Shown here in pieces: positions 1-64,000 of a DNA stretch of 64,000 nucleotides. Source of the stretch: Nitrospira sp. (GTDB taxonomy: Bacteria; Nitrospirota; Nitrospiria; Nitrospirales; Nitrospiraceae); assembly GCA_019636815.1 (NCBI GenBank), contig JAHBWT010000007.1, positions 1-64,000 of the forward strand, given 5' to 3'. The translations under genes and the position numbers were made by a program. The notes under the pieces were generated by a model that did not search any database, was not told the DNA's origin, and worked only from the letters and a program-made list of their open reading frames with translations. How positions within the stretch are numbered: position 1 is the stretch's first letter; every line of letters starts with the position of its first letter.

Positions 1-2064
1 AAGGCGCATCAAGAGAGCGCGGATCGCGGTTGAGTAATACATCAAATGGTGTCGATTCGCCTCTCGCAGTGCGAAGAAGCGACAGAGTCTTCGATAGCAC
101 CATAAGAAAACCACCCATCTGTCGGCACGCCAACCAAGTCGCCCTTTGATCTGGGCCAGCGCCGTGACTCTCGTCTTTTCCTGACGCGCAAGAATCGCTT
201 TATGAGAAGAGGAAGCCGAGAGGAGTTGAGTTCGGAGAATCGCCAAGATCGCTTCCGGATTGTCAGCCAGTCGTGGTGACATGACATCCGATTCGCCGAC
301 TCCACGATGGCCATAGTCGTCCAAGTAGGCGTTGAAGGCATGGAGGAATTTCGTGTCGGCAAGCGCCGCACGAAATGTCGAAGCCTTCCATGAGTCTGCT
401 GTGAGAAATGCGCCTGATCTGGGCTCCTCTCGAGCGATGTCCGTGAGCTCGGCGAGACGGAGGATCTGCTGCGCGCTGATGACCGCCCCCTGTCCTTGGA
501 GAGCTGCGTTTAACAGTTCTCTCCAATCATGGCCCAGCCAGCGAGGCAGAATGTGACCAAGCATTTGGAGACATTGAGCGACACCGCCGACGATGCCGAA
601 CGTGACTTCACGGCTCTCCAGCCAGGGACCGAGTGCGTCCAACTTAGGGATGAGTTCGTCCACCGACAGATGGAGGATGCGATCACGCTTATACGTTGCA
701 GCCAACTCCTTCATTTCTTGGAATAGGCACGGACCAAAGCGTTCGACTCTTCGCATCTCCGCCCACATCAACCATCCTGCCCTCACAAGAGTTGCTCTAT
801 CCAGCGGTTGAACCGCCGGTGCGTTCTCCAGCGGTTCACCACCCATCTGTTCGGCGTTCATTGACGGGTCCCCGCGGAGTTGAACGACCAACATATGGAA
901 GAGGGTGACGTTCAGGTAGGGCCGCCCATTCAGTATGCGGACGGACGTGAGTCCATCGGGAATGCGGCATCCCAGCCTACGATAGTGGGCAAGGATGTAG
1001 CGATCCATAAACCGTTCAAGGAACGAGAGACTTAATGGGCTTGGCAGTTCCGGCAGTGTCTCTTTGAAATTGGTCCGTGACCATTCACAGTCATCATTCG
1101 TAAGGGTCGATGAGGAGCGGACGTTTGTAATCGGCCTGGCCTGCACAAGCCAGAGCTGTTGAGCGTCATAGGCCCACTCAAAATCCATGGGCTGACCCAG
1201 GGCTTGTTCAATCTGTTTAGCGGTCTTTGAGAGGGAAAAAAGCTGAGCGTCTGTCAGTGATGAGCGGCGTTGGGTTTCCTGGTCTAGCAGATCGGTCCGT
1301 AACCCATCAGGTGAAACCGATAGCTGGTGAGACTTCTGGGCCAGAACCCGTGTGCGAATCACAGTCGGTTGTCCATCGTCGGCCACTTCCACGACGTACT
1401 GGTCTGGAGTGATCGTGCCGTCGACCAGTGGTGCGGCAAGCCCGGGTATGGCGTTAATCATCACCTGATTGCGTCGACCCGTCACAGGATGGATGGAATA
1501 CCCAACTCCAGCAGTTTTGGCGGCGACCATCGGTTGGAGCAGCACCGCCATTCTCGGAGGTGCTTGGCAATTCTGCCGGGCCAGATAGTCAACCACACGG
1601 TCTTCCCATAACGAGGCCCAGAGGTCCTTAATAGCCGCCTCGATCTCGGATAGGGTCATACCGAGGTGGGTGCGATAGAGCCCGGCGAAGCTGGCTTGGG
1701 TCGTATCCTCGTTTGTGGCGGAAGAACGGACGGCCCAGCGCTCACCTGGAGGCCGACGGAGTGTTTCGAGCGTTGTCAGCCATTGACTGGCCAGTTGAGA
1801 AATCTCGATCCCTCGGATCCGATTCCGGTAGCTGGTTAAGGCTGAGCTCCGTTCACGGTCGTGTAGTCGGCAAACCATGGGCCATATGTCGCTCTCGCGA
1901 AGACCCGATGCTTGGAGAGTCTGCCTGTAGGCTTCTGTCGTGATACACAGCCCCGGAGGGACGGAGAAACCGGCTGCTATAAGCCGAGCCAGTCCGACTG
2001 CTTTTCCTCCGGCAAGATCCAGATCCATGCACTGAGACAGTGGAAGAATGAACGGATGCGTCAT
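1..2064 (-). CDS. PEP/pyruvate-binding (PPDK/PEP synthase-like) protein, 3' end outside window
   Basis: An open frame of 688 codons runs from ATG at 2064 to the window edge without a stop, so the C-terminus is missing. The N-terminal third is the ATP-grasp domain of the pyruvate phosphate dikinase/PEP synthase family. It shows GGKAVGL near residue 19, the nucleotide-loop motif WAVRSSATNED near 110, and a closing FEWAYD...LVQARPI segment near 320. The rest is a mainly helical domain ending in a basic, aromatic-rich stretch (FFALREANRHH). That order resembles PEP synthase-like and rifampicin phosphotransferase-like proteins, which carry a swivelling phosphohistidine domain further on; that part is not visible. 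The substrate is therefore unknown. It starts 15 bases after glycerate kinase and is probably co-transcribed with it. Confidence 0.85.
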   Translation of the reverse strand, partial: MTHPFILPLSQCMDLDLAGGKAVGLARLIAAGFSVPPGLCITTEAYRQTLQASGLRESDIWPMVCRLHDRERSSALTSYRNRIRGIEISQLASQWLTTLETLRRPPGERWAVRSSATNEDTTQASFAGLYRTHLGMTLSEIEAAIKDLWASLWEDRVVDYLARQNCQAPPRMAVLLQPMVAAKTAGVGYSIHPVTGRRNQVMINAIPGLAAPLVDGTITPDQYVVEVADDGQPTVIRTRVLAQKSHQLSVSPDGLRTDLLDQETQRRSSLTDAQLFSLSKTAKQIEQALGQPMDFEWAYDAQQLWLVQARPITNVRSSSTLTNDDCEWSRTNFKETLPELPSPLSLSFLERFMDRYILAHYRRLGCRIPDGLTSVRILNGRPYLNVTLFHMLVVQLRGDPSMNAEQMGGEPLENAPAVQPLDRATLVRAGWLMWAEMRRVERFGPCLFQEMKELAATYKRDRILHLSVDELIPKLDALGPWLESREVTFGIVGGVAQCLQMLGHILPRWLGHDWRELLNAALQGQGAVISAQQILRLAELTDIAREEPRSGAFLTADSWKASTFRAALADTKFLHAFNAYLDDYGHRGVGESDVMSPRLADNPEAILAILRTQLLSASSSHKAILARQEKTRVTALAQIKGRLGWRADRWVVFLWCYRRLCRFFALREANRHHLMYYSTAIRALLMRL

Positions 2065-2079
2065 GGAAGGCGATAGTAA

Positions 2080-3417
2080 TTAGAGGAGAAGAAGGAGGTA
2101 AAGGTCGTTCACGTTCGTCCCGGTGGGGCCTGTATGAATATGACATCCAAGCGTCTTTAACGCGGGGTAGGTATCATGTCGCTTCACGGCAGAACGGAGA
2201 TTGATGCCGGATCTCTTGGCCCGCGTGAAGGTTTCTCCGCTGACAATCGCACCTGCGGCGTCGGTCGGTCCGTCGGTTCCATCACTGCCGAGAGCGACGA
2301 CCCAGGTGTTTGGAAGACCGGCAATCTCACATGCGGCAGCGGCAGCGAATTCCTGGGCACGTCCACCGTTCCCCTTTCCCGTGACCGTCACCGTCGTCTC
2401 ACCTCCCGCCACCACGCAACACGGACGCTTCACAGTTCTCTGCCCAACGGCGATCGTTTTAGCAAGTGCTGTCACTCGCTTTGCCGCCAAACTCGCCTCC
2501 CCCAGGATGGCCGTGGAAAACAGGATGGTGCGGAGGCCCATCCTGCCGGCGGTGTGCGCGACGGCTTCCAGCATGGATCGATTGTTACCGATGATCTGAT
2601 GATGCACGGAACGGACACGCCGTGAGCCACGTTTCAGAGTCTCGGGCACGATCCCTTTCCGACCCTGGTCCAAATAGTGCCGGACAGCAACGGGCACGGT
2701 TCGCCAGATTCTGTAACGCTCTAACACGTCCACTGCATCGGCAAAGGTGGAAGGGTCGGCAACGGTGGGTCCGGAGCCGATGGAGCCAAGATCGTCGCCG
2801 ATGACGTCTGAAAGAATCAAAGTCACAATCTTTGCGCGAGTGGAGGTCGCGAGTCCGCCGCCTTTGATCACCGAAAGATGTTTTCTGACGACATTGATCT
2901 CGTTGATCGTCGCGCCGCTTCGGAGCAGCAGTCGTGTAGTGCGTTGCTTATCAGTCAACGTCACGCCAGGTACCGGAGCTGGCAATAAACTTGACGCCCC
3001 CCCGGACAACAGAACGAAGAGCAGGTCACGAGGGCTCAGGTGTTTGACCAGATTCAGGAGTTGCTGAGTCGCATGAAGACCGGCACGATCGGGAATCGGA
3101 TGGCCGGCTTCGCGAGTGGCAATCCGCTTTGTCGGGAGTGTATGTCCTGTCTTCACGATGACCAGTCCATCTTTCACCCGTCTGCCCAGCACTTTTTCTA
3201 ATGCCTGCGCCATCCTGGCGGATGCCTTCCCTGCGCCGACCGCGATCACTTGGTCGACGCGTGAAAGATCGTAGATCTTTCGCCCCACTCGCAGTGATTG
3301 GCCATGACGCGAGACACTATGGAGCAGGGCGCGATAGGGATCAGCTGCATCCAGCCCTGCGGTTATTAATTTGCGAACAAGCGATTGCGCAGGAGAGGGA
3401 GGAAGGCGAAGCTTCAT
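2080..3417 (-). CDS. Glycerate 2-kinase (DUF4147/MOFRL family)
   Basis: A 445-residue protein of the GckA/TtuD glycerate kinase family, which phosphorylates D-glycerate to 2-phosphoglycerate. Visible family features are VGAGKAS near residue 60, the LLSGGASSL loop near 140, GSGPTVAD near 215, and a C-terminal MOFRL domain with GGRAQEFA and ALGSDGTDGPTDAAGA near 355-390. The length is normal for the family. The protein ends in an unusual run of leucines (YLLLLL). The gene sits 11 bases after a lytic transglycosylase and 15 bases before the PEP/pyruvate-binding gene. Its product feeds the enolase/PEP level of glycolysis, so a metabolic link with that neighbour is plausible but inferred. Confidence 0.9.
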   Translation of the reverse strand: MKLRLPPSPAQSLVRKLITAGLDAADPYRALLHSVSRHGQSLRVGRKIYDLSRVDQVIAVGAGKASARMAQALEKVLGRRVKDGLVIVKTGHTLPTKRIATREAGHPIPDRAGLHATQQLLNLVKHLSPRDLLFVLLSGGASSLLPAPVPGVTLTDKQRTTRLLLRSGATINEINVVRKHLSVIKGGGLATSTRAKIVTLILSDVIGDDLGSIGSGPTVADPSTFADAVDVLERYRIWRTVPVAVRHYLDQGRKGIVPETLKRGSRRVRSVHHQIIGNNRSMLEAVAHTAGRMGLRTILFSTAILGEASLAAKRVTALAKTIAVGQRTVKRPCCVVAGGETTVTVTGKGNGGRAQEFAAAAACEIAGLPNTWVVALGSDGTDGPTDAAGAIVSGETFTRAKRSGINLRSAVKRHDTYPALKTLGCHIHTGPTGTNVNDLYLLLLL

Positions 3418-3428
3418 GAGGGTGAAGG

Positions 3429-4475
3429 CTACGGTGTTTTCTCTTGCTTAAAACAACGACTCGGACAGGTTTGCCGAGGCACGCGAATTTGATAGCTGCC
3501 GCGGGGGAGCATATCCTTCTTGAATTCAGGATTCAACATTTTAAGCTCGAGAAGATAGGTGCCGAATTCTTCTGCGATTGAAGCCAGTGCACGCTGAGAC
3601 TCTTTCACGCTCACCGTGATGGTTTCGGTCTCGAGTGGCACATAGAGGTCTTTCTTGGTCAGCCCGAGATATTTCTCCGGTTGCGAGTAGATTTCCTTGG
3701 CGGCAATGATCCGCGGGACGTAGCGCATGGTTTCTCGGGGTCCGTGCATTTTCCAGTAGTCGGTGATGTTCTGCGCTTTGAGCAACTTACGAATCCGTTC
3801 CTCGCCTGCGTTGTAAGCTGCCATAGCGAGGAACCAATCGTTGTTCTGGTACTCCTTAAGATACTTGAGGTATTTTACGGCCGCTTCAGTCGACATCTCC
3901 AAGTTCCGGCGCTCATCGCGGACGGCGTCACTCTTGAGTCGATAGCGTCGTCCAGTGGAGGGGATGAATTGCCAGGGGCCCGAAGCTTTGGCTTTGGAAT
4001 AGGCGGCTGAGATACATTTACTCTCAACCAACAACATATACTTAAGATCATCGGGCAAACCGGTATCTGCCAACTGTCTCTCCGCGGGGGGAAAACAGCG
4101 TCCGGTGCGTTTGGCGAGGATGATGCTTTCGCCTTGGTCTTCCAAAAATTGATAGAACTCGTATTCAATACGCTCCCGCACTTGCCAGTTATCCAAGGGA
4201 ACCTGGAGTCCTGCGAATGTAATCTTGTCGGGGAGCTTAAAGGAACTGAGAAAGAACCGCTCTCCTTCGCGTTTGATTTCCGGAAGAATGACCAGACGGT
4301 CATCCGAGTCGGATTGCGAGTCCAGCTGATCCAGTATCAATAGCTCCTTCTCGGCTTCTGATTTGTGGCCTTTCGTATCGTCGGGGTTCGATGTGGTCAG
4401 GGCCGACACGTGTATCAAGAGGGTGAAGACGGCTCCGGTCACAGAATACATGACATGGGTCCTACGAGTCACCAT
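3429..4475 (-). CDS. Membrane-bound lytic murein transglycosylase (SLT domain, MltD-like)
   Basis: Predicted periplasmic enzyme that cleaves peptidoglycan glycan strands. I place the start at ATG 4475 because GAGGAG lies just upstream and the first 30 residues then form a signal peptide or anchor (MVTRRTHVMYSVTG followed by a hydrophobic stretch). An upstream extension to 4640 lacks this logic. The SLT domain occupies about residues 130-290. The catalytic Glu is in LLVESKC, followed by SGPWQFIPSTGRRY and the AYNAGEERI motif. The last 60 residues (SQRALASIAEEFG...LKMLNPEF) resemble a LysM-type glycan-binding repeat. The protein is 348 residues long. It is the first gene of a probable three-gene minus-strand unit and is divergent from the uracil-DNA glycosylase gene. 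Confidence 0.88.
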   Translation of the reverse strand: MVTRRTHVMYSVTGAVFTLLIHVSALTTSNPDDTKGHKSEAEKELLILDQLDSQSDSDDRLVILPEIKREGERFFLSSFKLPDKITFAGLQVPLDNWQVRERIEYEFYQFLEDQGESIILAKRTGRCFPPAERQLADTGLPDDLKYMLLVESKCISAAYSKAKASGPWQFIPSTGRRYRLKSDAVRDERRNLEMSTEAAVKYLKYLKEYQNNDWFLAMAAYNAGEERIRKLLKAQNITDYWKMHGPRETMRYVPRIIAAKEIYSQPEKYLGLTKKDLYVPLETETITVSVKESQRALASIAEEFGTYLLELKMLNPEFKKDMLPRGSYQIRVPRQTCPSRCFKQEKTP

Positions 4476-4596
4476 CTCACACTCCTCGTTTACTTCTGAA
4501 ATGGAGTTCGACAACAAATGCGTGGTTATGCTATCAGCTGACCCAAATGCCAGCAAGAAGAATAGGGGTTCTCGTTCATGGTAGACTGCGACCCGT

Positions 4597-5283
4597 ATGG
4601 GAACGTTGAAAGTTTTGAACGGCGCCATCTGTGCCTGCACGGCTTGTCCTCGGTTGGTCGACTATCGGCAGACCATTGCACGAGACAAACGGAAGCAATT
4701 TCGTGATTGGACCTATTGGGGTCGCCCTGTTCCCGGTTTCGGTGATCCGCAAGCGCGCCTCTACGTGCTTGGGCTGGCGCCTGCTGCACATGGAGGGAAC
4801 CGGACGGGGCGGGTGTTCACCGGCGATCGGAGTGGCGACTGGCTGTATGAAGCACTGCATCGGTATGGATTTGCCAATCAGGCTTCGTCGACCCATCGCG
4901 CCGATGGCTTATCGCTGACGGACTGCTATATCGGGGCCACGGTACGGTGCGCCCCACCGGACAATAAACCGTTGCCGGATGAATTTGAACAGTGCAGCCG
5001 ATTCCTGCAGGAAGAGGTACATCTTCTAAAACATCACCGCGTGGTGATTGCGCTGGGAAAGATCGGCTTCGATCATTATCTCAAAACCTGTCGCTCGCAG
5101 GGGTGCAACATCCCTGCGCCGATCCCAAAATTTGGACATGGCGTGATGTATCTCCTACCCTGGGGCGTGACATTGCTGGGCTCCTATCATCCCAGCCAAC
5201 AGAACACCTTTACAGGGAAATTAACTCGCCCGATGTTTCATGCGGTGTTTTGGAAGGCCAAGAAATCACTCGAAGGCCGGTGA
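4597..5283 (+). CDS. Uracil-DNA glycosylase, family 5 (UDGb-like)
   Basis: A 228-residue DNA-repair enzyme that would excise uracil, and in this family other deaminated bases, from DNA. Motif 1 reads GLAPAAHGGNRTGR near residue 66 and motif 2 is SYHPSQQNTFTG near 202, both typical of family 5. Four cysteines fit the [4Fe-4S] ligands of family 4/5 enzymes: a CTAC pair near the N-terminus, one in VRCAPP and one in FEQCSRF. Family 5 lacks the catalytic Asp/Asn of classic UDG in motif 1, and here that position is Ala-Ala, as expected. It stands alone and is transcribed away from the transglycosylase unit. No strong ribosome-binding site is visible before ATG 4597, so the start could vary. Confidence 0.9.
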   Translation: MGTLKVLNGAICACTACPRLVDYRQTIARDKRKQFRDWTYWGRPVPGFGDPQARLYVLGLAPAAHGGNRTGRVFTGDRSGDWLYEALHRYGFANQASSTHRADGLSLTDCYIGATVRCAPPDNKPLPDEFEQCSRFLQEEVHLLKHHRVVIALGKIGFDHYLKTCRSQGCNIPAPIPKFGHGVMYLLPWGVTLLGSYHPSQQNTFTGKLTRPMFHAVFWKAKKSLEGR

Positions 5284-5546
5284 ACAGGCGTCCTTGTGAT
5301 TTTCGCCTGGAGGATCTTTGGACCTGGGAGAAGAGTGATGGTCAACTACTCTTCCTGCGTTTCCGAGCTGCGGCCCACGTGCCCGTGTTTCCTATTCAGT
5401 TGCATCGACGGATTGGCTCACAGACGCAACTCGATATGCACGGCTTGTCCAGCATTCTTCCTGGTTCGACCACTGAAAAGGTGTGAATCCATATGTGCCA
5501 TCTGGTCTTCGATGGCACCCCACTAAAGAGTTGCCCGCCTTCGTCG

Positions 5547-6194
5547 CTACTGTTGTCCTTTCGCGCTCCAGTCGTCGAGGAACTTTTTCAAGCCTGCATC
5601 AGTCAATGGGTGTTTAAAGAGCGCCTGGAACACGCTGTAAGGCATCGTGCAGATGTGACCGCCTGCTAATGCCGCCTCGACCACGTGCTGCGGATGACGA
5701 ACGCTTGCGACCAATACCAATGTCTTGTAGTCATAGTTCTTGTAAATTGTCAGGATCTGTCGAATCAGTTCCATCCCGCTTGAGCTGATGTCGTCGAGCC
5801 GGCCGATAAAGGGCGAGACGCACCAGGCACCGGCCTTAGCCGCTAGCAGTGCCTGAGTGGGAGAGAAACAGAGAGTGACGTTCACTTTGATTCCTTCTGA
5901 AGCCAGTCGCTTCGTCGCCTTGAGGCCTTCTGGAATGAGAGGACATTTGACCACGATATTCTTGTGGATCTTGGCGAGCTCTTTCCCTTCCTTCACCATC
6001 GCGTCTGCTTCCACGCTCACGACCTCGGCGCTGATGGGGCCATCTACGATCTTGCAGACCTCTTGCAGCATTTCCCTGAAACTGCGACCTTCCTTGACGA
6101 CAAGGGAGGGGTTCGTCGTCACACCGTCGAGCAATCCGAGACTTGCGGCTTCTTGAATCTCTTTCACATTCGCTGTGTCGAGGTAAATTTTCAT
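5547..6194 (-). CDS. fsa: Fructose-6-phosphate aldolase / small transaldolase
   Basis: A 215-residue TalC/MipB-type enzyme. The N-terminus [16 protein letters not shown], the GVTTNPSLV motif near residue 25 and the Schiff-base lysine in [13 protein letters not shown] near 85 are diagnostic of small class I aldolases. Members act either as fructose-6-phosphate aldolase or as true transaldolase in the pentose phosphate pathway. Motifs alone do not separate these two activities, so the symbol is tentative. Its role would be cytosolic sugar-phosphate interconversion. It is a single-gene unit with no same-strand partner closer than the YHS-domain gene further upstream. Confidence 0.88.
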
Positions 6195-6365
6195 GGTTGG
6201 TCCTTTCGTCGGAAAAAGATGTCCTCGCTACGTCTTATTATCGGTCATTGTATGAAGAACTCAATATCACTGCAACATATCGACCGGAATGTTTGACAGG
6301 CGATCGAGTCGGAGATAAGATTTTTGCCGTCGGGATCCATCCACTTTTTAAAATGGAGAAATTAG

Positions 6366-6677
6366 ATGCGGCGTTCCCTCTGGGTGTTGTTTTTCTGCCT
6401 AGCACTCACAGCCTGTGCCGGGAATAATCCCTACCTGGAAGCCTCGCTTAAGCCGGCTGAGCTCCAGGGAAAGGATAAGGCCTGGTTCGAAAAGAACTGG
6501 GGCGCGCCGGACGGCAAGGCTTCCCGGTTTTTTGGCGGCGAAACTTGGACCTACTATCGCATCGCAGGGGGGAAATCGGGACCGCCGCTCTTTAATTTCA
6601 CCCCTAATCAATGTCAAATCACATTGAAGTTTGACAAAGATGAGAAAATGTCCGATTACTCTTATTCAGGTTGCTAG
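6366..6677 (+). CDS. Small predicted lipoprotein
   Basis: A 103-residue secreted protein with an N-terminal signal peptide ending in the lipobox LTAC (Cys near residue 17), so it is likely lipid-anchored in the envelope. The mature part contains KAWFEKNWGAPDGKASRFFGGETWTYYR, a Gly-Ala-Pro turn followed by a Trp/Tyr-rich strand. This pattern recalls small SmpA/OmlA-like or BamE-like folds (...WGAPD...WTYYR...), but the similarity is only suggestive and I do not assign a function. The reading frame starts ATG AGG at 6366, shortly after a hydrophobic-free leader. It ends with a C-terminal Cys. Confidence 0.7.
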   Translation: MRRSLWVLFFCLALTACAGNNPYLEASLKPAELQGKDKAWFEKNWGAPDGKASRFFGGETWTYYRIAGGKSGPPLFNFTPNQCQITLKFDKDEKMSDYSYSGC

Positions 6678-6747
6678 CCGAAGCGCATGACCTAAACGTG
6701 AGGTCCATTCACGCTGTTCAGTTTCCCTGCGGCTCCGTCACGATTTT

Positions 6748-7026
6748 CTACGCCGGGTGTTGGCTCCGAAACGTCACCGCACACTCTTTGCTACAGAAAC
6801 AATAGGTCCGTCCTTCCATTTCTTCGATCACAGCAATCCGTTTTGGCACGAACGTGTGACAGACTGGGTCCTCAATCATTTGATCCTGATCTTCATCCCG
6901 TTCCGCACTACTAACCGAAATACCCCGACCATCCCTAGTGGCACTATTAATAAAGCCACGAAACATTTGTCTTAGCAGGAAGTAGAGGACGATCAGTAGA
7001 AAAATGATAAGGAATAATCTATACAT
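6748..7026 (-). CDS. Membrane-anchored YHS/TRASH-type metal-binding protein
   Basis: I choose ATG 7026 because a GGAG-type site lies upstream and the protein then opens with one clear transmembrane helix (MYRLFLIIFLLIVLYFLLRQMF). An earlier in-frame ATG at 7095 would add a charged 23-residue extension. The C-terminal half holds a YHS-like module: DPVCHTFVPKRIAV, then TYCFCSKECAVTF. Its cysteines and phenylalanines match the heavy-metal-associated YHS/TRASH pattern. A membrane-tethered metal-binding or metal-sensing role is inferred. The protein is 92 residues long and has no obvious operon partner. Confidence 0.75.
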   Translation of the reverse strand: MYRLFLIIFLLIVLYFLLRQMFRGFINSATRDGRGISVSSAERDEDQDQMIEDPVCHTFVPKRIAVIEEMEGRTYCFCSKECAVTFRSQHPA

Positions 7027-7227
7027 AGTGGCTCTCCGAAGGAGGACCACAATCCTATGAGAGAGGGGCGAGTCTGTCAAGCTGAACGTCAACATTTCAT
7101 CTTGAGTTGTTGCTGCGAGACGTGTACAAACGACCCATACACGTGGAGACGATTGGGACTCTTGATAGTGCCATCCAGTACTTCAGGAGGATTGGCTTCA
7201 GGTTCTTAGAGTGCTAGGGTGTTGTCC

Positions 7228-7380
7228 ATGAAGACTTGTGACAAATGCCATGGGGCGATGTTGCCGGAACGAGCGGTGGATTTGGACGCAGGATTGGCGA
7301 TTACCGTGTTTGCCTGTTTGAACTGTGGCCGTCGGAAAGCAGCGGATCAGGAACCTCGGCCAATTACAGCTCGACACTAG
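7228..7380 (+). CDS. Tiny zinc-ribbon protein
   Basis: A 50-residue frame from ATG 7228 to TAG 7380. It contains a CDKC pair at residues 4-7 and a CLNC pair at residues 30-33 followed by GRRK, a textbook zinc-ribbon knuckle spacing. Such mini-proteins are common beside DNA- or RNA-handling genes but no partner is evident here. The upstream site is weak. The assignment as a gene rests on the two paired-cysteine motifs. Confidence 0.5.
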   Translation: MKTCDKCHGAMLPERAVDLDAGLAITVFACLNCGRRKAADQEPRPITARH

Positions 7381-7749
7381 TCCTCTCCTGCGAGATTTCA
7401 AATCTTAGCCTGCTGATTAGCGGTGGATGGTGGGGGGCAGAACCCAGGTGTGTCGTCTGTGTCCGATGATGAACACACCAGCCTTTTCCTTCCTTAAGTC
7501 TGTTGCCAACAATTGTAGTCTACAGGCCGGACTAGACCGTTGCTAATCAAACATCATCCCATTGACGTACCTCGGCTTGTTAGACGATGGAATGAGCCCG
7601 AGTCAGCTTGTTGTTGAGGCATGTTCAGGGCCCGCTCAAAGAATAATCAGGAGACGGACAACGGGCCCTAGAGCAGGGATCCGGTAGGCTCTAGGAAATA
7701 GTAGGGCTGTGGACAATCGCCTGCGTGATACGGTCGGAAGTGCCAACGG
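7381..7749. other. Intergenic stretch with an inverted repeat
   Basis: No coding frame is supported here. An 8-bp perfect inverted repeat (AGGGCCCG at 7627-7634, CGGGCCCT at 7662-7669) with a 27-base loop lies about 80 bases downstream of dapB on the minus strand. It could be a transcript-end hairpin for the arg-lys operon, but there is no following T-run. Confidence 0.4.
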
Positions 7750-8553
7750 CTAGCGCAAACCGAGGACATCCATCATATCGTACAAACCGGGTGGCTGGCG
7801 GACGATCCATTTCGCAGCACGGATGGCACCTTGTGCAAAGGTATCGCGGCTGCTTGCACGGTGGGTAACTTCGATTCGCTCTCCCATACCACCAAACAGG
7901 ATGGTGTGGTCGCCGACGACATCGCCAGCGCGAATGGCCTGGATACCAATCTCTCCTTTGACTCGTTCCCCGATCATGCCCTTACGAGCGAAGACCCCGA
8001 CCTGATTTAAATCGCGGTTGACAGAGCGGGCAAGAACTTCAGCTATTTGAAGAGCTGTGCCGCTCGGCGCGTCCTTCTTCAATCGGTGGTGAGCTTCGAT
8101 CACTTCAATGTCATAATCCTCGCCAAGCGTGCGAGCCATTTCTCCAATGACCTTACAGATGAGGTTGATACCAACACTCATGTTCGGAGAAAGCACACAC
8201 GGAACCTGCCGGGCCAAAGATTTGAGTTCTTCCAGCTGAACGGGTGAAAATCCGGTTGTTCCGACCACGATCGCCCGCCGATGGCGAACGACCGTTCGCA
8301 TATGTTCGAGTGTCGATTCTGGTGCGGAAAAGTCGATCAGAACCTCCCCGTGTTCCATCAACAACGAGAGATTGTCCGTGATTAAAACGCCGGCGTGTCC
8401 TGATCCGGCTAGTTCGCCGGCATCCTCCCCTAACGACGGATGGCCATTACTCTCCAAGGCTCCAGCCAACATCAGCACAGGAGAATCCTTGATCAGCGAC
8501 ACCAAACGGCATCCCATTCGCCCTGCCGCTCCCGCCACAATAGTCTTGATCAT
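7750..8553 (-). CDS. dapB: 4-hydroxy-tetrahydrodipicolinate reductase
   Basis: Catalyses the NAD(P)H-dependent reduction step of the diaminopimelate/lysine pathway directly after DapA. The N-terminal Rossmann motif is VAGAAGRMGCRL at residues 6-17. The catalytic segment EAHHRLKKDAPSGTAL near 155-170 carries the His pair, the Lys and the substrate-binding SGT loop. The 267-residue length is normal. The gene lies 26 bases after dapA and is the last gene of the arg-lys operon. Confidence 0.97.
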   Translation of the reverse strand: MIKTIVAGAAGRMGCRLVSLIKDSPVLMLAGALESNGHPSLGEDAGELAGSGHAGVLITDNLSLLMEHGEVLIDFSAPESTLEHMRTVVRHRRAIVVGTTGFSPVQLEELKSLARQVPCVLSPNMSVGINLICKVIGEMARTLGEDYDIEVIEAHHRLKKDAPSGTALQIAEVLARSVNRDLNQVGVFARKGMIGERVKGEIGIQAIRAGDVVGDHTILFGGMGERIEVTHRASSRDTFAQGAIRAAKWIVRQPPGLYDMMDVLGLR

Positions 8554-8579
8554 CGTGCCCTACACCCTAATACGTATGG

Positions 8580-9452
8580 CTATATCAATGCCGCTTCTTT
8601 TAGGACGCGAATCAATTTCTCGCGTGTGTCCTGCCCCATTGAACAGAGCGGTAAGCGTAATTCCGGATCAATCTTGCCCATGAGTCCCAATGCTTCCTTG
8701 ACGGGGATGGGGTTCGTTTCGTAGAACAGCGCCGCAAAAAGCGGAGAAAGCTTGAAATGAAGGCGGCGAGCTTCTTCAAGCTTGCCTTCGGCAAAGGCTT
8801 TGACAAGACTGGCCATTTCAGCAGGCATGATGTTGGCTATCACGGTAATCACGCCCTTCCCTCCCACCGCCATCATCGGTAGAGTGAGAGAATCGTCTCC
8901 CGCCAGTACCGTAAGACGATCGCCACACATCTGCACAATATCTGAAGCTTGTTGGACGGACCCGCTTCCCTCTTTGACACCCATGATCGTCTCAATCGCA
9001 GAAAGCCGAGCAATCGTTGCCGGAAGCATGTTAATTCCGGTGCGGCCAGGAATGTTGTAGAGCACGAGTGGTAGGTCAACGGCTTCCGCAACTGCCTTGT
9101 AATGGCGATACAAACCTTCCTGGGTAGGTTTATTGTAATAGGGAGTGATCAGCAAGGCTCCATCAACTCCCGCCTGCTTGGCATGTCGAGTGAGCGCGAT
9201 GGCTTCTTCTGTGCTGTTTGAACCAGTTCCCGCGATGACCGGCACACGCCGGCGGACGACCTCGACCGTCAGCTCAATGACTCGATTGTGTTCGTCGTGA
9301 GAAAGTGTGGCAGATTCACCCGTTGTCCCGCAGGGGACAATGCCGTTAGTGCCTTTGGCAATTTGCCACTCAATCAACTCTGCGAACGCCCGTTCGTCAA
9401 CTTGTCCTTGTCTAAACGGCGTGACAATAGCAACAAGAGATCCGGTAAACAT
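8580..9452 (-). CDS. dapA: 4-hydroxy-tetrahydrodipicolinate synthase
   Basis: Condenses pyruvate with aspartate semialdehyde, the first committed step to diaminopimelate and lysine. I select ATG 9452 because GGAG precedes it by five bases and the protein then opens MFTGSLVAIVTPF, like the enterobacterial enzyme. A GTG at 9458 overlapping the lysA stop is the alternative. Key features are GTTGESATLSHDEH near residue 41, the conserved tyrosine in TPYYNKPTQEGLY near 130, and the Schiff-base lysine in GVKEGSG near 160. The 290-residue length is typical. It begins two bases after the lysA stop. Confidence 0.97.
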   Translation of the reverse strand: MFTGSLVAIVTPFRQGQVDERAFAELIEWQIAKGTNGIVPCGTTGESATLSHDEHNRVIELTVEVVRRRVPVIAGTGSNSTEEAIALTRHAKQAGVDGALLITPYYNKPTQEGLYRHYKAVAEAVDLPLVLYNIPGRTGINMLPATIARLSAIETIMGVKEGSGSVQQASDIVQMCGDRLTVLAGDDSLTLPMMAVGGKGVITVIANIMPAEMASLVKAFAEGKLEEARRLHFKLSPLFAALFYETNPIPVKEALGLMGKIDPELRLPLCSMGQDTREKLIRVLKEAALI

Positions 9453-9454
9453 GC

Positions 9455-10726
9455 TCACTCCATGGCGTTCAGAAACGATGGAATCTGTTCACCCTTTATA
9501 AGGTCCTGGTACTGCTCTCGTTCGCGAATCACGTGGAACGATCCCTCTCTCACAAGGACTTCAGGAACACGAGGCCGAGAGTTGTAATTTGATGCCATGA
9601 CGAAGCCATAGGCTCCGGCGCTCATGACCGCCAGCAACTCCCCGGGCTTAACGACCGGTAGGGAGCGATCTTTGGCCAGGAAATCTCCCGACTCGCAGAC
9701 CGGGCCAACGATATCCACGGTCTGTTTTGTACGCCGACCTGCTTCCTCGTTCACGGGGAGGACCTCGTGGTAGGCCTCATACAGGCTTGGCCGAATGAGA
9801 TCATTCATGGCGGCATCGACGATGACAAAACTCTTTGTCTCTCCCTCTTTCAGGTACATAGCCTTTGTAACGAGAATGCCGGCATTCCCGACGATCACAC
9901 GTCCAGGCTCCATGACAAGCGTCACGTTCAATCCCTGCACGAGCGGTAAGATTGCGTTGGACAGGTCTTGTGGTAACGGTGGTTTTTCATCCGAATAGGT
10001 GATGCCGAGGCCGCCTCCGATATTGAGATAGCGGATGTTCAGGCCTCTCTCTTTTAAGGTTTCGATGAGCGACACGACCTTCTTCAAGGCGGCTGTGAAA
10101 GGGGTCACATCCGTGAGCTGAGATCCAATATGGGCATGGACGCCCACTACCTCAATATGGCTCATCGAAGCGGCGAGAACAAAGTCTTCCACCGCTCGCT
10201 CTGCCGCAATTCCGAATTTACTTTTCTTGAGACCGGTGGAAATATATGGATGAGTTTTTGGATCGATGTCAGGATTGATCCGAAGCGCGATTCGAGCTTT
10301 CCTGTCCATTTCAACGGCAACTTGATTGATGGCATGGAGCTCTGCCGGCGATTCGACGTTAAACATCAGGATGTCGGCGTTCAGCGCATCGCGAATTTCA
10401 CCGGGAGTCTTGCCGACTCCGGCAAAGACGATTTTAGAGGCGGGGACACCGGCCTTCAGAGCTCGGAACAACTCTCCTCCTGACACGATATCTACCCCGC
10501 TGCCTTCCCTGGCCATCAGTCGCAGAATCGCGAGATTGGAGTTCGCCTTCATGGCAAAGGCGATGACGTGAGGAATGCTCTTGAACGCGCTATCGTACGC
10601 ATGGAAATGGCGGACCAGCGTCGCATGGCTATAGATGTAGCAGGGGGTACCGAGTTCCTTGGCTATCCTGCTGACTGGCACCTGCTCACAGTACAACTCT
10701 CCGTGGTGATATTCGAAGCTATGCAT
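9455..10726 (-). CDS. lysA: Diaminopimelate decarboxylase
   Basis: PLP-dependent enzyme of the last lysine step (meso-diaminopimelate to lysine). The PLP lysine lies in AFAMKANSN near residue 62. The phosphate-binding glycine loop is LNIGGGLGITY near 235, and the C-terminal active-site motif is CESGDFLAKD near 345. ATG 10726 is preferred because GAGGAA lies upstream; a TTG five codons earlier would cover that site. At 423 residues it has the normal size. It lies 57 bases after the LptM-like lipoprotein gene. Confidence 0.97.
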   Translation of the reverse strand: MHSFEYHHGELYCEQVPVSRIAKELGTPCYIYSHATLVRHFHAYDSAFKSIPHVIAFAMKANSNLAILRLMAREGSGVDIVSGGELFRALKAGVPASKIVFAGVGKTPGEIRDALNADILMFNVESPAELHAINQVAVEMDRKARIALRINPDIDPKTHPYISTGLKKSKFGIAAERAVEDFVLAASMSHIEVVGVHAHIGSQLTDVTPFTAALKKVVSLIETLKERGLNIRYLNIGGGLGITYSDEKPPLPQDLSNAILPLVQGLNVTLVMEPGRVIVGNAGILVTKAMYLKEGETKSFVIVDAAMNDLIRPSLYEAYHEVLPVNEEAGRRTKQTVDIVGPVCESGDFLAKDRSLPVVKPGELLAVMSAGAYGFVMASNYNSRPRVPEVLVREGSFHVIREREQYQDLIKGEQIPSFLNAME

Positions 10727-10783
10727 GGCGCCGTTCCTCAATAAGAATGTACGAAGAATGCACGTCGATCGAACGAAATACGT

Positions 10784-11011
10784 TCATCGTGTTCCGACTG
10801 GATGTGAGGGTGGAAGGCCGATGTCGTGACCCTCTAAAGATGGGTCGGGTCCCATTGGTTCTCCCCCTTCACGTTCTGGATCGAGTGCATGCTGCCGCTG
10901 TTGTTTCTCAACTGTCACCGCGACACCTACATATTCCGGGGCCACCGGAGACCCCACCACCCCGCAAGAAAGCGCCAGACCCGCCAATGCAATCATCACC
11001 AGAGCTCTCAT
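10784..11011 (-). CDS. Small LptM-like lipoprotein
   Basis: A 75-residue predicted lipoprotein with a short signal sequence (MRALVMIALAGLALSC) and a mature N-terminus CGVVGSPVAPEYVG. This resembles the CGxKGPLYxP start of LptM (YifL), a small lipoprotein that helps maturation of the LPS translocon LptDE and is often encoded next to lysA or dapF. Its position between argH and lysA fits that pattern. The remaining 45 residues are polar, charged and unconserved-looking. Its ATG overlaps the argH stop (ATGA), implying translational coupling. The LptM assignment is an inference from the short motif plus neighbourhood. Confidence 0.65.
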   Translation of the reverse strand: MRALVMIALAGLALSCGVVGSPVAPEYVGVAVTVEKQQRQHALDPEREGGEPMGPDPSLEGHDIGLPPSHPVGTR

Positions 11012-12420
11012 GACAAAAGTTGTTCAAGCTCCTTGATCCGCTGTTCGACTCGAGCTTTGGCAGTTCCACCGATTTGTCCCTTGTGATCGATCGCCGCCGC
11101 AGCGGTCAGCCGAGCGAACACGCTCTTGTCTATTCGTTCGCAGAATCCCCGCATCTCCTCCAACGACAATTCGGTCATCTCCCGTCCCTGATCCAGGGCG
11201 GCACGAACGATTCGTCCGGTGATGCTATGGGCTTCGCGAAAAGGTATGCCGCGCAGGACTAAGTAGTCGGCCAATTCCGTCGCAAGCAGCCCGCCTCCCT
11301 GCAACGCCCGCTTGAGTACCTCTCGGTTGACTTTCAATCGGCGCATCAGCTCGGTCATGACTTGGACAGAGGACTGCACTGTATCGAGGGCGTCAAACAG
11401 CGCCGGCTTGTCCTCCTGGAGGTCTCGATTATAACTTAACGGTAGGGCTTTCAGCGTCGTCAGCAAACTGACGAGGTGGCCATACACCCGTCCTGTTTTT
11501 CCTCGGACCAGTTCTGGAACATCCGGGTTTTTCTTCTGCGGCATCATGCTGCTACCGGTGCAGAAAGCATCGGGGAGATCGACGAATTGAAATTCCTGGG
11601 AGGCCCATACGATCAACTCTTCGCTAAGTCGTGATAAATGCATCATCACAATGGAAAGCGTCGAGACTGCTTCGATCATGAAGTCTCGGTCGGAGACCGC
11701 ATCTATGCTGTTGGCGGTGATCGCGGGAAACTCCAACAATTTAGCGGTGTATCGCCGATTCACCGGGTAGTTCGTGCCGGCCAAGGCTCCAGAACCCAAT
11801 GGCATGACATTGAGCCGGCCGTTCGCGTCACGCAATCGACTTTTGTCGCGCTCAATCATTTCCACGTAGGCCAACAAATGATGGGCGAATAGGATAGGTT
11901 GAGCTCGTTGGAGGTGTGTGTACCCGGGCATGATGACGTCACGGTTCGCGCCGGCCTTCATCACCAGCACGCGTTGTAGGTCGATCAGTTGCGCATGCAG
12001 CTGGTCCAGCTGCCTGCGCAAGTACAGCCGAATATCCAATGCAACTTGATCGTTTCGACTGCGCCCCGTGTGCAGTTTGCCGCCTAACGGGCCGATGACT
12101 TCGGTCAATCGTCGTTCGATCGCCATATGAATGTCTTCATCTTGAGACAAGAACCTAAACTGTCCCCGATCCAGTTCTCGTTTTACCGATTCCAATCCGC
12201 GGACAATCGTACGCGTTTCCGAAGATGTGAGCACTCGTGCCCGCTCCAGCGTTTTGCAATGGGCAATGCTCCCGGCAATGTCATCAGCATAGAGCCTGAA
12301 GTCGACCGTCACCGACCTCGTAAAGGCTTCCACTAATTGATCGGTTTTTTCTCGGAACCGACCATCCCAAGCCTTCCTTCCCCCAACTGTGGCTTTCGGA
12401 CGGCGCGTACCCTTGGGCAT
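11008..12420 (-). CDS. argH: Argininosuccinate lyase
   Basis: Splits argininosuccinate into arginine and fumarate, the last step of arginine synthesis. The fumarase/aspartase superfamily signature GSSMMPQKKNPD lies near residue 290. HTGRSRNDQVALD near 118 and the catalytic His region GYTHLQRAQPI near 165 are also present. The 470-residue length is normal. The N-terminus carries a basic extension ([16 protein letters not shown]) before the conserved AWDGRF. Its start overlaps the argG stop (TGATG), and its stop overlaps the lipoprotein start. Confidence 0.98.
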   Translation of the reverse strand: MPKGTRRPKATVGGRKAWDGRFREKTDQLVEAFTRSVTVDFRLYADDIAGSIAHCKTLERARVLTSSETRTIVRGLESVKRELDRGQFRFLSQDEDIHMAIERRLTEVIGPLGGKLHTGRSRNDQVALDIRLYLRRQLDQLHAQLIDLQRVLVMKAGANRDVIMPGYTHLQRAQPILFAHHLLAYVEMIERDKSRLRDANGRLNVMPLGSGALAGTNYPVNRRYTAKLLEFPAITANSIDAVSDRDFMIEAVSTLSIVMMHLSRLSEELIVWASQEFQFVDLPDAFCTGSSMMPQKKNPDVPELVRGKTGRVYGHLVSLLTTLKALPLSYNRDLQEDKPALFDALDTVQSSVQVMTELMRRLKVNREVLKRALQGGGLLATELADYLVLRGIPFREAHSITGRIVRAALDQGREMTELSLEEMRGFCERIDKSVFARLTAAAAIDHKGQIGGTAKARVEQRIKELEQLLS

Positions 12421-13634
12421 CAGCGAGATGCCTTCTTGCTTTGGGCACGGATCTTGAGCCGTAACGCGTTCAAGCGGATGAAGCCTTCCGCATCCTTTTG
12501 GTTATAGACATCGTCTTCTTCGAAAGTTGCGACATCGAGTCGGTAGAGCGACTGTTTTGATTTGCGCCCCGCCAGCGTGCAGCTCCCCTTATAGAGCTTT
12601 ACCCTCGCGGTCCCGCTGACGTCTTTCTGGGACTGATCGATCGCCGCTTGTATCATTTCGCGCTCTGGGCTGAACCAGTAACCATTATAAATCAGGTCGG
12701 CAAATCGAGGGATCAAGCTGTCTCGGAAGTGGAGGACCTCGCGGTCCATCGTCAAGGATTCAAGTCCGCGATGGGCGATATGCAGAATCGTTCCTCCCGG
12801 CGTTTCATAGACTCCTCGCGATTTCATCCCAACATAGCGGTTCTCAACCAAATCTACCCGTCCGATGCCGTGTGCACCGCCCAGTGTATTGAGATGCGCG
12901 AGCAGCGTCGCAGGGCTCATCTTCTTGCCATCGACCGCGATGGGATTGCCCCCTTGATATTCGATCTCGACTTCCCGCGGTTTATCCGGTGCTTTTTCTG
13001 GAGAAACGGTCATTTGGAATATTTCATCGGGCGGTGATTCCCAAGGATCTTCAAGAATGCCACCCTCATAGCTGATGTGAAACAGATTCGGGTCCGTACT
13101 GTAGGGTTTGGCCTTGGTTGCGGTCACAGGAATGTCATGACGTTCGGCATACTCGATCAGTTCCCGCCGCGAACGCATGGTCCATTCTCGCCAAGGTGCA
13201 ATGATCTTCAGACCTGGCGCGAGCGCCATGTAGGTGAGTTCAAAGCGAACCTGATCATTGCCTTTTCCCGTTGCTCCGTGCGAGACTGCCTCCGCTCCTT
13301 CTTTCAGTGCGATCTCAGCTTGTCGGCGAGCGATCAGCGGGCGGGCGATCGAAGTGCCAAGCAGATAGCAGCCTTCATAGATGGCATTCCCACGCAGCAT
13401 TGGAAAGACATAGTCGTTGACGAAGGTCTCTCGAAGATCTTCGACATAGACCTTCTTCACGCCGAGTGATTGAGCCTTTGCCTTGACGGCTTGCAGATCT
13501 TCCCCCTGCCCGAGATCAGCACAAAACGCGATGATCTCGGCTTGATACGTTTCTTGCAGCCATTTTAGGATGACGGATGTATCCAGTCCGCCAGAATACG
13601 CGAGAACGATTTTCTTGATAGGCTTTGGTTTCAT
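12420..13634 (-). CDS. argG: Argininosuccinate synthase
   Basis: ATP-dependent ligase joining citrulline and aspartate. The N-terminal P-loop is [14 protein letters not shown] near residue 10. Other family motifs are the [13 protein letters not shown] segment near 118 and the C-terminal [11 protein letters not shown] near 355. Its length of 404 residues is typical. It lies 10 bases after argF and overlaps argH by one base, within the arginine part of the operon. Confidence 0.98.
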
Positions 13635-13644
13635 TCGAGAATTT

Positions 13645-14622
13645 CTACCATGCGCCTTTCTTCCGGCTGAGCAATTGGCTCAAAATGGCCTTTTGCATAT
13701 GTAGCCGATTTTCAGCCTGGTCAATGATCACCGACTGCGGACCATCCAGTACGTCCGCCGTAATCTCCTCCCCACGATGGGCCGGCAGACAATGCATCAC
13801 AATGGCATCGGGCTTCGCCCGTTGCAGAAGTCGCTTATTCAATTGGTAGGGTGTCAAGATCCGTAATCGTCTGGTTTGTTCTCTCTCGCGACCCATACTA
13901 ATCCAGACGTCGGTGTACACCACGTCCGCTTCTTTGACCGCCACCAGGGGGTTCTCTACCATCTCGATGGCGGCGCCGGTGGCCTGGCCTTCCATTCTGG
14001 CACGATCGATTACCCGCTGATCGGGCTGATAGCCGGACGGGCATCCAATCGCCACCCGCATGCCCATCTTGGCACCCGCTTCGATAAGCGAGTTGGCGAC
14101 GTTATTCCCATCCCCGATGTACGTCAGTTTGATCCCTTTCAGCCGGCCTTTGATTTCCCGGATCGTCAACAAATCGGATAAGGCCTGACAAGGATGGCTG
14201 TGGTCGGTCAACCCATTAATGACCGGCATGGTGGATTCTGCCGCCCACTCTTCGACGATCGAATGGTCGTAGGTCCGAATGACGATGCCGTCCAAGTAAC
14301 GGGATAGAACCCGTGCAGTATCCGAGACCGTCTCCCCGCGCGACAGTTGGATATCGCCCATGGGAAGCACCAGCGCATGGCCGCCCAATTGATTCATTCC
14401 CGCCTCAAACGACACGCGGGTCCTTGTCGATGGTTTTTGGAACAGAAGCCCCAGGGTTTTGCCAACCAGCAACGGATGTGGGGTCCCCTGACGCTGTTTT
14501 TTCTTGAGCGATGTCGCTAAGTGCAGCAAGTCCAGAATCTGCTTGCGCGGCATCGTGGCAACGTCAAGGAGGTCCTTGGCGTAGGGGCCGGCACCGGTTC
14601 TGTGTCGCGCTGGTTGAGCCAT
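13645..14622 (-). CDS. argF: Ornithine carbamoyltransferase
   Basis: Transfers the carbamoyl group to ornithine to give citrulline. The carbamoyl-phosphate motif is [11 protein letters not shown] near residue 60, HPCQALSDL lies near 143, and the ornithine-binding loop [11 protein letters not shown] lies near 280. The 325 residues include an N-terminal extension of about 15 residues before DLLDVATM. Its ATG overlaps the argD stop, so translation is likely coupled. Confidence 0.98.
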
Positions 14623-15839
14623 CAGTGATGTCTGTCTTTTCCCGCTGTCTGGCGCTGACTCAGCAGCGTACTCAGCAACTCAAGGAGCTTGTCGATCTCC
14701 TGCTGTGAAATGATCAAAGGCGGGACGAAGCGCAACACCCGCTCGTTTGCGGCGTTGATCAACACCCCACGGGCAAGCGCATCCGCGACCACCGCCTTGG
14801 CGTCGGCGTCTAACTCCATGCCTTGCAAGAGGCCAAGCCCACGGATGTCCGTTACGATGCGATAGCGGTTCTTGCAATCGGTGAGTCCCTTGGCCAAATA
14901 TTCCCCCATACGCTTTGCGTGGTCCAGAACGCGCCCCTCGAGTAGCACCCGGCAGACAGCCAGTGCTGCAGCACAAGCCAGGGGATTACCTCCGAATGTC
15001 GACGCATGGGCTCCCACTGTAAAGGATGAGGCGACTGATTCGGTTGCCAGACACGCCCCGATTGGGACTCCACCGGCCAGACCCTTCGCCAAGGTCATGA
15101 TGTCCGGCTTCACCCCCAGCTGCTCGTAGGCGAAGAACGTGCCGGTTCTTCCGATGCCGGTCTGAATTTCATCGAAAATCAGAAGAATGTCCTTCTGCGT
15201 ACAGAATTCCCGCAGACTTCTCAGGTAATCACGATCGGCGACATACACGCCGCCTTCTGCCTGAATGGGCTCGAGCATGATGGCGGCGGTCTGGTCATTG
15301 ACCATAGACTCAAGCGCGCTGAAATCATTGAACGGCGCATAGGTAAAACCGGGCATCAACGGCTCGAAGCCCTTCTGAACCTTGTCTTGGCCCGTGGCCG
15401 TGAGCATGCCCAATGTACGGCCGTGGAACGAATTCTTCATCGTAATGACTTCGAACCGCTTCGCTCCATGTCGCTCATGCCCATAGCGTCGTGCTAGCTT
15501 AATTGCCGCTTCATTCGCTTCGGCGCCACTGTTGCAAAAGAACACGCGGTCGGCAAATGAGTGGTCGACGAGGAGATGCGCCAGCCTCACCTGAGGTTCC
15601 GTGTAATAGAGGTTCGATGTGTGGATCAGTTGTGCCGCCTGGCGTTGAATGGCCTGAACAAGGTCGGGATGACCATACCCTAACACGTTGACGGCAATCC
15701 CTCCGACGAAATCGAGGTATTCTCGCCCCTCCAGATCGTAGACCTTGGCGCCTCGTCCTCGGACAATGGAAATCGGTTGCCGACTATACGTCTGCATCAG
15801 ATATTTGGCGGCATCGTTTTTCAGTTCTTCGGTCGGCAT
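14622..15839 (-). CDS. argD: Acetylornithine aminotransferase
   Basis: PLP-dependent class III aminotransferase making N-acetylornithine; family members may also serve the succinyl-diaminopimelate step of lysine synthesis, which would suit this mixed arg-lys operon. I start at ATG 15839 (MPTEELKNDAAKYLMQTYSR) because it follows GAGCGGA and matches the family N-terminus. The frame stays open for 67 more codons upstream without conserved sequence. The PLP Lys is in TLAKGLAGGVP near residue 250, and FFCNSGAEANEAAIKLAR lies near 100. It encodes 405 residues and is the first gene of the eight-gene minus-strand operon. Confidence 0.97.
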   Translation of the reverse strand: MPTEELKNDAAKYLMQTYSRQPISIVRGRGAKVYDLEGREYLDFVGGIAVNVLGYGHPDLVQAIQRQAAQLIHTSNLYYTEPQVRLAHLLVDHSFADRVFFCNSGAEANEAAIKLARRYGHERHGAKRFEVITMKNSFHGRTLGMLTATGQDKVQKGFEPLMPGFTYAPFNDFSALESMVNDQTAAIMLEPIQAEGGVYVADRDYLRSLREFCTQKDILLIFDEIQTGIGRTGTFFAYEQLGVKPDIMTLAKGLAGGVPIGACLATESVASSFTVGAHASTFGGNPLACAAALAVCRVLLEGRVLDHAKRMGEYLAKGLTDCKNRYRIVTDIRGLGLLQGMELDADAKAVVADALARGVLINAANERVLRFVPPLIISQQEIDKLLELLSTLLSQRQTAGKDRHH

Positions 15840-16017
15840 GAGTACGGATCCGCTCAGAAAGACAGGAAAGCTAGCACAGGGGCAAGCACAAGAGCAATAA
15901 GTGGCGGGGCTGAAAGAGGTTGTTTTGGAGAATGCCGATGCTCTAAGTTTGGAGGCGCTCAGAGGGCCTAGAGATAGATCCGACAGTCCACTCTCAAGTA
16001 TGGTAAGGTGAATTTTC

Positions 16018-16668
16018 ATGACGGCCTGTAGCCAATGCAATCAACAGAACCCTGACGACGCAAACTTCTGCCATCAGTGCGGAACCAAGTTGGCTGAAGC
16101 CACGGCTACCACCGAGGTGGCAAGGGAGGCGTCCGCCGCTCGACCGATTCAAGACGAGGAGACGCTTTGGCGCCAATTCATCGGCCCCAATGCCGACCAC
16201 TATGTGACCGTGTTCAAAAAATTCTCGTCGAACGGCCAACCACGATTTGCGCTCTCGTGGAACTGGCCGGCGTTTCTCTACATTTCGTTCCTCTGGTTCC
16301 TGTATCGCAAGATGTACTTGCACGCATTCGTCTACGCCGTCGGTCCAATGGTTTCGACCTACTTCACGGGAGATTTTTCTGCTGGTATCGTCTGGAGCAT
16401 CATGGCGGGGGCCACGGCCAACTATCTCTATTATTGGCATTGCCGCGAGCATATCGTCGGAATCAAGAAGGCAAGGGGCCTGGATCAGGCGGGACAAGAG
16501 GCGGAGCTGAAAGAATCGGGTGGGGTACAGCCCTACGTCATCTGGGTCGGGATCTTCTTCTACATCATCTTTTTTGCGACACTCACAAAGATGGTTCAAG
16601 AGGGCCCGCCAGATCTCGATCGACCGGCCGGTGAAATCGGTCGTAGTCAAGGCGTCAACGTGACATGA
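16018..16668 (+). CDS. Zinc-ribbon plus DUF2628-type membrane protein
   Basis: A 216-residue protein starting with a classical zinc ribbon (CSQCNQQNPDDANFCHQCG), followed by a linker of about 50 residues. A DUF2628-like region begins with FALSWNWPAFLYISFLWFLYRKMY. It has about four hydrophobic segments (residues 80-165 and 180-200) and is probably an inner-membrane protein. The function of the family is unknown. The start is supported by AAGGTGA seven bases upstream. The gene diverges from argD and precedes gpmA on the same strand by 64 bases. Confidence 0.8.
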   Translation: MTACSQCNQQNPDDANFCHQCGTKLAEATATTEVAREASAARPIQDEETLWRQFIGPNADHYVTVFKKFSSNGQPRFALSWNWPAFLYISFLWFLYRKMYLHAFVYAVGPMVSTYFTGDFSAGIVWSIMAGATANYLYYWHCREHIVGIKKARGLDQAGQEAELKESGGVQPYVIWVGIFFYIIFFATLTKMVQEGPPDLDRPAGEIGRSQGVNVT

Positions 16669-16732
16669 ATCATTCAATCAGTATTTTAGGCTTGGGTCGG
16701 ACCCTTCCTGTCTTAAGTGAGGAGAGTGAGTG

Positions 16733-17338
16733 ATGGCTCGGTTGGTGTTGCTTCGTCATGGTGAGTCGCAGTGGAACTTGGAAAACCGCTTCACGGGGTG
16801 GGTTGACGTCCCGCTCTCCTCGAAAGGTATTGAGGAGGCAAGGCAAGCCGGTGAAAAGCTCCGTGGGTTTACGTTCGACCGGGCCTTCACATCGGTGCTC
16901 AGCCGCGCGAATGAGACGTTACGAATCGTGTTGGAAACGATTGGACAGCCGACGATTCCCATCGAGAAGGACAAGGCCCTGAACGAACGGATGTACGGGG
17001 ATCTGCAGGGGCTGAATAAGGCCGAAACGGCGAAAAAGTATGGCGACGCGCAGGTAAAAATCTGGCGGCGGAGCTACGACGTGAAACCACCCGGTGGGGA
17101 AAGTCTCAAAGACACAGCTGAACGCGCGTTGCCCTATTACGAGACGATGATCAGGCCCTACTTAGTAAAGGGTGAAACCATCATTATTGCGGCGCACGGC
17201 AACAGCCTGCGCGCCTTGGTGATGGAGCTGGACCAATTGTCGAAAGAAGAAGTCTTGGAGCTGAATATTCCGACCGGGGCGCCGTTACTCTACGAATTCG
17301 ATGAGAGCGGGAAGGTCCTCTCGCACCGGTACCTCTGA
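16733..17338 (+). CDS. gpmA: 2,3-bisphosphoglycerate-dependent phosphoglycerate mutase
   Basis: Interconverts 3- and 2-phosphoglycerate in glycolysis/gluconeogenesis. The catalytic phosphohistidine motif is [10 protein letters not shown] near residue 7, followed by [10 protein letters not shown]. The acid residue lies in [11 protein letters not shown] near 85 and the second histidine in [11 protein letters not shown] near 160. At 201 residues it is the short form found in many bacteria, lacking about 45 residues present in the enterobacterial enzyme. ATG 16733 follows AGGAGAG with seven bases spacing; a GTG immediately before it is an unlikely alternative. Confidence 0.95.
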
Positions 17339-17366
17339 TTCTGAAATCTGCCTTGTCGTGTGAGCG

Positions 17367-17849
17367 CTAGAGCGCCTCGCCAAGCAACTTGCCATACTCC
17401 GAGGCTGGCGCATAGTCGATCAACAACACCAGGAGCTTTGGTCGATCCTCTGATGAAATGAAGCCTTGATCCTCGAGTAAGACCGCGGTCTCGGCACAAA
17501 TTCCCATGTGACCGATCCCTTCCTGATCGACGAGGCGGGCATAGTGTTCTCGTCGTGCATTCAGCTCAGGTTGATACGCGCCCCACGTGTCTTGCCCGAA
17601 CAGCCCTGCTTCCCACCAGACGTTCCGTATCGATTCGAACAGCTGCTCTTCGATTGCTGCCCGGTACGTGGTGGGGATATGCGCCTCGATAGCGGCCAGG
17701 ATCCAGTACAGATTGAGCGACAAGATCTCGCGAGCGATGTATTGGGCGGTTGAGTCCGACGTCTCAATGCCGTATTCCTCGAGCTGTGCCGGAGTGATGG
17801 GCTGCGGGATTGTGCTGAACAGTGCATCGGCGGCTTCTGCGGGGGTCAT
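17367..17849 (-). CDS. Conserved-looking hypothetical protein
   Basis: A soluble, acidic protein of 160 residues with no signal peptide or membrane segment. It appears mostly alpha-helical, with Trp-rich stretches (LYWILAAIEAHIPTTYR, RNVWWEAGLFGQDTWGAY). I do not recognise a family. It is convergent with gpmA (29 bases between stops) and lies downstream of the OmpA-family gene on the same strand. Coding bias and clean start/stop make it likely real. Confidence 0.6.
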   Translation of the reverse strand: MTPAEAADALFSTIPQPITPAQLEEYGIETSDSTAQYIAREILSLNLYWILAAIEAHIPTTYRAAIEEQLFESIRNVWWEAGLFGQDTWGAYQPELNARREHYARLVDQEGIGHMGICAETAVLLEDQGFISSEDRPKLLVLLIDYAPASEYGKLLGEAL

Positions 17850-17959
17850 ACGAGTCCTTGTGCTGGTGCCCAGGGTCCGGCAGGTCTTGACGTGCGCTCC
17901 GGCATCGGCATGGATGAGGGTTTTGGTTCAGCGGTAGGTTCCTACTTGATATGGACATA

Positions 17960-17990
17960 ACCAGGCTGTTCGCATACGGACCAGCCTGGT
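17960..17990 (-). terminator. Possible weak terminator hairpin after the OmpA-family gene
   Basis: A 9-bp perfect inverted repeat (ACCAGGCTG / CAGCCTGGT) with a 13-base loop sits just past the stop of the OmpA-family gene. There is no clear T-run, so termination is only suggested. Confidence 0.35.
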
Positions 17991-18002
17991 CAGAGCCTCA
18001 CG

Positions 18003-19406
18003 TCAACGATTAACAATCTTTTGAACCGCCTTTTTTTGTTGAGCGGGCTTGTTCGCGACTTGCTCAACCTTCTTGCCCTTACCCGGAGCGGTAGCCGGTC
18101 CGGACCAGGGGGTGACGATGATTTCGACTCGTCGGTTCTTACTCCGGCCTTCTGCGGTCTTGTTGCTGGCAATGGGCTTGGTGGCGGCATACCCGACGGT
18201 CTTGATACGGTCAGCCCCCAATCCGCTGGCGATCAGGGTTTGGCCGGCATGTTGAGCCCGCGCCTGAGAGAGTTCAAGGTTGTCTCGGAACGGTCTCCGA
18301 TTGTCACTCCGGACCGGGATGCTGTCGGTATGCCCGGCGACTTCTATGCGTTGGATACGAAATTGTTGTAAGGCGGCACCGATTCGCTCAAGCAAAGATG
18401 TCCCCGCCGGTGTCATGGTCGCATCCCCGAGCGCGAACACTTCACCTGAGGCCAACGCAAGGGTCAACTTATTGCCTCGTTGTCGTAACGCGACAGTCCC
18501 CCCTTTGAGCTCCTCCTGGAGGGCACTCGCCAGATTCTCGCGGACTTTGCCGAGGTCACTTGATCCAGTTGGGCCAGGCACAGGACTTTTATTGGAGGCG
18601 GACTGGTGACCTTGCTTCGGCATGCTCCGACCGAGGTTTGCGAGCAACTGCTTCGCCTGGGTGAGCTGGGTGTTCCGCTCAAGCAATTCCCGGTCCAGAT
18701 CCGCAAGGGTGTGGGTCATCTTGTCGAGATTGGATTTGGTCATCCGCAGCTCTTGCTCTTTTGCGGCCAGCCGTTGCGTGGCGTCACTAAGATGTTCGTT
18801 GGCGACGATAAACTCTCGTTCGATGTCGATCACTTGCTGGTTGGCCTGCTCGAGACTGCTTTTTGTTCTATTCAGGTCTTGTGACATTTGTTGATGCGTG
18901 TCTCGCTGCGCGCAAATGCCGGAGAGCTCCTGTTCCTTTTGGGTCAGTTGCGCTTCTAGCGCGTCTGCGCGGGTCTTTTCGACGTTCAACTGATTGGTTG
19001 CTGCTGCCGTCTTGTCTCGTAGAATGGCCAGCTCATTTTCCTTGGTGCTGAGGAGTTGTTGAATTTGCTCCAGCCGTACACGTTCCCTGTCTGCTTCCGA
19101 ACCCTGGCTCTGGGGAGTATCCACAGTAATGGATGTCATAGGAACAATGGAAGTTGCAGGAGCGGCTTCTTCGCTGTCGACGGTATAGGCATACGAGCTC
19201 TTGGCAAGGTCCTGTTGAGTGTATCGAAGATCGGCCGGTCTCCCAAACCCGACAAGCCTAGCAGAGGGAGCACTGTGACCATTGTCCGATCGAACGGCAG
19301 TCGTCTGATGCTTCGCTGCAGACTGATGAGCCGCAGCCAAACTCGATTCCTGTCCATTCACCGTAAATACGAAAAGAAAAGCCAAGGCCACGAACTGCAT
19401 ACTCAT
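18003..19406 (-). CDS. OmpA-family protein with long periplasmic coiled coil
   Basis: A 467-residue envelope protein. The first 25 residues form a signal peptide (MSMQFVALAFLFVFTVNG). Residues about 110-275 are a continuous heptad-rich coiled coil with many Gln/Glu/Leu positions. The C-terminal 130 residues are an OmpA-like peptidoglycan-binding domain, with IEVAGHTDSIPV, LSQARAQHAGQTL and the closing SKNRRVEIIV signature. This layout suggests a periplasmic rod tethering the cell wall, as in MotB- or Pal-like architectures but with no transmembrane stator segment. The start follows GAGGTGAG. The last 30 residues are Lys/Gln rich. Confidence 0.85.
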   Translation of the reverse strand: MSMQFVALAFLFVFTVNGQESSLAAAHQSAAKHQTTAVRSDNGHSAPSARLVGFGRPADLRYTQQDLAKSSYAYTVDSEEAAPATSIVPMTSITVDTPQSQGSEADRERVRLEQIQQLLSTKENELAILRDKTAAATNQLNVEKTRADALEAQLTQKEQELSGICAQRDTHQQMSQDLNRTKSSLEQANQQVIDIEREFIVANEHLSDATQRLAAKEQELRMTKSNLDKMTHTLADLDRELLERNTQLTQAKQLLANLGRSMPKQGHQSASNKSPVPGPTGSSDLGKVRENLASALQEELKGGTVALRQRGNKLTLALASGEVFALGDATMTPAGTSLLERIGAALQQFRIQRIEVAGHTDSIPVRSDNRRPFRDNLELSQARAQHAGQTLIASGLGADRIKTVGYAATKPIASNKTAEGRSKNRRVEIIVTPWSGPATAPGKGKKVEQVANKPAQQKKAVQKIVNR

Positions 19407-20001
19407 GTCTCACCTCACGGCTAGATGATTAGGCGGCAGCGACTCCACGATCGCCTCGAGATAATGTGATAGTCGAATACCGAGAAGGAATATTCTGAGC
19501 CCACTAGGAGTGAGCCACAGCGAGTAAAGCCTATCGTATACGCCGTCTGGGAGAACGATGCAACTAAGGATTTTCGGTGCGATCTCACCTCAGCTCGCTG
19601 TGTAGGGGCGCGCCGGGAGAATGGTTGAGTTGGTCGAGTTTTCTTGCTGAACGTCAGAAGTAGACAAGCTTCCGCATGACGCGAGCGCTTCCTATTGGCA
19701 TTTCGCTTCACTGCAGCGGCCGACTGCTTTGTTCAAAATGACGTCTCCCCAGAAAACGACGGCAGGTCTAAATGAGAGTACGATACCGGTTTCAGGAGTG
19801 CCATCGCCACGCGCCGATATAAATCCTTAATTACAGTTTGACCTTTTTCAGCGTTGGTGGGTACTAGAATCATCGACTGACGAGCCATCGACGCGGCCTT
19901 CTTTTGTTTCATAAGTGGTCACCGCCTGAACCTATGCCTGCCTGATGCCTGGCTGTGGGAAAACTACCATTCGATAAGCGGATAAAATTTCATCGGCGGT
20001 C
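19407..20001. other. Long intergenic region before the arsenic cassette
   Basis: No gene is supported in this 595-base stretch. It must hold the minus-strand promoter of the OmpA-family gene. Near its right end (19905-19919) it contains one copy of a 15-bp sequence that recurs after the csp gene. Confidence 0.5.
19905..19919 (+). repeat. Left copy of 15-bp direct repeat flanking the ars/csp cassette
   Basis: The sequence TGTTTCATAAGTGGT is identical and in the same orientation at 23403-23417. Between the copies lies the whole arsR-to-csp gene set. Fifteen identical bases over 3.5 kb is unlikely by chance and suggests a boundary or recombination site. Confidence 0.6.
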
Positions 20002-20030
20002 TTGACAAACTACTATTAGTCCATTATTCT
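20002..20030 (+). promoter_or_regulatory. Sigma70-type promoter of the ars operon with overlapping palindrome
   Basis: A perfect TTGACA (20002-20007) is spaced 17 bases from TATTCT (20025-20030). The start site predicted six to seven bases later coincides with the arsR ATG, implying a leaderless message. The spacer holds ACTA-N4-TAGT (20009-20020), a likely ArsR operator half-site pair. Confidence 0.75.
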
Positions 20031-20036
20031 GGAAAT

Positions 20037-20414
20037 ATGGAAATTAATGAAGCGGTAACAGCCTTTGACGCTCTTTCACAGGAAACCCGGTTGCGGGTGT
20101 TCCGTCTGCTGGTTGAGCATGGAAGAAACGGCGCACCCGCCGGAGTGTTAAGCGAGACACTCGGCATTCCGCATAACACGCTGTCCTTCCATTTATCGCA
20201 GATGAGCCATGCCGGGCTTGTCGTGTCGCGGCGGGAAGGCCGCTCCATTATTTACACGGCCAATTTTGAGTTCTTCACCGACCTCATCCGCTACATGGTG
20301 AAGGATTGTTGTCGCATGGAGTTCGCCAGCATCCGTGAGGATAAAAAGCGCGGCTGTTCCGTTATCGAAATGCCAAGTTGTTGTCCGCCTAAAGGAAAGG
20401 AGAAAACATCATGA
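20037..20414 (+). CDS. arsR: ArsR-family arsenic-responsive repressor
   Basis: A 125-residue winged-helix repressor expected to release its operator when arsenite binds. The helix-turn-helix region runs from about residue 30 to 75 (VLSETLGIPHNTLSFHLSQM then GLVVSRREGRSIIY). The typical ELCVC motif in the DNA-binding helix is absent. Instead, cysteines cluster near the C-terminus (DCCRM near residue 85, then GCSV and SCCPPKG near 110-118), so metalloid binding probably uses the C-terminal site, as in ArsR types with a displaced As(III) site. No ribosome-binding site precedes the ATG, in keeping with a leaderless transcript. The stop overlaps the arsI start. Confidence 0.9.
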   Translation: MEINEAVTAFDALSQETRLRVFRLLVEHGRNGAPAGVLSETLGIPHNTLSFHLSQMSHAGLVVSRREGRSIIYTANFEFFTDLIRYMVKDCCRMEFASIREDKKRGCSVIEMPSCCPPKGKEKTS

Positions 20415-20884
20415 AACGTCTTCACGTCCATGTCGGAGTAGAAAATATCGAGGAAGCCACTCGCTTTTATAGTGCCCTCTTTGGCGCAGGGCCAGTCAAG
20501 ACCAAAACGGACTATGCGAAGTGGTTGCTCGATGACCCGCACGTCAATTTTGCTGTTTCGACCCGCGCCGGTAAGAAAGGCGTTGACCACCTTGGCATTC
20601 AGGTTGATGACACTGGCGAGCTGGATGAACTACGTGGACGCTTGAAAGCCGCAAATCTGGCGGTATTCGATGAAGGTGAAACGACCTGCTGCTATGCCAA
20701 GTCCGACAAAACGTGGGTGCAAGACCCTGGCGGTGTTGCCTGGGAAACCTACCGGACGATGGAAGATGCCGAGATTTTTGCAGAGAAGTCCGTTAGTGCC
20801 GAAAGTGCCTGCTGTACGCCGGAAACAAAAGGCACACCCAATTGCTGTGAGCCTTCGGAAAAAACCGCTGGCTGCTGTGGGTGA
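20411..20884 (+). CDS. arsI: ArsI/CadI-type vicinal oxygen chelate metalloenzyme
   Basis: A 157-residue VOC-fold protein like ArsI, the Fe(II)-dependent C-As lyase that demethylates trivalent organoarsenicals, and like CadI. Conserved features are HVHVGVENIEEATRFYSALFG at the N-terminus, the metal-ligand His in VDHLGIQVDD near residue 62, and the vicinal-cysteine motif TTCCYAKSDKTWVQDPGG near 95. The C-terminal 30 residues are unusual, with three further CC pairs (SACCTP, NCCEP, GCCG) that may bind arsenic or another thiophilic metal. Its start overlaps the arsR stop, and 18 bases separate it from acr3. Confidence 0.88.
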   Translation: MKRLHVHVGVENIEEATRFYSALFGAGPVKTKTDYAKWLLDDPHVNFAVSTRAGKKGVDHLGIQVDDTGELDELRGRLKAANLAVFDEGETTCCYAKSDKTWVQDPGGVAWETYRTMEDAEIFAEKSVSAESACCTPETKGTPNCCEPSEKTAGCCG

Positions 20885-20902
20885 TGAGGGAAATTTATCC
20901 TA

Positions 20903-22000
20903 ATGGACGCCGCTATTGCGCCAATTCTTCCGACTCAAGCCCGTGAAAAACGGTTGAACCTGTTTGAACGCTATCTGACTGTCTGGGTGGGGCTGTGCAT
21001 GGTGGCTGGGATTGTCCTCGGCCAATCGGCTCCTGCCGCCGTTCACCTCCTGCGAAGCATGGAGTTTGGTCAAGGCAGTCACGTCAATTTCCCTATCGCT
21101 GTGCTGATTTGGCTCATGATTATCCCGATGATGATGAAGGTCGATTTTGCAGCCGTGGGCAATGTCGGCAAGCGGCCACGGGGTTTGTTGGTGACGCTGT
21201 TTGTGAACTGGATTGTGAAACCGTTCTCAATGGTCTTCCTCGCGTGGCTCTTCTTCCGCTTCGTGTTTTCGGCGTGGATGACACCCGCAGACGCAGACCA
21301 ATATATTGCCGGGGCGATTATCCTTGCAGCGGCGCCCTGTACGGCGATGGTGTTTGTGTGGAGCTATCTCACAGACGGCGACCCGGCTTATACGCTGGTG
21401 CAAGTGTCGGTGAACGACCTCATCATGCTGGTACTGTTTGCGCCGCTGGTCGCATTTCTCGTCAGTGGCGCGTCATCGCTGCACGTACCCTATGAAGTGC
21501 TGCTCTATTCGGTGCTGGCCTTCATCGTGATTCCTCTAAGCATCGGCGTGCTGCTCCGGCACTGGTTTATCCGCAACCACGGCAAGGCATGGTTTGAAAA
21601 TACCCTACTCCCCCGCTTTGCCCCCATCACCATGGTCGCATTGCTCGCCACACTGGTGCTCATCTTTTCGTTTCAGGCCGACAATATCAGCGGTAAAGCG
21701 TTGCATGTGGCGTTAATTGCCGTCCCTCTTCTCCTGCAGGTGTATTTCAACGCCTCTCTGACTTACGGATTGATGAAATGGCTGAAAGTGCCCTATGCGG
21801 TGGCCGCACCCGGTGCTCTCATCGGAGCCAGCAATTTCTTTGAACTCGCGGTTGCAACCGCTATCGCGCTCTTTGGTGCTGAATCCGGTGCTGCCTTGGT
21901 CACCGTGGTTGGGGTCTTGGTCGAGGTGCCTGTGATGCTGTCAGTGTGCGCGGCCTGTCACAGGACAAAAGGCTGGTTTCCAGTGGAGGGCGCGCGATGA
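20903..22000 (+). CDS. acr3: ACR3-family arsenite efflux transporter
   Basis: An inner-membrane arsenite extruder of 365 residues with about ten hydrophobic helices. Diagnostic ACR3 features are LNLFERYLTVWVGLCMVAGI at the start, the APCTAMVFVWSYL segment near residue 145 containing the transport-essential Cys, and ASNFFELAVATAIALFG near 310. It uses the membrane potential and works with ArsC, which supplies arsenite from arsenate. Its stop overlaps the arsC start (ATGA), indicating coupled translation. Confidence 0.95.
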   Translation: MDAAIAPILPTQAREKRLNLFERYLTVWVGLCMVAGIVLGQSAPAAVHLLRSMEFGQGSHVNFPIAVLIWLMIIPMMMKVDFAAVGNVGKRPRGLLVTLFVNWIVKPFSMVFLAWLFFRFVFSAWMTPADADQYIAGAIILAAAPCTAMVFVWSYLTDGDPAYTLVQVSVNDLIMLVLFAPLVAFLVSGASSLHVPYEVLLYSVLAFIVIPLSIGVLLRHWFIRNHGKAWFENTLLPRFAPITMVALLATLVLIFSFQADNISGKALHVALIAVPLLLQVYFNASLTYGLMKWLKVPYAVAAPGALIGASNFFELAVATAIALFGAESGAALVTVVGVLVEVPVMLSVCAACHRTKGWFPVEGAR

Positions 22001-22413
22001 AAAAGAGCGTGCTCTTTCTCTGTACGGGTAATTCTTGCCGCAGCCAAATGGCTGAGGGCTGGCTTCGTCACTTAGCCGGAGACCATTTTGATGTGGTGAG
22101 CGCCGGGACTCATCCTGTTGGCCTCAATCCCTATGCCGTGAACGTCATGAGCGAGGTTGGCGTCGATATCTCCAACCATGAGTCCGAACGGGTTGATTCC
22201 TATTTAAATCAAACGTTCCACTATGTGATTACAGTGTGTGACCGTGTACAGGAAACGTGTCCGATTTTTCCCGGCGCGGCCACAATGCTGCATTGGAACT
22301 TTGACGACCCGGCGAAAGCGACGGGAACCTACGAACAGCGGTTAATCGTCTTTCGTAAGAGCCGCGATGAGATTGCCGATAGAATCCGCCGTTTTCTTGC
22401 CGAAGGTTTGTAG
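21997..22413 (+). CDS. arsC: Arsenate reductase, low-molecular-weight phosphatase type
   Basis: A 138-residue enzyme that reduces arsenate to arsenite for export by ACR3. The P-loop is FLCTGNSCRSQMAEG near residue 7, with the nucleophile Cys and following Arg. A Cys pair in ITVCDRVQETCP near 80-88 matches the thioredoxin-coupled type. The length matches the family. The start is fixed by the ATGA overlap with acr3. The gene directly abuts the next frame (TAG followed by ATG). Confidence 0.95.
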   Translation: MKKSVLFLCTGNSCRSQMAEGWLRHLAGDHFDVVSAGTHPVGLNPYAVNVMSEVGVDISNHESERVDSYLNQTFHYVITVCDRVQETCPIFPGAATMLHWNFDDPAKATGTYEQRLIVFRKSRDEIADRIRRFLAEGL

Positions 22414-22782
22414 ATGTTGACACGAGATAAGACGCGGCGTAGCATTTTTCACATGGCGGGTCTGAGTACATCACTCGTGTTCCTCCTGCTTGTTTTAACT
22501 TTCAACGCCTATGCCTGCGTCCTGCCGCTCCAGACTTCCTCCAGTATGGATTGCTCTTCCACTACGGACGAGCCGTCACGACAAACTTGTGATGCATTCC
22601 TAGAAATAGGGATTCATTCTAAGGACGTTTCTGGTCAAAGCAGTTCCTTAACCCAGCTTGAAATAGTCATAGCTCATTATCCCCTCAACCTTGAATGTAC
22701 GAACTGCATTTTTTACAAATCCTCAGCCAGCTACAACCCTCGTATTCACAACTCGATTTCTACTACAGTTTTGAGAATTTGA
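22414..22782 (+). CDS. Secreted or membrane-anchored cysteine-containing hypothetical protein
   Basis: A 122-residue frame whose ATG follows the arsC stop with no gap. Residues 12-35 form a hydrophobic signal or anchor (GLSTSLVFLLLVLTF) ending in a Cys (YACVLP). The mature part is Ser/Thr rich with five more cysteines, including an ECTNC pair near residue 103. I recognise no family. Its place in the cassette suggests an envelope role in metal or metalloid handling, but this is inference only. Confidence 0.5.
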   Translation: MLTRDKTRRSIFHMAGLSTSLVFLLLVLTFNAYACVLPLQTSSSMDCSSTTDEPSRQTCDAFLEIGIHSKDVSGQSSSLTQLEIVIAHYPLNLECTNCIFYKSSASYNPRIHNSISTTVLRI

Positions 22783-22861
22783 TACCCTTCCCCTGACTTT
22801 CGAATCTGTCGAAAGGTTCATGCGCTTACGTACAGGATAAAAGCCATGAAAGGAGAGAGTA

Positions 22862-23365
22862 ATGCCATCTCACAACACGATAAGCAGGAGAGCATTTGTG
22901 TCTACCAGTGCGTCTTTGCTTGCCGCTGGTGCCTCATTATGGATGCAGCCAAGGGCATATGCGGCAACGCCCGACTCAGCCCATGCATCCATGCAGAACA
23001 CGGCTAACAGGGAAGGGGCGCATCATTCCAATGCCGATATGGCACGATGCATCAAGCTCTGCCAAGAGTGCCATGTGATGTGCACCCAAACCATCGCGCA
23101 TTGCTTAAGGCTCGGCGGTCGCCATGCGGCATCCGACCATATCCAGCTATTAATAGACTGCGCGCAGATGTGCACGGTAACGGCGGATTATCTGAGCCGG
23201 GAGTCGGTCATTCATGAACGCGTGTGCAGCGTGTGTGCTGAGCTTTGCCACCTTTGTGCAGAAAGCTGCGAGAAGGTTGCAGGAGACGATACCCTTAAAC
23301 AGTGCGCCGACATGTGTCGACGCTGTTTAGCGTCTTGCGAAAGCATGGGCTCTAAAGCGGCCTAG
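22862..23365 (+). CDS. Tat-exported Csp1-like copper storage four-helix protein
   Basis: A 167-residue protein with a twin-arginine signal (ISRRAFVSTSASLLAAG) followed by a mature region of about 105 residues holding sixteen cysteines. Most are spaced as CxxxC or CxxC along predicted helices (CIKLCQECHVMC, CSVCAELCHLCAESC, CADMCRRCLASC). This is the Csp1 pattern, in which a bundle of four helices points thiols inward and binds many Cu(I) ions. It starts after GGAGAG. It is probably periplasmic. Copper storage is established for the family; co-transcription with arsenic genes is unusual. Confidence 0.88.
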   Translation: MPSHNTISRRAFVSTSASLLAAGASLWMQPRAYAATPDSAHASMQNTANREGAHHSNADMARCIKLCQECHVMCTQTIAHCLRLGGRHAASDHIQLLIDCAQMCTVTADYLSRESVIHERVCSVCAELCHLCAESCEKVAGDDTLKQCADMCRRCLASCESMGSKAA

Positions 23366-23376
23366 CTGCTGCAGGG

Positions 23377-23403
23377 GGGAGAGGAAGGAGGCCTCTCCCT
23401 CCT
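23377..23403 (+). terminator. Possible GC-rich terminator hairpin after csp
   Basis: An 8-bp stem (GGGAGAGG / CCTCTCCC) with a 7-base loop follows the csp stop codon, with only a short T-run (TGTTT). It would end the arsR-to-csp transcript. Confidence 0.45.
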
Positions 23404-23417
23404 GTTTCATAAGTGGT
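23403..23417 (+). repeat. Right copy of 15-bp direct repeat flanking the ars/csp cassette
   Basis: Identical to 19905-19919 (TGTTTCATAAGTGGT). It lies between csp and the truncated resolvase. A related degenerate copy (TGTTGCATAAGTCTG) follows about 45 bases later, so these may be resolvase-type subsites. Confidence 0.6.
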
Positions 23418-23526
23418 AACTTCTGCAACATTTCCCGAACCCGCATAAAACCTACCGCTTGACTGTTGCATAAGTCTGTTGCGCATTCATTCCGCCAGTT
23501 CACTGCCAAAAGGAATCCTCTTATTT

Positions 23527-23682
23527 ATGAAATATGGATATGCCCGCGTCTCTACCGACGGCCAGAACCCCGACTTGCAACTTGCCGCACTCAAAGAGGC
23601 AGGCTGTGAAAAAACTTTTGTCGATGACGGCAAAAGCGGCGCGACGGCGCGGGTGAAATTCGGCGTGCTTGGTCCATTATGA
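23527..23682 (+). pseudogene. Truncated serine recombinase (TnpR/resolvase) N-terminus
   Basis: Starts ATG at 23527 and encodes KYGYARVSTDGQNPDLQLAA..., the catalytic N-terminus of Tn3-family resolvases with the active-site Ser in RVST. The homology ends near 23651 after about 42 residues (DDGKSGATAR). The frame then runs into unrelated sequence and stops at 23682. A whole resolvase is about 185 residues, so catalytic and DNA-binding parts are missing. It is a scar of a mobile element at the cassette edge. Confidence 0.85.
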
Positions 23683-24060
23683 GTGATACCAGTCAATCGT
23701 GAGGCCACATCGTAGGCATAGCTGGTCGTGGTGTTATTGGAATAGCTGAGGTTCGTACGGCGGTTGGCATGGTCATAGCCCAATGTCGCAAAGAGCGTGC
23801 CTTGTTCAACACCGATTAACCGGCTTGCCGCATCATATTGATAGGTCGTTGGTTGTTGGCCGGTCGCCGTCATCTGCGTGCGACGGCCCAGCATGTCGTA
23901 TTGATAGGTGACGGTGCCCTACGGCGTGGTTTCCTGAATCAATCGATTGAGGACGTCGTACATGAACTCAATGTTGCCTGCTCCAGACACAGTATCGCTG
24001 GCCTTTACAAGACGGCCCCCTGTGTTACAGGTCAAGGTCGGGGTGGCATCGGCATAGATC
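23653..24060 (-). pseudogene. Fragment of RHS/YD-repeat protein gene with nonsense codon
   Basis: Read on the minus strand, this encodes YD repeats (TYQYDAASRLIGV, YGYDHANRRTNL-like units, SYAYDVASRLTGI, and upstream FMYDVLNRLIQETTP). An in-frame TAG interrupts it between ETTP and GTVTYQYDMLGRRT. It ends abruptly at the junction with the resolvase fragment, so both the front and back of the original gene are lost. RHS proteins are large polymorphic toxin carriers; this piece cannot be functional. The upstream limit near 24060 is approximate. Confidence 0.8.
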
Positions 24061-24146
24061 ACGTGCCTACCATGAATGAATACCGCTGGTATGCATGTGG
24101 TGTTCTCCTCTGCAACTAAACCTGTCCTAATTCACGGCAGAACCGC

Positions 24147-24734
24147 CTAGCTGCCACTCCTATTCTTCGGTACATCCATGAATTTATCGCGTACATCAAG
24201 ACCCATGTTGAGAACCGCAATAAATGGTTTTAGAAATTTGTACTTTCTATTTATGAGCCTCCTCAGTAACTTCGCAGCAATCGCCTCAGCGAAGCCTTCT
24301 TCCTTCATTCTTCGCAGGCGAACTTTCCTTTGAGCCTGAAGGTGATGGCCGAGTTCATGAAACAAGACTTGCGCTATGACTAATTCCCTGAAGAATTCGA
24401 TCTTCCTAAAAATTGATGGCAGTTGACTCAACACCTTGTCCACAAAGATTTCAATTCTTGCAGGTTCCCTGATGCTAGGAGGCCAATAGACTGCTCGCGT
24501 CTCTCCCACTCTTGCTTTTTGTGTTGTCTTTAGTCGACGCCTTGCCCTTGAAAGACTTGATGCATCAGCAAGGCAGACTTGCGCTAATCCGATGTAAACT
24601 CTGCTCGGCACGTTGTCCAATAGTGACACGACAAGCTTCGCAGTTCCCTTTGGGGGGTCGTAACTTGCATAAGACTCCGATACGTCTGGCCTTCTCGATT
24701 CTAATTCCATCACCGACTCATATTTACATAACAT
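24147..24734 (-). CDS. Putative zincin-like protein with HELGHH motif
   Basis: A 195-residue protein with the metalloprotease signature VLFHELGHHLQAQ near residue 130, followed by a conserved-looking Glu segment (KEEGFAEAIAAKLL) that could supply the third zinc ligand, about 20 residues later. No signal peptide is visible. I cannot place it in a named peptidase family; it could also be a non-peptidase zinc protein. It lies 53 bases downstream of a CPBP-type membrane protease gene on the same strand. It sits just beyond the RHS/resolvase scar and may belong to an accessory gene group. Confidence 0.6.
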   Translation of the reverse strand: MLCKYESVMELESRRPDVSESYASYDPPKGTAKLVVSLLDNVPSRVYIGLAQVCLADASSLSRARRRLKTTQKARVGETRAVYWPPSIREPARIEIFVDKVLSQLPSIFRKIEFFRELVIAQVLFHELGHHLQAQRKVRLRRMKEEGFAEAIAAKLLRRLINRKYKFLKPFIAVLNMGLDVRDKFMDVPKNRSGS

Positions 24735-24787
24735 TATCTATCGCGTAACACTTGCCCGAACCCGAATTCCCTCTGTAAGCTCCTCCC

Positions 24788-25702
24788 TTAGGTCTTTTTG
24801 AGAGCAACACGTGTTTGATGATCGTGAATTCGCAAAGTAGCCCAGGCATAAAACCAGATCAACGACGTCACAAGCAGCCCAACCCCAAACACTGTCTGGG
24901 TATTGACTTGCAACGTGATCATGAACCATCCAGCTGTCAGTAACCCTACATTCCAAATAGCATGAATCAGAACGGCTGGGACCAACGAACCATACTTTTC
25001 TAATAGGATCGCATTGCCACAGGCCATCGAAAAAATTAATACGTTGACGACCCCATGAGGCAGCATGAAGCACAACGCTGAAATGATTGTAGCCAGTGAA
25101 GGAGCCATTCTTCGTCTTAGGGTTCTATAAAGTAATCCACGATAGATCATCTCTTCCACTAGGCTGACCACAATCAGCCCTATGGCCATTTTCAAAAACT
25201 CCGTCGCTATGCCACTGATGCCCTGATTGATCTGGTTGTCCGATCTGACTCCATATTTCTCAAATGTCATACGCCCCATTTCTGGATCCAGGAAACCTAG
25301 GATCATTGCTACACACAGCACACAGAATCCCCACTTCATACCACGCAAAATGTTTTGGGAAGAGAAGCAAGGGACATCGAGCCCGATGTGTGCGAGTTTT
25401 GTACGAGTCAGGTGGAGAAACACCATCACGGGACCCAGGGGATAGGCTACCAGAAGCACCCCTCCAACGCCGTAGGTTTCCTTTAAGAGCCAAGAATCTG
25501 ACTGAACAAAGGGAGCAATGCGTGCGTCAATAATCTCTGTGGCAATGAGAAATAGGCTTAACGACCAGATCGTACAGGGCGGCGGGTGCGCTGACTCACT
25601 GTCCGACCTATCCCGAAGAAGAAGGAATATGAGGGTGGCGCCAAGTACCGTCAAAACTGTTACGAGCAGACGTTGACTGAGAAGATCCCGCATCATGATC
25701 AT
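24788..25702 (-). CDS. CPBP (Abi/CAAX-type) family intramembrane metalloprotease
   Basis: A 304-residue integral membrane protein with about eight hydrophobic segments. The CPBP motifs are visible: EEMIYRGLLYR near residue 200 (motif 1, EExxxR), FMLPHG near 227 (motif 2 His) and IHAIWNVG near 258 (motif 3, HxxxN). The family includes CAAX-prenyl endopeptidases, bacteriocin-immunity proteins and membrane-protein processing proteases. The substrate is unknown. The gene lies between a TPR protein (89 bases upstream) and the HELGHH protein (53 bases downstream). Confidence 0.85.
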   Translation of the reverse strand: MIMMRDLLSQRLLVTVLTVLGATLIFLLLRDRSDSESAHPPPCTIWSLSLFLIATEIIDARIAPFVQSDSWLLKETYGVGGVLLVAYPLGPVMVFLHLTRTKLAHIGLDVPCFSSQNILRGMKWGFCVLCVAMILGFLDPEMGRMTFEKYGVRSDNQINQGISGIATEFLKMAIGLIVVSLVEEMIYRGLLYRTLRRRMAPSLATIISALCFMLPHGVVNVLIFSMACGNAILLEKYGSLVPAVLIHAIWNVGLLTAGWFMITLQVNTQTVFGVGLLVTSLIWFYAWATLRIHDHQTRVALKKT

Positions 25703-25791
25703 AGTCCCGAATGAGGGAAAATACGGAGTCGGGAGTCTTTTCTAAGGAGCAAACGGTTCCGGACACGTTTTTCTTCCAGTCATTTGTTAGC

Positions 25792-27102
25792 TCAATGGAA
25801 GTCTTGTGACCCGCCCGAAAATGACAGCCGCATCAAAGCTTCCTGAGCCGAAATCTTGTCAGTATCCCAAACACAAGTCGCATTAGCTACCTTTTCATAG
25901 ATATCGCGAGCTTTGTCAATATTCCGCATCCCCTCATAACAACCTCCGAGCCAAAGCAAAAAATTGTAATAGTTAGGACCGTCGTTACGACAATCAGGCA
26001 ATACTGTCTCGAAGGCAGAGGCTGCTTGTGCATACATGCCTGATTTATACAGAACCTTGGCAACCCCAGCACAAGCGTTCAGCTTCTCAGCATCCCAGCT
26101 AAGTCCTGAAGCAATGACTTTTTCGTAGCACTCTTTCGCCTTGCCGTAGACCTTCATTCCAAGATAACAATCGCCGAGTGACTGGAGAATTTTGTGGTAA
26201 TACGGTTCATCATGAGGATGAAGGGCGAGCGCTTTTTTAAAAGCAGTTGCTGCCCCCTCATAATCTGATGTTTCAAAGAGAGCTATTGCTAAGTTCCACC
26301 AAACCGTTCCCCAAATATTGGGGTCATTGCACAAGACAGGGTCAGCCTCTACTTCCACAAGCATGTGCCTAAAAGTCTCGATCGCGTTAGCGAAGCGATT
26401 TGATAGGCGCTGGATCAAACCGCGCTCTAGAGTGAGCCTCTGCCGTACCCTCTTATCTGCTTCTTTGTACTCTTTGTCGGTGCCTACGTACTGAAGCGCA
26501 TCCTCTATTGCTCGCTCAGCTTCCTGATATCGTTCTTCACATCGGAGTGCTTCAGCTAAAACGATCATCCACTCGAGATGCTCCCGCTCCCCCAGTTCAC
26601 GTTGAAGCCATTTCTCACAGAGCGCCACTGTCTTGGCGGTATCCCCCAGCAGGGTGTGAATGCGTGCAGCAAAACCGTAGGCCGCTGCCAGTTGCTCCCT
26701 CCTTGAACTTTCAATCATGACATGTTCGAGAACTTCTAGTCCCGTTCGTGCACTTTCGGCACTTGCGGTCAGATCGGTGCAGGAGAGGCAATGAGCAAGG
26801 AGGGCGTGCGCACTACCTTGGCCCAACCAAGATTCCAAATTCTGAGGCTGTTTTGATAAAAGCAGAAGGGCATTCTGTGCGAGCGTTTGCGCTTCCGTTA
26901 ACCGACTCACTTCATAGAAAAGCCAACCTAACTCCAACGATATCTCTGCTTTTTGGATCTCCTGCTGGGATAGATCAAGCGCCTTTCGGTAGAGCTGTAT
27001 GGCTTCTTCATACTTTCCTTTGGCAAAGAGCTGGTAGGCGAGTTGGCGGCTCTCTTCCTGAGAGTCTGAATGAGTCCCGATATGTTCTTGGCGTTCGCTC
27101 AT
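25792..27102 (-). CDS. Tetratricopeptide-repeat protein
   Basis: A 436-residue soluble protein made almost entirely of TPR helices. The clearest repeats are AYQLFAKGKYEEAIQLYRKAL near residue 22, WWNLAIALFETSDYEGAATAFKKAL near 270, and later copies with GDCYLGMKVYGKAKECYEKV and GGCYEGMRNIDKARDIYEKV. No signal peptide or catalytic domain is visible. TPR arrays mediate protein-protein contacts, so it may scaffold the neighbouring membrane protease, but no partner is proven. ATG 27102 opens with a polar N-terminus. Confidence 0.8.
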   Translation of the reverse strand: MSERQEHIGTHSDSQEESRQLAYQLFAKGKYEEAIQLYRKALDLSQQEIQKAEISLELGWLFYEVSRLTEAQTLAQNALLLLSKQPQNLESWLGQGSAHALLAHCLSCTDLTASAESARTGLEVLEHVMIESSRREQLAAAYGFAARIHTLLGDTAKTVALCEKWLQRELGEREHLEWMIVLAEALRCEERYQEAERAIEDALQYVGTDKEYKEADKRVRQRLTLERGLIQRLSNRFANAIETFRHMLVEVEADPVLCNDPNIWGTVWWNLAIALFETSDYEGAATAFKKALALHPHDEPYYHKILQSLGDCYLGMKVYGKAKECYEKVIASGLSWDAEKLNACAGVAKVLYKSGMYAQAASAFETVLPDCRNDGPNYYNFLLWLGGCYEGMRNIDKARDIYEKVANATCVWDTDKISAQEALMRLSFSGGSQDFH

Positions 27103-27389
27103 CGTACAGCCCTGCCCACTCAGCTGTTCACTCCTAATTTGACATGAAAAGCATTCATATGCCCCTTAAGAACAGACAGGATCCGCCGCGCATTTCCGTA
27201 ACCATGGAGGTACCGATGGATCTTTTCGTTGCCCTTACGTCAGCGTGTCGGCGGCATACGTCGTCTGCTGATCGTTGGCGTTGTCGCTGGTGCGCGTTGA
27301 CAACTCGAAGGGTAGCAACAGGGGGCGCAACTTTTGACTCACCTGTCCGTGGAATCCGGGTAGAACCAGCAATCCAAATGCATGCTTCA

Positions 27390-27677
27390 TTACCGAACCA
27401 GGATATGTGCACTCACAATCCCCATGGCGCAAAAGAGATTGAGAATTATGCAAAACCACAGAAACAGATGTCCTCGTGATCTAACCTTCTTGAATTCAAT
27501 CTCATGTGTAGAAGTCATCTCCCACAAGTGTCGACTCAACTCAACATGCCTTCGTGTTAACTCATCCAGTCTCGTAAGAAGCCAAATACACGTTCCTACA
27601 AAAACGAGGAACCCGCCCGCGTTCCAGAGGGGAAATCTCTCCACAACCCTACTCAGATAGTCCATGATCCCCGTCAA
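27390..27677 (-). CDS. Small two-helix membrane protein
   Basis: A 95-residue protein with two predicted transmembrane helices (residues about 18-34, GGFLVFVGTCIWLLTRL, and 70-92, LFLWFCIILNLFCAMGIVSA) separated by a charged amphipathic stretch. There is no recognisable family. Its ATG overlaps the stop of the upstream glycine-rich mini-protein (ATGA), so the two are probably translated together and may act as a pair. Confidence 0.55.
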   Translation of the reverse strand: MTGIMDYLSRVVERFPLWNAGGFLVFVGTCIWLLTRLDELTRRHVELSRHLWEMTSTHEIEFKKVRSRGHLFLWFCIILNLFCAMGIVSAHILVR

Positions 27678-27883
27678 GGTCCAATGGCCGAAAGTAATTC
27701 GGAGACCCCAGCCCCAACAAATGCACCCAGAACTGGATTAACTGGGAGTAGGTTGCTGATCGCCCCTCCTGCCGCACCCCCAAGGGCATCAACAGCAATT
27801 TGAAATGGAGTCCCATCCCTAGCTGCAGCGGACCTTCCGTAGCGAATCACGAGAAGCGTGAGGAATAGTACCGAAGCCTGCAT
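27674..27883 (-). CDS. Glycine-rich membrane-active-looking mini-protein
   Basis: A 69-residue frame from ATG 27883. A hydrophobic N-terminus (MQASVLFLTLLVIRYG) is followed by a short basic region. The C-terminal glycine-zipper stretch contains ALGGAAGGAISNLLP and LGAFVGAGVSELLSAIG. Small GxxxG-rich peptides of this type occur in pore-forming peptides and membrane-spanning assembly factors. A longer in-frame start exists at 27976 but adds only polar sequence. It overlaps and precedes the two-helix protein. Its function is unknown. Confidence 0.5.
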   Translation of the reverse strand: MQASVLFLTLLVIRYGRSAAARDGTPFQIAVDALGGAAGGAISNLLPVNPVLGAFVGAGVSELLSAIGP

Positions 27884-28337
27884 GGACAAACCGGTTTGTG
27901 TCCATGGATTGCCATCAAGTGGACATCCACTTCGTCGCTTGGCCGTTGTACCACGGCTCGAATACGGCGCAAGCAATTACTGAATTTTGATCCAGCGTGA
28001 TGCGCGTGATGGGACGCACGGACGGACAGACGGCAAGACTCTGGATGACTAGCGTTCATTCTGGAGAGGCTTGAAGGGAAGAAACCGCTGTCCGCCAGGG
28101 GCAGGGACAGCTATGCGCGAAGTGCGACAGACGAGGTCAATCAGGAAGTTGGGATCGAAGAATTTTGCTCAGACGGGAGAAGAAGTCTCGTTATGATGAG
28201 GAGTTGAGTCCGGATTCAGAAGAACCGTCGCGCGTGAATCTCACGAAAACGTCCGCCGGACAGCCGGACGGGACAACCGGGTTTCTAAAATTAATATCAT
28301 CTCTTGACCATAACCATTTTCTTTCATCCTTGCCCAC
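27884..28337. other. Gap with no convincing gene
   Basis: Short open frames occur, but none has a good start site or recognisable motif. The stretch separates the small membrane-protein pair from higA and may be decayed accessory DNA. Confidence 0.4.
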
Positions 28338-28637
28338 TCAGGAATGAACGGTATTGAGCGCAAGTCGCCGCACATGAACGTGTTTCGCTCGCTTGCGGGT
28401 CTGGGCAATATCATAGGACACCTGCATACGCATGAGGGTATCCATCTTCACACCGAATGCCTTCTCCAGCCGCAAAGCCATCTCTCCCGATAAGTCCGCC
28501 TTGCCATTCAGCAAACTGGACAGGGTTGGGCGCGACACCTGCAGAGCTTTGGCGGCGGCTGTTACAGACAAGCCGGCAGGCTCTACCAGCTCTGTGCGGA
28601 TAAAGTCTCCGGGGTGTGGCGGGTTCTTCATAGGCAT
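28338..28637 (-). CDS. higA: HigA-type antitoxin
   Basis: A 99-residue helix-turn-helix protein of the XRE-like HigA/VapI family. The N-terminus NPPHPGDFIRTELVEPAGLSV and the recognition helix TAAAKALQVSRPTLSSLLNG are hallmarks. It would neutralise HigB and bind the shared promoter. It lies 16 bases after the toxin gene, the reversed toxin-first order typical of higBA. Start at 28637 has GAGGAG upstream. A start two codons later (MKNPPHPG) is possible. Confidence 0.93.
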   Translation of the reverse strand: MPMKNPPHPGDFIRTELVEPAGLSVTAAAKALQVSRPTLSSLLNGKADLSGEMALRLEKAFGVKMDTLMRMQVSYDIAQTRKRAKHVHVRRLALNTVHS

Positions 28638-28653
28638 GTTCTGGTTCTCCTCT

Positions 28654-28944
28654 CTAATGGTAGTCCTCTAAGTTCACGTCGACAATTTCTCCCTCTGCAT
28701 AGTCAATGCGGAACGTTAATCGCCGGTTACGGGTGACGCTCAGGCTCCATGTCCCTTTGCGGTCGCCAGTCAGCGTATGGACTTTCCACGCTGGAAGCAT
28801 CCGCAGTTCGTCAGGGTCTTGCATATCGTCCATGTAGGCAAACATTTTGCGCAACTTGTCCACGGTGTCCGGTGGAACGCCACGGCCGCTATCTTCGACG
28901 TAGAGACGCTTCAGCCCCTTATGCACAAAGTTCCGTATCTTCAT
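28654..28944 (-). CDS. higB: HigB/RelE-type mRNA-cleaving toxin
   Basis: A 96-residue ribosome-dependent endoribonuclease toxin. The family block LRMLPAWKVHTLTGDRKGTW followed by SLSVTRNRRLTFRI spans residues 58-85 and ends with VDVNLEDYH. I start at ATG 28944; a longer frame reaching 29052 adds unconserved sequence through the promoter. The gene precedes higA and is transcribed from a nearby promoter whose predicted start coincides with the ATG. Confidence 0.93.
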   Translation of the reverse strand: MKIRNFVHKGLKRLYVEDSGRGVPPDTVDKLRKMFAYMDDMQDPDELRMLPAWKVHTLTGDRKGTWSLSVTRNRRLTFRIDYAEGEIVDVNLEDYH

Positions 28945-28950
28945 TAAAAA

Positions 28951-28979
28951 ACCGTAGCCCGTAACCTTACACTTGTCAA
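28951..28979 (-). promoter_or_regulatory. Promoter of higBA, probably leaderless
   Basis: On the minus strand TTGACA (28979-28974) is spaced 17 bases from TACGGT (28956-28951). The expected start site falls at the higB ATG and no ribosome-binding site is present. Confidence 0.55.
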
Positions 28980-29578
28980 CGTCATTCTCGCGAGTTCTTT
29001 TATACCATCCGCACGCCCTGTAGCAGAGTACGGTGCGAGATGCTGGGGTCACCGAGCCTGACCGTCTGCGATCCGGCTCCCCCCATGCGCCTCAATGGAC
29101 GACGAGTTGGTCACCTATGCCCGCACACGGCCTAGGATGAAATGGGACACCGGTCGCGCAATCAGGCACTGGGACCTCGCTGAGCCACAGACTAACGGGC
29201 CATGATCCAAGGTGCTGACCGGCGGTTCTCCTTGCCATTGGGCGAACGGCGAGATGACCGACCATAGGTTACGAAAAAGATTGAACAGCCCTGCTCAGGA
29301 GAATGTTCCGATCATCCATCCAACACACGACGATAAAGGGGGTGAATCTGAGGGATACAGGTGGCCGTGTCAGTTCCGATACAAAGAGGCGGAGAGACGA
29401 GCGAGGGTGCCTTCGCTGCAACTCTGGCCTTCGTGAAAGAGACGCGGTCGACGCACTCTATTTGTGCACACGTGCCGCACAGTTTGATGCAAATCCTGGC
29501 ATGCCAAGGTGAGCGCAGCTATGGGGCGTGTCGTTTTGCATCAGACCGAGACAAATGATACGTTTGCCACTCTAAGGA
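28980..29578. other. Intergenic region between higBA and the outer-membrane gene
   Basis: About 600 bases without a supported gene. Several overlapping open frames of 60-75 codons exist, but none shows a motif or a good start. It must contain the plus-strand promoter of the barrel gene. Confidence 0.4.
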
Positions 29579-30136
29579 ATGGCCTTGAAAATGCCCGATA
29601 TTCGCAGGCAACTGACGGTAGCGTTTGCGGGGGTGCTTGGGATGGGCTCTCTGCTCCTACCGGCGCATGCGGAAGAGAACCGCTGGGGGTTCGGGTCCGA
29701 TGTGGGCTTGACCGCCGGTACGGTCAACGGAAAGGTTTTCAACCTCGGATTCAATCTCGACTACTACCCGGATCGGAACTTTTCATTCGGTCCGATGATG
29801 CAACTCACTCCGACCGGAAATCTGTTCCAATTCTCTTTCGCGGGTGTTGGGAAGTATCATCTGCGCCTCGATAATGGTATCACCATCGTTCCCTTCACCG
29901 GCATAGGACTGATTCACAACAGCTTGGATCGTGGTACAGGGCTGGGGCGAATCGATCGAAGTGACACGAGCTGGTACATCCCCATCGGGATTTCACTTGA
30001 ATATCAAGTCTCCTACAATGTCGCGCTGTCTTCCACAGTCATCGTGAACCTGCACGATATCGACTTGGCTCCCTCCCTAGCAGAGAAAGACAAGACCAGC
30101 GTTGCATTGCTGTTCGGCTTCCGCTGGGGGCCTTAG
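29579..30136 (+). CDS. Outer-membrane beta-barrel family protein
   Basis: A 185-residue secreted protein with a signal peptide (LTVAFAGVLGMGSLLLPAHAEE). The mature part alternates polar and aromatic residues in strands separated by Gly/Asn turns (GFNLDYYPDRNFSFGPMM, FTGIGLIHNSL, WYIPIGISLEYQV), ending in the barrel-like LLFGFRWGP. This fits an OmpW/opacity-type eight-strand barrel, function unknown. The start may instead be the ATG four codons in (29591), because AAGGA lies too close to 29579. The next gene starts 84 bases after its stop. Confidence 0.75.
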   Translation: MALKMPDIRRQLTVAFAGVLGMGSLLLPAHAEENRWGFGSDVGLTAGTVNGKVFNLGFNLDYYPDRNFSFGPMMQLTPTGNLFQFSFAGVGKYHLRLDNGITIVPFTGIGLIHNSLDRGTGLGRIDRSDTSWYIPIGISLEYQVSYNVALSSTVIVNLHDIDLAPSLAEKDKTSVALLFGFRWGP

Positions 30137-30219
30137 TGAGTGAGATGAGTCAGCCGGCTGTAAAGCCCAACGAGACTCGCCTCCAACCTACGACCAAGGC
30201 TGATTGGGGAGGAAGTCAT

Positions 30220-30741
30220 ATGTCAGGGAAAAACAGCGTGCCTTGTTCAGGCGGAACGGACAATGCGGCTATTAAGGCGCGAGGGACCAATGTCTTCACA
30301 CTCTACGAAGCCGTAGGCATTCGTGGAACCTTGACGAACCTTCGAAACCGACTCGGTGTCTGCATCCTTGTCTCACTTGTGGGGTGCGGGACGATGACTG
30401 GTTTGCCCTGTGACGATGGGAGGCAACTTGCGGTGCAAGAGCTGTTGTACTTCGGAACAGAGACGCCTTCAGGTCACATCACGCCAGAAAAATGGGCGCA
30501 GTTTCTCAATGAGACCGTGACTCCACGGTTTCCAAATGGTCTTTCCGTGTGGCAGGCTTCCGGCCAATGGCGATCTGCGTCGGGCGAAATCATTCGTGAG
30601 CCTTCTTACGTTCTCAGTCTTCTTCATTCTGACGATGTTGACGAAGATAGAGCCATTCAGGAACTCATTACTGCCTACAAAACTCGTTTCCAGCAAGAAG
30701 CGGTGCTCCGGGTCAGATCGTCTGTATGTAAATCGCTGTAG
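30220..30741 (+). CDS. DUF3574-family predicted lipoprotein
   Basis: The C-terminal 105 residues match the DUF3574 pattern: QELLYFGTETPSGHITPEKW, FLNETVTPRFPNGLSVWQASGQW, then EIIREPSYVLSLLH. The family is of unknown function. ATG 30220 is chosen because GGGGAGGAAG lies ideally upstream. However, the lipobox-like stretch LGVCILVSLVGCGTM then begins about 50 residues in, which is late for a signal peptide. A TTG at 30331 would place it properly, so the true start is uncertain. It follows the barrel gene on the same strand. Confidence 0.7.
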   Translation: MSGKNSVPCSGGTDNAAIKARGTNVFTLYEAVGIRGTLTNLRNRLGVCILVSLVGCGTMTGLPCDDGRQLAVQELLYFGTETPSGHITPEKWAQFLNETVTPRFPNGLSVWQASGQWRSASGEIIREPSYVLSLLHSDDVDEDRAIQELITAYKTRFQQEAVLRVRSSVCKSL

Positions 30742-30827
30742 CCTCACATCTGGAGCGTGGGTTGGAGCAAGTAAGCGGTGAGTGAGAATTGAGTCCATAG
30801 CCTTCTCCATGCCCCAACGGGAGGGCA

Positions 30828-33479
30828 TCAGGGGTGTGGAATCGATTCGGAGTGGACTGGACCTTCTTGTTCAAAGTGCCACCGAACGAGCCGTTCAACG
30901 GACACGAAGTGCCGTTCCGGCAGGTTTTTGAAACGGCGTCTACATTCTGCAAGTGCTTCCTCTGCAGTCGCGAATGGTTGGATCACGGACTGCAGATGAC
31001 CATAGTAGTCTCTGAGTTTCAGTTCAGCGGTTCGCACATGGCTTGGATCACCCGCAATGACTTGTGCAGCTTTGGCCTGGTCTCCACCGGTTTCGACCAG
31101 TGTCTGAAAGCAGAGCCCCTTTAAGCGCTGCGTCACCGTGCTGCGATCCCATCCAAGCGCCGCGGCTGTGGCCTGCATATCGAACCGATGCTCTCGCAGG
31201 CAGGCGAGCACGGCAGCATCGCCGGCCGACTCAGGGGGGAGCAGTCTTGTAGGTCCCGAGATCTGTGGAGGCTTCTCGCGTAGCCGGAGCGAATCCTTGG
31301 TCAACATGGGACCGTCGTTCAGCGTGACGGCCTGTTCCAAGCAGTGACGGAGCTCCCGGACATTCCCTTTCCATTCATGCTCAACCAGCGCACGAAGCGC
31401 GTCATTCGTGAGTTTCGGAACCGGCTTCCCCGTTCCTCCGGCAATCCGGCTGAGGAAGATATCCGCAAGAAGCGGGATGTCTCCGGGACGCCGACGGAGT
31501 GGCGGAAGGTGGAAGACAAGCCCGGTCAGTCTGAAGTACAGGTCCTCCCGAAACCATCCTTCCGAAACCCCTCTCTGCAGGTCTCGATTCGTTGCGGCGA
31601 CAATACGAACATCGACCATCGTTTGCGTAGTGGCGCCGACACGATAGAACGTTCTGTCTTGGAGGACCCGCAACAACTTACTCTGATGATCCATCCGGAG
31701 ATCCCCGATTTCATCCAAAAAAATCGTGCCATGGTCGGCGAGACCGAAGTAACCACGGCGATCGGCCGTCGCTCCGGTGAAACTTCCCTTCATATGGCCG
31801 AACAGTTCGCTTTCAAAAAGATCAGAAGAAATCGCGGCCATGTTGACCGGCACGAACGCTTTGGCGGACCGGGGACTTAATAGATGAATGGCTCGCGCGA
31901 AGAGCTCCTTGCCGGTTCCCGGCTCTCCGAGAAGAAGGACCGTCAACGGAGACTTGCCGCCCTTTTTCACGTCGTGAAACAGGCGCAGCAAAGACCGATC
32001 CTGTGTGATGATTCCGAACTGACGGGCTTCGGTTTGGATCCGGTCGAGTTCTGCGTCGGCGATCTTGTGTGAGCCGAGGGCTGCCGCTCGGAGATCGGCA
32101 AGCTGTCGTTCCAATTGCTCCAGCTGACCACGGGCTTCCTGCTCCTGCTGTTGGACCTCGACAATCTGGAGCCGCAGTCCGTCCATCGTTGCGGTCAACT
32201 CTTCCTGTTGTCCGGCTGAATGGGCGATGGTGGCGTTCGCCGCTGCTAAATCTTCCTGAAGTGCTTCCGCTCGGTCCTCACGTAGGATCAGTGCTTCACG
32301 AACGGCAGCGGACTCTTCCTGGAGCTGGATCATGTCGCGTTCGAGCAAAATCAGACGCTGACTCGCCGTCAGATTCACCAACGCGGTTGCGCTTATGAAG
32401 GCAAGTAGGGAAGCTGTCAGTGGTAACGCAACAGGGAGGACGAGGGATGCCAGACTCAGACTGGCGGCGGTGAGTGCTCCATACAACGCCACGATGCCGG
32501 TGGCGAGAAAGAAGCCGTTTGTCCCACGAAACCTCAAAAGGCTCCAGGCCACGGCTGATCCCAGTACGATTGTGATGACAAGACGGGCCATTCTACCGAG
32601 CGACGCGATCGGTTCGTGGTTGAGTAAGGCATTGAGAAGGTGAAGATGGACGGTCATGCCGTCGACGATCGTTCCAGAGGCCAAAACCCGGGTTTCTGAG
32701 CTGGTCGGGCTCGAACAGATGACAACGATCTTGTCCCTGAACCATGAGGCGAGTTGTTGCTCATCCCGCCGCTGGATCGTTTCCCAGACGGAAGACAGCC
32801 GGAGCGGCTGAAGAGCAGCGAGCGATCCGTCACCCGCCACGTTCACCAGAACAGTCGTGCGGGCGTGATCGGGAGAGAAGGGCGCCGATGAGGCGTTCTG
32901 TCGTTGGAATATATCGAACAGTGCCACTGCGAAGGCCGGGATTGTTTGAGCCCCAACCCTGGTGGAAAGTGAAAGGTGACGAGAAACATGATCACCATCG
33001 CTCTCGACCTCAAGGTGAGCGGAGACCGCGGCATCGGATTGAAGAAGGGAATCGGCCGCGTGCACAAGCACGACGGGTGACGCCGCACGAAGTGCCTCAA
33101 GGAGAAGGGCGTCGCTTGCGGCGCCACCGACCTGGGCCGGGCTCGCATGGTCCAAGCGATGGTCGATGCCGATCACTGTGGCACCCGCTTCATGGATCGC
33201 AACAACCAACCGAGCGAGAATGGCACGGTCCCACCGGCCTGATCCGAACCTCGCTGCACTGGCGGGGTCGCGAGACACGATGACCAACGACGGGCTTACG
33301 GCAATGCTGTGCCGGTGGAGAAGCCAGGTGTCGAAGACGGTATAATCCAGGGCCGTAAAGGTCGCAGGGGACGAGAACCACAACAGTGTCGAAATAACGG
33401 TGGTTCCCAAGCCGATACTCAAGACTTGGAGAGGAATCGATGAAATCCATAGACGTGAAAGTGTCGTCGGACTACGCAT
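30828..33479 (-). CDS. CHASE2-sensor sigma54-dependent transcriptional activator
   Basis: An 883-residue one-component sensor-regulator. Order of parts: transmembrane helix near residues 14-36, extracytoplasmic CHASE2 domain (IVSRDPASAARFGSGRWDRA at its start) to about 290, three more helices to about 375, a long coiled coil to about 475, then a sigma54 AAA+ domain. The AAA+ domain has GEPGTGKE (Walker A), GSFTGA (the GAFTGA sigma54-contact loop with Ala to Ser), GTIFLDEIGDL (Walker B) and FREDLYFRL. A Fis-like helix-turn-helix (ATAAALGWDRSTVTQRL) is followed by about 90 extra residues. CHASE2 usually feeds kinases or cyclases, so direct coupling to sigma54 activation is notable. It lies four bases after a TPR/Sel1 gene. 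Confidence 0.92.
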   Translation of the reverse strand: MRSPTTLSRLWISSIPLQVLSIGLGTTVISTLLWFSSPATFTALDYTVFDTWLLHRHSIAVSPSLVIVSRDPASAARFGSGRWDRAILARLVVAIHEAGATVIGIDHRLDHASPAQVGGAASDALLLEALRAASPVVLVHAADSLLQSDAAVSAHLEVESDGDHVSRHLSLSTRVGAQTIPAFAVALFDIFQRQNASSAPFSPDHARTTVLVNVAGDGSLAALQPLRLSSVWETIQRRDEQQLASWFRDKIVVICSSPTSSETRVLASGTIVDGMTVHLHLLNALLNHEPIASLGRMARLVITIVLGSAVAWSLLRFRGTNGFFLATGIVALYGALTAASLSLASLVLPVALPLTASLLAFISATALVNLTASQRLILLERDMIQLQEESAAVREALILREDRAEALQEDLAAANATIAHSAGQQEELTATMDGLRLQIVEVQQQEQEARGQLEQLERQLADLRAAALGSHKIADAELDRIQTEARQFGIITQDRSLLRLFHDVKKGGKSPLTVLLLGEPGTGKELFARAIHLLSPRSAKAFVPVNMAAISSDLFESELFGHMKGSFTGATADRRGYFGLADHGTIFLDEIGDLRMDHQSKLLRVLQDRTFYRVGATTQTMVDVRIVAATNRDLQRGVSEGWFREDLYFRLTGLVFHLPPLRRRPGDIPLLADIFLSRIAGGTGKPVPKLTNDALRALVEHEWKGNVRELRHCLEQAVTLNDGPMLTKDSLRLREKPPQISGPTRLLPPESAGDAAVLACLREHRFDMQATAAALGWDRSTVTQRLKGLCFQTLVETGGDQAKAAQVIAGDPSHVRTAELKLRDYYGHLQSVIQPFATAEEALAECRRRFKNLPERHFVSVERLVRWHFEQEGPVHSESIPHP

Positions 33480-33483
33480 GCGA

Positions 33484-34704
33484 CTAACGAATGCCTAGTT
33501 CAGTGAGGACCGCCTGCGTTTCTTTCTTGGGGAGCCCGTTGAGGATCGCTTTCGCTTTTTGAACGTCGGCATCGACACCGAGCCCTGTCGCATAAATCCG
33601 GGCAAGAAATTTTTGGGCGGAGGTGAATCCGTCGGCCGCAGTGGTTTCGAAACACGTCAGGATCCTCTTGTCGAAGGGCTTCAGGTAGGGGTTAAATCCG
33701 GCTTCATAGAGTGTGGCCAATAGAGTGTGGGCCTCTTCGCTCAATGCAACACCTTCCTTTAAAAGTACCCAAATCGCGTCTTCTCCGCGGCCCTGTCCGA
33801 GAAGGGCCTTTCCCAATGACTGTCGATCACTGACGCGACTCATGTCCGGGTAGTCGTTCCAGAGTATGGCGCGGTAGGACTGGAAACCTTTGAGCAGCTC
33901 CGCTCGCTGCGGGGCGGTCAATCCCGGAGCAAGGGTCTGACGCCGCAATTTTGACAATGAGTGGAAGGATGTTTGCTCACCGATCTCAATGGCCTGCATC
34001 CACCAATAAATCGCCAGTCCAAGGTTTTTCACGACCCCTTGCCCGTCCTTGTATGCATTGCCAAGGAACAGCCGGGCTTGCGGCACACCTCCGGTAGCCG
34101 CAGCTTCGAGATGTGGGATGGCCTCTCGCATCCGTCCCGTGACTCTGAGCAGGAGTCCGAGGTGATGGTGTGCGTCAGAAAAATGTGGGTGCAGTTCGAG
34201 CGCTCGGCGATAGGACTGCATTGCGGAAGCCACATCGCCGAGTGAGTAATGAACATTTCCCAAGCTGTAGTGTGCCTGGAGAAGATTTGGTTCCAGCCGG
34301 AGCGCTTCTTTCAGAGCGGAGGCGGCCGCATGCCAATCTTGTTTTGCGGAGAGCAAGAGGCCTAGCTGGAGATGTGCGCGTCCATCATCTTGTTGCAGCC
34401 GAATGGCAGAGCGACATTCCTCGATGGCGGCGTCGAGCTCACCGAGGCGCAGCAGCGTGTCGGCAAGCTGGAGGCGGTACTCCGGGACATCTGGTAGGAG
34501 GCGGATTGCCCGCCGCAATGCCTCAAGCTCCGTCACCGCATCGGGTCGCTCGGTCGCTCCCGATTCTGAGGCTGCCTGAGGGGACTCGGACGTGTCTCCG
34601 CGGAGTGAGGGGCTGTGCTCGCCCACTGAATGTGCATGGGTAAGAGATGGAGAGAAAAGAAGCGCGGCGACTGTGATCGGTAAGAGTATCAATCCGGGAT
34701 GCAT
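33484..34704 (-). CDS. Secreted TPR/Sel1-repeat protein
   Basis: A 406-residue protein with a signal peptide (MHPGLILLPITVAALLFSPSLTHA). Several TPR units follow between about residues 60 and 195 (YRLQLADTLLRLGELDAAIEECRSA, AHYSLGNVHYSLGDVASAMQSYRRAL and others). A Sel1-like region with ARLFLGNAYKDGQGVVKNLGLAIYWW lies near 205-235, and a second near the end contains KFLARIYATGLGVDADVQKAKA. It should be periplasmic, the same side as the CHASE2 sensor encoded just downstream, and a sensor-ligand or scaffold partnership is plausible but unproven. Confidence 0.83.
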   Translation of the reverse strand: MHPGLILLPITVAALLFSPSLTHAHSVGEHSPSLRGDTSESPQAASESGATERPDAVTELEALRRAIRLLPDVPEYRLQLADTLLRLGELDAAIEECRSAIRLQQDDGRAHLQLGLLLSAKQDWHAAASALKEALRLEPNLLQAHYSLGNVHYSLGDVASAMQSYRRALELHPHFSDAHHHLGLLLRVTGRMREAIPHLEAAATGGVPQARLFLGNAYKDGQGVVKNLGLAIYWWMQAIEIGEQTSFHSLSKLRRQTLAPGLTAPQRAELLKGFQSYRAILWNDYPDMSRVSDRQSLGKALLGQGRGEDAIWVLLKEGVALSEEAHTLLATLYEAGFNPYLKPFDKRILTCFETTAADGFTSAQKFLARIYATGLGVDADVQKAKAILNGLPKKETQAVLTELGIR

Positions 34705-34783
34705 CGGGGCAGTTCACGCGTCCAGTGTGAGGCGCTACCACGCCAAATTATATCATCTCGGACGATGAAGAGAGGAACGGGTT

Positions 34784-35212
34784 CTACCCGGTCATGCGAA
34801 GTGGGGATGCCAGGTGGTCGATGGTTTCTTGAAGAGCTAACTCCGTCAGAGCAATGGGTTTATGAGATACACGCCAAACCGGTTCAAGCGGGTCTGGGTC
34901 ATTCGCCAGGCGTGGAATCACATGCCAATGAACGTGCGGGAGCTGATTGCCAAGGAGTTCATAGTTGATCTTCTTCGCGTGATAGATTTCAGCCAGAGTT
35001 TTGGCCACGTGGTTGACCTCTTCGATCAGCCGGGAGCGTTCGGCCGGTGTCAGATGGAATAACTCCGTGGCGTGGCGCTGAAAGACGACAACCGTCCATC
35101 CTGGGAAGAATTGGTCATCATGGAGATAGGCTTTGGACAGTCCGAGATCTGCGATGAAATGGTTTCGTCGAGGCCAGTTTCCCAGGCACGCGTTACATGT
35201 CGAGTGACTCAT
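34784..35212 (-). CDS. HIT-family hydrolase
   Basis: A 142-residue histidine-triad protein that likely hydrolyses nucleoside phosphates such as dinucleoside polyphosphates or AMP conjugates. The triad motif appears as LPHVHWHVIPR near residue 97. An N-terminal CNACLGNW motif resembles the zinc site of some HIT proteins. ATG 35212 is chosen because it overlaps the stop of the upstream gene (ATGA); an alternative ATG lies seven codons earlier. It forms a two-gene unit with the secreted unknown. Confidence 0.9.
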   Translation of the reverse strand: MSHSTCNACLGNWPRRNHFIADLGLSKAYLHDDQFFPGWTVVVFQRHATELFHLTPAERSRLIEEVNHVAKTLAEIYHAKKINYELLGNQLPHVHWHVIPRLANDPDPLEPVWRVSHKPIALTELALQETIDHLASPLRMTG

Positions 35213-35850
35213 GGTCGACTCGCCTTGCGCCATTCTTCTTCCGTCAGGACGCCTTTCTTGATCAGCAGCTGAATGAGGGTATCGAGCGTTTTTCGATTCC
35301 CGACCGGCGGTGATTCCTGGGCCGGAGGTGTGGCTGTAGACGGGGACTCCATGCGCTTTGCGTCTGGAGGAGGCCGTTTCTGTCCGAGCACCTTGAATAA
35401 AGGAGTGAAGACCGCCACATAGTCGCGATTTCTGATCCGGATGGCGGCCGGAAGACTCTCGGTCTGTGGTAGGAGATCCGGCAACGTCCCCGTCGGGATA
35501 TGGAAAAAGGGTTTGCCGTCCTCCGTGTGGCCGTCTTGGTCCAGAATGTCGAACCGTTTCAAGAAGGATTCGCCCGTGAGGCCTTCTCGGTCTTCGCCCG
35601 CTAGGTTCGTAATCTTGTCGAGTACGATCACCAGGGAATCGGCGGCAATGGTGTCCGGTGAGAGGTTCCTCACGCTCACGTCATAGCGATACTCGCTGGT
35701 GAAGTTGTCCCGGCCCTTCAATGTGACGGTCACCTGCGTCTTTCCCGTCAAATCTGTCAGGTGGTCGAGCGATCCGGCAAGCGGGATCGTTGGATTGGCG
35801 AAGATCGTGGCGGCAGTGATCAGGTAACCATATCGTAGCCAAGTCTGCAT
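35209..35850 (-). CDS. Secreted protein of unknown function
   Basis: A 213-residue protein with a signal peptide (LRYGYLITAATIFANPTIPLAGS). The central region looks like an all-beta domain (VTVTLKGRDNFTSEYRYDVSVRNLSPDTI). The C-terminus carries a short-helix motif LIQLLIKKGVLTEEEWRKA, which is reminiscent of SHOCT-like or multimerisation tails seen in envelope proteins. I recognise no named family. It is the first of two overlapping genes with the HIT protein and diverges from the HD-domain gene. Confidence 0.7.
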   Translation of the reverse strand: MQTWLRYGYLITAATIFANPTIPLAGSLDHLTDLTGKTQVTVTLKGRDNFTSEYRYDVSVRNLSPDTIAADSLVIVLDKITNLAGEDREGLTGESFLKRFDILDQDGHTEDGKPFFHIPTGTLPDLLPQTESLPAAIRIRNRDYVAVFTPLFKVLGQKRPPPDAKRMESPSTATPPAQESPPVGNRKTLDTLIQLLIKKGVLTEEEWRKASRP

Positions 35851-35931
35851 GAACGCCTTGTCTCACCGTAATGGCACCGATTGAGCATAGCAAAATTGGT
35901 GGGATTCGGCGAGCAATCGGTAGGAGGTTCC

Positions 35932-35961
35932 TTGACACCTCCTTTCGACCGACGATATTCT
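35932..35961 (+). promoter_or_regulatory. Predicted sigma70-type promoter upstream of the HD gene
   Basis: TTGACA (35932-35937) with an 18-base spacer to TATTCT (35956-35961). Because it lies inside an upstream-extended reading frame starting at TTG 35881, it supports ATG 36004 as the true start of the HD protein. It may serve the whole plus-strand run that leads into the proteasome genes. Confidence 0.6.
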
Positions 35962-36003
35962 CCCGCCATTGCATGGGGCACTCAGGAATCTTTATCTGCG
36001 GTC

Positions 36004-36879
36004 ATGTCAAATTCTTATCGCATGAAGTCATCGGGCATCTCGCACTCGCTGATCAATGAGCTCATGAGGCTCTATGACTATCCTCATCCGCATCACCCAA
36101 AGCGAACAATCCACGGCTATGATCGTCCGCATGCCCTGCGAACAGCGAGGATGTGTGTGGCTGTCGCGAGCCGCTTAGGGCATCCTCGCGATCGGATACA
36201 GCTCTATCATGTTGCCTGTCTCCTGCACGATCTGGGCCGTGCCGGGCTTGATCGGCAACTTTTTGGAACCATTTGGTCTTGGGCTAAGCAACGGGGTATT
36301 CCAACAAGGCCCCGTGAATGGCGTGCCGTTCATCCACGGACCACCTATGGACGGGAGACGGAAGCCTTTGTTTCCCTGTATCGCCGGGATCTTGAAGCAT
36401 CCGGCGTGCCCATGGATGCGTGGGCTGTCGAACAGATCGAAATGCGTCTTGGCTATGCTCGCCGTCTTGCCAGGCGTTTGCGGGCTGTGAGGCCTGCGTT
36501 GAAGACGCTTGGAGTTGAGTGGGAGCCTTGGATGCAGCAGGTGATGCTGTATTACTATTATCCGGAACGGCTGGCCAAGGCCAAGGCCTGGGTAAGACAA
36601 CTGGCTGAAATCCTCGTCGCGTGTGAGCAGTTTGAAGCGTATAGCAACCGGCGACGGGGGCAAGATTACTACGCTCGAAAAAAAGAAAGCGTACCGGAGG
36701 CCTTTGCCTATCTCGAGAAGCTGGAACAAGAGGGCATTCTCAGCAGCGAGGTCTTGAATGCCGTACGGTTGTTGTCGGCTGAAGGTGCGTTCGATACCAT
36801 TCTAGCGGAGGCACGAGGAGAGCCGCTGTCGCGAAGTGACCGCCGTTATCTTCGCAGTTTCATGGATAGAAGCGTCTAA
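36004..36879 (+). CDS. HD-domain protein
   Basis: A protein of about 291 residues with an HD-type metal phosphohydrolase core: HGYDRPHALRTARMC near residue 38 and the diagnostic HD pair in ACLLHDLGRAGLD near 70. The distal half is helical and basic (ARRLARRLRAVRPALK), and a late segment is tyrosine rich (VMLYYYYPERL). The substrate class is unknown. Its stop overlaps the yjbQ start (TAATG). Start at 36004 is inferred from the promoter position and codon pattern, although no strong ribosome-binding site is visible. Confidence 0.8.
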   Translation: MSNSYRMKSSGISHSLINELMRLYDYPHPHHPKRTIHGYDRPHALRTARMCVAVASRLGHPRDRIQLYHVACLLHDLGRAGLDRQLFGTIWSWAKQRGIPTRPREWRAVHPRTTYGRETEAFVSLYRRDLEASGVPMDAWAVEQIEMRLGYARRLARRLRAVRPALKTLGVEWEPWMQQVMLYYYYPERLAKAKAWVRQLAEILVACEQFEAYSNRRRGQDYYARKKESVPEAFAYLEKLEQEGILSSEVLNAVRLLSAEGAFDTILAEARGEPLSRSDRRYLRSFMDRSV

Positions 36880-37301
36880 TGGCCGTCCGAACCGTTCCCT
36901 TGACCATCCGCATGGGAGGTGGCACGGACATTGAGAACATTACACAATCCGTGGCCGAGGCCGTCGCGGCGTCGAACCTTCGAGACGGAATTGTGACGGT
37001 GTTCGTCAAGCATACGACCGCCTCGATCATGATGATCGAGGATGAACCTGGGATTCGCGCCGACACCAGAACGTTCTGGGATCGAGTCATTCCTCCGGAC
37101 TCTAGCTGGCAGCATAACACCGTAAATCCAGGGGAGGACAACGGTCACAGCCACCTTCGAGGACAGCTTCAGGGGCCTTCTCTCACCATTCCCTTTGCCG
37201 CCGGCACCCTTCTTCTAGGAACATGGCAACAAGTCGTCCTGGTCGATTTCGACACCCGTGCGAGAACGCGTGAACTTATCGTGCAGGTTCTGGGTGAATA
37301 A
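36879..37301 (+). CDS. yjbQ: YjbQ-family protein
   Basis: A 140-residue member of the YjbQ/UPF0047 family. Family features include VFVKHTTASIMMIEDEPGIRADTRTF (key histidine), HNTVNPGEDNGHSHLRGQLQGPS and LLLGTWQQVVLVDFDTRARTRE. Weak thiamine-phosphate synthase activity has been reported for family members, but the true role is open. It is translationally coupled upstream to the HD protein and overlaps the following HtrA-like gene by eight bases. Confidence 0.92.
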   Translation: MAVRTVPLTIRMGGGTDIENITQSVAEAVAASNLRDGIVTVFVKHTTASIMMIEDEPGIRADTRTFWDRVIPPDSSWQHNTVNPGEDNGHSHLRGQLQGPSLTIPFAAGTLLLGTWQQVVLVDFDTRARTRELIVQVLGE

Positions 37302-38418
37302 GAGTATAGGATCGGTAACTCTCCTCCTGCTTTTCAGCACAACAGTTGCGCTGTCGGCCACGACGTTGGGAGAGTGGGGTAAACCTCTTGGCGCTGTGTA
37401 CGACGGCCCGGAAGGTAAGCCACGCCCCGTTTCCCCGCCTCCCGCCGAGTTAGAGGCTGACGAACGGGCAACGGTGGCCGTCTTTGAGCGGGCGGCGAAA
37501 TCGGTCGTATTCATCGCGAACACGGCCATACAGCGGGATTTCTGGTCGCTCGACATTATGGAGGTGCCGCAAGGATCGGGGTCGGGCTTCATTTGGAACC
37601 AGCAAGGCCATATCGTCACGAACTTTCACGTCATTTACGGCGCCAACTCCATCAAGGTGACGTTGGCGGATCGTACCGAGTACCAGGCGAAAGTGGTCGG
37701 AGCCGATCCTGATCATGATCTGGCGGTACTCCAGATCCAGGTGCCGGATGGCCGATTGGAGCCGTTGGCGATCGGTTCTTCTCATGACTTGCGTGTGGGA
37801 CAAAAGGTGCTTGCGATCGGAAACCCCTTCGGGCTTGACCATACGTTGACGACGGGAGTCGTGAGTGCGTTGGGGAGAACGATCAAATCGATGTCCAATC
37901 GCACGATTGAAGGCGTGATCCAAACCGACGCCGCGATCAATCCTGGAAACTCGGGCGGTCCCTTGCTCGACAGTGCCGGACGCCTGATCGGGGTGAATAC
38001 ACAAATCGTGAGTCCAAGCGGAGCGTATGCCGGAATCGGCTTCGCCGTTCCCGTCGATACCGTGAACCGCATCGTTCCCGAACTCATCAAGCACGGAAAA
38101 CTCATTCGTCCTGGCCTGGGTGTCTCTCTCGTTCCGGATGCGATGGCGAAACGGTGGAGAATCAAGGGGTTGATCATCGGCAAGGTGACCAGGGGTGGGC
38201 CGGCTGATCGCGCAGGCCTGAAGGGCGCGCGTGAAACCATGGCTGGCCGGATCCAGCTCGGCGACATCATCGTGTCGGTCGCCGGGAAGCCGATGACCAC
38301 TGTTGACGATCTGATGGACGTGATGGAAGAACACAAAGTCGGTGATCGCGTGAGCGTGGAGATACTGCGCGGAAATCGGCGTGAAAAGGTTTCGGTAATC
38401 CTTCAGGCCGTCAATTAG
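37294..38418 (+). CDS. HtrA/DegP-like periplasmic serine protease (single PDZ)
   Basis: A 374-residue S1C protease. GTG 37294 is taken as the start, giving a signal peptide VNKSIGSVTLLLLFSTTVALSA; it overlaps the yjbQ stop. The catalytic His lies in IVTNFHVIYG, the Asp in PDHDLAVLQ and the Ser in NPGNSGGPLL (about residues 110, 142 and 215). One PDZ domain follows (GLIIGKVTRGGPADRAGLKG). It degrades or refolds damaged envelope proteins. It sits immediately before the proteasome genes, so both compartments' quality-control systems are neighbours. Confidence 0.93.
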   Translation: MNKSIGSVTLLLLFSTTVALSATTLGEWGKPLGAVYDGPEGKPRPVSPPPAELEADERATVAVFERAAKSVVFIANTAIQRDFWSLDIMEVPQGSGSGFIWNQQGHIVTNFHVIYGANSIKVTLADRTEYQAKVVGADPDHDLAVLQIQVPDGRLEPLAIGSSHDLRVGQKVLAIGNPFGLDHTLTTGVVSALGRTIKSMSNRTIEGVIQTDAAINPGNSGGPLLDSAGRLIGVNTQIVSPSGAYAGIGFAVPVDTVNRIVPELIKHGKLIRPGLGVSLVPDAMAKRWRIKGLIIGKVTRGGPADRAGLKGARETMAGRIQLGDIIVSVAGKPMTTVDDLMDVMEEHKVGDRVSVEILRGNRREKVSVILQAVN

Positions 38419-38483
38419 CACGACGGCAATTCAGAGCAGACGTATGGTAGGATCATCTGACTAAGTCTTCTCGATGAGGATCC

Positions 38484-40220
38484 ATGAGTGATCACAGATC
38501 TTCCGATCATGGTGAGCCCGCCGGTCAGAGCGATGCCGCATCGCTAAAAACCGGGACCGATCCGCTCGAATTGATCGAACAATGCTTGGCTTCCTTCCCC
38601 GAGGATGATCCTCGACAGAAGCTGCTCTATAAGTTGCGTCATGCTGTCCTGTTATCTCAGGCCGCCTATCAGCAGCGCGAGCTGGAATTCAAAAAAGTCA
38701 GTGAGGTGGTGGCCAAGCTCACGGCGCCGGCGAACCGTATCGGCACCCTGCTCGGTCTGCCAGGCGAAGGATTCGCCCGCATCGTGGTCGGTGGGGCCGA
38801 GTATTACACCAACGTAGATCCTCGTGTGCCCGAATCCGATCTCAAGATTGGAACGCAGATTCTCGTCAACGAAGCCTATGCGGTGATTAAGACATTGGGC
38901 TACGATCGAAACGGGCCCATATTGAAACTGACTGAGGCGATGCCCGACGGGCGATTACGGTTTGAACAGGACATGGGCCGACAATCATTGATCTTGCAGC
39001 GATCGACTGATTTGATCGGAGTGGATCTCACGGCAGGTGACGAAATTCGAATCGACCCGAGCCATCATGTGGCAATCGAAAAACTAGGAGATCGTAAATC
39101 AAGCCGGCATGCTCTCGATGAAACGCCGACGGTGACCTGGCAGCAGATCGGTGGCCAGAAGGAAGCGATAGCCGCGATTCGAAAGGCGATTGAATATCCT
39201 CTGCTGCATGCTCAGACCTTTGAGCGGTTCAAGTTCGCACAACCGAAAGGCTTTCTTCTCTACGGGCCACCGGGGTGTGGGAAGACGCTCATTGGACAAG
39301 CGGCAGCGGGGAGTCTTTCCAAGTTGGTCAGCGAATCCAATCACGAGCAATCCTCGGGGGCGGACAAGCGCCTTCCGGTGACGAGCGGAACATTTCTTCA
39401 CGTCAAGGGGCCGGAAATCCTGAACATGTGGCTCGGCGAATCGGAACGGATGGTTCGCGACCTCTTTGAAGAGGCTCGCGCGAGACGCAAGAGCGGCGCG
39501 CTCCCGTTCATCTTTATCGACGAAGCCGAGTCGATTCTGGGAACCCGGCGGGCCATGCGATCCTTCAATATTTCGAACACGCTCGTTCCGATGTTTTGCA
39601 GCGAAATGGACGGGATCGAATCGCTGCGTGATGTGGTGATTATTCTGGCTTCCAACCGACCTGATTTGATCGATCCGGCGGTGCTGCGTCCAGGTCGTAT
39701 CGACCGCAAGATCAAAGTGAGTCGGCCGGACAAGGACGCGGCGGCCCAGATTCTCAAGGTGTACTTAACCGAGGACCTACCACTGGACTCGGTATTGGTC
39801 GAGGAGCGAGGTGGCGAGCACGCCTACGCGGTGGCGTCGCTCGTCGAAGATGTCGTTGAGTCCATCTTCCAACGGACGGCGGACAATCGGCTTCTCTCGA
39901 TCAGGCTGAGGAGCGGTCAAAGCAAGGTCCTCTATCGCGGCGATCTTGTGAGTGGAGCCATCTTGGCGTCGATCGTTCAACGTGCCAAAGAAAAGGCGAT
40001 CGACCGCACGATTCAGACCGGCCAGCCGGTGGGATTGCTGGCCAGGGATTTGCTGGATAGCGTCTCCGAGGAATTCAGAGAAGGCGAAATGTTGCCACCT
40101 GATGACGCGGCAGAAGAATGGCTGAAGCTATTGGATCATCACCCTGAACAGGTGGTTGGAGTCTCTTCGTTCAGGCATGGCCGCCAGACCCAGGAACGGC
40201 TCGTGAATCAAATCATTTAG
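38484..40220 (+). CDS. mpa: Proteasome-associated AAA+ unfoldase (Mpa/ARC)
   Basis: A 578-residue hexameric ATPase that unfolds tagged proteins into the 20S core. An N-terminal coiled coil (about residues 45-80) is the modifier-binding element in Mpa. Two OB folds follow to about 200. The AAA+ domain has GPPGCGKT at 261-268 (Walker A), FIFIDEAES at 342-350 (Walker B) and later SNRPDLIDPAVLRPGRIDR with arginine fingers. Odd point: the protein ends ...RLVNQII. The penultimate Tyr of the GQYL tail that docks actinobacterial Mpa on the core is missing. It begins the mpa-dop-modifier-prcB-prcA-pafA series. Confidence 0.95.
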   Translation: MSDHRSSDHGEPAGQSDAASLKTGTDPLELIEQCLASFPEDDPRQKLLYKLRHAVLLSQAAYQQRELEFKKVSEVVAKLTAPANRIGTLLGLPGEGFARIVVGGAEYYTNVDPRVPESDLKIGTQILVNEAYAVIKTLGYDRNGPILKLTEAMPDGRLRFEQDMGRQSLILQRSTDLIGVDLTAGDEIRIDPSHHVAIEKLGDRKSSRHALDETPTVTWQQIGGQKEAIAAIRKAIEYPLLHAQTFERFKFAQPKGFLLYGPPGCGKTLIGQAAAGSLSKLVSESNHEQSSGADKRLPVTSGTFLHVKGPEILNMWLGESERMVRDLFEEARARRKSGALPFIFIDEAESILGTRRAMRSFNISNTLVPMFCSEMDGIESLRDVVIILASNRPDLIDPAVLRPGRIDRKIKVSRPDKDAAAQILKVYLTEDLPLDSVLVEERGGEHAYAVASLVEDVVESIFQRTADNRLLSIRLRSGQSKVLYRGDLVSGAILASIVQRAKEKAIDRTIQTGQPVGLLARDLLDSVSEEFREGEMLPPDDAAEEWLKLLDHHPEQVVGVSSFRHGRQTQERLVNQII

Positions 40221-40307
40221 CTGTACATGGTCTACAACATCGTTAAGTCGTGAGGCATCAAAGAAAGTCCATTGACGTGATCAGTTGTGACATGGTGACC
40301 AACCAAC

Positions 40308-41834
40308 GTGCGTCTCTTCGGGATTGAAACGGAATACGGCATCACGCGCGACGATGTGGACGGGGTCGATCCGGTCGTCGAATCAATGGAATTGGTGCGC
40401 GCTTACCTGGCAGCCTCCTTTGAACGGCGTTGGGATTATGCCGGCGAGGATCCGCATGAGGATGCTCGCGGATTCCGTGTCTCGGGTTTGCAGCAGGATA
40501 GAGAGGAAGACGAGTTCGAAAAACGCGATGCCCATCGTCCCTTCTCGTTCCATGAAATGAAAAGCGACCTCGTGTTGCCCAATGGCGCGCGTTTCTACAA
40601 CGACCACACCCATCCTGAATATTCCACACCCGAGTGTCGGACGCTGAAAGACCTGGTGACTCAAGATCGCGCGGGGGAGCGCATCCTCCGGCGCGCCGCC
40701 CAGCGGCGTAATAAGGCGTTGGGGGGAGAGCATGTCCGACTCTACAAGAACAACACGGATTTCCACGGGCACAGTTACGGGTGTCACGACAACTATCTCG
40801 TGGCACGGTCCATTCCCTTTCCGAATCTCGTTGTTGGTTTGGTGCCGTTTTTGGTGAGTCGACAGGTTATCGCCGGCGCGGGGAAGGTCGGGACTGAAGC
40901 GCAGGAGTCCGGACATGTTCCAGGGTGGTATCAGCTCTCGCAACGCGCCGACTTTATGGAGGCGGAGTTGGGCGTTGATACCATGCACAACCGTCCCATT
41001 CTCAACACCAGAGATGAACCCCATGCGGATCGCGGGAAGTATCGACGGCTCCATCTCATCATCGGGGATGCCAATATGTGCGAGTATGCGACAGCGCTCA
41101 AAGTCGGGACAACACGGCTTGTTCTCGATCTGATCGAGCGCGGAGCGGCGCCGGTTTTCGAACTCGATCAACCGGTGACCGCTGTGAAACGGTTGTCGCG
41201 AGACCCAGACCTCAAGACGGTCGTCAAGCTCAAGAATGGGCAGAGACTCTCAGCCGTGGATATTCAAGAATCCTATTGCGACGTCGCGAGGCGGGTGCTT
41301 TTCGGTACCGACGAGGAAACGGATTGGTTATTAGGTGAATGGGCTGAGACTCTGCAGCTGCTGGCGCGGAACCGTTCACGGTTGGTTGGGAAGCTGGATT
41401 GGGTCACGAAACAGTGGTTGATCGAGACCTTCATGCGGGAAGAACGGATTGGTTGGAACGATCCTTGGTTGGCCAGCTTGGACTTGGAGTACCATAATGT
41501 GAATCCCGAACAGGGACTGTACTCAGGATTGGAAGCGGAAGGACAAACGTGGCGGATGACCACCGACGAGGGGATCGAAGAGGCAATGCGGAACGGCCCA
41601 ACAGATACTCGTGGCGGATTGCGGGGGCTTTGCGTTCAGCGGTTTTCTGATCAGATCACGTCGATGCAGTGGGAGCGCATCCAGTTTGTCGGTGGAACAC
41701 GCTCTCGTAATTTGGACATGGGGGATCTCTTCGATCCGCAAGCGGTGCGACGATGTGCACAGGTCTTTCAGGAGGCCACTTCACCGGCTGAGGCGTTGGC
41801 GGCGTGGAGCCACGGAAAGGATAGGGAGCTATGA
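40308..41834 (+). CDS. dop: Dop: modifier hydrolase (depupylase-type)
   Basis: A 508-residue carboxylate-amine ligase-like enzyme of the Dop/PafA family, expected to remove the modifier from substrates. GIETEYG is at residues 5-11. The catalytic Asp is D99 in FYNDHTHPEYS. The insertion between residues 45 and 85 before the catalytic strand matches the longer Dop type rather than PafA. NTRDEPHAD near 235 and GTTRLVLDLIERG near 275 are shared family blocks. A GTG is the probable start codon. Because the modifier already ends in Glu, deamidation should not be needed, leaving removal as the main job. Its stop overlaps the modifier start. Confidence 0.95.
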   Translation: MRLFGIETEYGITRDDVDGVDPVVESMELVRAYLAASFERRWDYAGEDPHEDARGFRVSGLQQDREEDEFEKRDAHRPFSFHEMKSDLVLPNGARFYNDHTHPEYSTPECRTLKDLVTQDRAGERILRRAAQRRNKALGGEHVRLYKNNTDFHGHSYGCHDNYLVARSIPFPNLVVGLVPFLVSRQVIAGAGKVGTEAQESGHVPGWYQLSQRADFMEAELGVDTMHNRPILNTRDEPHADRGKYRRLHLIIGDANMCEYATALKVGTTRLVLDLIERGAAPVFELDQPVTAVKRLSRDPDLKTVVKLKNGQRLSAVDIQESYCDVARRVLFGTDEETDWLLGEWAETLQLLARNRSRLVGKLDWVTKQWLIETFMREERIGWNDPWLASLDLEYHNVNPEQGLYSGLEAEGQTWRMTTDEGIEEAMRNGPTDTRGGLRGLCVQRFSDQITSMQWERIQFVGGTRSRNLDMGDLFDPQAVRRCAQVFQEATSPAEALAAWSHGKDREL

Positions 41835-42022
41835 AACACAGTACAATGCCGGAACGGCGTGAAGGGCCAGTTGATCCCATGCCCAAGTCTCCCCGTCCCG
41901 AAGAGGGAGGCGGGCCACGGCGCCCGGAAACTGGATCGCCGGACAAAGATAGCCTCATGAAACGGATGCGCAAAGTCGATCCCAAACAAGCTGAACGGTA
42001 TCGGCAACGAACAGGGGAGTAA
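41831..42022 (+). CDS. UBact, Pup-like protein modifier
   Basis: A 63-residue, highly charged, probably disordered protein between dop and prcB, where pup lies in actinobacteria. It is rich in Pro/Gly/Arg, with a polar segment KSPRPEEGGGPRRPETG, and ends RYRQRTGE. This matches UBact, the Pup-related modifier described in Nitrospirota and some other phyla, whose conserved C-terminal Gly-Glu (or Gly-Gln) is ligated to substrate lysines. The sequence is otherwise unlike actinobacterial Pup. The ATG overlaps the dop stop (ATGA), and prcB follows after about 90 bases. Confidence 0.9.
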   Translation: MKHSTMPERREGPVDPMPKSPRPEEGGGPRRPETGSPDKDSLMKRMRKVDPKQAERYRQRTGE

Positions 42023-42112
42023 TCAAGAAGTCGTAAGGTCCGAGTCAGTCGTTAACGTAGGCCAGCACTCGAGGCTCAGCACGTTTCACTCAGTGCTCGG
42101 TGAGGAATGGGC

Positions 42113-42880
42113 ATGCAGGGCGATTTCTATCAGCTTTTAAAGGGAAAAGGATATGTGCTGGGAGTGCCGGGACAGGCTGGAGCAGGCCAGAACCTGACAA
42201 CCGCCACCACGATCCTCGCGTTCAAGTACCGCGACGGCGTTCTAGTCGCAGGGGACCGTCGTGCGACAGCCGGCAATCTGGTGATGTACGACCGCACCGA
42301 CAAGGTGTTGGAAATCGACCGGCACAGCGTCATGGCGATCGCCGGAGTGCCGGCCACTGCCTATGAAATGGCGCGCATCCTTGAACATTCCTTCAAGTAC
42401 TACCGCCGAACACAACTTCAGGAACTCAGTTTTGAGGGCAAACTGCGAGCGCTCTCCAAGCTGCTGAAGGAAAATGTCCCTGCAGCCTTGGCCGGGACTG
42501 GGGCCGTTGCACCGATTTTTTCCGGCTACGATGCCGAGCACGACGCGGCCAAGATTTATTTTTACGATATCCTCGGTGCGGAATTCGAAGGAGTGGAATA
42601 CGCGGTGTCCGGGTCCGGTTCACCGACCATTCGCGGCATCCTTCATTATGTGAATACATGGGGAGAGCAGCCACTCAGTGCGATGTCTGAGGAGCAGGCA
42701 ACCGTTCAGGCATTGCGGCTGTTGACCAGTGCTGCGGAATTCGACAGTGCGACGGGCGGGGTGAATCGTGATGCCGGTCTTTATCCGGTCATCAAGTTTA
42801 TCACTACTGCTGGAGTTAGGACGATGCTGGATTCTCAGCTGCGGTCGCTGTTCGAATCGAAAGTTTCTCGAGGCGTGTAA
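42113..42880 (+). CDS. prcB: Proteasome beta subunit
   Basis: Catalytic subunit of the 20S core. A propeptide of about 31 residues is followed by TTILAFKYRDGVLVAGDRRATAG, where the first Thr of TTI becomes the N-terminal nucleophile after self-cleavage. The Lys and Asp of the active site are in TDKVLEI and AGDRR. The C-terminal SGSGSP segment near residue 165 is conserved. ATG 42113 is preferred because GAGG precedes it by seven bases; an ATG two codons earlier lies too close. It is followed 12 bases later by prcA. Confidence 0.96.
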   Translation: MQGDFYQLLKGKGYVLGVPGQAGAGQNLTTATTILAFKYRDGVLVAGDRRATAGNLVMYDRTDKVLEIDRHSVMAIAGVPATAYEMARILEHSFKYYRRTQLQELSFEGKLRALSKLLKENVPAALAGTGAVAPIFSGYDAEHDAAKIYFYDILGAEFEGVEYAVSGSGSPTIRGILHYVNTWGEQPLSAMSEEQATVQALRLLTSAAEFDSATGGVNRDAGLYPVIKFITTAGVRTMLDSQLRSLFESKVSRGV

Positions 42881-42892
42881 GGATCATTCCAT

Positions 42893-43702
42893 ATGTACGA
42901 AGAGCCGTATCGGTGGATCGAAGCGGTCGGGAATCGGCGACAATATCTCGATGACCAGTTTAAGCCGGGGAGCCCGGTCATCGGGGTCTCGTGCGATACC
43001 GGCGTTCTGCTCATGACCATGAGCAAGGGCACGCCCAAATTGTATGAAATCTACGACCGTCTTGCCTTGGGTGGAATGGGGCATCCGGCCGATCTTGAGA
43101 AGCTGCGCTTCACTCTGTTGGAAATGGCGCACGTCGAAGGATTCAATCGCTCGCCTTCTGACGTGACAGGGAGCCGCATCGTGAAGTATGGCATTGCGCC
43201 GATGATTAAACAGGCGTTCGAGGAGGTGTTCAAAGCCCCATTCATCGTGAAGATCTTGCTGGCCGAGTTGGGCCTAAAAGCCGGGAAAGATAGTTTCTTG
43301 ACGATCAACTTTGACGGCACCTTTGAGGAGAAGAGTCAGTATGCGGTACTGGCGGCTTCAGCAGCGATCGAACAGGAGATGATGGTGTCTCTGCGGCAAC
43401 ATCCTGTTGTCTCTTTGGAACAAGCTGTCAATGCGGCGGTGTGTTCGTGGGCTGTCGGTGATCGAGTGCAACGCCAGGCACTCGATGAATCCGGAGAGCA
43501 ACGCGAAGCTCAGGCAGGCTCGGCTCGGCTCGTGAACGATCCTGATCTCCTCTATGAGCATATCCGCCGATGCATGAATGACATGACGATCGAGTGCGCC
43601 CTCCTTGATCGCCATGTTCCAGGCGCCTCCAAATATCGCACACTCGATCCAGATGAGCTGGAACGATTGCTTCCCAACAATCTAGGTCGTCCAGCTGCCT
43701 AG
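42893..43702 (+). CDS. prcA: Proteasome alpha subunit
   Basis: A 269-residue gate-forming ring subunit. Family blocks are GVLLMTMSKGTPKLYEIYDRLALGGMGHPADLEKLR near the start and a central VTGSRIVKYGIAPMIKQAFEEVF, with DGTFEEKSQYAVLA near 145. The N-terminal MYEEPYRWIEA would gate the entry pore. It encodes no catalytic Thr. About 30 residues beyond the core fold form a polar tail. It is four bases upstream of pafA, so the whole series is tightly linked. Confidence 0.95.
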   Translation: MYEEPYRWIEAVGNRRQYLDDQFKPGSPVIGVSCDTGVLLMTMSKGTPKLYEIYDRLALGGMGHPADLEKLRFTLLEMAHVEGFNRSPSDVTGSRIVKYGIAPMIKQAFEEVFKAPFIVKILLAELGLKAGKDSFLTINFDGTFEEKSQYAVLAASAAIEQEMMVSLRQHPVVSLEQAVNAAVCSWAVGDRVQRQALDESGEQREAQAGSARLVNDPDLLYEHIRRCMNDMTIECALLDRHVPGASKYRTLDPDELERLLPNNLGRPAA

Positions 43703-43706
43703 TCTT

Positions 43707-45194
43707 ATGTTGAATCGTATTTTTGGCCTTGAAACCGAATATGGGTTATTGATTCACGAAGATCACCCGGACCACTCGCCGACCTGGTTTGCCCACAAGA
43801 TTCGCGACCATCTGTTCCATGTTCAGCGGCGGGGCGTGCTCGACCTCCACCATAGGGGGCATGATGAACCTCCTGGGAATGGAGGCTTTCTCACTAACGC
43901 CGGACGAATATATCTTGATATGGGGCATCTGGAGTATGCCTCGCCCGAATGTCATTCCCTCACCGACATCGTCGCGTCAGACCGTGCTGGGGATCGCTTG
44001 CTGCAGCAGGCGATCGAGGACCTTGGCTTTTCCGATCGCGTCTCTCTCATCAAGAACAACATCGATCACGAAACAGATGCGACGTTCGGTTCGCATGAGA
44101 ATTACCTTGTTTCTCGTCGGTTTCCATTTTCGAGGCGCGGCATGGCTCCGCTTGTGGCCTTTCTTGTGACGAGGCAGATTTTCACCGGCTCTGGGCGTGT
44201 CGGCTCTGCCGGCCCGCAAGACGCCTGGATTCAGATGGATCGGTTAATCATTCCGCGTGTGGCCATGGGTGCTGGCGCGGGTGCGAGTCTGCCGTTCCAA
44301 ATCTCCCAACGGGCAGACTATATCGTGAACGATTTCTTCGAATGGGTACAGCACAATCGGGCGATAGTGAATACGAGAGACGAACCGTTGGCCGACCCGA
44401 ATCAATACCGGCGGATTCATCTGCTGCTAGGTGATTCCAACATGACTGAATTTGCGACCGCGCTGAAGTTGGGGACGACAGGACTGGTGCTGCAACTCAT
44501 CGAGGAAGGTCATGCGCCGCACGATCTGGAAATCAGTGAACCGGTCGAGGCGCTCCAGGAGATTTCGCAGGACCAAGAGCGACAGTGGTTGGTTCAACTA
44601 CATTCACAGAAGACGATTTCCGCATTGGACATTCAGGAACAGTTTCTCGATTCGGCGGTGCAGCATTGTAAAGGGCAGGACGAAGAAACGGATTGGGTTC
44701 TTACTCAATGGGAAGCGGTGCTTCGCGACCTGCGCGGGGATTATCAGAAGCTCGTCGGGCGCGTGGATTGGGCATCCAAGCTTTGGCTATTGGAGTGCTA
44801 TAGAGATGCGGAAAATCTTGACTGGCATGCTCCTATGCTCAAGAGTTTGGATCTGGAGTATCACAACCTGAATCAAACGAAGGGACTGTACTATGGACTC
44901 TTGGAAGAGGGGCGTGTTCCGCGGTTGACGACGGATACGTTCATCCAACTTGCCATGGACCAGGCACCCAAGAATACACGGGCCCATGGCCGTAGTGAAC
45001 TGGTCAAGCATCTAATCGGTTCCTGGTCCGGCGCAGGTTTTGATCAGGCCGCGAACTCTGAACGATTGTTTCCTCCCTATGTCATCAATTGGTCGATTTT
45101 CCAAGTGCGTGACCGGGCACCGTTTCCCATGCCGGATCCATTTAAGACCTACGTTGAAGACGTTCGAACCCACCTTCAGAGTGTAACCGCATAA
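43707..45194 (+). CDS. pafA: PafA: modifier ligase
   Basis: A 495-residue ATP-dependent ligase that joins the modifier's C-terminal glutamate to lysines of target proteins. GLETEYG is at residues 7-13 and the catalytic Asp D71 lies in YLDMGHLEYASPE. NTRDEPLADPNQYRR near 228 and GTTGLVLQLIEEG near 260 are shared with Dop. The short region between GLETEYG and the catalytic Asp distinguishes it from the longer Dop. It is the last gene of the locus, convergent with the YheT-type hydrolase (90 bases). Confidence 0.95.
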   Translation: MLNRIFGLETEYGLLIHEDHPDHSPTWFAHKIRDHLFHVQRRGVLDLHHRGHDEPPGNGGFLTNAGRIYLDMGHLEYASPECHSLTDIVASDRAGDRLLQQAIEDLGFSDRVSLIKNNIDHETDATFGSHENYLVSRRFPFSRRGMAPLVAFLVTRQIFTGSGRVGSAGPQDAWIQMDRLIIPRVAMGAGAGASLPFQISQRADYIVNDFFEWVQHNRAIVNTRDEPLADPNQYRRIHLLLGDSNMTEFATALKLGTTGLVLQLIEEGHAPHDLEISEPVEALQEISQDQERQWLVQLHSQKTISALDIQEQFLDSAVQHCKGQDEETDWVLTQWEAVLRDLRGDYQKLVGRVDWASKLWLLECYRDAENLDWHAPMLKSLDLEYHNLNQTKGLYYGLLEEGRVPRLTTDTFIQLAMDQAPKNTRAHGRSELVKHLIGSWSGAGFDQAANSERLFPPYVINWSIFQVRDRAPFPMPDPFKTYVEDVRTHLQSVTA

Positions 45195-45284
45195 GTTACC
45201 CAATTCGGATCCAAGAGGCTGTTTTTTGCCAAACTACACAAGAGCGGCATAGTCCCCTGTCGAGTCAAATCGGTCGAAGCGTTG

Positions 45285-46268
45285 TTAGATTCGTCCACGC
45301 AAGAAATCCACGATCCGGTTCTCAGCCCAGTAGGAGTCTTCTCCGTTTCGGCTCCGATGAAAGAAGCCACAGTGTCCTCCATGGCGAGGCGCCACCAGGA
45401 CAATCTGTGGATGCCGCTGGATATTCGTCTCCGTGAACATCGAATATGGAATGAACGGGTCATCTTGCGCGGTGATGATAAGGGTAGGAACGGCGATCGT
45501 GTCGAGCACGTGGCGGGCTCCAGCCCGATTGTAGTAGTCGGCGCCGTCTCGATAGCCGCCGTCTCTTGCCGTGTAACAATCATCAAACTCGCTGATGGTG
45601 GTGATCTGGTCAAGTAGCGAGAGATCCCATTTATCTGGAAAGAGGGCCGCTTTTCGTCGGAGCCGAGATTTTAATTTGGCCACAAAGTGGCGGTGATAAA
45701 TCCAATTCCGAGGCTCCTCCAGTGCGCGAGCGCAGACAGTTGGGTTAATGTTCGGGCAGACGGCGACCACTCCGTCAAGAGCCGGCTCGCTCTGTCCAAT
45801 CTCCCCGGCCGCCTTAAGAACGAGGTTTCCCCCCATGGAATACCCAACCAGCCAGATGTGGTCGAGTCCATCACGTTGAACCAGCTCATTGACGATGGCG
45901 CGATAGTCACCGCTCAAGCCGCTGTTATAGAGGGTCGGAGAGAGATGTTCAGTGCCACCGCATGTACGTTGATTCATGCGGATGATGTTGAAGCCGACCC
46001 GATAGGCCTTTGCCGCAATGCCGCGCATGTATCGAGACTCGCTGCAGCCTTCAAGACCATGGACCAAAATCGCCGTTGGGGAGGACTGGCGATCGTCTTG
46101 CCAATGACAGAATCCTTTCAGCTTCGTCTGCGGTTCAATAGTGAATAACCGCTCTTCCTGTGGCAATCCTGGCAGTGACGTATTCCGAGGCCAGTAGCGA
46201 GGCACCAGGGTCATGAGATGGGCGTTCCTAAGAGGAAATGGTGGTTGAAAAGGCGATGCGATATCCAT
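45285..46268 (-). CDS. YheT-family alpha/beta hydrolase
   Basis: About 328 residues. Typical YheT/ABHD features: PFPLRNAHLMTLVPRYW at the N-terminus, ILVHGLEGCSESRYMR (oxyanion region), the nucleophile elbow VGYSMGGN and the closing PRHGGHCGF with catalytic His. Possible activity is esterase or lipase on membrane lipids; the physiological substrate is unknown. ATG 46268 is favoured by TAGGA spacing, with an in-frame TTG further upstream. It is convergent with pafA. Confidence 0.88.
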   Translation of the reverse strand: MDIASPFQPPFPLRNAHLMTLVPRYWPRNTSLPGLPQEERLFTIEPQTKLKGFCHWQDDRQSSPTAILVHGLEGCSESRYMRGIAAKAYRVGFNIIRMNQRTCGGTEHLSPTLYNSGLSGDYRAIVNELVQRDGLDHIWLVGYSMGGNLVLKAAGEIGQSEPALDGVVAVCPNINPTVCARALEEPRNWIYHRHFVAKLKSRLRRKAALFPDKWDLSLLDQITTISEFDDCYTARDGGYRDGADYYNRAGARHVLDTIAVPTLIITAQDDPFIPYSMFTETNIQRHPQIVLVAPRHGGHCGFFHRSRNGEDSYWAENRIVDFLRGRI

Positions 46269-46423
46269 CATCGTCCTACTGTACAATCAGCGCACGGGTG
46301 CGTACATGGATGAAAGGTATGCCGAAAGCCCTTCGTTGGGTTTGACTGATCTTGGGACTCCGACGAGAAGCGCCGATAACGAAATCATAAGGTCTATCTT
46401 CATTCTATCCTAAATGAGGAATC

Positions 46424-47081
46424 ATGCTGACCGCTATTGGCGATGTTATGAGGCGTTGCTATGAGAGACGTTGGGTCACGACGAGAGACGGCAATATCAG
46501 TATGAAGAAGTGAGATGGGAGGTATCTCTACATCACCCCATCCGGTTGGCGCAAGGCGATCGTTCATCCTGAGCATGTCATCGGCTGGAGATCATAACTG
46601 ATCCGCTGACTGGCCTGCGAGTGCCAAGGTAAAGGATGAACAGAAGCCGTCCGGTGAGCTGTGGATGCATTGGAATTTACAGCGTGATTCTAAACGGACA
46701 CGAACTGTCGTGCATATCCATGCGACACATGTCGTAGCGGCCATCTATGCCGGAATCAACCTACAAGCCATAAGCGTGGAGTTTCGGGAAATCTCGCGCT
46801 ATACGCGAGTCGGACGTACTGTTCCTCCCTTACCGGCCTTGTCTCGTGAGTTGGCTAATGCCACAGCAGACTGTTTGGAGGTGGAAAAAGATGGGACACT
46901 CGCGTTCGACATAGTCGGCCAATCCAATCACGGGGTATGTGCGGTCGCGATGGACCCGTGGGTGGCTTACGAGCATATTGAACGGCTGGATCATATCTGC
47001 GAGATCGTTTTGAAGAGTGGAGTTGGGACACGGAGAGGAGGTCGACAGACCATTTCTACAGCTCAAAGTAAGACATGTTAA
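46424..47081 (+). pseudogene. Degenerate class II aldolase/adducin-family gene
   Basis: Read from ATG 46424 the frame encodes the typical N-terminus (YERRWVTTRDGNISMKK) but a TGA at 46511 interrupts it. Homology continues in the same frame (DGRYLYITPSGWRKAIVHPEHVI). The frame then shifts, and from about 46635 homology resumes in another frame (KPSGELWMHW, HIHATHVVAAIYAGINLQAI, SRYTRVGRTVPPLPALSREL, GQSNHGVCAV). The VVHIHATH block carries the metal-binding histidines. With at least one stop and one frameshift, no complete enzyme can be made. A remaining 138-codon frame from 46665 looks like a gene but is only the C-terminal part. Confidence 0.88.
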
Positions 47082-47121
47082 CGAATGGATTGGTTCACTA
47101 GGCGAAGAGTTTTAGATAAGC

Positions 47122-47197
47122 TGGCTCCCCGGGCAGGACTCGAACCTGCGACCAGCCGGTTAACAGCCGGCTGCTCTACCAACTGAGCTACCGGGGA
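47122..47197 (-). tRNA. tRNA-Asn (GTT anticodon)
   Basis: A complete cloverleaf on the minus strand. The 5' acceptor TCCCCGG pairs with CCGGGGA near the 3' end. AGCTCAGTTGGTAGAGC forms the D arm, CTGTTAA is the anticodon loop (GTT, Asn), and GGTTCGAGTCC gives the T arm. The discriminator is G and the terminal CCA is encoded. It ends about 40 bases past the aldolase pseudogene. Confidence 0.97.
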
Positions 47198-47258
47198 ACA
47201 GAGGTTTGCATGAAAGAAAGGGGTATTCTAGCAAAACTTTTTGTGGAATAGGAAGTTT

Positions 47259-47528
47259 TTAAATATCGAAATCGTCAGTTTCGTCCTCGCCTGAAGAGGC
47301 GTCCGTATTGCCTTTCGCCATTGCGGCATAATGTTTGGCCCAGGTCAGATAGAGGTTTCCGCTGTCTCGCATCGTGTCAGCGGCTTTGACGAGCTTTTCG
47401 GCAAGTTCGGGGTCTTTTCCCGTTGCGTGGATGAATGCCGCATGCCGTTCGAGGGCGATTGGATACTGGTTGATCAATCCGGCGATATCACCCAAGAGTT
47501 CGTCGAGCGTGTTATCTTCGCTTTCCAT
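47259..47528 (-). CDS. Small acidic hypothetical protein
   Basis: An 89-residue soluble protein, start ATG 47528 after GGAG. A longer open frame passes through a terminator hairpin upstream and is not credible. The protein is helical (TLDELLGDIAGLINQYPIALERHAAFIHATG, then AEKLVKAADTMRDSGNLYLTWAKHYA) with an acidic tail (DASSGEDETDDFDI). No family is recognised. Confidence 0.6.
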   Translation of the reverse strand: MESEDNTLDELLGDIAGLINQYPIALERHAAFIHATGKDPELAEKLVKAADTMRDSGNLYLTWAKHYAAMAKGNTDASSGEDETDDFDI

Positions 47529-47549
47529 CTTCCGCTCCATGGTCCCAAT

Positions 47550-47585
47550 AAAAAACCCCATAGCGCCGTCGCTATGGGGTTTTTT
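47550..47585. terminator. Strong bidirectional intrinsic terminator
   Basis: A perfect 16-bp inverted repeat AAAAAACCCCATAGCG / CGCTATGGGGTTTTTT with a 4-base loop. Either strand has a T-run. It separates the oxidoreductase operon from the next gene downstream. Confidence 0.93.
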
Positions 47586-47604
47586 CGATTTCCAGGTTGG
47601 TCGG

Positions 47605-47883
47605 CTAGCCTTGATAGGCCTGGCCGAGCGCAGCCGATTCACCCTTCTTGGTCATCAGTTGTCCCGTGGCGCTGACGGCTTGCATGGTGATGGCAAAATG
47701 CTTGGCCGCGTCGCAGACGATCACGCAGAGTTCGCAGCCCTTGCAGCGATCGATCATGACTTCCGCCACCATCTTGCTGGTATTCAAGTCCAGGCAATTC
47801 GCCTCCGGGCAATACATGATGCAGAGACGACACCCCTTCTTGGCGGTACACTTTTCGTCGATAACTTGAGCAACATTATACAT
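47605..47883 (-). CDS. Ferredoxin-type delta subunit of 2-oxoacid:ferredoxin oxidoreductase
   Basis: A 92-residue protein with two [4Fe-4S] clusters. One motif is C-x5-CxxC-x3-CP (EKCTAKKGCRLCIMYCPEANC), the other CKGCELCVIVCD. It relays electrons from the catalytic subunits to soluble ferredoxin. ATG 47883 follows AAGGA. An upstream extension to 47961 lacks homology. It is the last gene of the five-gene operon. Confidence 0.93.
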   Translation of the reverse strand: MYNVAQVIDEKCTAKKGCRLCIMYCPEANCLDLNTSKMVAEVMIDRCKGCELCVIVCDAAKHFAITMQAVSATGQLMTKKGESAALGQAYQG

Positions 47884-47903
47884 GCAGCGTAATTTCCTTC
47901 TCT

Positions 47904-48611
47904 TTATGCAGCGACAGCTGGATTTCCGACACGCAGTTCGACCTTGTTCTTGTCGGCCCATTCGCTGGCGATTTCGTAAGCAGCCTTCACGGTTGCCAAA
48001 TTCTTAGCCAACAGCATTTCCTTCTTGGCAAATTTTTTCTTAATGGCTTCATCAAGAGATGCAGTTCCTCCGGAGGCGACGAATTTTTTTCCGAACCGTT
48101 CCTGGAGCGCACCGTCGAGGGCTTCCATCGAGACGCACTTCGTAATGCCTGAAACAGAGCCGATCATCGCCATGTTCGTCGATAGCTCGGTGCCTGCCAC
48201 TTCAATGGCCAGCTCGGTGCCTGCGATATAAAATACGGCGACGTTCAAGTCCTTGAGCCGTTCCACATCCTCGTCGGACAGTAACGGCTGGGCAGAATTA
48301 ATGATGACCACGCCACCTTCCTTCACACCTGAGTAAAAGGGCATCGTGTAACTCTTTCCCATGGTGATGACCTGGGGATGAAAGACCTGGATCACGTCGG
48401 GAAATACCAATTCACCTCGGTCGTAGATACGCTCAATGCCGATGCGACAATAACTCTCCGCCGGTGCCATGCGCTTCTCGGCGCCGAAGAATGGGTTGGA
48501 GATGGAAAACTTACCGTCCCGGTTGGCAGCCATGGCCAAGACGTGCGCGGCAGTCACTGCGCCTTGTCCGCCCAAACCTGACATTCTGATATTCAATCGT
48601 CTTTTAATCAT
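47904..48611 (-). CDS. Gamma subunit of 2-oxoacid:ferredoxin oxidoreductase
   Basis: A 235-residue gamma subunit. RMSGLGGQGAVTAAHVLAMAA near residue 9 and FFGAEKRMAPAESYCRIG near 41 are family blocks. It binds at the interface with the alpha subunit and helps form the coenzyme A site. The start follows GGAGG. It lies 18 bases after the beta gene and 20 before the ferredoxin gene. Confidence 0.94.
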   Translation of the reverse strand: MIKRRLNIRMSGLGGQGAVTAAHVLAMAANRDGKFSISNPFFGAEKRMAPAESYCRIGIERIYDRGELVFPDVIQVFHPQVITMGKSYTMPFYSGVKEGGVVIINSAQPLLSDEDVERLKDLNVAVFYIAGTELAIEVAGTELSTNMAMIGSVSGITKCVSMEALDGALQERFGKKFVASGGTASLDEAIKKKFAKKEMLLAKNLATVKAAYEIASEWADKNKVELRVGNPAVAA

Positions 48612-48629
48612 GTCGAGCCTCCGGTCCGA

Positions 48630-49538
48630 CTACGCTGATGCTTGGCCTGCCAGTTGCTTAGCGGCTGCTTTCCGTTCTTTATCCTTCGCTGCCAATTCTG
48701 CTAGTAATTGCTTGGCTGGCTCGCTGACATATTCCTTGTAGGCGAACCGCTCGGTCGGCTTTTCAGAATCACGCATTTCTTGTAGGCCTTCCATGCTGTT
48801 CTTGCCGATCTCCAGGATGCAGGGCGTGTACAACTGCAAGTAGGTCGGGCCGATTTCGCGGGCGATATGCACGGCGTTACGGATGACCTTTTCGACCAGC
48901 GACGGTTTGCTGACTGTGCAGTTCACGACATAATGGCAGCCGGACTCGCGGGCAATTTCAGGCAGCCGCACCTTTTCGAACAACTTTCCAACCGGTGCCA
49001 TCTTGGCGACAAAGCCTTTTTGCATAAGTCCGCTTTCCTGGCCACCTGTGTTGGCATAGAGTTCGTTGTCGAAGCAAATGGTCGTGAATTTTTCTTGACG
49101 GAACCATGCCTGGAGGGTCATGTCCAGGCCGATGTCGACGGTCGCTCCATCCCCGGCGAGAACGACGACATCTTTTATCCGATCCGGGAATCTCACGCTG
49201 AGGGCGCGCTTAAGGCCTGATGCGATCGCGTTCTGGTTGCCGAACAATGAGTGGATATTATGAACGGCGACCATCGGGAATACCAAACTGGTACAACCGG
49301 TGGAGCCGACCATGACGGTATCTTCCGGATTCGGGAGGGAAGCGAGAATGTATCGGAAAGCCATAGACTCCGGACAGCCAGCGCAAAGCGAGTGCTGTTC
49401 GATGAGTTCCTTCGAGGTTCCGATGTCCTTCCAACCCCGATCTTCTTTGCCGTATGTGGAACTCTTCACCAGGTCTTGATAGTCCGATGGCATGATATCG
49501 TATAAGGCTTCAGAGATTTGAATACGTTCCTTGCTCAT
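48630..49538 (-). CDS. Beta (thiamine-diphosphate) subunit of 2-oxoacid:ferredoxin oxidoreductase
   Basis: A 302-residue subunit holding the thiamine-diphosphate motif GDGATVDIGLDMTLQAW...NELYANTGGQ near residues 128-165. A CxxC pair in HSLCAGCPES near 50-56 fits iron-sulfur ligands. It catalyses the decarboxylation half-reaction. GAGGAGG precedes ATG 49538. The C-terminus is Lys/Ala rich. Confidence 0.95.
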   Translation of the reverse strand: MSKERIQISEALYDIMPSDYQDLVKSSTYGKEDRGWKDIGTSKELIEQHSLCAGCPESMAFRYILASLPNPEDTVMVGSTGCTSLVFPMVAVHNIHSLFGNQNAIASGLKRALSVRFPDRIKDVVVLAGDGATVDIGLDMTLQAWFRQEKFTTICFDNELYANTGGQESGLMQKGFVAKMAPVGKLFEKVRLPEIARESGCHYVVNCTVSKPSLVEKVIRNAVHIAREIGPTYLQLYTPCILEIGKNSMEGLQEMRDSEKPTERFAYKEYVSEPAKQLLAELAAKDKERKAAAKQLAGQASA

Positions 49539-49595
49539 ATTATAGGCCTCCTCAGTGTCGCTCGTGAGAGCGGACAGGTTCGCAGTCAGTACAGC

Positions 49596-50807
49596 TCAGC
49601 TTCCACGCCCAGCGAGGGAGAAGGTCTTCATCCCAAGCGCTGTCTTGATTTCGGACACGATGATTTCCGGGGGCATTGTCATGCCTCCGCAGACATGGGG
49701 ACCTGCGTGTACCCGGTCATGGTTAGGGATCGTTGCCTTAATCTCTCTTGCCAGCCAACCGGTTACGTTAAACTCCGGCACAAAAATATGTTTCGCATTC
49801 TTCGTGGCCTCTCGAATTTCTTCTTCCGGCCAAGGACGCAGAGTCTTCACCTTCACAAGGCCGCAGCGGACGCCCTCATCCTCCAGCAGGCGGATTGCTT
49901 CACGCCCCTGGGATACAGCTGTCCCGGACGCAACGATCATGATCTCCGCATCGGTATTCTCGGTGTCGATCAGCCCATTCAGCCAATGGATAGAATGCTT
50001 CCTGGAGCGTTCCACCGCGGCCCAGATCTCCTGCTGCCAGCTGGCGTGGGTTGCATAGCTGATGTAGTTGCTCTTCATGACGAACGGATCACGCATCATA
50101 CGGACTGGCGGGCATTCCATGTCCATGCAGGGAACAGGTGAGCGATACGGATCGTATGGAGGCAAACACATATCAGCCGGTGTTAGGTTTACGACGTCTT
50201 TTGTGTGCGTGACGAAGAACCCGTCGCAGCAGAGGGCGAGAGGAAGATGCACATCCGGCTCCTCTGACACGATGTAGCCTTTAAGAATCCAGTCAAAAAA
50301 GTCCTGTGCGGTTTCCGCATGCCACACCAACATGCCTGTATTTAACAAATAAGCGATTTCCAGCGTGTCAGGCTGAATCGACAGCGGTGAGTTAATGCCT
50401 CGACAGGTAACAATCATCTGAATCGGTAGCCTGGCACCCGCCCACATGGGGAAGTTTTCCATGGCGCGCATCGTTCCTGGTCCGGCAGTCGTCGTAAACA
50501 CACGGGCGCCACCGAATGCGGCACCGGCGCATTGCGACATAACGGCAAATTCGCTCTCGCCACGGAAGTAATCGCCGATATATCCCTCGGCAAATAATTC
50601 GCCAATGAGTGCCGCTGCTTCGCTCTGTGGCGTGATCGGGTAGGCGATCATCACGTCACAGCTGGCTCGTCGAATCGCTTCCTTGATGACTTCACTGCCT
50701 GTGTAGAACGATGGCGTACGTGGTGCCTCGTTCATCATCTTCCATGTATCAGTATATGTTTGGCCCTTCTTATTTTGGGTTCCAATGATGGACTTAGCTT
50801 CTGCCAT
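49596..50807 (-). CDS. Alpha subunit of 2-oxoacid:ferredoxin oxidoreductase
   Basis: A 403-residue alpha subunit. FYTGSEVIKEAIRRA, the YPITPQSEAA block near residue 45 and a long stretch with TTTAGPGTMRAMENFPMWAGARLP near 95 are hallmarks of PFOR-type alpha chains. AAAGGAGG lies before ATG 50807; an upstream TTG frame would cover that site. Whether the substrate is pyruvate or 2-oxoglutarate cannot be told from motifs; five-subunit enzymes of both kinds support the reductive TCA cycle. Confidence 0.94.
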   Translation of the reverse strand: MAEAKSIIGTQNKKGQTYTDTWKMMNEAPRTPSFYTGSEVIKEAIRRASCDVMIAYPITPQSEAAALIGELFAEGYIGDYFRGESEFAVMSQCAGAAFGGARVFTTTAGPGTMRAMENFPMWAGARLPIQMIVTCRGINSPLSIQPDTLEIAYLLNTGMLVWHAETAQDFFDWILKGYIVSEEPDVHLPLALCCDGFFVTHTKDVVNLTPADMCLPPYDPYRSPVPCMDMECPPVRMMRDPFVMKSNYISYATHASWQQEIWAAVERSRKHSIHWLNGLIDTENTDAEIMIVASGTAVSQGREAIRLLEDEGVRCGLVKVKTLRPWPEEEIREATKNAKHIFVPEFNVTGWLAREIKATIPNHDRVHAGPHVCGGMTMPPEIIVSEIKTALGMKTFSLAGRGS

Positions 50808-50866
50808 GGACCAGCCTCCTTTCAAACATGCGGGGGGATCGAACGAGCTAGCTCGCGGCCCCGCTT

Positions 50867-51484
50867 TTAAACCGTCGACAACGGTGGTTGGACCGTCCCC
50901 TTTAATCGCTTAATGGTCTCGGCCAATCGCATAATCTTATCGACAGATGCATCACGGAAGGAAAGCATGGCATCTTCGTGACCGGCCTGTGCGCACATGG
51001 CGATAGTATAGCAGGAGGTTCCTCCACGAATAATCTTGAGCGAGAGATTGGCTTGATGACAATGCACACCGATAAATATGCAGCAGTCGATCTTGTTATG
51101 CCAGATGGTCAAATTCGGGTGATTCGGGTTGATCTCAACTTCAGGGTTGATTTTTGGGTATTTAGGTCGGTAATCAGGCATGGGAATCAGCATTGGTTTC
51201 TGGGTAGCCTGAACACATTCTTTCAAGGTGTTGAATAGATGCCGGATGGCCGTGGCTTTCTTCGCAGCCTTCTCATTCCAAGCCCAGAGTACAAGGGGGC
51301 CTGGGAAGATGGTCGGAACTTTGGCCATCAAGAATTGGCGAGCCGCTTCCTCATAGGCTTTTTCCTCTGGAGCGATCACGCCGTTAATATGCGCTTCTCC
51401 CGGATTCGGTAACCGAATCCCCATACTTGCGGCGGCTGGCGGGAGAAAGTGTTCCGGTCCTGGCAGCACGCGATAGTCACTCAT
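50867..51484 (-). CDS. Fifth (epsilon-type) subunit of 2-oxoacid:ferredoxin oxidoreductase
   Basis: A 205-residue protein at the head of the operon. It contains three segments typical of the extra subunit found in Hydrogenobacter-type five-subunit enzymes: APEEKAYEEAARQFLMAKVP near residue 38, TIFPGPLVLWAWNEKAAKKA near 58, and a Cys/His-rich IDCCIFIGVHCHQANL near 132. Its function is uncertain. GTG ATG occurs at the start and ATG 51484 is preferred. Five subunits with this order (epsilon-alpha-beta-gamma-delta) are known from microaerophilic autotrophs. Confidence 0.88.
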   Translation of the reverse strand: MSDYRVLPGPEHFLPPAAASMGIRLPNPGEAHINGVIAPEEKAYEEAARQFLMAKVPTIFPGPLVLWAWNEKAAKKATAIRHLFNTLKECVQATQKPMLIPMPDYRPKYPKINPEVEINPNHPNLTIWHNKIDCCIFIGVHCHQANLSLKIIRGGTSCYTIAMCAQAGHEDAMLSFRDASVDKIMRLAETIKRLKGTVQPPLSTV

Positions 51485-51487
51485 CAC

Positions 51488-51706
51488 GATATCCTACACT
51501 CCGCGAAAATTGAGGTTGTTGATGAAAACACAATCACCTGCGTTACTTTAAGGTGTCTCCCTGTTGTTCCGCAACATCTCAGAAGGCCCACCCTAAGGAG
51601 CTTTCGGGTCAAGATGTTTCAGAGAGCTTAGGTCCTTTGTCCCCCATCTGTCCCCATCCGTAAAGTTGTGCATGGTAGTTAAGGAGTCGTTAACAAAAGC
51701 CTTCGC
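51488..51706. other. Long untranslated leader of the oxidoreductase operon
   Basis: About 210 bases separate the predicted transcription start near 51700 from the first gene. No coding frame is supported. A leader this long could carry regulation, but I see no known riboswitch motif. Confidence 0.5.
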
Positions 51707-51736
51707 ATTATAGGTATCGCCCTTTTAGATTGTCAA
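51707..51736 (-). promoter_or_regulatory. Near-consensus promoter for the oxidoreductase operon
   Basis: On the minus strand TTGACA (51736-51731) and TATAAT (51712-51707) are separated by 18 bases. This is the closest match to the sigma70 consensus in the window, in keeping with a highly expressed central-carbon enzyme. Confidence 0.85.
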
Positions 51737-51820
51737 ATCAGTGCTGGAACGGCCGAAGGGAATTGTCTGCCACAGAACCTCCGGGAAGAAGTCGAGAGAG
51801 AATCGTGGTGAGAAAACGGA

Positions 51821-53095
51821 TCAGGGCAGTTGCTTGCAGGCCTCTGTTGAACCAAGCATGCACGCATGCTCGTAGTCGTCCTTTGCCAAGCGTCCCTGGA
51901 GTTGGCTCTGGTACAGTTTGGCTCTAGCCAAGAGAGCAGGTCTATCGGCTGGGTCGGCTCGCAAGATCGCGCTGAGATCGTCGATTGCCAGAATCGGTTG
52001 CTTCAATGTCTTATAGATCTCGCTTCTGAGAAAATAGGCTTCTTTCTGGTAGGGAAACCAACTGTCAGAAACGAAGGGGGGCAAGCATTTTTTCAAGATT
52101 GTAAGGGCGGAGTCCCACTGTTTTAGATCGACGAGCTTGCGAGCCTCAGTGGTATACAGGGTAATGAGGCGGTGGCGGGCCAGGTCGAAGAAAGGATTTA
52201 ATTCAAGAGCTTGTTCGAAGAAGCGGGCTGCCTGCTCAGAGCGATGGAGCCATGTGTTGACATCGCCTTGTCCAAGAAGCACCCAGGTATTGCGGGGATC
52301 CATGAGAAGGGCGCGGTCGAAATCCATTCGCGCATTATCGACATACTCGGAGTATTCGCTGGGTCTGGATCGATTCGAGTACGCGGCGGATGCGAGTCTG
52401 AGGTAGGTCTGACCGCGTATGATCAGAGGCTCGATGGAGTGGGGGTCCATCACAGCCGCCTGCGAGGTTAAATCAAGTTTCTTGGGAAGATGTTGGGTTG
52501 CCATCGCTTTTTCGACTAACCTCTGAGCTTGGTCGCGAACATTATGCGTGCGACTGACTGGCTCAATATGGAGCGTTCGCACCCCAGGACGACCGGACCT
52601 CAGCTCGTCAAGTTGATTTTTTAGTTCCACGTTCTCCTGTTGGAGACGGCGAAAGTGATCGGCTAGTCGTTGCTCGGCCTGCCACCGCTGGATCGCTGTT
52701 TGAAGATTGTCGAGGTCAACAACGGCGCGGATACGGACGTAGAAGCTCGGTCGATCGTTCAAGAAGGAACGACGTGCTTCTAAGATTTCGGTTCTGGTGA
52801 TCGCAGCCGCAATTGTGCGTACTTCCAACGAACTTGCCTGAATGGTTGTGCCCGCTTCAGACCGTTCTATATCGTGGAAAGTCGATTCGATATATACTCC
52901 CGCTTCCTCAACGGCTCTCCGTTGTGCCCGTTGGAGCACTCGTTTTTCGGCGATGGCAAGTGTGTCACCATCTCCCATCACATAGCTCCCCTCAGCCACG
53001 ACAATGGTTTCAGAGGCGATAGCTAGATGACGTAATCCAATGAGTAAGACAGTGAAGGTGGCTAGGATGCCTAGGAAAATAGACCTCAGATTCAT
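51821..53095 (-). CDS. Secreted TPR protein with LPP20/FlgT-like N-terminal domain
   Basis: A 424-residue protein with an N-terminal signal/anchor (LRSIFLGILATFTVLLIGLRHLAIA). The first 130 mature residues (AEGSYVMGDGDTLAIAEKRVLQRAQRRAVEEAGVYIES) resemble LPP20/FlgT-N folds, which bear the same alternating Ala-Arg helix. A Gln-rich coiled coil (near residues 140-165) leads to several TPR repeats (VLLGQGDVNTWLHRSEQAARFFEQAL and others). Probable role is in the envelope; function unknown. It ends in QLP after a CMLGSTEAC pair of cysteines. Confidence 0.78.
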   Translation of the reverse strand: MNLRSIFLGILATFTVLLIGLRHLAIASETIVVAEGSYVMGDGDTLAIAEKRVLQRAQRRAVEEAGVYIESTFHDIERSEAGTTIQASSLEVRTIAAAITRTEILEARRSFLNDRPSFYVRIRAVVDLDNLQTAIQRWQAEQRLADHFRRLQQENVELKNQLDELRSGRPGVRTLHIEPVSRTHNVRDQAQRLVEKAMATQHLPKKLDLTSQAAVMDPHSIEPLIIRGQTYLRLASAAYSNRSRPSEYSEYVDNARMDFDRALLMDPRNTWVLLGQGDVNTWLHRSEQAARFFEQALELNPFFDLARHRLITLYTTEARKLVDLKQWDSALTILKKCLPPFVSDSWFPYQKEAYFLRSEIYKTLKQPILAIDDLSAILRADPADRPALLARAKLYQSQLQGRLAKDDYEHACMLGSTEACKQLP

Positions 53096-53185
53096 GGTTA
53101 AACTATACCGCTCGGTTTTGGGTTGGACAATGATGTAAAAAGCGGGTAGTTGGGGGAGCTCTCCCGACGAGGGGGTGTTGGGGCG

Positions 53186-53461
53186 TTATCGCTTGGGTAA
53201 AACCTGCTTAAACGGATGGATTTCAATTCGATCGAAGACGCCATGAACCGTGTACGGGTCATGACGGGCGAAGTCTTCTGCTTCTTCCTGAGTTTCGAAC
53301 TCTAGCACGAGTAAGCTTCCGGTCCGGTCGGTAAGAGGGCCAGCTAGGACGACTTGTCCTTGCCTGTCTAATAATTCGAGATTACTTATATGAGCCGAAC
53401 GATGAACCTCCCGCTTGGCTTCCCCTTCCGGGCCGTCATAGCCGATAATAACAAACTTCAT
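53186..53461 (-). CDS. YciI-family protein
   Basis: A 91-residue protein of the YciI fold, sometimes linked to breakdown of small reactive compounds. The sequence opens MKFVIIGYDGPEGEAKREVHRSAH, with GQVVLAGPLTDRTGSLLVLEF and the DPYTVHGVFDRIEIHPF C-terminus. The His/Asp pair may be catalytic. AAGGAT precedes the ATG. Two tandem 15-bp repeats lie just upstream. Confidence 0.9.
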   Translation of the reverse strand: MKFVIIGYDGPEGEAKREVHRSAHISNLELLDRQGQVVLAGPLTDRTGSLLVLEFETQEEAEDFARHDPYTVHGVFDRIEIHPFKQVLPKR

Positions 53462-53467
53462 ATCCTT

Positions 53468-53497
53468 ATAACGCTAATCAGAATAACGCTAATCAGA
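53468..53497. repeat. Perfect tandem duplication of a 15-bp unit upstream of the YciI gene
   Basis: ATAACGCTAATCAGA occurs twice with no gap, ending seven bases before the YciI start codon (the repeat is followed by the ribosome-binding site on the minus strand). It may be an operator array or a slippage product. Confidence 0.85.
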
Positions 53498-53541
53498 TTT
53501 AAGTGGTTATGTACCAAGATCGCCTATGGCGATGGAACTGG

Positions 53542-53985
53542 CTAGATAGGCTCTTCTTCAATCGGGCAACGATCTTTATAGCCAGTTGTGACTTCGTGCC
53601 ACCAACGGATTTCATGCTCACCCAATTTCCAGCATAGGTACACGACGCGTCCATTGCGGATATGCGGGAAATCACACAGTCCAAGGTCGATATCCTTCAC
53701 GACAACTCCAAGCTCATGGATAGCATGGAGGTTGGTGCTGATGTCTTGGAGGCTTTTCACATAGCGTGCACCTACCGCTGTTCCACCTCCTAGTGGAGCA
53801 TTTGCTGAAGCTTTGCCTACTTCCCCTCGGGTTCGTATCAGTATGGCCTTGCATTCCTGGACGGTCGACAAATGTGATTGAAGCTGTGGAATTAGCTGGT
53901 TAGCTTCGAATAGGGAGAAGATTCGATTCGGGCTGGTTTCGTTTTCGTCGCGTGGCATTGTAATTATGTGCCCTTTGTCTAACAT
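53542..53985 (-). CDS. DUF2203-family protein
   Basis: About 147 residues. The family pattern FSLFEANQLIPQLQSHLSTVQ opens the domain. The C-terminal blocks GVVVKDIDLGLCDFPHIRNGRVVYLCWKLGE and IRWWHEVTTGYKDR are typical of DUF2203, whose function is unknown. An alternative ATG nine codons downstream (53958) has a better fit to the upstream AAGGG. Confidence 0.85.
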   Translation of the reverse strand: MLDKGHIITMPRDENETSPNRIFSLFEANQLIPQLQSHLSTVQECKAILIRTRGEVGKASANAPLGGGTAVGARYVKSLQDISTNLHAIHELGVVVKDIDLGLCDFPHIRNGRVVYLCWKLGEHEIRWWHEVTTGYKDRCPIEEEPI

Positions 53986-54472
53986 ATTTCAGCTTCGCTG
54001 AACAACACGATGATAATGTGATCAGGTGCAAATTCAAGTTGCCAGTTGACAACCGGATGTTGCCTGGGTAATATCAGCACAGTATCGTTAGGGATCTAGG
54101 ATGATCTGGGTCTTTGAAGGCTCGTTTAGGGTAAGCTGATTCTCTCCATTCTCTGAATAATTCAAGTCCGGAACCTACTCTCGAATCCAAATCTGGCAGC
54201 AGTGAGAATGAGGTTGAAATTATGTAGTCAACCAAAGGCTTCCCTAGAGCCGTAGCCAGTAGACATTGGAAAATTAGAATCAGTATCATTTTTCTACATG
54301 TTAAACAGATAGCGAACTTCCATAATTTTCCCAACCCAACGGACCAAGATCTAAGCTCATCGCCAAGGTACAATCACGTTTCGCATGGTCACTCAGTACG
54401 AGCGAATGATTCTAAATGGAAACCGAGCCAAAGCTCGAGAGGAGTCGTATGTCAGTAGCTAAGGGGGAAGTA
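53986..54472. other. Intergenic region preceding rho
   Basis: No secure gene. A minus-strand frame starting with TTG at 54373 could encode a short hydrophobic-leader protein, but it lacks support. The stretch should hold the rho promoter. Confidence 0.4.
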
Positions 54473-55720
54473 ATGCATCTTGCAGAATTGAAGCAGAAAT
54501 CCATTGCCGATCTGAATGATGTGGCTCGAGAACTGAGAATAGAAGGTGCTGCAAATTTACGCAAGCAAGAGCTCATCTTTGCAATCCTTCAGGCCCAGAC
54601 CGAGAAAAACGGATCAGTCTATGGAGAGGGAGTGCTCGAAACTCTTCCTGATGGATTCGGATTCCTCCGCGCGCCGGACTCCAATTATCTGCCGGGTCCT
54701 GACGACATTTACATCTCCCCTTCACAGATTCGTCGGTTTAACCTCCGCACAGGCGACATTGTGTCGGGCCAAATCCGTCCTCCCAAAGAAAGTGAACGGT
54801 ATTTTGCCCTCCTCAAGGTCGAAAAGGTTAACTACGAAGACCCTGAGGTAGCTCGGGATAAAATTCTATTCGACAACCTCACTCCGTTGTATCCCGAAGA
54901 GCGACTCAATCTGGAATTTGACCGCGAGGAATATTGTACCCGTGTGATGGATTTGACGACTCCAATCGGCAAAGGCCAACGAGGATTGATCGTGGCCGCC
55001 CCGCGAACCGGGAAAACGATGTTATTGCAGGCAATTGCTCGCGCGATCCTGAAAAATCATAAAGAAGTGACGCTCATCGTTCTGCTTATTGATGAACGTC
55101 CGGAAGAAGTCACCGACTGGCAGCGACAGGTGAAGGCGGAAGTGATCAGTTCCACCTTCGATGAACCGGCTCAGCGCCATGCCCAAGTCGCTGAAATGGT
55201 GCTCGAGAAAGCCAAACGGCTGGTTGAACACAAAAAGGACGTTGTCATCCTGTTGGACAGTATCACGCGCCTGGCTCGCGCCTATAACACGATTGCACCA
55301 CCGAGCGGGAAGGTGCTCTCTGGTGGGCTCGATTCCAATGCCTTGCAACGGCCGAAACGCTTCTTCGGAGCCGCTCGAAATATTGAAAATGGTGGGAGCT
55401 TGACCATTATGGCGACCGCATTGGTGGACACCGGTAGCCGAATGGATGATGTGATTTTCGAAGAATTCAAGGGAACCGGAAACATGGAGGTTCACCTGGA
55501 TCGTCGTCTCGCTGATAAGCGCCTCTTTCCGGCGATTGACATCAGCCAGTCCGGCACGAGAAAAGAGGAATTGTTGGTGGACAAAGATCGGCTGAACAAA
55601 ATGTGGATTCTCCGCAAAGTACTTAGCCCCTTGGGGACCATGGAGGCGATGGAGTTCCTCATGGACAAGATCAGCGGCACCAAGAATAATCAAGAGTTCC
55701 TGCAGTCGATGAATCGGTAG
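54473..55720 (+). CDS. rho: Transcription termination factor Rho
   Basis: A 415-residue hexameric RNA helicase that ends transcription. I start at ATG 54473 ([14 protein letters not shown]), which matches the Rho N-terminus and follows AAGGGGGA; a longer form from 54449 with AGGAG is possible. The OB fold carries the RNP-like [20 protein letters not shown]. The Walker A is [10 protein letters not shown] near residue 180, Walker B is [16 protein letters not shown] near 265 and the Q/R loops follow ([20 protein letters not shown]). It is followed by rpmE after about 90 bases. Confidence 0.98.
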
Positions 55721-55813
55721 AGACGCTTGTATCTTGTGCGTCCTTCAGATAGAGTGTCACCCCTTAGAAATGGGGTAGGTCGATTGTCATTCTTCGGTAA
55801 GGAGTTGTAGGTT

Positions 55814-56020
55814 ATGCAGAAGGGGATACATCCGGTATATCGGGAAGCCACCGTTCACTGTGCGTGCGGGAATTCGTTCAAAACTCGTACGACAATCGGA
55901 AATATCAGTGTGGATATTTGTTCGAATTGCCATCCGTTCTTCACCGGTACGCAAAAGATTGTCGATACAGAGGGGCGGGTCGAGCGGTTCAAGAAGAAGT
56001 ACGCGAAGAAGGGTAAGTAG
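55814..56020 (+). CDS. rpmE: Ribosomal protein L31, zinc-binding form
   Basis: A 68-residue large-subunit protein. The N-terminus [22 protein letters not shown] has the CxC pair and the [10 protein letters not shown] block gives the second pair, so it is the zinc-type (C+) L31. The C-terminus is basic ([11 protein letters not shown]). It is followed by a strong terminator. Confidence 0.98.
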
Positions 56021-56039
56021 CGCACCACAAGGGCCTAAA

Positions 56040-56079
56040 AGAGACCCTGCTTCGTGTTTGAAGCAGGGTCTCTTTTTTT
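56040..56079 (+). terminator. Intrinsic terminator after rpmE
   Basis: A 13-bp GC-rich stem (GAGACCCTGCTTC / GAAGCAGGGTCTC, positions 56041-56053 and 56060-56072) with a 6-base loop and a T7 run. It lies between rpmE and prfA, so prfA needs its own promoter or read-through. Confidence 0.93.
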
Positions 56080-56107
56080 GTGACCGTTCGGGGTGGAGGG
56101 CGACACC

Positions 56108-57187
56108 ATGGAAGCCGTTTTACTCAAGAAATGGGAAAATCTTACCTCGAGGTTCCATGAGCTGACCGATCAGCTTATGGATCCGTCTGTCATCAGCCAA
56201 CCGAACCTGTTGCACAAGCTGAGTAAGGAGCGCACTGATCTGGAGCCGGCTGCCAAATTGTTTGAGATGTACTGTGACTATGCCAAACAGCTTGACGATG
56301 CGAGGCAGATTCTCGACGATCCCTCGGCCGGGGGTGAATTGCACAAGCTGGCGGCGGACGAAGAAAACGAGTTGGAACGACAGCGGGCGGAAGTCGAGGA
56401 GCGAGTCAGAGAATTTTTGATCCCGAAAGACCCGCGAGACGAAAAGAGCTTGGTGCTCGAAATCCGCGCCGGGACAGGTGGGAGTGAAGCGGGGCTGTTT
56501 GCCAGTGAGCTATTTCGGTTGTACGGTAAGTATGCGGAAAAGAAAGGGCTTAGAGTCGATACAGTTGAAGCTTCCGAAACCGGCATAGGAGGCTATAAAA
56601 ACATCGTTGCGTTAATTGAAGGCAAAGGAGCGTACGGTCATTTTAAATATGAAGCGGGTGTGCATCGAGTCCAACGGGTTCCTGTCACGGAAGCCAGTGG
56701 TCGCGTTCACACCTCGACGGTCACGGTGGCGGTCATGCCGGAAGTAGATGAAGTGGACATACACATCGATCCAAAGGACTTACGGATCGACACCTTTTGT
56801 TCGTCCGGCGCCGGTGGACAGAGCGTGAACACCACGTATTCGGCCGTTCGTATCACGCATCTTCCGACGGGTGTGGTTGTGACGTGTCAGGATGAGCGGT
56901 CTCAGTTGAAAAACCGGACGAAAGCCATGCGGACCTTGCGCGCCAGGATTGTGGAGGCAGAACGGGAAAAACAAGAAGCGGAAATTGCTCAGAGCAGGAA
57001 GTCACAGGTGGGGAGTGGGGAGCGAAGCGAGAAAATTAGGACCTATAACTTCCCACAAAACAGGGTGACGGATCACCGTGTCGGCCTGACGCTTCACAAA
57101 CTGGAATTAGTCATGGAAGGTGATCTGGATGAAATTGTCCAGGCTTTGACAGCTCAACAGCAACAGGTAGAAACGGCGAAGGCGTAG
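56108..57187 (+). CDS. prfA: Peptide chain release factor 1
   Basis: A 359-residue factor reading UAA and UAG. The recognition tripeptide PVT lies in QRVPVTEASGR near residue 188. The GGQ peptidyl-hydrolysis motif is SSGAGGQSVNTTYSAVR near 235, the target of PrmC, encoded next. ATG 56108 follows GGAGGG by seven bases; a GTG five codons earlier overlaps that site. Confidence 0.98.
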   Translation: MEAVLLKKWENLTSRFHELTDQLMDPSVISQPNLLHKLSKERTDLEPAAKLFEMYCDYAKQLDDARQILDDPSAGGELHKLAADEENELERQRAEVEERVREFLIPKDPRDEKSLVLEIRAGTGGSEAGLFASELFRLYGKYAEKKGLRVDTVEASETGIGGYKNIVALIEGKGAYGHFKYEAGVHRVQRVPVTEASGRVHTSTVTVAVMPEVDEVDIHIDPKDLRIDTFCSSGAGGQSVNTTYSAVRITHLPTGVVVTCQDERSQLKNRTKAMRTLRARIVEAEREKQEAEIAQSRKSQVGSGERSEKIRTYNFPQNRVTDHRVGLTLHKLELVMEGDLDEIVQALTAQQQQVETAKA

Positions 57188-57193
57188 CCACTG

Positions 57194-58099
57194 ATGACCG
57201 CTCTGTCAGGAGATCCGAAAACTGTCGGTGAACTCGTCGCCTGGACGCGTCGGTCCTTGGATGCTGCCGGAATGGCGAATGTGGCCCAAGAGGCCTTGTG
57301 GTTGCTGGCATCCGCTCTTGAGATGGAACATCATGCATTGGCCAGCCGAACGGAGCAACCGGTGAGCGTTGAGCAGCTAGCACGTGCGAAAACGTTGGTG
57401 TCAAGGCGGATGGCGCGAGAGCCGGTCCAGTACATTTTGGGGACGCAGGAGTTTTGTGGACTCGACTTTGGTGTGAACCCCTCTGTGTTAATCCCACGGC
57501 CGGAGACAGAACTCTTGGTGCATGCGGTCCTCAAGGAGGGTGGCCTGACGGAAGGTGCGACGCTGATCGATGTGGGAACCGGGTCCGGGTGCATCGCCGT
57601 GACGCTAGCGACCATCCTCGATGGAGTTCGAATTTTAGCGGTAGACTGCTCCGCTGAAGCGCTGAGGGTTGCAAAAAGCAACGCTATAAGACACGGAGTG
57701 GGAGAAAAGATCGAATGGATCGAGGGAGATCTCTTAGCTCCTCTGCCAGATCGTAACCTGATCGGAACAGTTGATGTCATTGTGTCGAATCCTCCGTATA
57801 TCGCCGAAGGAGAATGGGGACAACTCCAGCCAGAAGTGCAAAACTTTGAGCCGCGAGTCGCGTTGCTTGCCGGGCAGAAGGGGACGGAGTTCCATGAACG
57901 ATTGTTCCATGAGTGCAAGGAGTCCTTGGTCCATGATGGATTGCTGGTGATGGAAATCGGTCAAGGGCAGGTTCCACTCGTGCGGCAGGCGGCAGACCAG
58001 GTTGGAGGCTACACAGGGCTTCAAACCGTCAAAGACGAAGCCGGTATTGAACGAGTCATGATCGCCCGGCGAGCGAGCTCGGTCCCCAGACATGGATGA
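57194..58099 (+). CDS. prmC: Release factor glutamine methyltransferase
   Basis: Methylates the Gln of the GGQ motif in release factors. The SAM motif is IDVGTGSGCIAV near residue 134 and the catalytic NPPY lies in VSNPPYIAEGEW near 200. A PVQYILGTQEFCGLDFGVNPSVLIPRPETE segment near 80 is conserved. The 301-residue length is normal. The start is six bases after prfA. The stop overlaps the murA start. Confidence 0.97.
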   Translation: MTALSGDPKTVGELVAWTRRSLDAAGMANVAQEALWLLASALEMEHHALASRTEQPVSVEQLARAKTLVSRRMAREPVQYILGTQEFCGLDFGVNPSVLIPRPETELLVHAVLKEGGLTEGATLIDVGTGSGCIAVTLATILDGVRILAVDCSAEALRVAKSNAIRHGVGEKIEWIEGDLLAPLPDRNLIGTVDVIVSNPPYIAEGEWGQLQPEVQNFEPRVALLAGQKGTEFHERLFHECKESLVHDGLLVMEIGQGQVPLVRQAADQVGGYTGLQTVKDEAGIERVMIARRASSVPRHG

Positions 58100-59357
58100 G
58101 ATCCTTATCAACGGCGGGAAGCGGCTGTGTGGTGACGTCCGCATCAGTGGTGCCAAGAATTCGGCGCTCCCAATCCTGGCCTCGACCATCCTAGGCGGCG
58201 GGGAATGTATCATCACGAATGTTCCGAGAGTCGTTGATGTGTTGACGATGGGGAAGCTTCTGGGGATTCTGGGGGTCAAGGTGTCGCATGAGGGCAATCG
58301 TGCCGTCATCCATGCCGGCACGATTGAATCCACTGAAGCCCCATACGATCTGGTTAAGACCATGCGCGCGTCGGTGTTAGTGCTGGGACCGTTGCTGGCG
58401 CGTTGGGGTGAAGCCAAAGTTTCTCTTCCTGGCGGTTGTGCGATCGGCTCTCGGCCCATCAATCTTCATCTGGCAGGATTGGCCAAACTTGGAGCCGATA
58501 TCTCGATTGACCAGGGCTATGTCACGGCCAAGGCGGCACGGCTCAAAGGCGGACGCATTTACTGTGACACGCCGACTGTGACCGGTACGGAAAATCTCAT
58601 GATGGCTGCGTCACTTGCCGAGGGGACGACGGTGCTGGAAAACGCGGCCAAGGAGCCCGAGATCGTGGACCTGGCCGATTTTCTCGTCAAGCGCGGTGCC
58701 AGAATTCATGGGGCAGGAACGGACGTCATCACGGTTGAGGGAGTGCGAGAACTCCATGGCGGAGACCACGAGGTGATCCCGGATCGTATCGAGGCAGGCA
58801 CCTATCTGGCGGCGGCTGCGATCACGCGGGGTGATGTGACGGCGACCCACTGCCGCCCGAACCATCTTGAAGCGGTGCTGATGAAATTACGCGAGGCAGG
58901 TGCCGAGATACAAGAGGAGAAAGACTCGGTGCGCCTGACGATGCCCAAGAACTTGCGAGGAACAGACGTGAGAACCTTACCGTTCCCTGGGTTCCCCACT
59001 GACATGCAGGCCCAAATGGCTGCGTTGATGAGTCTCGCCGAAGGCACTAGCGTGGTCACTGAAACCGTCTTTGAAAGTCGGTTTATGCATGTGGAAGAAT
59101 TACGACGGATGGGAGCCGATATCCGCGTGGAAGGCAATCGGCTCGTGGTGACCGGATGTAAAAAACTCACCGGAGCTCCGGTCATGGCCTCCGATCTGCG
59201 TGCCAGCGCCGGTCTGATTGTGGCGGGATTGGCGGCAGAGGGAACAACTCAAATCCAGCGCGTCTATCATCTTGATCGAGGCTATGAGCGGATCGAAGAA
59301 AAACTCGGGGTGTTAGGGGCTTATATTCGGCGCCGCCCGGCGGGAGCTAGTCATTAG
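58092..59357 (+). CDS. murA: UDP-N-acetylglucosamine 1-carboxyvinyltransferase
   Basis: First enzyme of peptidoglycan synthesis, transferring enolpyruvate to UDP-GlcNAc. The catalytic loop carries Cys in [17 protein letters not shown] near residue 118, the target of fosfomycin. Domain features include [14 protein letters not shown] at the start and the [16 protein letters not shown] block near 300. The 421-residue length is typical. The first eight bases overlap prmC. Confidence 0.98.
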
Positions 59358-59366
59358 GAACATGCT

Positions 59367-60062
59367 ATGTTGACGATTGCACTATCCAAGGGAAAGCTTA
59401 TCGATTCAGCTCTCCAACTTTTCCGGCGCGCCGGCTATAACATTACCGGATTGTCGAGAGATGGCCGACGACTGATCTTCGTCAGCCGCGAGAACGATAT
59501 AACCTTCCTCATCGTTCGCCCCAGCGATGTCCCGACCTATGTGGAGTATGGCGGGGCAGACGCCGGGATTGTCGGGAAAGACGTCTTGATGGAGCAGGAA
59601 AGTGATGTATACGAACCATTGGATTTAGGGTTCGGAGCGTGTAGAATCTCGGTCGCCGCGCTCCAGGGAGAGGGATCGAATGATCGCCTGTCCTCCAAGG
59701 TGCGTATCGCGACCAAATATCCTCGGATCACAGAACGGTACTTTAATAAGCGTGGAGTTCCGGTCGAGATCATCAAACTGTATGGTTCGATCGAGTTGGC
59801 GCCGGTCGTGGGGCTGGCGGATCGGATTGTGGATTTAGTCGAAACCGGCGGCACGCTCAAGGCCCATGACCTCGTCGAAGTGGAAGTGATTGCCAAATCG
59901 TCGGCACGTTTCATCGTCAATCGGGCGAGCTTTCGCCTGAAGCAGGAACCGCTGATGGCGTTGATTCGAAAGCTTCGAGGTGCGGTCGGGAGCCAAGGTA
60001 TTGAATCCGGCAATGGCCGTCCATTGACTGTCGGGAGTCGCAAGAAGAGAGTCGCTCGCTGA
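59367..60062 (+). CDS. hisG: ATP phosphoribosyltransferase, short form
   Basis: First step of histidine synthesis. The 231-residue length lacks the C-terminal regulatory domain, so it should be the HisG(S) type requiring HisZ, which is not in this window. Motifs are LTIALSKGKLIDSALQLF at the start and GSIELAPVVGLADRIVDLVETGGTL near 145. Its last 30 residues are rich in Arg/Lys. The stop overlaps the hisD ATG by one base. Confidence 0.96.
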   Translation: MLTIALSKGKLIDSALQLFRRAGYNITGLSRDGRRLIFVSRENDITFLIVRPSDVPTYVEYGGADAGIVGKDVLMEQESDVYEPLDLGFGACRISVAALQGEGSNDRLSSKVRIATKYPRITERYFNKRGVPVEIIKLYGSIELAPVVGLADRIVDLVETGGTLKAHDLVEVEVIAKSSARFIVNRASFRLKQEPLMALIRKLRGAVGSQGIESGNGRPLTVGSRKKRVAR

Positions 60063-61345
60063 TGAAAATTATCACACAAGCAGATCGCAGCTTTCTCCCA
60101 TCCCTGAAAAAAGCCACGCTTCGAGGACGCACGACCGGGGCTGCAGTAGAAAAAACTGTGCGGACGATCCTGCAGGCTGTCGAGCGCGGAGGCGACAAAG
60201 CGGTCCTCCGTTACACCAAGCAGTTCGACAAGATCACACTGAAACCGGAATCCTTGCGCGTGACGGCGGATGAGATCAAGAACGCCTATTTTCACATCCG
60301 AAAAGATGAAGGCGATGCGCTGCGCCTCGCGGCTCAGCGAATTACCTCTTTCCATGAGCGACAGCGAACCAAGACATGGATGTATCAGGACGGAGATGCC
60401 ACGTTGGGGCAAGTCGTAGGACCGGTCGATGCGGTGGGGGTGTACGTGCCTGGAGGGAAAGCCGTCTACCCCTCATCTGTGCTGATGTGCGCGATTCCAG
60501 CCAAGGTGGCGGGCGTCTCGCGAATCGTGATGGTCACACCGCCACAAAAGGACGGAATCAACCCGTATTTGCTGGTCGCGGCTGACATCGCTGGTGTCAC
60601 GGAGATTTATTGTATCGGCGGCATTCAAGCGGTGGCGGCACTCGCGTATGGAACGAAGACCATCGACCGAGTCGATAAGGTCGTCGGGCCGGGGAATATC
60701 TACGTGGCTACGGCGAAACGGTTGCTGTACGGCACTGTCGGCATCGACATGGTTGCAGGACCCAGCGAATTGCTGGTCGTTGCGGACGATGATGCGAAGC
60801 CGGCCCATGTGGCGGCGGACCTCCTCTGTGAAGCCGAGCATGATGAAGATGCACAAGTGTTCCTGGTCACGACATCTGAGCGTTTGGCGAAAGATGTCTC
60901 CAAACTGATCGAGAGTCAGCTGAAGGGACTCCAAAGAGAAAAAATCGCCTCGAAATCGATTGCACGTCATGCTGTGGCATTCGTCGTTCCCACTCTGGAT
61001 GATGCCATCTCGGTGGCCAACGAAATCGCGGCGGAGCATTTGACACTCTCGGTGGACAATCCTTTTGATTATCTGGAGAAGATTCGCCATGCCGGAGCCC
61101 TGTTCTTGGGGCGCTACACACCGCCTTCCGTAGCTGATTATGTCGCGGGGCCGAATCACGTCTTGCCCACGGGAGGAACGGCCAGGTTCTTTTCGCCGCT
61201 GTCCGTGAACGACTATGTGAAGGTCAGCAACATCGTGCACTATACGAAACACGAACTGGCCAAAGTTAAAGAACCGCTGATTCGCCTCGCGCAGATCGAA
61301 GGGTTTGATGCACACGCCAAGTCAGCCCAGAGCAGATTCTCATGA
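60062..61345 (+). CDS. hisD: Histidinol dehydrogenase
   Basis: Oxidises histidinol to histidine in two NAD-linked steps. The nucleotide region has [17 protein letters not shown] near residue 125. The zinc-ligand and catalytic block is [16 protein letters not shown] near 230, and the catalytic-site [17 protein letters not shown] occurs near 365. Length 427, normal. The stop overlaps the hisB start (ATGA). Confidence 0.98.
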
Positions 61346-61950
61346 AGAAGAACGGGTCTTTCCCACGTCAAGCGAATATCCACAGAGCTACCAAAGAAAC
61401 CGATATCCGTGTCCAGTGGACCTTGGATGGTAGTGGACAAGGGAAGATCGACACCGGCATCCGTTTTTTTGACCATATGCTTGAACTTCTCGCCAAACAT
61501 GGGTTTTTCGACCTGACAGTTCAGGCCAAGGGTGATCTCGACATCGATGAACATCACACGGTGGAAGATGTCGGCATTGTGATGGGGAAAGCGCTTCATC
61601 AGGCATTGGGTGAAAAAGTAGGGATTAAGCGATTTGGGTTTGCCTCAGCACCACTCGATGAAACCTTGGCGCAAGTGACTGTCGATCTTAGTGGCAGGCC
61701 GTTCCTCGTTTATAACGTGAACCTGCCCGATCGGAAGATCAAAGCGTTCGATCTCGGACTGTTCGAAGACTTCTTCCAAGCCTTCGTCACCCATGGCGGG
61801 TTGAATCTGCACGTGAATCTCATGTATGGCCGTAATCCCCATCACATCATGGAAGCGATCTTCAAGGCGCTGGCCAAGGCGTTGGATCAAGCCACAATGC
61901 CGGAAGAACGACTGGCGGGAAAAGTGCTTTCGACGAAAGGCATGCTGTAG
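61342..61950 (+). CDS. hisB: Imidazoleglycerol-phosphate dehydratase
   Basis: A 202-residue enzyme of histidine synthesis, without the N-terminal phosphatase domain of the enterobacterial bifunctional form. Metal-binding motifs are [13 protein letters not shown] near residue 71 and [10 protein letters not shown] near 170; [17 protein letters not shown] near 40 is also present. It is followed by a gap of 368 bases before hisH. Confidence 0.97.
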
Positions 61951-62318
61951 GTCCAGAGAGGAGCCTGCCTTGTCAGCCGTAGACCAACCTACTCGCACTG
62001 ATCCTTTTCAGGGTCTCTCACCGTTCTTCGTTGAGCCTGGCATAGTCTGAGTACACATACATTTCGAATTCTCGACGAGCTGATTCATCTGATGTATTTA
62101 GGCATTCTCCGGTCGAGATGATCTGATGCGCATCACGGTAGACGCAGTATGAAGACCCACCAGGTCCACATCGCTCTCCGGGCGCGTGCTTTCCTTTGCC
62201 TGTGAACCGATCGAATAAGTGCTCTCAGGGCCCGTAGAATTTGGCGATACAGATTGCCAGTGGCAGGAAGCTTCTAGTTACGGTATTGTTACAATTCCTT
62301 GGGGGGTAGGCAGCCATA
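61951..62318. other. Gap inside the histidine cluster
   Basis: No recognised gene. A possible 26-codon frame starts at TTG 61970 after GAGAGGAG and ends at 62050; this is too short to support. The remainder may carry a promoter for hisH. Confidence 0.4.
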
Positions 62319-62927
62319 ATGATCGCCATCATCGATTACGGAATGGGAAATTTGCGCAGTGTCTCCAAGGCCTTTGAGGCAGTGGGTCACCAGGCGATTG
62401 TCACGCGTGATACAGCAACCATTCGAAACGCTAGTCATGTCGTCTTGCCCGGCGTGGGGGCGTTCGGGGATTGCATGGCAAATTTGAGGCAGTATGGGTT
62501 GATCGAGCCCATCAAGAGCGCGATCCAATCGGGAAAGCCGTTCTTGGGGATTTGCCTGGGTTTTCAACTGCTGTTTACGGAAAGCGAAGAGTTTGGCAAA
62601 CACGAGGGACTCGACATTTTCCCTGGGAACGTGCGAGCTTTTTCGAAAGATCACGCCTTGAAGGTTCCGCACATGGGATGGAATCAAGCGAACATCAAAA
62701 GGCCGTGCCCAGTTTTTGAGGGTATCGCCGACGGAGCGAATTGGTATTTCGTCCATTCTTTTTTCGTAGATCCCTATGACAAGCAGATCACAGCTACGAC
62801 GACTACCTACGACATTCCCTTTGCCTCCAGCATCTGGAAGGACAATGTGGTCGCATGCCAGTTTCATCCTGAGAAGAGTCAGACGGTCGGGTTACAATTG
62901 ATCAAAAATTTTGGAGGATGGAAGTGA
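62319..62927 (+). CDS. hisH: Imidazole glycerol phosphate synthase, glutaminase subunit
   Basis: A 202-residue class I glutamine amidotransferase feeding ammonia to HisF. The nucleophile Cys lies in PFLGICLGFQLLF near residue 82 and the catalytic His-x-Glu in ACQFHPEKSQT near 185. The N-terminus IAIIDYGMGNLRSVSKA is typical. No hisF lies in the window; it may follow hisA beyond the edge. Confidence 0.97.
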   Translation: MIAIIDYGMGNLRSVSKAFEAVGHQAIVTRDTATIRNASHVVLPGVGAFGDCMANLRQYGLIEPIKSAIQSGKPFLGICLGFQLLFTESEEFGKHEGLDIFPGNVRAFSKDHALKVPHMGWNQANIKRPCPVFEGIADGANWYFVHSFFVDPYDKQITATTTTYDIPFASSIWKDNVVACQFHPEKSQTVGLQLIKNFGGWK

Positions 62928-62938
62928 GGGGGCCTCGC

Positions 62939-63667
62939 ATGCGCTTCCGCGCAATCCTTGTGGTCAGTGCCGTTGTGACGGCAAGCACTGCAATGGGCTG
63001 TAGTGGATCCAAAGTGGCGACAAAGTCGGCTCCTGAGCTCTCTCGCTATCAGATTCGCTCCATTGCCCTCCTGCCGTTTACATCGATTGCGACACCTCAA
63101 GCCCGAGCTCAAGATGATCACCTTGTTTCGGTGCCTCAGGAAGTCCGTCGGTCAGATATTTCCTTGGCGATCCCGTCGGACGCACAACCTCCACCAAAGA
63201 AAACTATGACGGTACCGGGGTATGCAGCGAAGAAGGTGACCGAATTGTTCTGGAGGCGTCTCCAAGAATGGAAAGGCGTTCATGTCTTGTCTCCTGGCGA
63301 ATCGGCTCGAGTCTTCTTGGGAAGCGAGGTGTCAATGGACGGGACTCTGGAAAAAGCCGCGGCAGAAGCCGCCAAGCGACTGGAGGTGGATGCCGTTTTG
63401 CTGGGTGTCGTGTCGGCTTATCAGGAGCGTGTGGGCGGTCGCCTGGGGGCTAATCCTCCGGCAACCGTTGGCTTCGAGGCCAAGATGGTAACGGGGGACG
63501 GACAAGTGCTCTGGGTCGGCAGATACTATGAGCGGCAGCGGCCCATGAACGAAGATCTTATCGGATTCTTGCAACGATGGACGTTTGTGACGGCGGACGA
63601 GTTGGCAGAATACGGCGTCGACGAAGTGTTGAAGGAGTTTCCGTTCGGGAGGGGTAGAGAAGAGTAA
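62939..63667 (+). CDS. Predicted lipoprotein with GNA1162-like domain, in the his operon
   Basis: A 242-residue lipoprotein with lipobox TAMGC about 20 residues from ATG 62939, which follows GAGGGGG. The mature protein contains [14 protein letters not shown], then a segment with [22 protein letters not shown] and a beta region [21 protein letters not shown]. That layout resembles GNA1162-type or curli-secretion-like lipoproteins of the outer membrane, but the match is tentative. It is squeezed between hisH (11 bases) and hisA (one base) and appears unrelated to histidine synthesis. Confidence 0.7.
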
Positions 63668-63668
63668 G

Positions 63669-64000
63669 ATGCTGGTCATTCCTGCCATCGATTTAAAAGA
63701 TGGACGCTGTGTCAGGCTGTGCCAAGGCGATATGGCTGCCGAAACCATCTACTCTGACGATGTAAGGGAGGTCGCGCGTAAGTGGGAACAGAGCGGAGCC
63801 AGCTTGATCCACGTCGTGGATTTGAACGGAGCGGTTGACGGGGAGCCTAAGAATTTGCCGCATATCCAGTCCATCCTGAAATCGGTCGGCGCATCGATCC
63901 AGGTTGGGGGCGGCATCAGGAGTCTGGGTACGGTTCGGCAGTATCTGAACGCCGGTGTGTCGCGTGTGGTGCTCGGCACCGCCGCGCTCACGAATCGGAC
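63669..64000 (+). CDS. hisA: HisA isomerase, N-terminal part (cut by window end)
   Basis: 1-(5-phosphoribosyl)-5-[(5-phosphoribosylamino)methylideneamino]imidazole-4-carboxamide isomerase. The visible 110 codons begin [20 protein letters not shown] and include the phosphate-binding [11 protein letters not shown] near residue 80 and VVLGTAA near 102. The 3' end lies beyond the window, so C-terminal motifs cannot be checked. Confidence 0.95.

Follow-up and report, generated by a model that had tools for sequence, protein, structure and literature searches.

The six genes at 38484-45194 of the window (the whole 64,000-nucleotide stretch of Nitrospira DNA analyzed here) raise the question of whether a small protein that already ends in glutamate belongs to a complete tagging-and-proteasome system, and what its enzymes, a full-length Dop among them, would then do. 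The preliminary description had identified the 63-residue protein ending RQRTGE at the pup position as UBact. The family models agree: the modifier matches PF20513 with an E value of 3.5e-20 and 72 bits (cut-off 27.8) and NCBIfam NF033388 with 75.1 bits (cut-off 35). A comparison with both UBact and Pup had also been proposed; made with family models, it places the modifier inside UBact, the only family listed at an E value of 0.001 or better, and the Pup model (PF05639) is not matched. The C-terminus reads RYRQRTGE, which gives the gene the RQRTG(E/Q) end in a dop-ubact-prcB context by which UBact is recognized. Its start at 41831 is preceded by AGGGAG and overlaps dop in ATGA, and the start region is kept in relatives. 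A search of solved structures gave no match for the modifier.

Reading frames and family models confirmed all six genes, consecutive on the plus strand and in the place and order first proposed (mpa-dop-UBact-prcB-prcA-pafA):

38484..40220, plus strand, mpa1: proteasomal AAA ATPase (UBact type) of 578 aa with the tail ...ERLVNQII; Pfam AAA, OB_N and OB_C
40308..41834, plus strand, dop1: 508 aa from a GTG start, predicted UBact deconjugase/deamidase; Dop-loop with an extra DREEDEFEK stretch
41831..42022, plus strand, UBact modifier: 63 aa with the C-terminal sequence ...KVDPKQAERYRQRTGE; PF20513, NF033388
42107..42880, plus strand, prcB1: proteasome beta subunit; PF00227, E 1.3e-25
42893..43702, plus strand, prcA1: proteasome alpha subunit with the N-terminus MYEEPYRWIEAV; PF00227, E 5.3e-5
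43707..45194, plus strand, gene 6 (pafA position): probable UBact ligase; PF03136, without Dop-loop; signature DMGHLEYASP and SQRADYIVNDFFEWVQHNR

The Pfam families in the six genes are AAA with two proteasomal-ATPase OB domains, Pup_ligase twice, UBact, and Proteasome twice. The NCBIfam models for pup_AAA, Dop, PafA and the 20S alpha and beta subunits also matched, all under their actinobacterial cut-offs.

UBact was said to be known from Nitrospirota, and its models match in 103 of the 295 Nitrospirota genomes sampled. About 80 UBact loci in relatives were read for gene order and sequence comparison, and the six-gene order is constant in them save for cuts at contig ends and one locus (L093, genome G131). 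This recurrence of the modifier and of the gene order argues that the six-gene locus did not arise by chance, and with the family models it bears out the view of the locus as a complete UBact-type modifier and proteasome locus. It is a further instance of the known UBact-proteasome system. In L093, a single 180-aa frame (5493-6032) takes the place of separate prcB and prcA genes in the UBact locus, through either an in-frame deletion or a misassembly; this UBact system may lack a proteasome of its own, and the collapse of the two genes suggests that degradation may not be essential everywhere. A second UBact-like match in another relative (L066 in G141) was rejected: it scored 24 bits, below the cut-off, its frame runs beyond RQRTGE, and its neighbourhood lacks genes of the system.

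The glutamate end had prompted the proposal that Dop acts here mainly to remove the tag. A full-length Dop with its insertion is indeed kept: dop1 has the catalytic Asp, the Dop-loop and the Dop-type residues S27, V31, D94, H95, S101, F208, E210 and G214. Its score against the Dop model TIGR03688 is 471 bits (cut-off 492), as against 368 for the PafA model, and the solved structures that match it best are those of Dop. In 80 UBact genes the terminal residue is Glu in 64 and Gln in 16, and near neighbours often differ, the window's own close clade having Glu in 13 of 13 loci. Mapped on a 78-locus tree built from the five partner proteins, the end has changed between Glu and Gln at least 13 times. 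Positions -2 to -5 show zero changes on the same tree and positions -15 to -2 six altogether, so that of the last 16 positions the terminal one, always Glu or Gln, varies most. No column in Dop, the ligase, the ATPase or the proteasome was seen to track the end, independent-pair counts reaching at most 4:0 among those listed. Actinobacterial loci, taken as a control, are similarly mixed: Pup ends in Gln (GGQ) in 43 of 78 and in Glu (GGE) in 35 of 78, with Dop present in 80 of the 80 loci checked. Since both ends occur in UBact and in actinobacterial Pup, and Dop is kept in both, a Glu end beside a retained Dop does not make this locus unusual. That Dop mainly deconjugates where Pup ends in Glu is, moreover, the published general view (PMC12288473, PMC3511204). 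The original proposal fits the Glu end, and a Dop that mainly removes the tag is plausible in the window genome, but the idea is neither special nor new, and the Glu end is labile. Switching of the end beside an unchanged Dop suggests that the enzyme has probably kept its deamidase ability.

Gene 6 had been called pafA. Its position and fold agree with the name; most of the residues that define PafA are missing. The catalytic Asp and the ATP-site GxETEYG motif are kept in gene 6 as in dop1, the Dop-loop is absent, and the active site reads DMGH(L/V)EYASP across the sampled UBact loci. NCBIfam scores against the PafA and Dop models are nearly tied (325 and 324 bits). By sequence, solved Dop structures match gene 6 better than PafA. 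A predicted model (pLDDT 80) gave Z scores of 41.0 and 39.3 against Dop and PafA structures, with Foldseek putting PafA first; the comparison of structures thus did not distinguish the two enzymes. Function can be approached by elimination. Genome G019, a single contig with UBact only, has two PF03136 genes in all, both inside the UBact locus, which leaves no further candidate for its ligase. Gene 6 is thus the probable UBact ligase, judged from position, fold and elimination in UBact-only genomes.

The origin of gene 6 is a separate matter, on which we lean slightly towards an ordinary PafA ortholog, derived from a single ancient Dop/PafA duplication and drawn towards Dop in its C-terminal half by gene conversion or by shared adaptation to UBact. 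Such an origin is compatible with function as the UBact ligase. It is consistent with the locus position, with the missing Dop-loop and with a published tree in which Dop and PafA form two clusters in Actinobacteria and Nitrospirae (PMC7947786). We compared gene 6 at the roughly 20 diagnostic positions of Table 1 in that paper, which include the insertion after the Asp, the alpha-loop and a C-terminal Asp. It is PafA-type at three of them, corresponding to Dop 84 (F), 93 (L) and 101 (A). Most of its diagnostic residues, however, are of neither the PafA nor the Dop type, whereas gene 2 is Dop-like at the same positions. The one-residue insertion that PafA carries after the Asp is absent from gene 6 throughout the sampled UBact loci, where the alpha-loop is likewise distinct; that of the window, VNDFFEWVQHN, belongs to neither type, although the model predicts a short helix there, as in PafA, at low confidence. 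Trees also speak against the ortholog. A Dop/PafA tree built without the type-2 enzymes (those of the second locus described below) gave no resolved branching, but whole-length trees that include them place Dop and gene 6 of the UBact loci together, with support values of 98 to 100, and a single PafA clade is rejected over the full length (p-AU 0.013 and 0.017). The grouping of gene 6 with Dop1 is carried by the C-terminal half (p-AU 0.0015 against Dop-with-Dop); in the N-terminal half Dop-with-Dop is not rejected and is weakly preferred, which favours the ortholog. Separate origin, gene conversion and shared adaptation to UBact all fit these results. A combined proposal, which we consider less likely than not, is that most UBact-bearing Nitrospirota have two orthogonal tag-proteasome systems and that their UBact ligase is not a PafA ortholog, having arisen separately within the UBact lineage from a Dop-like ancestor.

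A family search with PF03136 returned four genes, not two, in most UBact genomes. The extra two sit in a separate mpa2-dop2-prcB2-prcA2-pafA2 locus (L193-L205, L207). UBact and canonical Pup occur together in 96 of the 295 Nitrospirota genomes, 88 of which have exactly four PF03136 genes. Pup alone was found in 41 genomes (two such genes in 31) and UBact alone in seven (two in five); two genomes have PF03136 genes with neither modifier. In deeper lineages the canonical pup gene separates dop2 from prcB2. The Nitrospira family (f1) and f2 have it away from the enzyme locus, at a distance of about 50 kb in the complete genome G147, where by sequence reading a membrane pyrophosphatase-like gene precedes it and recJ- and relA-like genes follow downstream. 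A loss of the modifier from the second Nitrospira locus was considered and rejected, as pup was found elsewhere in the genome. The window genome itself carries UBact on contig C111 and, at 8187-8375 of C123 (L208), a Pup that ends EEFVKNYVQKGGE (final residues QKGGE), again downstream of a membrane pyrophosphatase-like gene. The second enzyme locus was not found in its 143-contig assembly, and neither was thiG, a neighbour of that locus in G147; the shared absence suggests, without proving it, that the second locus is missing because of what is probably an assembly gap. The main interpretation of the locus holds; that canonical Pup is present in the same genome, and a second full system in most relatives, could not be seen from the window. 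A search of the open literature, with the founding UBact paper outside its reach, found no statement on the coexistence of UBact and Pup in one genome, and we do not claim it as new.

Both sets of proteasome genes, and their ATPases, can be told apart. PrcA1 and PrcB1 are members of the Proteasome family, the beta subunit with an N-terminal catalytic Thr placed by alignment: its propeptide ends ...LTTA and the mature protein would begin TTILAFKY. PrcA1 scores 62 bits against TIGR03691, below the cut-off. In trees, PrcA1 and PrcA2, and likewise PrcB1 and PrcB2, form distinct clades, and the alpha-subunit N-termini differ (EPYRWIEAV-like in PrcA1, MPMPYYVSPEQMMQ-like in PrcA2). In a published cluster analysis that sets Gram-negative apart from actinobacterial proteasomes, the alpha and beta subunits of Nitrospirae, Armatimonadetes and Verrucomicrobia form their own subcluster (PMC5666114), which fits the separate clade of PrcA1 and PrcB1; the passage concerned makes no mention of two proteasomes in one genome. 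Mpa1 combines two OB domains with an AAA domain and scores 431 bits against TIGR03689, below the cut-off. Mycobacterial Mpa needs a GQYL tail for gate opening (PMC8142254). This tail is absent from Mpa1, including its Tyr; the window protein ends ...NQII and those of other UBact loci mostly in II, VI or IE, whereas Mpa2 ends in TGHYL or GHYF, which resemble GQYL closely.

Taken as a whole, the locus is best explained, at a probability of about 85%, as a UBact-and-proteasome module that tags proteins in the manner of pupylation and is one of two parallel modules. The analysis shows gene content, families, conservation, coexistence and module counts, from which each enzymatic step, the pairing of either modifier with its own enzymes, and degradation as the outcome are inferred. 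Gene 6 would use ATP to activate the side chain of the terminal Glu of UBact and then attach the modifier to target-protein lysines. The tag, which is disordered, would be drawn into the Mpa ring and the target fed to the PrcA/PrcB proteasome. Dop would remove and recycle the tag, first deamidating it where UBact ends in Gln. In parallel, the mpa2-dop2-prcB2-prcA2-pafA2 set would serve Pup in most relatives. Family models, gene order, motifs, the invariant C-terminus with its E/Q end, the module counts, genome G019, the Pup gene on C123 and the differences in ATPase tails, alpha-subunit N-termini and proteasome clades support this explanation; the absence of a second set from the window assembly, the departures in gene 6, locus L093 and an Mpa1 without GQYL count against it.

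UBact and Pup might instead be used interchangeably by four enzymes and two proteasomes, the window locus being a redundant copy. The shared enzyme family and the shared end chemistry (terminal Gly-Glu or Gly-Gln) would allow it, but we consider it improbable: nearly all genomes have two enzymes per modifier, each of the four enzyme groups is a clade of its own, the alpha and beta subunits likewise fall into distinct clades, and the modules have different ATPase tails and different N-termini on the alpha subunit. The Glu/Gln ends are also discordant inside single genomes, UBact having Gln and Pup Glu in 7 of the 20 compared and the reverse holding in 1. Tagging without degradation, as in Corynebacterium, with the proteasome genes as bystanders, would accommodate both the Mpa1 tail and the collapsed prcBA of one relative, but is very unlikely given that the catalytic Thr region is conserved and that prcB and prcA are kept between modifier and ligase in every other locus long enough to judge.

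The two parallel modules of the preferred explanation can be set against known systems. Work by Lehmann et al. 2017 (doi 10.1016/j.bbrc.2017.01.037) reportedly deals, by its title, with UBact conjugation and proteasome loci in Nitrospirae and other Gram-negative phyla; modifier family, enzyme set and phylum are shared with the window locus, and there is no essential difference. The actinobacterial Pup-proteasome system shares gene order, enzyme families, the Glu/Gln end chemistry and a Dop beside a Glu-ending modifier. The window differs from it in a modifier unmatched by the Pup model, a gene 6 without the PafA signature and an Mpa tail without GQYL. The Pup-type locus of Nitrospirota follows the same overall design and coexists with UBact in most UBact genomes. 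It differs in its tag end (GGE or GGQ), its ATPase tail (TGHYL or GHYF), its PrcA N-terminus and its PafA2, which groups with actinobacterial PafA in the tree. The window locus has its value in its surroundings, a genome with two systems; the UBact ligase, whose descent is debatable, adds to it. A cell with two Pup-like tags, two ligases and two proteasomes would show directly whether such systems can be kept apart in a single cytoplasm. Trypsin would leave TGE on lysine from UBact (+287.11 Da) and GGE from Pup (+243.09 Da; both calculated from residue masses), and with such distinct remnants both tags are searchable in existing Nitrospira proteomes. Repeated Glu/Gln switching beside an unchanged Dop likewise provides natural pairs for comparing the role of deamidation.

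Scans of the DNA for promoters and terminators stayed at chance level (4 against 3.9 expected and 8 against 6.8 expected). A gene for a Do/HtrA-type serine protease with a PDZ domain (37258-38418) lies on the same strand, directly upstream of mpa at a distance of 65 bases, and upstream of it is a gene of the YjbQ/UPF0047 family (36879-37301). A tRNA-Asn gene on the minus strand (47122-47197) is the sole structured RNA found in the window.
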